Shown here piece after piece: positions 1 to 14,861 of a DNA stretch of 14,861 nucleotides (position 1 is the stretch's first letter; each line of letters begins with the position of its first letter). Origin of the DNA: a bacterium (GTDB taxonomy: Bacteria > UBP15 > UBA6099); contig JAKQPS010000194.1 of assembly GCA_029564595.1 (NCBI GenBank), positions 1-14,861 on the forward strand, read 5' to 3'. The translations under genes and the position numbers were made by a program. The notes beneath the pieces are model-generated. The model was not told the DNA's origin and did not search any database. It was given only the letters and a program-made list of their open reading frames with translations.

Positions 1-141
1 ATTCCTCAGAAAACCTTTCCCAATATCTTTTCACATGCGCGCGGCGGAGCGGAGGCGCGAACGCGCCCGCTTCGACGCGCGCATAGAAATGTTTTGAAAG
101 GGATTTTAAGGGAAAACTTTTTCAAAAGTTTTCCCTTAATC
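1..141 (+). repeat. Left copy of a 141-bp perfect inverted repeat, internally palindromic
   Basis: Positions 1-141 equal the reverse complement of 14721-14861 without a mismatch; position 142 is the first difference. Each copy holds two palindromes. Hairpin I is GC-rich: 35-43 pairs with 76-84, 45-51 with 68-74 (one G:T), and 54-59 with 62-67 around an AA loop, with one mismatch and a 2-nt bulge. Hairpin II is AT-rich and perfect: 16 bp, 106-121 with 124-139, with a TC loop. Further out, CCTTTC at 14-19 can pair with GAAAGG at 96-101. No coding capacity is visible. The layout resembles a dispersed palindromic (REP- or MITE-like) repeat. Because the sequence stops exactly at the repeat, the true element may extend outside the window. 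Confidence 0.9.
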
Positions 142-216
142 AAGTAGTAACGGACGAAGTCTTTCTCAATGATTTGAATCAGGTTAGAATTAGAGGCGGA
201 GGCTCTCTGAATCGGA

Positions 217-1719
217 ATGAAATCTCATGATGCCGTCCCGCAGGCGCGGGACGCCGACCTTATGAAAGTCCTGCTTATATTCCCGCCTCCAAGCGACAAG
301 TATTCGCGCGACTATAAAAACGCCATAGGCTCCGGCGTCCCTCTCGGAGTTGCGCACCTTGGTTCCGCGCTGGAACGCAGCGGTTTCGAGGTGGAAGCGT
401 TCGACTTCCAGATTCCCGGCAACACCGACTCGCGTCTGCGGGAAGTATTGCGCGGCGGATTCGGGATGATAGGGCTTTCGGTATTCACGCTTTCAGCGCA
501 TTCGGCATACGACATAATAGGGAAGGCGCGCGAAGCGTCGCCCGGCTCTACGTTTGTGGTCGGGGGCCCGCACCCGACAGCTCTCGGCCCGGCGGTTCTT
601 GATGAGTGCGGCGCGGACGTCGCGGCATTTGGAGAAGGAGAAATCACCATCGTCGAGCTTGCCCGCGCCGTCGCAGCCCGCGAGTCTTTCGACGCGGTGA
701 AAGGAATCGCGTTCAGGCGCGGCGGGGAAATTGTCACGACAGCCCCTCAACCGCCTGTTGAAGACCTCGACACGCTCCCGCCGCCCGCGCTGCATCTTTT
801 CGACATCAAAAAGTACGCGCAGCCCGGAGCCGCGTCGCTTTATTTTCCATCTATCAACATGATAACCAGCAGGGGATGCCCATACGACTGCTCGTTCTGC
901 TTTAAGAAGCTTTGGGGGCCGCGCTGCCGGTTCATGAGCGTGGATCGAGTGATATCCGACATCGCGGAACTGAGGGCGGCACACGGCGCGGGCGAGGTCG
1001 CTTTCTTCGACGACACTTTCACGCTTGACCGCGACCGGGCGCTTTCCCTGTGCGAAAAGATGCTTGAGAAAAAAAAACCGCTGCCGTGGAGATGCAATTC
1101 GAGGGTGGACCGCGTGGACGCCGAATTGCTGGCGCTTATGCGCCGCGCCGGCTGTTACTCCATCGGGTTCGGCATCGAGTCCGGCAACGCCGAAGTTCTA
1201 AAAAAGTGCGGAAAAGGAATTACTCTTGAACAGGTTCGGAACGCCGTAGAGCTTGCCCGCCGTGCGGGAATCGAAAGCCGCGGATATTTCATATTCAATC
1301 TGCACGGGGACACCCGGGAAACGATGGAGGAAACCACGCAGTTCGCGCTGTCGCTTCCGCTCACTGTTGCTAACTTCACGATGGCCCTGCCCTACATCGG
1401 AACGCGGCTCAGAGAGATAGTCGAGAACGATCCCGGCTGCCGGGTGGACTCCGCCCGCTGGAACGACTGGTCTGCGTACTGCGACAAAGAACCGCTTTTC
1501 ACTCAAGGAGATGTGAGAGCGGACGAACTGAAGAAAATCATCTCCCGCGCATACTCTCGCTTCTATCTGCGTCCGTCGTACATCCTGCGCGCGCTAAAGC
1601 GCGTCAACTCCCTCGAACAAGTTAAATCCTACATCTTCGCCGCCGGATGGATACTCGCCACCGCCCTCGCTACTGCCCTCCACCCAAACAAAAAACACCC
1701 TCGGACGCCCTCTGTTTAA
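217..1719 (+). CDS. B12-binding-domain radical SAM protein
   Basis: Predicted cytoplasmic iron-sulfur enzyme that cleaves S-adenosylmethionine to a radical, probably using a cobalamin cofactor. The N-terminal part (residues 16 to about 165) has the Rossmann-like B12-binding fold signature: MKVLLIFPPP at the start and VVGGPHPTALG in the middle. The radical SAM core follows, with the cluster ligands C221-x3-C225-x2-C228 in RGCPYDCSFC. Later blocks typical of this superfamily are FFDDTF, the SAM-contacting GFGIESGN, and GYFIFNLHGDT. The length of 500 residues is normal for these two-domain proteins. ATG 217 has GGAGG at 198-202 upstream, rather far at 14 nt. ATG 262 would give the classical family N-terminus (MKVLLIFPP) but has no clear Shine-Dalgarno. 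The substrate cannot be told from sequence; relatives include methyltransferases and ring-forming or lipid-modifying enzymes. It is a lone gene, and no partner sits beside it in the window. Confidence 0.9.
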   Translation: MKSHDAVPQARDADLMKVLLIFPPPSDKYSRDYKNAIGSGVPLGVAHLGSALERSGFEVEAFDFQIPGNTDSRLREVLRGGFGMIGLSVFTLSAHSAYDIIGKAREASPGSTFVVGGPHPTALGPAVLDECGADVAAFGEGEITIVELARAVAARESFDAVKGIAFRRGGEIVTTAPQPPVEDLDTLPPPALHLFDIKKYAQPGAASLYFPSINMITSRGCPYDCSFCFKKLWGPRCRFMSVDRVISDIAELRAAHGAGEVAFFDDTFTLDRDRALSLCEKMLEKKKPLPWRCNSRVDRVDAELLALMRRAGCYSIGFGIESGNAEVLKKCGKGITLEQVRNAVELARRAGIESRGYFIFNLHGDTRETMEETTQFALSLPLTVANFTMALPYIGTRLREIVENDPGCRVDSARWNDWSAYCDKEPLFTQGDVRADELKKIISRAYSRFYLRPSYILRALKRVNSLEQVKSYIFAAGWILATALATALHPNKKHPRTPSV

Positions 1720-1746
1720 ACTTTTGCTTCCTAGTTTTCTATAGTA

Positions 1747-1776
1747 ATGACAAATTGAATAAGGATATGCTATTAT
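1747..1776 (+). promoter_or_regulatory. Predicted sigma70-type promoter of the helicase cassette
   Basis: ATGACA (1747-1752, 5/6 to the -35 consensus), an 18-bp spacer, then TATTAT (1771-1776, 5/6 to the -10 consensus) preceded by TGC, an extended -10 motif. Transcription would start near 1783, giving a leader of about 80 nt before ATG 1865. It lies in the AT-rich gap between the radical SAM gene and the helicase. AT-rich DNA yields such matches by chance more easily. Confidence 0.5.
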
Positions 1777-1864
1777 GCGTGAGGGAATTGCCGAATGGCT
1801 GTCAATTAGATGATGCAGGAAGAGCAGACGCGTTTATTTGCATTATGAGCATCTCATATCAACG

Positions 1865-4800
1865 ATGAATGAACACATTTTACATTTTTTGCCATCAGTT
1901 GTGCGGGGCGTATATCGCTATGATGATCTCAAGCCTGATTTTGAAAAAAGCGCCCAACTAGATCAGTTTTATGAATCGCGTCTTAATTTCCTTCCTCCAT
2001 ATATCAGAAATCTAATAGAAAGAAACCGCAAACACAGCAACTTATCGCCGCAAAGCAAATCAAACATTTCAAAAGAACCTAGTAACAATCTGCGGAATAA
2101 GAACGCAATTCAGTATGTAACAAGATATCCGAAATTGGAAAAAGAAGAATCATTTTTGGAAAAGCAATTTGTCTACCTTGTCCTATCTCAAATTTTTGAC
2201 ATACATGGTATGCTAAAAGTTGTTCCACAATACAAAGTGGGGCCGTACTACATAGATTTCGGAATCCTTGCAGATAAAAACTACGCAATCGAATTAGACG
2301 GTTTTGGGAAATTTAGAACTTCAAAAGATCTGGACGACTTCCTGAATCGCCAAAACTACATTTTGCAGCAAGGCTGGACGATTTATCGCTATTCGTATAA
2401 CAAAATTATGAAATCAACCGAAGTTGCAAAAGATGAACTGACGCACATTTTTCAAAAAGACAGCATGCTTCGTCAATACCTTTTGCAATGCGGCAATTTG
2501 ATACAGAAAGAGGATGCCGGCGATATTCCAGATGATAGGAACATTGTTAACGCAGTATATAGAATTCAAGACATATTTGTTTCACACATACTGAGCAACA
2601 ACATCAAGGATGACACAGTCAATGTCAAAGACCATTTTGGATTTGGATGGCCAATTGTCGCTCTCTCGCTGAATTATCTTTATGACACGATATATTTTTA
2701 TGAAAGTATTCTTGATATTCGCTTTGAAATCCCCAAAGCAAGGATAGATTGCGGCGGCTCACCTGAACGCATGGCAAAAATCAACGCCAAGATTGATATT
2801 GCGTCGGTAGAAAGTGACAATGCAGTTGTTTTTAACAGCGATAGCATCTTTGACAACAATTTCACCATGCCAGCCCCTGCTAAACTATGCTCTTCCATAA
2901 ATTACAAAAAAAACATGTCTCTTGATAATATCCACAGCAGACTGAACTTCATAACAAGCACAGTATTTAGATATGAAACTGGAACTAATCCGTTTCAGGA
3001 CAAGGTATTGAAAAGATATTTTAGTGGAAAAGACACTCTCGGCATTTCCGCGACAGGCAGCGGCAAATCATTCTGCTTCTGGCTGCCCTCTCTAATAAAA
3101 CCCGGGCTAACCCTTGTTATTTCTCCTTTGCGGACGTTGATGAAAGACCAATTTCTTTCTCTGCTCAATTACGGGATAGCTTCTGTCGCCTACATAAATT
3201 CCGATGTGCACCCGGAAGAACAAAAACGGATTCTACATGAAGCTAAACTCGGCTATATTAGGATGCTTTATATTTCTCCGGAACGTCTTAGAATAAAAAA
3301 GTTCGTTGATGAGCTTTTAGAGCTACAGCAATATACGCCTATAAACTGCTTTGCAATTGACGAAGCTCATTGCATTTCAGAATGGGGACATGATTTCAGA
3401 CCTTCATATCTTAAACTCCCGCAAATAAGAGAATCTCTTTGCGCTGGAAACGAATCCGATATAAGGCTTATCGCTCTTACTGCGACTGCCGGAGAAATGG
3501 TTAAAAGAGACATCGAAGAAATCCTTCACCTGAAAAGCGGGGAATATGGAGACGTGATCAAAGAAAGCATCGCCGACAGAGAGCGTTTCAGCTATCAAAT
3601 TGTCTCTGTTAATGATCCTAAGCACAAAGACAAAACCTATAAAAACATCCTGAAAAAGCAAATTCCTATCTCTCTTAAACACAAGAGTTTCGACAGTCTT
3701 ATGAAGAGCGAAAACAAGAGAGAGGAGAAATCCGTCGGGCTAGTCTTTTGTATTTATGCGGACTCCCACGGAAAGGACGGAATAAACGACGGTGTTCCTC
3801 ATTATCTGTTCTTAACTAAGGATATTGTGGAGCCGTCAGAGCTTTTTAGAATAAAGAATAGAAAAAATCACAACTTTAATCCCGAAGCATATTCAGAAGG
3901 AAGAGTTCGCGGTTTCAGCAGTAAAACGCCGACTTTCTGTCCAAAATGTTTGTCTTATAGATACTGCATGAAATCTTCAATTTCTTTTTCAGACAATGAT
4001 TTTTCGTTTAATGATGACGACGATGACAAATCTCAATCCAGATATTGCATGTACTGCGACAGTTCTTTCAATTCTGAGGATATTGTATCTATTGACAACG
4101 AAACATGGAAAAACCTATTAAGCAGAAATCAAGGAGAATTCAAGCAAAGCAAATTCGACGTTCTTGTTTCAACAAAAGGCTTTGGGATGGGCATTGACAA
4201 GGGAAGCGTTAGATTCGTAGTGCACACATGCCTTTCATCCGGAATGGAAGGATGGTATCAGGAAGTAGGCCGGGCAGGCAGAGACAAAGAACGCGCTCAC
4301 ATTGTCATGCTCACATGCCCTCCATCTGATGAATGCAAAAAACAAATGAGCGAATTGCCAATCCAAAAACCTTCGTGCAGTTACAGAAAGGGGTGCACGT
4401 TCGGCAAGCCCGCTCTATGCGATTACGGCAAGCAGCACATGTTGATTAATTCCAGTTACAAAGGCGCCGAGAATGACGCAATGTGGGCAATATCAACACT
4501 TGAAAAACTCCTTATCAACATGGGCAAATCCCAAAACGGCGGAAGTTATATGTATTCCGGAGAAATGTATTCAGCAAGAGACGAAATCGCTATTTACCGC
4601 CTTATGCTTTTAGGCATAGTTAAGGACTATTCCATTCGCTATGTCGGAAGAAGGCAAATTGTATTCGATATCGACCTTGGTTTTGACTCGTTTGACAATA
4701 GAACGGTTCTCTTGTCGCTTATCCAAGACAAACTCGCTGCTTATTCCCACAAAAGAATGATAGGAGCCAAGGTTATTGACCCTCGCAATCCAAGAAGAAG

Positions 4801-5659
4801 CTTGAGAGACAACTATACGGATTTTGAGACAATTAAAAAAACCAGGAAAAATAAATTTACCAAATTCAACATAATATCATCTGATGACGCTTTTCTAGAG
4901 TTTCTTTACTACTCGCTTCTCGCTATATTGGATCACACTTATAACGATGTTTTGAAAATGAGATATACAATGCTGTACACTCTTCTCTCTGTAGTCAACA
5001 CGACAAGTTGCAGAAGAGCACCTATTCTTCGTTATTTCGGTGAAACCGTAGAAGAATCATACAGATGCGAATCTTGCGACATTTGTCGCCCTGATCTTAA
5101 TTTTCTGGATTCCAGAGTCGCCCCTATTGAGAATAGAAGCGACATGGAGATGGACAAAGAACTGAGTGATTTCTTTGCCAGTGGTAATTATGATTATTTT
5201 CAATTGTCGCGATTAGTTGCCTATTTTAAAGAATATCCGAGTTCCAAATACATGCAGGCAAGAAGAGTTCTTGAAGGAGACCCCAACAACCTTCCCGCGT
5301 TATTTATTTCACGAGAATTTTCACCTCCCGCTGATTTAGGCGGTAACACAAAACGTTTGTTGTCCACAGCAAATCAAAGACTTCAGTTACTGTCAGATGT
5401 TGAAACGCTTTTTGAAACGTCCAAGGACGAATTGAAAACTGACCTTTTACTGCTGCTAAACGAATCAGACACTGTTTGTGACAACGTCGATGGATGGAAT
5501 TTTCTGTTAGTGGAATCCAGCAAAGAGAGACATTTATCTAACAGTAAAGCTCAACTTATGAATGAATGTTTGGATTTTTTTCTTCTTACTGAGGACAATA
5601 TGCTGAAGGATTCCTTGTCCTCAGCTTCAAAAATCATTGGAGAGATGACTAATGCCTGA
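1865..5659 (+). CDS. RecQ-type superfamily 2 helicase with N-terminal Vsr/DUF559-like nuclease domain
   Basis: Predicted ATP-driven 3'-5' DNA helicase fused to a nuclease (1264 residues; E. coli RecQ has about 610). Domains in order: residues about 110-200 carry a PD-(D/E)XK-type core, with D131 in YYIDF, E143 and D145 in IELDG, then R151, and QQGWTIYRY, as in Vsr/DUF559/MTES_1575-like nucleases. Helicase motifs are Walker A ATGSGKS (396-402), VISPLRTLMKDQ, DEAH (499-502), the RecQ aromatic loop CISEWGHDFRP, ALTATA, motif IV at about 624, motif V VSTKGFGMGID (768), and motif VI QEVGRAGRD (799-807). A CxxC...CxxC insert (C692, C695, C728, C731) with five aspartates (717-721) separates motifs IV and V. 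C1049, C1068, C1071 and C1074 (CESCDIC) match the RecQ zinc site. ATG 1865 was chosen although no clear Shine-Dalgarno precedes it; an in-frame TTG at 1838 is the alternative. The 3' end overlaps the coiled-coil gene by 8 bp. A defence or DNA-repair role is inferred. Confidence 0.88.
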   Translation: MNEHILHFLPSVVRGVYRYDDLKPDFEKSAQLDQFYESRLNFLPPYIRNLIERNRKHSNLSPQSKSNISKEPSNNLRNKNAIQYVTRYPKLEKEESFLEKQFVYLVLSQIFDIHGMLKVVPQYKVGPYYIDFGILADKNYAIELDGFGKFRTSKDLDDFLNRQNYILQQGWTIYRYSYNKIMKSTEVAKDELTHIFQKDSMLRQYLLQCGNLIQKEDAGDIPDDRNIVNAVYRIQDIFVSHILSNNIKDDTVNVKDHFGFGWPIVALSLNYLYDTIYFYESILDIRFEIPKARIDCGGSPERMAKINAKIDIASVESDNAVVFNSDSIFDNNFTMPAPAKLCSSINYKKNMSLDNIHSRLNFITSTVFRYETGTNPFQDKVLKRYFSGKDTLGISATGSGKSFCFWLPSLIKPGLTLVISPLRTLMKDQFLSLLNYGIASVAYINSDVHPEEQKRILHEAKLGYIRMLYISPERLRIKKFVDELLELQQYTPINCFAIDEAHCISEWGHDFRPSYLKLPQIRESLCAGNESDIRLIALTATAGEMVKRDIEEILHLKSGEYGDVIKESIADRERFSYQIVSVNDPKHKDKTYKNILKKQIPISLKHKSFDSLMKSENKREEKSVGLVFCIYADSHGKDGINDGVPHYLFLTKDIVEPSELFRIKNRKNHNFNPEAYSEGRVRGFSSKTPTFCPKCLSYRYCMKSSISFSDNDFSFNDDDDDKSQSRYCMYCDSSFNSEDIVSIDNETWKNLLSRNQGEFKQSKFDVLVSTKGFGMGIDKGSVRFVVHTCLSSGMEGWYQEVGRAGRDKERAHIVMLTCPPSDECKKQMSELPIQKPSCSYRKGCTFGKPALCDYGKQHMLINSSYKGAENDAMWAISTLEKLLINMGKSQNGGSYMYSGEMYSARDEIAIYRLMLLGIVKDYSIRYVGRRQIVFDIDLGFDSFDNRTVLLSLIQDKLAAYSHKRMIGAKVIDPRNPRRSLRDNYTDFETIKKTRKNKFTKFNIISSDDAFLEFLYYSLLAILDHTYNDVLKMRYTMLYTLLSVVNTTSCRRAPILRYFGETVEESYRCESCDICRPDLNFLDSRVAPIENRSDMEMDKELSDFFASGNYDYFQLSRLVAYFKEYPSSKYMQARRVLEGDPNNLPALFISREFSPPADLGGNTKRLLSTANQRLQLLSDVETLFETSKDELKTDLLLLLNESDTVCDNVDGWNFLLVESSKERHLSNSKAQLMNECLDFFLLTEDNMLKDSLSSASKIIGEMTNA

Positions 5660-6872
5660 GATTACCAGCGTTGAAAATATTCGAAGCAAACTATCCGAGT
5701 TTCAAAATAGCATAATTGCGATTTCTGAAATAAAAAGTCAACTCGACAAGCATCTCCAACATGTCGAGAGTCATATTAAAGAATTTCAAACAGTGATCGA
5801 GCTTGCGAAGGCCACTGAGAAAATTGTGGCTGATTCAAACAGGGCATGGGAAAAACTTAGACACGAGACGAACGAAGTTAATAAGACAGCTAAATCAACA
5901 AACGAAAAATCTATATCCCAATTAAAAGACGTCGAGAATAAAATTGCTGCGGCCGAATCGCGTGTCGCTTCAGAGATAAAAGATTCATTCAAAGCTTACG
6001 AGGAGAAAATTACAGAATACGACGCCTCCATAACTGAGAGATTTTCTTTCATACGCGAGAAAGCGGACCATATTCTTGGGCAGGCGCAGATGGTTGAAAC
6101 GGCTGTCAGTTCAGCTGAATCAAATTTAAAAAACAGTATAGACGAATGGAAACACTCACAAGCAAAATCAGTTGAAATCAGAATCAACGACCTACAAAAT
6201 GATGTAATCAAGAAAATCTCAAGCTATGTGGCAGACTTGCAAAACGCGATGCAAAAGATGTCCATAACAAATGAAAAAGAAGCGCAAGCACGGATATTGG
6301 AGCTTTCAGACAAGCATGGCGCCTTGATAGATGGTTTTATTGAAACTCAAAAATCGGAACAATCCTCTTTTTTAAATAAATTATCAAATTCTGAAGATGA
6401 AACAAAAAAAACAGTCCAGAGTTTTGTCGAAGAACAGGCAAGCGCTTTTAAAACTTTTAAATCTCTAATCCAATCAAAACATAACGATTTTGAGAAAACA
6501 AACCAAGCATCTTTACTTTCTTTTATGAACAGACACGAAACGATTTTAAAAAGTGTGAATACCCAAATGGACACATATTCCAATTCTTCACAACTGTTCA
6601 CTTCAAAAATTGAATCTTTGAAGCACGAGATGGTTGAGTTATTAAAAAAAATCCGGCTTCAACAACAAAAAGAAAATCTTGCCGCTGCCAAAAGCTCCGA
6701 AGACATGATTGCAAAACTGAAGGATGAGGCTATTGCGGAAGCAGAGGTAAAGACTCAACAACTGATAAACCAAGTTAAAACTGATTGCAACAATCGGATT
6801 TTAGCAATTGAAGACGAATTGGAGCAAATCAAAAAACGCGGTGTCATTGGCAAATTCTTCGGTTCAAAATAA
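5652..6872 (+). CDS. Coiled-coil protein, partner of the helicase
   Basis: I do not recognise a named family. The 406-residue product is almost entirely charged, helical and heptad-like, rich in K, E, Q, S and A, with few prolines or aromatics. It has no signal peptide and no membrane span. This indicates a long cytoplasmic coiled coil, likely to oligomerise or form a rod. The last residues, KKRGVIGKFFGSK, form a short basic, hydrophobic tail unlike the rest and could be a docking or membrane-contact peptide. Its ATG lies inside the last codons of the helicase gene (8-bp overlap), with GGAGAG at 5639-5644 seven bases upstream, so translation is probably coupled and the two proteins probably act together. 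Base composition is AT-rich like the helicase. A structural, scaffolding or sensor role for the helicase-nuclease is inference from operon structure only. Generic similarity to other coiled coils will confuse searches. Confidence 0.8.
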   Translation: MPEITSVENIRSKLSEFQNSIIAISEIKSQLDKHLQHVESHIKEFQTVIELAKATEKIVADSNRAWEKLRHETNEVNKTAKSTNEKSISQLKDVENKIAAAESRVASEIKDSFKAYEEKITEYDASITERFSFIREKADHILGQAQMVETAVSSAESNLKNSIDEWKHSQAKSVEIRINDLQNDVIKKISSYVADLQNAMQKMSITNEKEAQARILELSDKHGALIDGFIETQKSEQSSFLNKLSNSEDETKKTVQSFVEEQASAFKTFKSLIQSKHNDFEKTNQASLLSFMNRHETILKSVNTQMDTYSNSSQLFTSKIESLKHEMVELLKKIRLQQQKENLAAAKSSEDMIAKLKDEAIAEAEVKTQQLINQVKTDCNNRILAIEDELEQIKKRGVIGKFFGSK

Positions 6873-6898
6873 ACCCAAATACTTCGGTAGCGACGGAG

Positions 6899-6926
6899 CG
6901 AGAATTACGCTTCTTTCTCGGTTTTT
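6899..6926 (+). terminator. Possible intrinsic terminator after the coiled-coil gene
   Basis: CGAGAA (6899-6904) pairs with TTCTCG (6915-6920) around a 10-nt loop and is followed by GTTTTT (6921-6926). It lies 26 nt past the stop of the coiled-coil gene, in the 120-bp gap between convergent transcription units. The stem is only 6 bp, so it is weak. Confidence 0.4.
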
Positions 6927-6992
6927 CAATCAACCAGACATAATTACCGTCTCGTAGTAGCCCTATACTTGCCGAAGCGGGCTAAATTCTTT

Positions 6993-7958
6993 TCAGAGTT
7001 TTGTTTTCGTTTCTAAGATAGGCGCGTTCTTGCGGCGCAGATGCCATGAGAACAATCGTTTGTAGTGGGAAGCGCGGGCGGAGAGGGATGCCCGGCGGGA
7101 TGGAGAAATCAGTGCGGCGGCTGTGAACGCGGCGACGCGAAACGCTGCGCCTGCCATGTTCAACAATGCCGCGGCGGCGGCGGCGGGCGCGCCGTAATGT
7201 TTCCGGTAGAATAAAAGCAGCGAGGAATAGAACCTGTTCATTTTGTCGTGGCCGAGGAGGCCTTCGCTGCCTCCGCCGATGTGGAGAACGTCGGCAACCG
7301 GGGCGAACCAGACTTCCCATCCGGCGCGCCTGAAGCGCAGACACCAGTCATGATCCTCGAAATACATGAAGAAGCGCTCGTCGAGTGGGCCGACGTCTGC
7401 GACTGCGGAGCGGCGGGCCATCAGGCAGGCTCCTGAAAGAGAGGGGACGCGGCGCGCGGCGTCGTGCGCCCACCGCTTGAAGCCTCCGAACGTTTCGCTG
7501 GCGGGAAATATCGAGCTGATGAAAAAAGCGTCCCACAGCAGCACGCTCAGAGTGGGCGCGCGGAAGCAAGACTCCTGAACCGAGCCGTCCGGGTTTAGGA
7601 GTCTCGGCCCGGCAAGCCCCGCGCGAGGGTTGGAGCGCATGAAGTCCGCCATCGCGTCCAGCGCTCCCGGCGAAAGCTCCGCGTCGTTGTTGAGAAGAAG
7701 GAAGAACTCGCCCGACGCCGCGCTCATGGCTTTGTTCTGGTTGGCGGCGAATCCCAAAGGAGCGGCGTTTTCGATGACGAGCGCGGAAGGATATTTTTCG
7801 CGCGTCATCGCGGCGCTTCCGTCGCGAGACGCGTTGTCCACCACGATAACTTCGAAGGAAGCGCGGGCCGGCGGGGCGGCGTAAATCGAGAGCAGACAGC
7901 GGTCCAGCATGTCCCTGCCGTTGTGGTTCGCTATGGTGATTGAGATATCGGCCGGCAT
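6993..7958 (-). CDS. Family 2 glycosyltransferase (rhamnosyltransferase-like)
   Basis: Transfers a sugar from a nucleotide-sugar donor to an envelope or exported glycan; the exact sugar is unknown. The 321-residue protein opens with the GT2 nucleotide-binding strand ISITIANHNG. It then has VVDNASRDGS (D41), LGFAANQN, the metal-binding LLLNNDAEL (N90-D92, in the DXD position), GPRLLNPDGSVQES, a GACLMARR block, and the acceptor-side acidic motif YFEDHDWCLR (E200, D201, D203), as in the GT-A rhamnosyltransferase group. A hydrophobic stretch near residues 255-283 (Ala-rich, ending before SPSRR) may contact the membrane. It is the last gene of a minus-strand operon, 45 bp after the small 77-codon gene, with a weak ribosome binding site. 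Its position after a DUF2723/TPR membrane protein suggests both act on the same glycoconjugate or glycoprotein. Confidence 0.9.
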   Translation of the reverse strand: MPADISITIANHNGRDMLDRCLLSIYAAPPARASFEVIVVDNASRDGSAAMTREKYPSALVIENAAPLGFAANQNKAMSAASGEFFLLLNNDAELSPGALDAMADFMRSNPRAGLAGPRLLNPDGSVQESCFRAPTLSVLLWDAFFISSIFPASETFGGFKRWAHDAARRVPSLSGACLMARRSAVADVGPLDERFFMYFEDHDWCLRFRRAGWEVWFAPVADVLHIGGGSEGLLGHDKMNRFYSSLLLFYRKHYGAPAAAAAALLNMAGAAFRVAAFTAAALISPSRRASLSARASHYKRLFSWHLRRKNAPILETKTKL

Positions 7959-8003
7959 TAGGAAACGGGCGCGCGGGGCGCCACGCCTTTCCCGCTTAGC
8001 GCG

Positions 8004-8237
8004 TCACCTGATGTTCAGGCGTTTTTTCTGCTTATTTACGAATTCTTCAGTCAAGCCGTGCCGCGCTAGGGCTTCGCGTTTGGGCGCGGGCTGTTTCTCA
8101 TATAGTTTGATCGCGCGGAGCGCCACTCCGGGGCTGCCCTTAAGCATCCATTCCTTCATGCGTTTCGCGAGCGTCCTGTCGTCGAAACTGCCCTCGACTA
8201 TCGAGTCCGCGAGAGTTTTTTTTCTGAAAAACAACAT
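8004..8237 (-). CDS. Small basic hypothetical protein (77 aa)
   Basis: No family recognised. The product is short, strongly basic and probably helical: it begins MLFFRKKTLADSI and ends NKQKKRLNIR, with many Lys and Arg and no cysteine, signal peptide or membrane span. It is supported as a gene by its position: it starts 14 bp after the stop of the DUF2723/TPR gene and ends 45 bp before the glycosyltransferase start, all on the minus strand. A ribosome-binding-like AGGCGGAG lies about 5 nt before its ATG, and base composition matches its neighbours. It fills a gap that would otherwise be empty in a compact operon. The function is unknown. Confidence 0.6.
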   Translation of the reverse strand: MLFFRKKTLADSIVEGSFDDRTLAKRMKEWMLKGSPGVALRAIKLYEKQPAPKREALARHGLTEEFVNKQKKRLNIR

Positions 8238-8251
8238 TTCCGCTCCGCCTG

Positions 8252-10918
8252 TCAGCGAGTCCGCGCCCTGAGGCGCGATATGTCGATTTCGATCTTTATC
8301 CTGTCCGGCGCGTCCGGGACAGCCTCCAGATAACGTTCGAGCAACTCGGCGGCGAGGGCGCGATTCATATTGTTGCGGTCGAGGAAGGCCGCGCGCTCTT
8401 TCAATATGTCGGGGTATTCCGACGCGCCTTCTATTCCCATTTCATATTCCGCTCCCGCCTCTTTCTTCATGCCGAGCGTGTCAAAGCTTCTTGCAAGCCC
8501 GGTGCGGATGATGGCCCTCTTGCGCGGAGAGCCGCCCGCGTTCAGTTCTACGGCCATCCTCAGGTCTGCGACCGCCTGCGCGTGATCTCCGATTTTCTGG
8601 TTGAGCAGGCCGAGGTTTACATAGATGTCCGGAACGGCCGAGAAGTCGGCGGCGGGGTCTGCGCGCAGCAGTTCCAGATACTTATTGAAGTGCTCGATGG
8701 CGAGCGCGGGATTGTCGGCGGAGTACGCGTTGAAAACCGCGAAGTCGCGGTGAGTGTCCGCAAGGTTCGGGTTAAGCTCGAGCGAGCGCCTGTAGTTGAT
8801 GTCGGCTTCCGGCATCATTCCTAGTTTCTCGTAGCATATTCCGAGAATGGCGTGAACGGCGGCGTTTTCAACTCCGAGAGAGACCGCCGCTTCCAGTTCA
8901 TCCACCGCCTCCCGCCACATATCGCGGTTCCAGTAAGTCTTGCCGAGGTTGACGCGAAGCACGGGAGTTTTCGGAGACAGGCGCGCGGCCGTTTTCATGT
9001 GCTCGAGCGATTTTTCATGCCGCCCGAACTTGCCGTAGATAAACGACAAGTTGCTGTGCAGCGCCAGAGTGTCGATGCTTATTTCGACGTTTTCGGGGTC
9101 GCACTCAAGCCCCTTTTCGAACTGTTCCGCCGCCCGCAGAAAATCCCCCGCGGCCATATAAACCGCGCCGAGACCGGCCCGCAGGAACCTTGACTCCGGG
9201 TTGAATTCCTCCGCCTGCTTGAGGTAGTCGAGCGCGCGCGGCCAATCCCCGCGCTCTATGTGATGCTCCCCTCTCATCAGCAGATAGCGGGACACCACAG
9301 TCTTTTTTATCCGGTCGTAATCCTTGTCGTCTGTATTTATCGCGCTCGTGTCAATCCTGTCCCACGGGTCGGAGCGCAGCATCTTTTTTTCGTGCGGGAG
9401 CAACTGGTACATAAGTCCGTTGACGTGGACAGGCGCGCCGCCCTGCTGAACGCTCAGCCGCTTCGTGAAGTAGAGCTTGTTCTTCATGCTCGACTGGTTG
9501 ACGACGAACGATTCGAGGTCGGAGATGTCATCGACGTCGAACAGCGGGATGTCGTGTCTGCCGAATGAGAAAGCGGTCTGAGAGATATCGCCCTGCCTGC
9601 CGATGAGAACGATGTCGCGCCGCATGCCGGCCACCGCTCGCGAGGCGGATATGGGGAACGTCTCGATTTCAAGGGTGGAGAAGATTATCGCGTCCCTGTC
9701 GGCGTTGATAAGCATGTTGCGAGCATAGACGGGGGCCATATCGTCGCGGGACGCGTCGGCTGTTTTAGAGCTTGCGGCGGCGGACCATGCGACCATCCCG
9801 GCCAAGACGGCGAACGCCGGAACCCATAAATATTTTCTTTTTCGCAACGCTCCTACGGCGGCGTCCGCTCCGATAGCTATGAACACCGCCAGCAACTGAA
9901 GCGACGCGATGTGGAACACCTTTACCACGTAAGAGGCGCGCGGGCCGTACATGAAGTTGAGCAGAAGGATGAAGCCCGCGAAGAGCGCCAGCCAGAGGGC
10001 GGCTAGAAGCGCGGCGCGCTCCTTGAGCCTGAACGCCGCGGCGACCACGCCCACCGGCAGCAGCAGCAACAGCGCCGGAGTCCTCTCCCTCCACAGCCTC
10101 CATCCGTAGTCGCGCGCGAACCTGACTTTTTCTGAGAACGCCACCCTCGGATTTTCCGTTCTTCGGTCCACGCCTTTGAGGTGACTGAAGAATCCGGAGA
10201 CGGTCGTCTGGTCGTCCCAGTTGATGGCCGGGCCTGCGGCGGACCTCGCGGGCAGGTACATCGTGATGGAGAATCCTACGGCGGCGGCCATAGCGGCGGG
10301 AGCGAGCCACTTGAGGACGAATCCCAGCGAGCGGCGTCGCGTCCAGAGAATGAACAGCCCGATGACAGGCAGCGCCAGCGCCATGCTGTAGTGGTTCACC
10401 ATTCCCAGCGCGGACACCGCGCCGAGCGCGGCGAACCGTCGCGCGTCGCCCCGCGTCCCGTCCATGCCCCAGACGATGTTCAGAGAAAAAATCAGAAAGA
10501 AAAAGTTCAGCGAGTAAGCTTCCGCCTGAACCGCCTGCTCCCAGAACAGGCGGGAAGTCGCGAGGATGGCGGCGCCGAGCAGGGCGGTTTCAATCCTCAT
10601 GGGCATGCGGCGCAGCAGCCGGAACGACAGAGCGATTGCGCCCGCCGCCGCGAACGCCGACAGCAGGTTGACCGCGAACCCGCCCGCGCCCGGCGCGGCA
10701 TACGCAAATAATTTGCCGAACAGAGATATTATCGGGTATCCCGGAGGGTGCGACACGCCGAGCAGATAGGCGCTGGAAATGAACTCAGGGTTGTCGTCGA
10801 ACAGGAAATCGGGAGCGGCGGTTCTCGCGTATAGAGCGAGCGCGGCAAGGAAAACGGCCGCCGACCACGCGCCGTCGCGCGGGCCGCGCTCCGCTTTTGC
10901 CGTCGGTTTTCCGCTCAC
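8252..10918 (-). CDS. DUF2723 (GT117/TMEM260-like) membrane protein with C-terminal TPR repeats
   Basis: Predicted polytopic inner-membrane protein (888 residues). The first part matches the DUF2723 signature: acidic residues in DDNPEF (41-46) after the first membrane helix, followed by GVSHPPGYP. About ten hydrophobic segments run to about residue 380. This family is related to lipid-linked-sugar glycosyltransferases; the animal relative TMEM260 is a protein O-mannosyltransferase. A soluble middle part leads into about eight TPR repeats from residue 543 to near the end (e.g. ALGAVYM-type and LELNPN helices), probably a protein-docking surface. I place the start at GTG 10916-10918, which overlaps the stop of the upstream TlpA gene in a GTGA junction and has GGGCGGGGG just before it. 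An ATG at 10985-10987 would add 23 residues that simply read the TlpA 3' end in another frame, and an ATG at 10948 would add ten. Transfer of a sugar to exported protein is inference. Confidence 0.85.
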   Translation of the reverse strand: MSGKPTAKAERGPRDGAWSAAVFLAALALYARTAAPDFLFDDNPEFISSAYLLGVSHPPGYPIISLFGKLFAYAAPGAGGFAVNLLSAFAAAGAIALSFRLLRRMPMRIETALLGAAILATSRLFWEQAVQAEAYSLNFFFLIFSLNIVWGMDGTRGDARRFAALGAVSALGMVNHYSMALALPVIGLFILWTRRRSLGFVLKWLAPAAMAAAVGFSITMYLPARSAAGPAINWDDQTTVSGFFSHLKGVDRRTENPRVAFSEKVRFARDYGWRLWRERTPALLLLLPVGVVAAAFRLKERAALLAALWLALFAGFILLLNFMYGPRASYVVKVFHIASLQLLAVFIAIGADAAVGALRKRKYLWVPAFAVLAGMVAWSAAASSKTADASRDDMAPVYARNMLINADRDAIIFSTLEIETFPISASRAVAGMRRDIVLIGRQGDISQTAFSFGRHDIPLFDVDDISDLESFVVNQSSMKNKLYFTKRLSVQQGGAPVHVNGLMYQLLPHEKKMLRSDPWDRIDTSAINTDDKDYDRIKKTVVSRYLLMRGEHHIERGDWPRALDYLKQAEEFNPESRFLRAGLGAVYMAAGDFLRAAEQFEKGLECDPENVEISIDTLALHSNLSFIYGKFGRHEKSLEHMKTAARLSPKTPVLRVNLGKTYWNRDMWREAVDELEAAVSLGVENAAVHAILGICYEKLGMMPEADINYRRSLELNPNLADTHRDFAVFNAYSADNPALAIEHFNKYLELLRADPAADFSAVPDIYVNLGLLNQKIGDHAQAVADLRMAVELNAGGSPRKRAIIRTGLARSFDTLGMKKEAGAEYEMGIEGASEYPDILKERAAFLDRNNMNRALAAELLERYLEAVPDAPDRIKIEIDISRLRARTR

Positions 10919-12051
10919 TTGCCCCCGCCCGATTCGGAGATGACGCATTCCACCGTCTCGCCCAAGAACATGAACTGTCCGCGCCACGCGTGCTCCACTC
11001 TTCCGTCTTTTCCTATGAGATACATCGAAGGCACGCCTCTTACCTTGTAAAGCGTGTCGGCCTCTCCGCCGTAGTCGATCGCGATTGGCTGCGTCAACTG
11101 AAGCTGCGCGGCAATCTGGTCTATCAGGCTCACATACTGCGGGGTTTCAGGATTGCTCTTTTCAGGCAGCCCCACGACCGTCATGCCCTGAACGCCAAGC
11201 CTTCGCCCGTCGCTCCTGATGAAACTCTCCACTCTCGGCAACTGCATCTTGCAGTGCGGGCAGCTCGGAGACCAGAAAGTCACGAGCAGCCGGGAGAACC
11301 CCTTGTAAAAGACGGGAGACTGATCAAGCCCGTCCAGCCCTTTGAGCTTGAAAGCGGGAGCCTGCGTTCCGACCACGCTCGCATAATCCGACGCCGAAAC
11401 CATCCCCGGCAATTCGCAACGGGGAACTTCTATCCCTTTCGCCACCCGCGTCGCCATCTCGATGAACGTCATCGTCCTTATCGGCTGGCTCACGAAAAAC
11501 GAGCCTGCGTATCTGAGGTTCCCCTTCTTGTCGACAAGCGCGAAATACGGCACGGTAGTCATCTCGTAAGCCCGCGCCGTCCCGTTGTTAATATCGAAAA
11601 CCGCCTTCGCCTTGAATCCCGAAGAGGACAGAGTTTTCTCCTTCTCGGCGTTTTTCTTTTCGCCCTCGTCGGCGGTGACCGCAAGAATTGTCACTGCCGC
11701 CTTGTCCGCCGCGAACGCTTTTTCCAACTCCTTCATCATGTCCAAGCAAGGCTTGCAGGTCGGATGCCAGAAAGCGATTATGAAGGTCTTGCCCTTCATG
11801 GAGGCGACGGTGACGGACTTGCCTTGGGCGTCCCTGAGAGCCACTGCGGGCGCGGGCGCGCCGAGCTTTATCACGTTGTGCGCGGCGGCGTAGCCCTCCG
11901 CCGACAGCGTCGTCTCCGCCCCCTTCGCGTTCGACTTCTTCACGTCAGCCTGTTTCGTTTCCTTGCCCGAACAACTTAAAGGAAACAGACACATCGCCAG
12001 CAGCAGAACAAGCGCCGCCGGCGCGCTCGCGATTGATCTTCCGTTCAACAT
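10915..12051 (-). CDS. Tandem TlpA-like thioredoxin lipoprotein
   Basis: Predicted periplasm-facing thiol-disulfide protein (378 residues from this start). An N-terminal hydrophobic segment (residues 11-26) ends at C27 in FPLSC, a slightly non-standard lipobox, so it is probably an anchored lipoprotein. Two AhpC/TSA-TlpA thioredoxin folds follow, each with an active CxxC: C99-KP-C102 in FWHPTCKPC and C264-PH-C267 in FWSPSCPHC. Each also has the cis-proline loop (TTVPYF and RGVPSM). A double-domain TlpA is less usual than a single one. ATG 12051 is preferred: it is followed by the signal sequence, has GGAG 5 nt upstream, and leaves a normal leader behind the promoter at 12096-12124. An in-frame ATG at 12079-12081 would add ten hydrophilic residues and sit only about 8 nt from the predicted transcription start. 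First gene of the minus-strand operon. Likely role: reduction or maturation of exported cysteine proteins, such as c-type cytochromes. Confidence 0.87.
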   Translation of the reverse strand: MLNGRSIASAPAALVLLLAMCLFPLSCSGKETKQADVKKSNAKGAETTLSAEGYAAAHNVIKLGAPAPAVALRDAQGKSVTVASMKGKTFIIAFWHPTCKPCLDMMKELEKAFAADKAAVTILAVTADEGEKKNAEKEKTLSSSGFKAKAVFDINNGTARAYEMTTVPYFALVDKKGNLRYAGSFFVSQPIRTMTFIEMATRVAKGIEVPRCELPGMVSASDYASVVGTQAPAFKLKGLDGLDQSPVFYKGFSRLLVTFWSPSCPHCKMQLPRVESFIRSDGRRLGVQGMTVVGLPEKSNPETPQYVSLIDQIAAQLQLTQPIAIDYGGEADTLYKVRGVPSMYLIGKDGRVEHAWRGQFMFLGETVECVISESGGGK

Positions 12052-12095
12052 AGTCTCCGCACCTTCCCCGTCAGATGTCATAATTGTCGATAAAT

Positions 12096-12124
12096 AATAT
12101 ATACCTTTTACGCTTGGATGTCTA
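12096..12124 (-). promoter_or_regulatory. Predicted sigma70-type promoter of the TlpA operon
   Basis: On the minus strand TAGACA (12124-12119, 5/6 to consensus), a 17-bp spacer and TATATT (12101-12096, 5/6). Transcription would start near 12089, leaving a leader of about 38 nt to ATG 12051. It is an AT-rich island in GC-rich DNA, which makes a chance match less likely. Confidence 0.6.
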
Positions 12125-12232
12125 AGCAGGTTTCATCATGCTCTTTGCGCCGTTTTCGCCGCGCGTTGTCTGCCGTCAGTCCCGCGCTGTTGCGGTCTGC
12201 GCCGCGTCCGGGTAAACTTATTTCGCGGCAAC

Positions 12233-12258
12233 AAAAACGAATCCGCCATTAGGATTCG
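12233..12258 (-). terminator. Intrinsic-terminator-like hairpin, minus strand
   Basis: Read on the minus strand, CGAATCC (12258-12252) pairs with GGATTCG (12244-12238), a perfect 7-bp stem with a 7-nt loop, followed directly by TTTTT (12237-12233). The shape is a classical Rho-independent terminator, but no minus-strand gene lies upstream of it in the window. It may insulate the TlpA promoter from antisense transcription, or end an unannotated short RNA. Confidence 0.5.
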
Positions 12259-12336
12259 GAGGCGATTGTTCAGAGCGGATGAAATGCAAGGCGCAAGGCG
12301 CGTTTTTGCAGTGAATAGAACATACGGTTCATGAAC

Positions 12337-12370
12337 AAAAAAAGCGGCGGCAACAAAGCAGTTCGCCGCT
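12337..12370 (-). terminator. Second intrinsic-terminator-like hairpin, minus strand
   Basis: On the minus strand AGCGGCG (12370-12364) pairs with CGCCGCT (12349-12343) around a 14-nt loop, then a run of six T (12342-12337). It has the same orientation as the hairpin at 12233-12258, about 80 bp away. As with that one, no gene upstream explains it. Confidence 0.5.
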
Positions 12371-12470
12371 ATGAAAATTGCCCCGGTTCGTCGGTTCTAT
12401 CGGCGAATCCGGGATAAAACGAAAAACGGCGGCGGGAAACTAGGCCGCCGGGGGCGCGGAGGAAACCATT

Positions 12471-13778
12471 ATGGCCGGCGGAGCGGAAGTAATCGTCATC
12501 GGAGCCGGACTTGGCGGGATGAGCGCGGGGGCTTTGCTTGCCCGCTCAGGCAGGGAAACCATCGTCTTCGAGCGCGCGTCGTTCATCGGTGGCCGCTCGC
12601 ATGTCGTCGTGAAAGACGGCTTCACCCTCGACTACGGCATCCACATGAGCAGGTTCCACAAGCGCGGCAAGCTGGCGGAAGTTATGCGCGCGGCGGGCGG
12701 CCGCCCAAGCTTCCTTTCCCCCGGCCCTCCGGAAGTCTTTAAAGATGGCAAATTTTTTCCTTTCCCCAGCGCGCCGGCGGAACTGATTAAAACCGAACTC
12801 CTTTCTCCGCTCTCTAAACTATCCCTGCTCAAACTGCTGGCATGGACCGCCATGAACAACCCGGACCGCGCGGGCGACGCGTCGCTGGCCGACGCTCTTT
12901 CGAGCATCGACGCCCCGGACGACCTTTCCGAGTTATGCGCTCTGCTGGCTTCCACCGCTCTTGCCAACCCGTATCCGGAACTGGCGTCGATGAAGGAACT
13001 CAAGAAATTCCTCGAACAACTTCTCAAGAACCCTTTCGAGCCTGTGGGCTACGTCAAAGGCGGCTGGAACGGCTTCTTCGACTTAATGAAGAAAAATATC
13101 GAAGGAAACGGAAAGATATTGACCCGCCGGAAAGTTGAGCGGGTCATCTTCAGCAAAGGGCGCGCGGCGGGCGTCGAATCGGACGGCGAGAAGTTCGAAT
13201 GCGACGCGCTCGTGTGCGCCGTCCCGTTTCAGGACGCGCTGAAAATCATCGACGCGAAACACATGTCGCCGCCTCTCGTCGAATACGCCAAGCGGGTAGA
13301 GCCGACCTGCGGCGTGGTGGTGGATTTCGCGCTCGGCCGGCCTGTGTCCGACAAAAGCGGCCTGATACTCACGCCCGACCCGGTCACGATGGGCTGCCTG
13401 ATCTCGAACGTCGATCCCTCGCTTGCCCCTCCGGGAAAACAACTCGGCACGTGGCTTCAGTTTATTCCCGCCTCGCGCGCCGACGACAAAGAGTTCGTCA
13501 AGAAAACCCAGCGTGAGTTGCTCGACCTCATCGGGCGCGCGCTGCCCGGAGTCTGGGACGCTTGCGAATGGAAACGCGAGCTTTTCACACCGGTCGTTGA
13601 CGGCGCGATGCTCAAAGTCGGACAGACTTGGAACGAGCGCGCTCCGCTCGTCTCCCCGGAAGTCCCCAACCTGTTTTTCGCCGGAGACACCACTTGCGGC
13701 GTCGGCGCCGGCGGCGACATCGCTCTCGACTCCGCTCTCCGCGTCTCCAAACTTGTGAGAAAATATTTTAGAAAATAA
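12471..13778 (+). CDS. FAD-dependent oxidoreductase, phytoene-desaturase/amine-oxidase-like
   Basis: Predicted flavoprotein (435 residues) of the phytoene dehydrogenase/CrtI-like group, which desaturates, isomerises or saturates isoprenoid or lipid chains. The N-terminus has the dinucleotide-binding loop GAGLGGMSAG (G11, G13, G16) in a beta-alpha-beta fold, then E34 at the ribose-binding position and FIGGRS. The C-terminus has the second FAD-contact block, NLFFAGDTTCGVGAGGD. The middle part (residues 90-180) is variable and leucine-rich, as expected for the substrate-binding region. It is somewhat shorter than typical CrtI (about 490). Start choice is firm: GGAGG at 12458-12462, eight bases before ATG 12471. 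It is followed 45 bp later by a MaoC hydratase on the same strand, probably co-transcribed, which points to lipid or isoprenoid metabolism. Assignment as a carotenoid enzyme is not supported, as no other carotenoid gene is present. Confidence 0.87.
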   Translation: MAGGAEVIVIGAGLGGMSAGALLARSGRETIVFERASFIGGRSHVVVKDGFTLDYGIHMSRFHKRGKLAEVMRAAGGRPSFLSPGPPEVFKDGKFFPFPSAPAELIKTELLSPLSKLSLLKLLAWTAMNNPDRAGDASLADALSSIDAPDDLSELCALLASTALANPYPELASMKELKKFLEQLLKNPFEPVGYVKGGWNGFFDLMKKNIEGNGKILTRRKVERVIFSKGRAAGVESDGEKFECDALVCAVPFQDALKIIDAKHMSPPLVEYAKRVEPTCGVVVDFALGRPVSDKSGLILTPDPVTMGCLISNVDPSLAPPGKQLGTWLQFIPASRADDKEFVKKTQRELLDLIGRALPGVWDACEWKRELFTPVVDGAMLKVGQTWNERAPLVSPEVPNLFFAGDTTCGVGAGGDIALDSALRVSKLVRKYFRK

Positions 13779-13823
13779 AACCGTCGGCGCGCCCTGACGC
13801 GCGCCACGAACAGGAGGATTCAA

Positions 13824-14684
13824 ATGCCCATCGATGTCGAAAAAGCAATGTCCGCCCCCATATCCCCTATGGAGTTTGAGTACGATCAGGACAAAGTGAT
13901 ACTGTACGCTCTCGGCGTCGGCGCGGGGGTTCCGTCGACTGATAAAGACGAGTTGAAGTTCACCTACGAAAGCGGTCTGAAAGCGCTTCCCACTTTCGGC
14001 GTCGTGCCCCCGTTCGCCTCTCTTATGAAAACAGTCGGCCACCCCGGCCTCAAGTTCAACCCGATGCTTCTGCTCCACGGCGAGCAGTATCTGGAAATCC
14101 GCAAGACGCCCATCCCGGTAAAAGCGAAAACGATAAACAAACCCGCCATCAAAGCGATCTACGACAAAGGCAAGGGCGCGGCGCTCCTTCTGGAATGCGT
14201 CACCGAAAACGAGAAGGGCGAAGAGCTTTTCTACAACGTGTTCACCCTGTTCCTTCGCGGCGAAGGCGGCTTCGGCGGAGACTCCGGTCCGAAGGTCGAG
14301 TTCGCTCTGCCCGACCGCGCCCCGGATAAATCCGTCTCCCTGAAAACGCTCCCCCAGCAGGCAATCCTCTACAGGCTTTCAGGCGACAAAAATCCTCTGC
14401 ACATCGATCCCGGCTTCGCCACCATCGGCGGATTCGAGAAACCTATCCTCCACGGCCTCTGCACGTTCGGCCACGTCGGTCGCGCCGTCCTTCTGGCCTT
14501 CTGCGGCAATGACCCCGCCAAATTCAAAAGCATCAACGTCAGGTTCGCAAGCCATGTGTTCCCCGGCGAAACCATCGTCACCGAAATGTGGCAGACCGCG
14601 CCCGATACCATCCTGCTCAAAGCCAAAACCGCCGAACGCGGTCTGGACGTCATCACCAACGCCACAGTGAAACTGAACGTCTGA
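13824..14684 (+). CDS. MaoC-family hydratase (hydratase-2-like double hotdog)
   Basis: Predicted (R)-specific enoyl-CoA hydratase or related acyl-thioester dehydratase. The 286-residue length fits two fused hotdog folds, as in peroxisomal hydratase 2. The C-terminal half carries the catalytic signature YRLSGDKNPLHIDP with D188 and H193, the Asp/His dyad spacing of hydratase 2. It is followed by the family-typical FEKPILHGLCTFG. The N-terminal half lacks this dyad, as expected for the inactive substrate-holding hotdog. ATG 13824 has AGGAGG at 13812-13817 with a 6-nt spacer, so the start is firm. It lies 45 bp behind the FAD oxidoreductase, and both may act on the same acyl chain. Its stop is 36 bp before the right copy of the inverted repeat. 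The acyl chain length and direction of reaction cannot be told. Confidence 0.9.
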   Translation: MPIDVEKAMSAPISPMEFEYDQDKVILYALGVGAGVPSTDKDELKFTYESGLKALPTFGVVPPFASLMKTVGHPGLKFNPMLLLHGEQYLEIRKTPIPVKAKTINKPAIKAIYDKGKGAALLLECVTENEKGEELFYNVFTLFLRGEGGFGGDSGPKVEFALPDRAPDKSVSLKTLPQQAILYRLSGDKNPLHIDPGFATIGGFEKPILHGLCTFGHVGRAVLLAFCGNDPAKFKSINVRFASHVFPGETIVTEMWQTAPDTILLKAKTAERGLDVITNATVKLNV

Positions 14685-14702
14685 ATATTAAGCAAAGATA
14701 AA

Positions 14703-14720
14703 GCTAAGGCTAAGGCTAAG
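14703..14720 (+). repeat. Three tandem copies of GCTAAG at the repeat junction
   Basis: GCTAAG occurs three times head to tail at 14703-14720 and runs straight into GATTAAG of the 141-bp repeat. It is preceded by AAAGATAAA, also a loosely related A-rich unit. It is absent next to the left copy. It may be slippage at the edge of the repeat. Confidence 0.7.
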
Positions 14721-14861
14721 GATTAAGGGAAAACTTTTGAAAAAGTTTTCCCTTAAAATCCCTTTCAAAACATTTCTATGCGCGCGTCGAAGCGGGCGCG
14801 TTCGCGCCTCCGCTCCGCCGCGCGCATGTGAAAAGATATTGGGAAAGGTTTTCTGAGGAAT
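14721..14861 (-). repeat. Right copy of the 141-bp perfect inverted repeat
   Basis: Exact reverse complement of 1-141. The AT-rich perfect hairpin is at 14723-14756 and the GC-rich hairpin at 14778-14827. The AT-rich hairpin lies 38 nt after the MaoC stop codon and could act as a transcription stop, though no T-run follows it. The sequence ends exactly at the end of the repeat. Confidence 0.9.

What the first reader, a model, noticed from the sequence alone, without database searches (positions are those of the whole stretch)
1720..6872. AT-rich two-gene cassette: nuclease-RecQ helicase plus coiled-coil partner
Seen: a sharp GC drop, an own extended -10 promoter, two genes with an 8-bp overlap, and a terminator-like hairpin at the end. 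The first product joins a restriction-type nuclease core to a large RecQ-type helicase; the second is a pure coiled coil. Known: many anti-phage and anti-plasmid systems are compact helicase/nuclease operons with biased base composition. None of the hallmark partners of Zorya, DISARM, Druantia, BREX, Wadjet or CRISPR is seen. Inference: this could be a little-described defence module.
Basis: partly seen in the sequence, partly recalled or inferred. Interest (0 to 1): 0.72.

Follow-up and report, generated by a model that had tools for sequence, protein, structure and literature searches.

The report
Nuclease-RecQ helicase with coiled-coil partner
A foreign two-gene cassette pairs a DNA-cutting, DNA-unwinding enzyme with a rod-shaped partner protein; the same pair turns up scattered over more than a dozen bacterial and archaeal phyla, matches no named system tested here, and is most likely an undescribed weapon against invading DNA.

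Summary
A 37-40% GC block in a 58-62% GC contig carries two genes overlapping by 8 bp: a Vsr/DUF559-type nuclease fused to a RecQ-family helicase, and a 406-aa heptad-periodic coiled coil. It is a recent insertion: three congeners have the flanking genes adjacent, with about 80 bp in place of about 5.4 kb, and no other genome of the phylum held has the helicase. A family-specific motif (TKG[FY]GMG[IV]DK) found 66 loci among 84,980 species. In 33 of 37 readable loci the gene after the helicase is a coiled coil (6 of 175 control pairs). A tree places the window's helicase inside a Pseudomonadota/Thermodesulfobacteriota clade. The coiled coil ends in a transmembrane helix in 17 loci and, in the window's branch, in a short tail, mostly basic and hydrophobic. 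Some relatives share operons with methyltransferase/SNF2/YprA-helicase or ShosTA-like genes; others lie beside Gabija, BREX or PD-T4-4. However, a small matched control did not show enrichment near defence genes. The models of named systems that were run, and the papers held, do not describe this pair. Best reading: a nuclease-helicase module against foreign DNA with its own coiled-coil scaffold or anchor. Architecture and linkage are shown; function and mechanism are inferred.

The parts
1656..7019 (.). Inserted segment; in three congeners about 80 bp lies here and the flanking genes are neighbours
   Evidence: blastn of window against L107/L108/L109: left match ends at 1655, right match starts at 7020-7025; flanking genes 91-96% identical
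1747..1776 (+). Promoter-like site with extended -10 (ATGACA-18-TATTAT)
   Evidence: consensus match only
1865..5659 (+). Gene 1: nuclease-RecQ helicase (1264 aa from ATG 1865; open from TTG 1838)
   Evidence: start chosen from homologue N-termini
2144..2467 (+). Vsr/DUF559-like nuclease domain (aa 103-210 of the 1273-aa numbering); E108, P130, Q131, D140, E152, G155, R171, Q172 invariant
   Evidence: VIA Z 10.2 to I-Bth0305I, 9.8 to 3hrl, 8.4 to Vsr
2987..3502 (+). Helicase RecA1 domain (DEAD, aa 384-555; Walker A TGSGK 406-410, DEAH 508-511)
3938..4057 (+). Predicted zinc-ribbon insert in the helicase C-lobe (C701, C704, C737, C740)
   Evidence: invariant cysteines in the four-sequence alignment; regex hits in many loci
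4172..4201 (+). Family signature TKGFGMGIDK used for the collection scan
4955..5089 (+). RecQ zinc-binding-like region (CRR...YRCESCDICRPDL)
   Evidence: Pfam PF16124, alignment
5652..6872 (+). Gene 2: 406-aa coiled-coil partner, N-terminus MPEITSVENIRSKL shared with relatives
6831..6869 (+). Basic/hydrophobic C-terminal tail (KKRGVIGKFFGSK) at the place where other branches have a transmembrane helix
6899..6920 (+). Hairpin with following U run, weak terminator candidate
   Evidence: z -0.42

Best explanation
A horizontally acquired two-gene module against foreign DNA. Gene 1 is a single-chain nuclease-helicase: a Vsr/DUF559-like nuclease, an alpha/beta linker domain, a RecQ-type helicase core with a zinc-ribbon insert, and a helical C-terminus. 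Gene 2 is its dedicated coiled-coil partner. Proposed working (inferred): the coiled coil oligomerises the enzyme and, by a C-terminal transmembrane helix in some branches or an amphipathic basic tail in the window's branch, holds it near the membrane; the helicase loads on ends or single-stranded stretches of invading or replicating phage or plasmid DNA, unwinds it, and the nuclease cuts it. Shown: domain content, conserved catalytic residues, pairing, horizontal spread, recent insertion. Inferred: the target, the anchor role, and that it protects the cell.
For: Conserved pairing with overlapping genes across phyla. Patchy: 66 stretches among 84,980 species, absent from six relatives in the phylum. 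Nested in a clade of other phyla, and empty site in three congeners. Nuclease residues invariant over 20 sequences including archaea, nuclease fold, RecQ core (Z 27). In the Planctomycete locus the nuclease is a separate gene just upstream of a nuclease-less helicase. Operons elsewhere with N6-methyltransferase, SNF2 and Druantia/ARMADA-like YprA helicase (Thermus) or YprA-like helicase/PRTase and DprA (Deinococcus); neighbours Gabija, BREX, PD-T4-4. Coiled-coil ends: transmembrane helix in 17 loci.
Against: The matched control found defence genes in random regions of the same genomes at a similar rate. Some relatives lack the nuclease (L002, L003, L011, L062/L066, L027). Several loci sit with replication or partition genes (Toprim/DUF3987 primase, PolA, ParB), which a mobile element would also need. 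No phage or plasmid challenge data. Membrane anchoring in the window's branch rests on a short tail only.
Confidence: 0.58

Rival explanations
1. It is cargo that serves mobile elements: a helicase-nuclease used for replication, partition or counter-defence of plasmids and integrative elements, with the coiled coil as a structural partner.
For: Adjacent ParB genes in Thermus and Desulfamplus, primase-PolA-metallopeptidase genes upstream in Contendobacter; several members on megaplasmids.
Against: No integrase or replication gene in the window cassette, which stands alone between two metabolic genes. Contexts vary widely while the pair stays. No exact motif match in 2.9 million viral contigs. 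Methyltransferase and known defence genes sit beside several members.
Confidence: 0.2
2. It is an accessory DNA-repair or recombination enzyme of the cell, a specialised RecQ, not aimed at invaders.
For: Helicase core scores above the RecQ-family cut-off and matches RecQ1/RecQ structures; some members sit next to gyrase genes (L062, L066).
Against: Rare and patchy, moved between phyla, fused or linked to an endonuclease with intact residues, AT-rich recent insert.
Confidence: 0.12
3. It is a toxin-antitoxin-like pair: the nuclease-helicase harms the cell when active and the coiled coil restrains it until infection.
For: Overlapping gene pair; RecQ-like RqlH is genotoxic and held in check by a partner gene (PMC4670107 as listed, PMC9122126); in Deinococcus the pair shares an operon with ShosA-like DprA and PRTase genes.
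Against: The usual antitoxin (DprA) is absent here and in most loci; coiled-coil partners carry membrane helices, more like an anchor or scaffold.
Confidence: 0.1

Closest known systems
PsyrTA / RqlHI / ShosTA
   Same: RecQ-like helicase at the centre of a small operon with an antiphage or toxic role; PADLOC PsyrT matches the helicase part (E 1e-64)
   Different: No DprA and no phosphoribosyltransferase in the window; has an N-terminal nuclease, zinc insert and coiled-coil partner instead
DpdF of the Dpd 7-deazaguanine system
   Same: RecQ-type helicase; best PADLOC matches are DpdF models
   Different: Scores 146 against the NCBIfam DpdF cut-off of 550; the cassette has no other Dpd gene; matched stretches are the generic helicase lobes
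Hachiman (HamAB), AbpAB
   Same: Two-gene nuclease plus helicase systems; AbpAB genes also overlap (PMC12278908 and PMC10732053)
   Different: Nuclease and helicase families differ, nuclease fused to the helicase here, second gene is a coiled coil; no HamB match among the listed hits of the window's protein
ARMADA / Druantia / DISARM (YprA-helicase systems)
   Same: Thermus relatives lie in one co-directional array with SNF2 helicase, methyltransferase and a Druantia-like YprA helicase
   Different: The window cassette has none of these genes; the preprint on YprA systems (PMC12458937) does not contain the word RecQ
CoCoNuTs (coiled-coil nuclease tandems, type IV restriction)
   Same: Coiled coil coupled to a nuclease (PMC11090510)
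   Different: No McrB GTPase or McrC; SF2 RecQ helicase instead
Vsr / DUF559 / I-Bth0305I nucleases
   Same: Fold and active-site pattern of the N-terminal domain
   Different: Those structures are small stand-alone or homing nucleases; here the domain is fused to a helicase

Membership tests
RecQ family helicases (TIGR00614 subfamily) | Score above the curated subfamily cut-off | tested here: met
   252.2 against 219.8 bits; structure Z 27 to RecQ1
Canonical DNA helicase RecQ (TIGR01389) | Score above the equivalog cut-off | tested here: not met
   281.4 against 640.2 bits
DUF559 nuclease family (PF04480) | Score above the gathering cut-off, with conserved acidic residues | tested here: met
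   23.1 against 20.6 bits; D140 and E152 invariant. The sister model PF18741 is below its cut-off (31.7 against 38.2)
Dpd system (DpdF) | DpdF equivalog score | tested here: not met
   146.4 against 550 bits
Dpd system (DpdF) | Other dpd genes beside it | tested here: not met
   Neighbours in the window are radical SAM, glycosyltransferase, TPR, thioredoxin, oxidoreductase and MaoC-like genes
PsyrTA / RqlHI / ShosTA | DprA-like partner and phosphoribosyltransferase | tested here: not met
   No such match for either window protein; present only in the Deinococcus relative
Hachiman | HamA nuclease and HamB helicase | tested here: not met
   No HamA or HamB model among the 24 families matching gene 1 or the 7 matching gene 2 at E up to 1
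ARMADA / DISARM / Druantia | YprA helicase with SNF2 helicase and methyltransferase or Dru partners | tested here: not met
   Absent from the window; generic helicase matches to DruE/DrmA only at E 1e-5 or worse
Zorya | ZorA/ZorB motor with ZorD or ZorE | tested here: not met
   Only a marginal coiled-coil match of gene 2 to ZorA (E 0.008); no ZorB or ZorD
Antiphage defence system (any) | Protects cells against phage or plasmid | not testable with these tools
   Needs a challenge experiment
Antiphage defence system (any) | Enriched beside known defence genes | tested here: inconclusive
   Clear neighbours at several loci but similar hits in 17 random regions

The most novel reading that the evidence does not exclude
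A widespread, undescribed family of immune systems in which a coiled coil, anchored by a transmembrane helix or an exchangeable membrane-binding tail, positions a nuclease-RecQ enzyme at the membrane to destroy DNA as it enters; methyltransferase-bearing versions would be a restriction-like branch and the two-gene version a methylation-free branch.
Probability: 0.35. Interest if true: 0.8.

Novelty: new variant of a known kind. Interest (0 to 1): 0.6.

Why it matters
If confirmed, it adds a nuclease-helicase immune family found in bacteria and archaea that the 2023 PADLOC models mislabel as DpdF or PsyrT by its helicase lobes. The exchange between a transmembrane helix and a soluble tail on the partner would make the question of how such enzymes find incoming DNA directly testable. 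It also supplies a simple signature (TKG[FY]GMG[IV]DK followed by a coiled coil) for annotating these genes.

Tried and rejected
Membership in Dpd or PsyrTA suggested by PADLOC E-values was rejected: the matches are separate stretches of the helicase lobes and the DpdF equivalog cut-off is missed. Viral origin: three scans of viral contigs found no relative. Enrichment in defence islands looked convincing by eye but the matched control with 132 ORFs from 17 random regions also hit BREX, type I restriction and CARF models, so it is not claimed; one control region (L124) gave no usable ORFs, the largest control ORFs were left out for a size limit, and my coiled-coil filter seems to have dropped the PD-T4-4 ATPase of L081 from the neighbour set. 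Transposon insertion: no target duplication or transposase at the junctions; the last residues of the radical SAM protein differ from the congeners, so the left joint lies inside that gene. The coiled coil is not a member of any Pfam, NCBIfam or PADLOC family above cut-off; its hits are generic. The structure searches left the alpha/beta linker (aa about 233-340) and the C-terminal helices without a clear match; that was not pursued. Literature searches found no paper on this pair in the held library, which lacks most subscription journals.

Full report
What is there. The window is one whole contig (C69) of a 4.4-Mb draft genome in a phylum with only seven genomes held. Between a radical SAM gene and a glycosyltransferase gene lies a 37-40% GC block in 58-62% GC surroundings. 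It holds two genes in one direction that overlap by 8 bp. Homologues start at MNPLxRHFxPSxxRGVYR, so gene 1 most likely starts at ATG 1865 and not at the mechanical TTG 1838. A promoter-like site with an extended -10 lies at 1747-1776. The hairpin at 6899-6920 is no more stable than shuffled sequence.

Gene 1. Residues 103-210 form a nuclease domain: DUF559 passes its Pfam cut-off and MTES_1575 comes close; in the predicted model this part matches the I-Bth0305I catalytic domain (Z 10.2, 95 residues, 2.4 A), the DUF559-like protein 3hrl (Z 9.8) and Vsr (Z 8.4), and a profile finds 3hrl by sequence (E 0.004). E108, P130, Q131, D140, E152, G155, R171 and Q172 are invariant over 20 sequences including archaeal ones. 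Residues of about 360-1090 are a RecQ-type core (252 bits against a 219.8 cut-off; Z 27 to RecQ1). A four-cysteine zinc-ribbon-like insert lies in the second lobe (C701, C704, C737, C740).

Gene 2. It is almost pure coiled coil: one proline in 406 residues, periodicity z 8.8-10.1 over shuffles. Relatives share the N-terminus MPEITSxxxIxxKLxEF and a central FLxRQNxLxQNLTQQID block. The C-terminus is a transmembrane helix in 17 loci of other branches and a short tail in the window's branch, mostly basic and hydrophobic (KKRGVIGKFFGSK; VGGKFKS; IGGKFK).

How it came here. In three congeners the two flanking genes (91-96% identical) are neighbours; left matches end at window base 1655 and right matches begin at 7020-7025, with about 80 bp between. 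No relative in the phylum has the helicase. There is no transposase and no evident target duplication; the last residues of the radical SAM protein are changed.

Family. The signature TKG[FY]GMG[IV]DK gave 66 stretches in 84,980 species; no viral contig had it. A tree of 69 helicases splits into a clade of 19 mostly large helicases without coiled-coil partner, rich in Chloroflexota, often beside DUF1848 genes, and a clade of 50 that holds the window. That clade covers at least 15 named phyla including archaea. The window sits within Pseudomonadota and Thermodesulfobacteriota sequences (starred set of 11 rows). The gene after the helicase is a coiled coil in 33 of 37 loci, against 6 of 175 other adjacent pairs in the same loci (Fisher 4e-28); the loci are related, so the p-value overstates independence, but the branches are deep. 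The nuclease is in cis in most loci of this clade that can be read there, absent in some, preceded by an RNase T-type exonuclease domain in one (L083), and a separate upstream gene in the Planctomycete (L089).

Neighbourhoods. On a Thermus plasmid the genes form one co-directional array: ParB, nuclease-RecQ, (transposase gene), coiled coil, small protein, SNF2 helicase, methyltransferase pieces, YprA-type helicase; in Thermus altitudinis the coiled coil is followed directly by an Eco57I-type methyltransferase. In Deinococcus wulumuqiensis the pair stands between a YprA-like helicase with PRTase and a DprA. GajA and GajB of Gabija lie within about 2 kb of the pair in L076, BrxA-BrxB-BrxC lie downstream in L088, PD-T4-4-like genes just upstream in L081. 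A control was then run: PADLOC hits at E 1e-50 among 128 neighbouring ORFs (Gabija, BREX, SNF2, candidate systems) and among 132 ORFs of random regions of the same genomes (BREX, type I restriction, CARF regulators, a methyltransferase) were of the same order. Enrichment is therefore not shown at this sample size.

Comparison with known systems. It fails the DpdF equivalog cut-off, lacks DprA/PRTase of PsyrTA or ShosTA, lacks HamA/HamB, YprA/SNF2/methyltransferase, McrBC and Zorya motor genes. The held literature has nuclease-helicase systems (Hachiman PMC12278908, AbpAB PMC10732053), YprA systems (PMC12458937) and coiled-coil nucleases (PMC11090510), but no paper found describes this pair. 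It works like a two-component nuclease-helicase defence; it is not filed as a member of any of them.

Mechanism. Shown: domains, conserved residues, strong pairing, mobility. Inferred: DNA ends or single-stranded DNA as trigger, unwinding coupled to cutting, coiled coil as oligomeric scaffold and membrane tether. Confidence in a role against foreign DNA is about 0.58; a service role for mobile elements (0.2), a cellular repair role (0.12) and a toxin-antitoxin-like arrangement (0.1) remain open.

Noticed in passing
window 25-141 and 14721-14837 (inverted copies): A 117-bp palindromic repeat at both contig ends has dozens of copies in the genome (104 matches listed, many of them the two arms of one copy) and holds a strong AAGGGAAAACTTTTGAAAAAGTTTTCCCTT hairpin; it also occurs in congeners and probably broke the assembly.
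   Followed up: partly
L019, L025, L030, L031, L046, L055, L069 (also L015, L048): The large-helicase sister clade has a DUF1848 gene nearby, often directly upstream, in many loci; a second conserved and apparently undescribed pair.
   Followed up: partly
L003:2642-13503 (Deinococcus wulumuqiensis pDrdI): Five-gene operon joining a YprA-like helicase with HAD and PRTase parts, the RecQ-coiled-coil pair and a HAD-DprA fusion, a composite of ShosTA-like and the present family; L022 has a similarly large upstream gene.
   Followed up: partly
L072:2067-8011: Toprim_3/DUF3987 primase, family A DNA polymerase and an M78-type metallopeptidase gene directly upstream of the pair, suggesting a mobile-element context.
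   Followed up: partly
L015:1162-1434 and L026:2491-2781: A SpoVG-like gene follows the coiled coil in a Neomarinimicrobiota and a Melioribacter locus.
   Followed up: no
window 1656-1719: The last residues of the radical SAM protein differ from all congeners because of the insertion; whether the enzyme still works is unknown.
   Followed up: no
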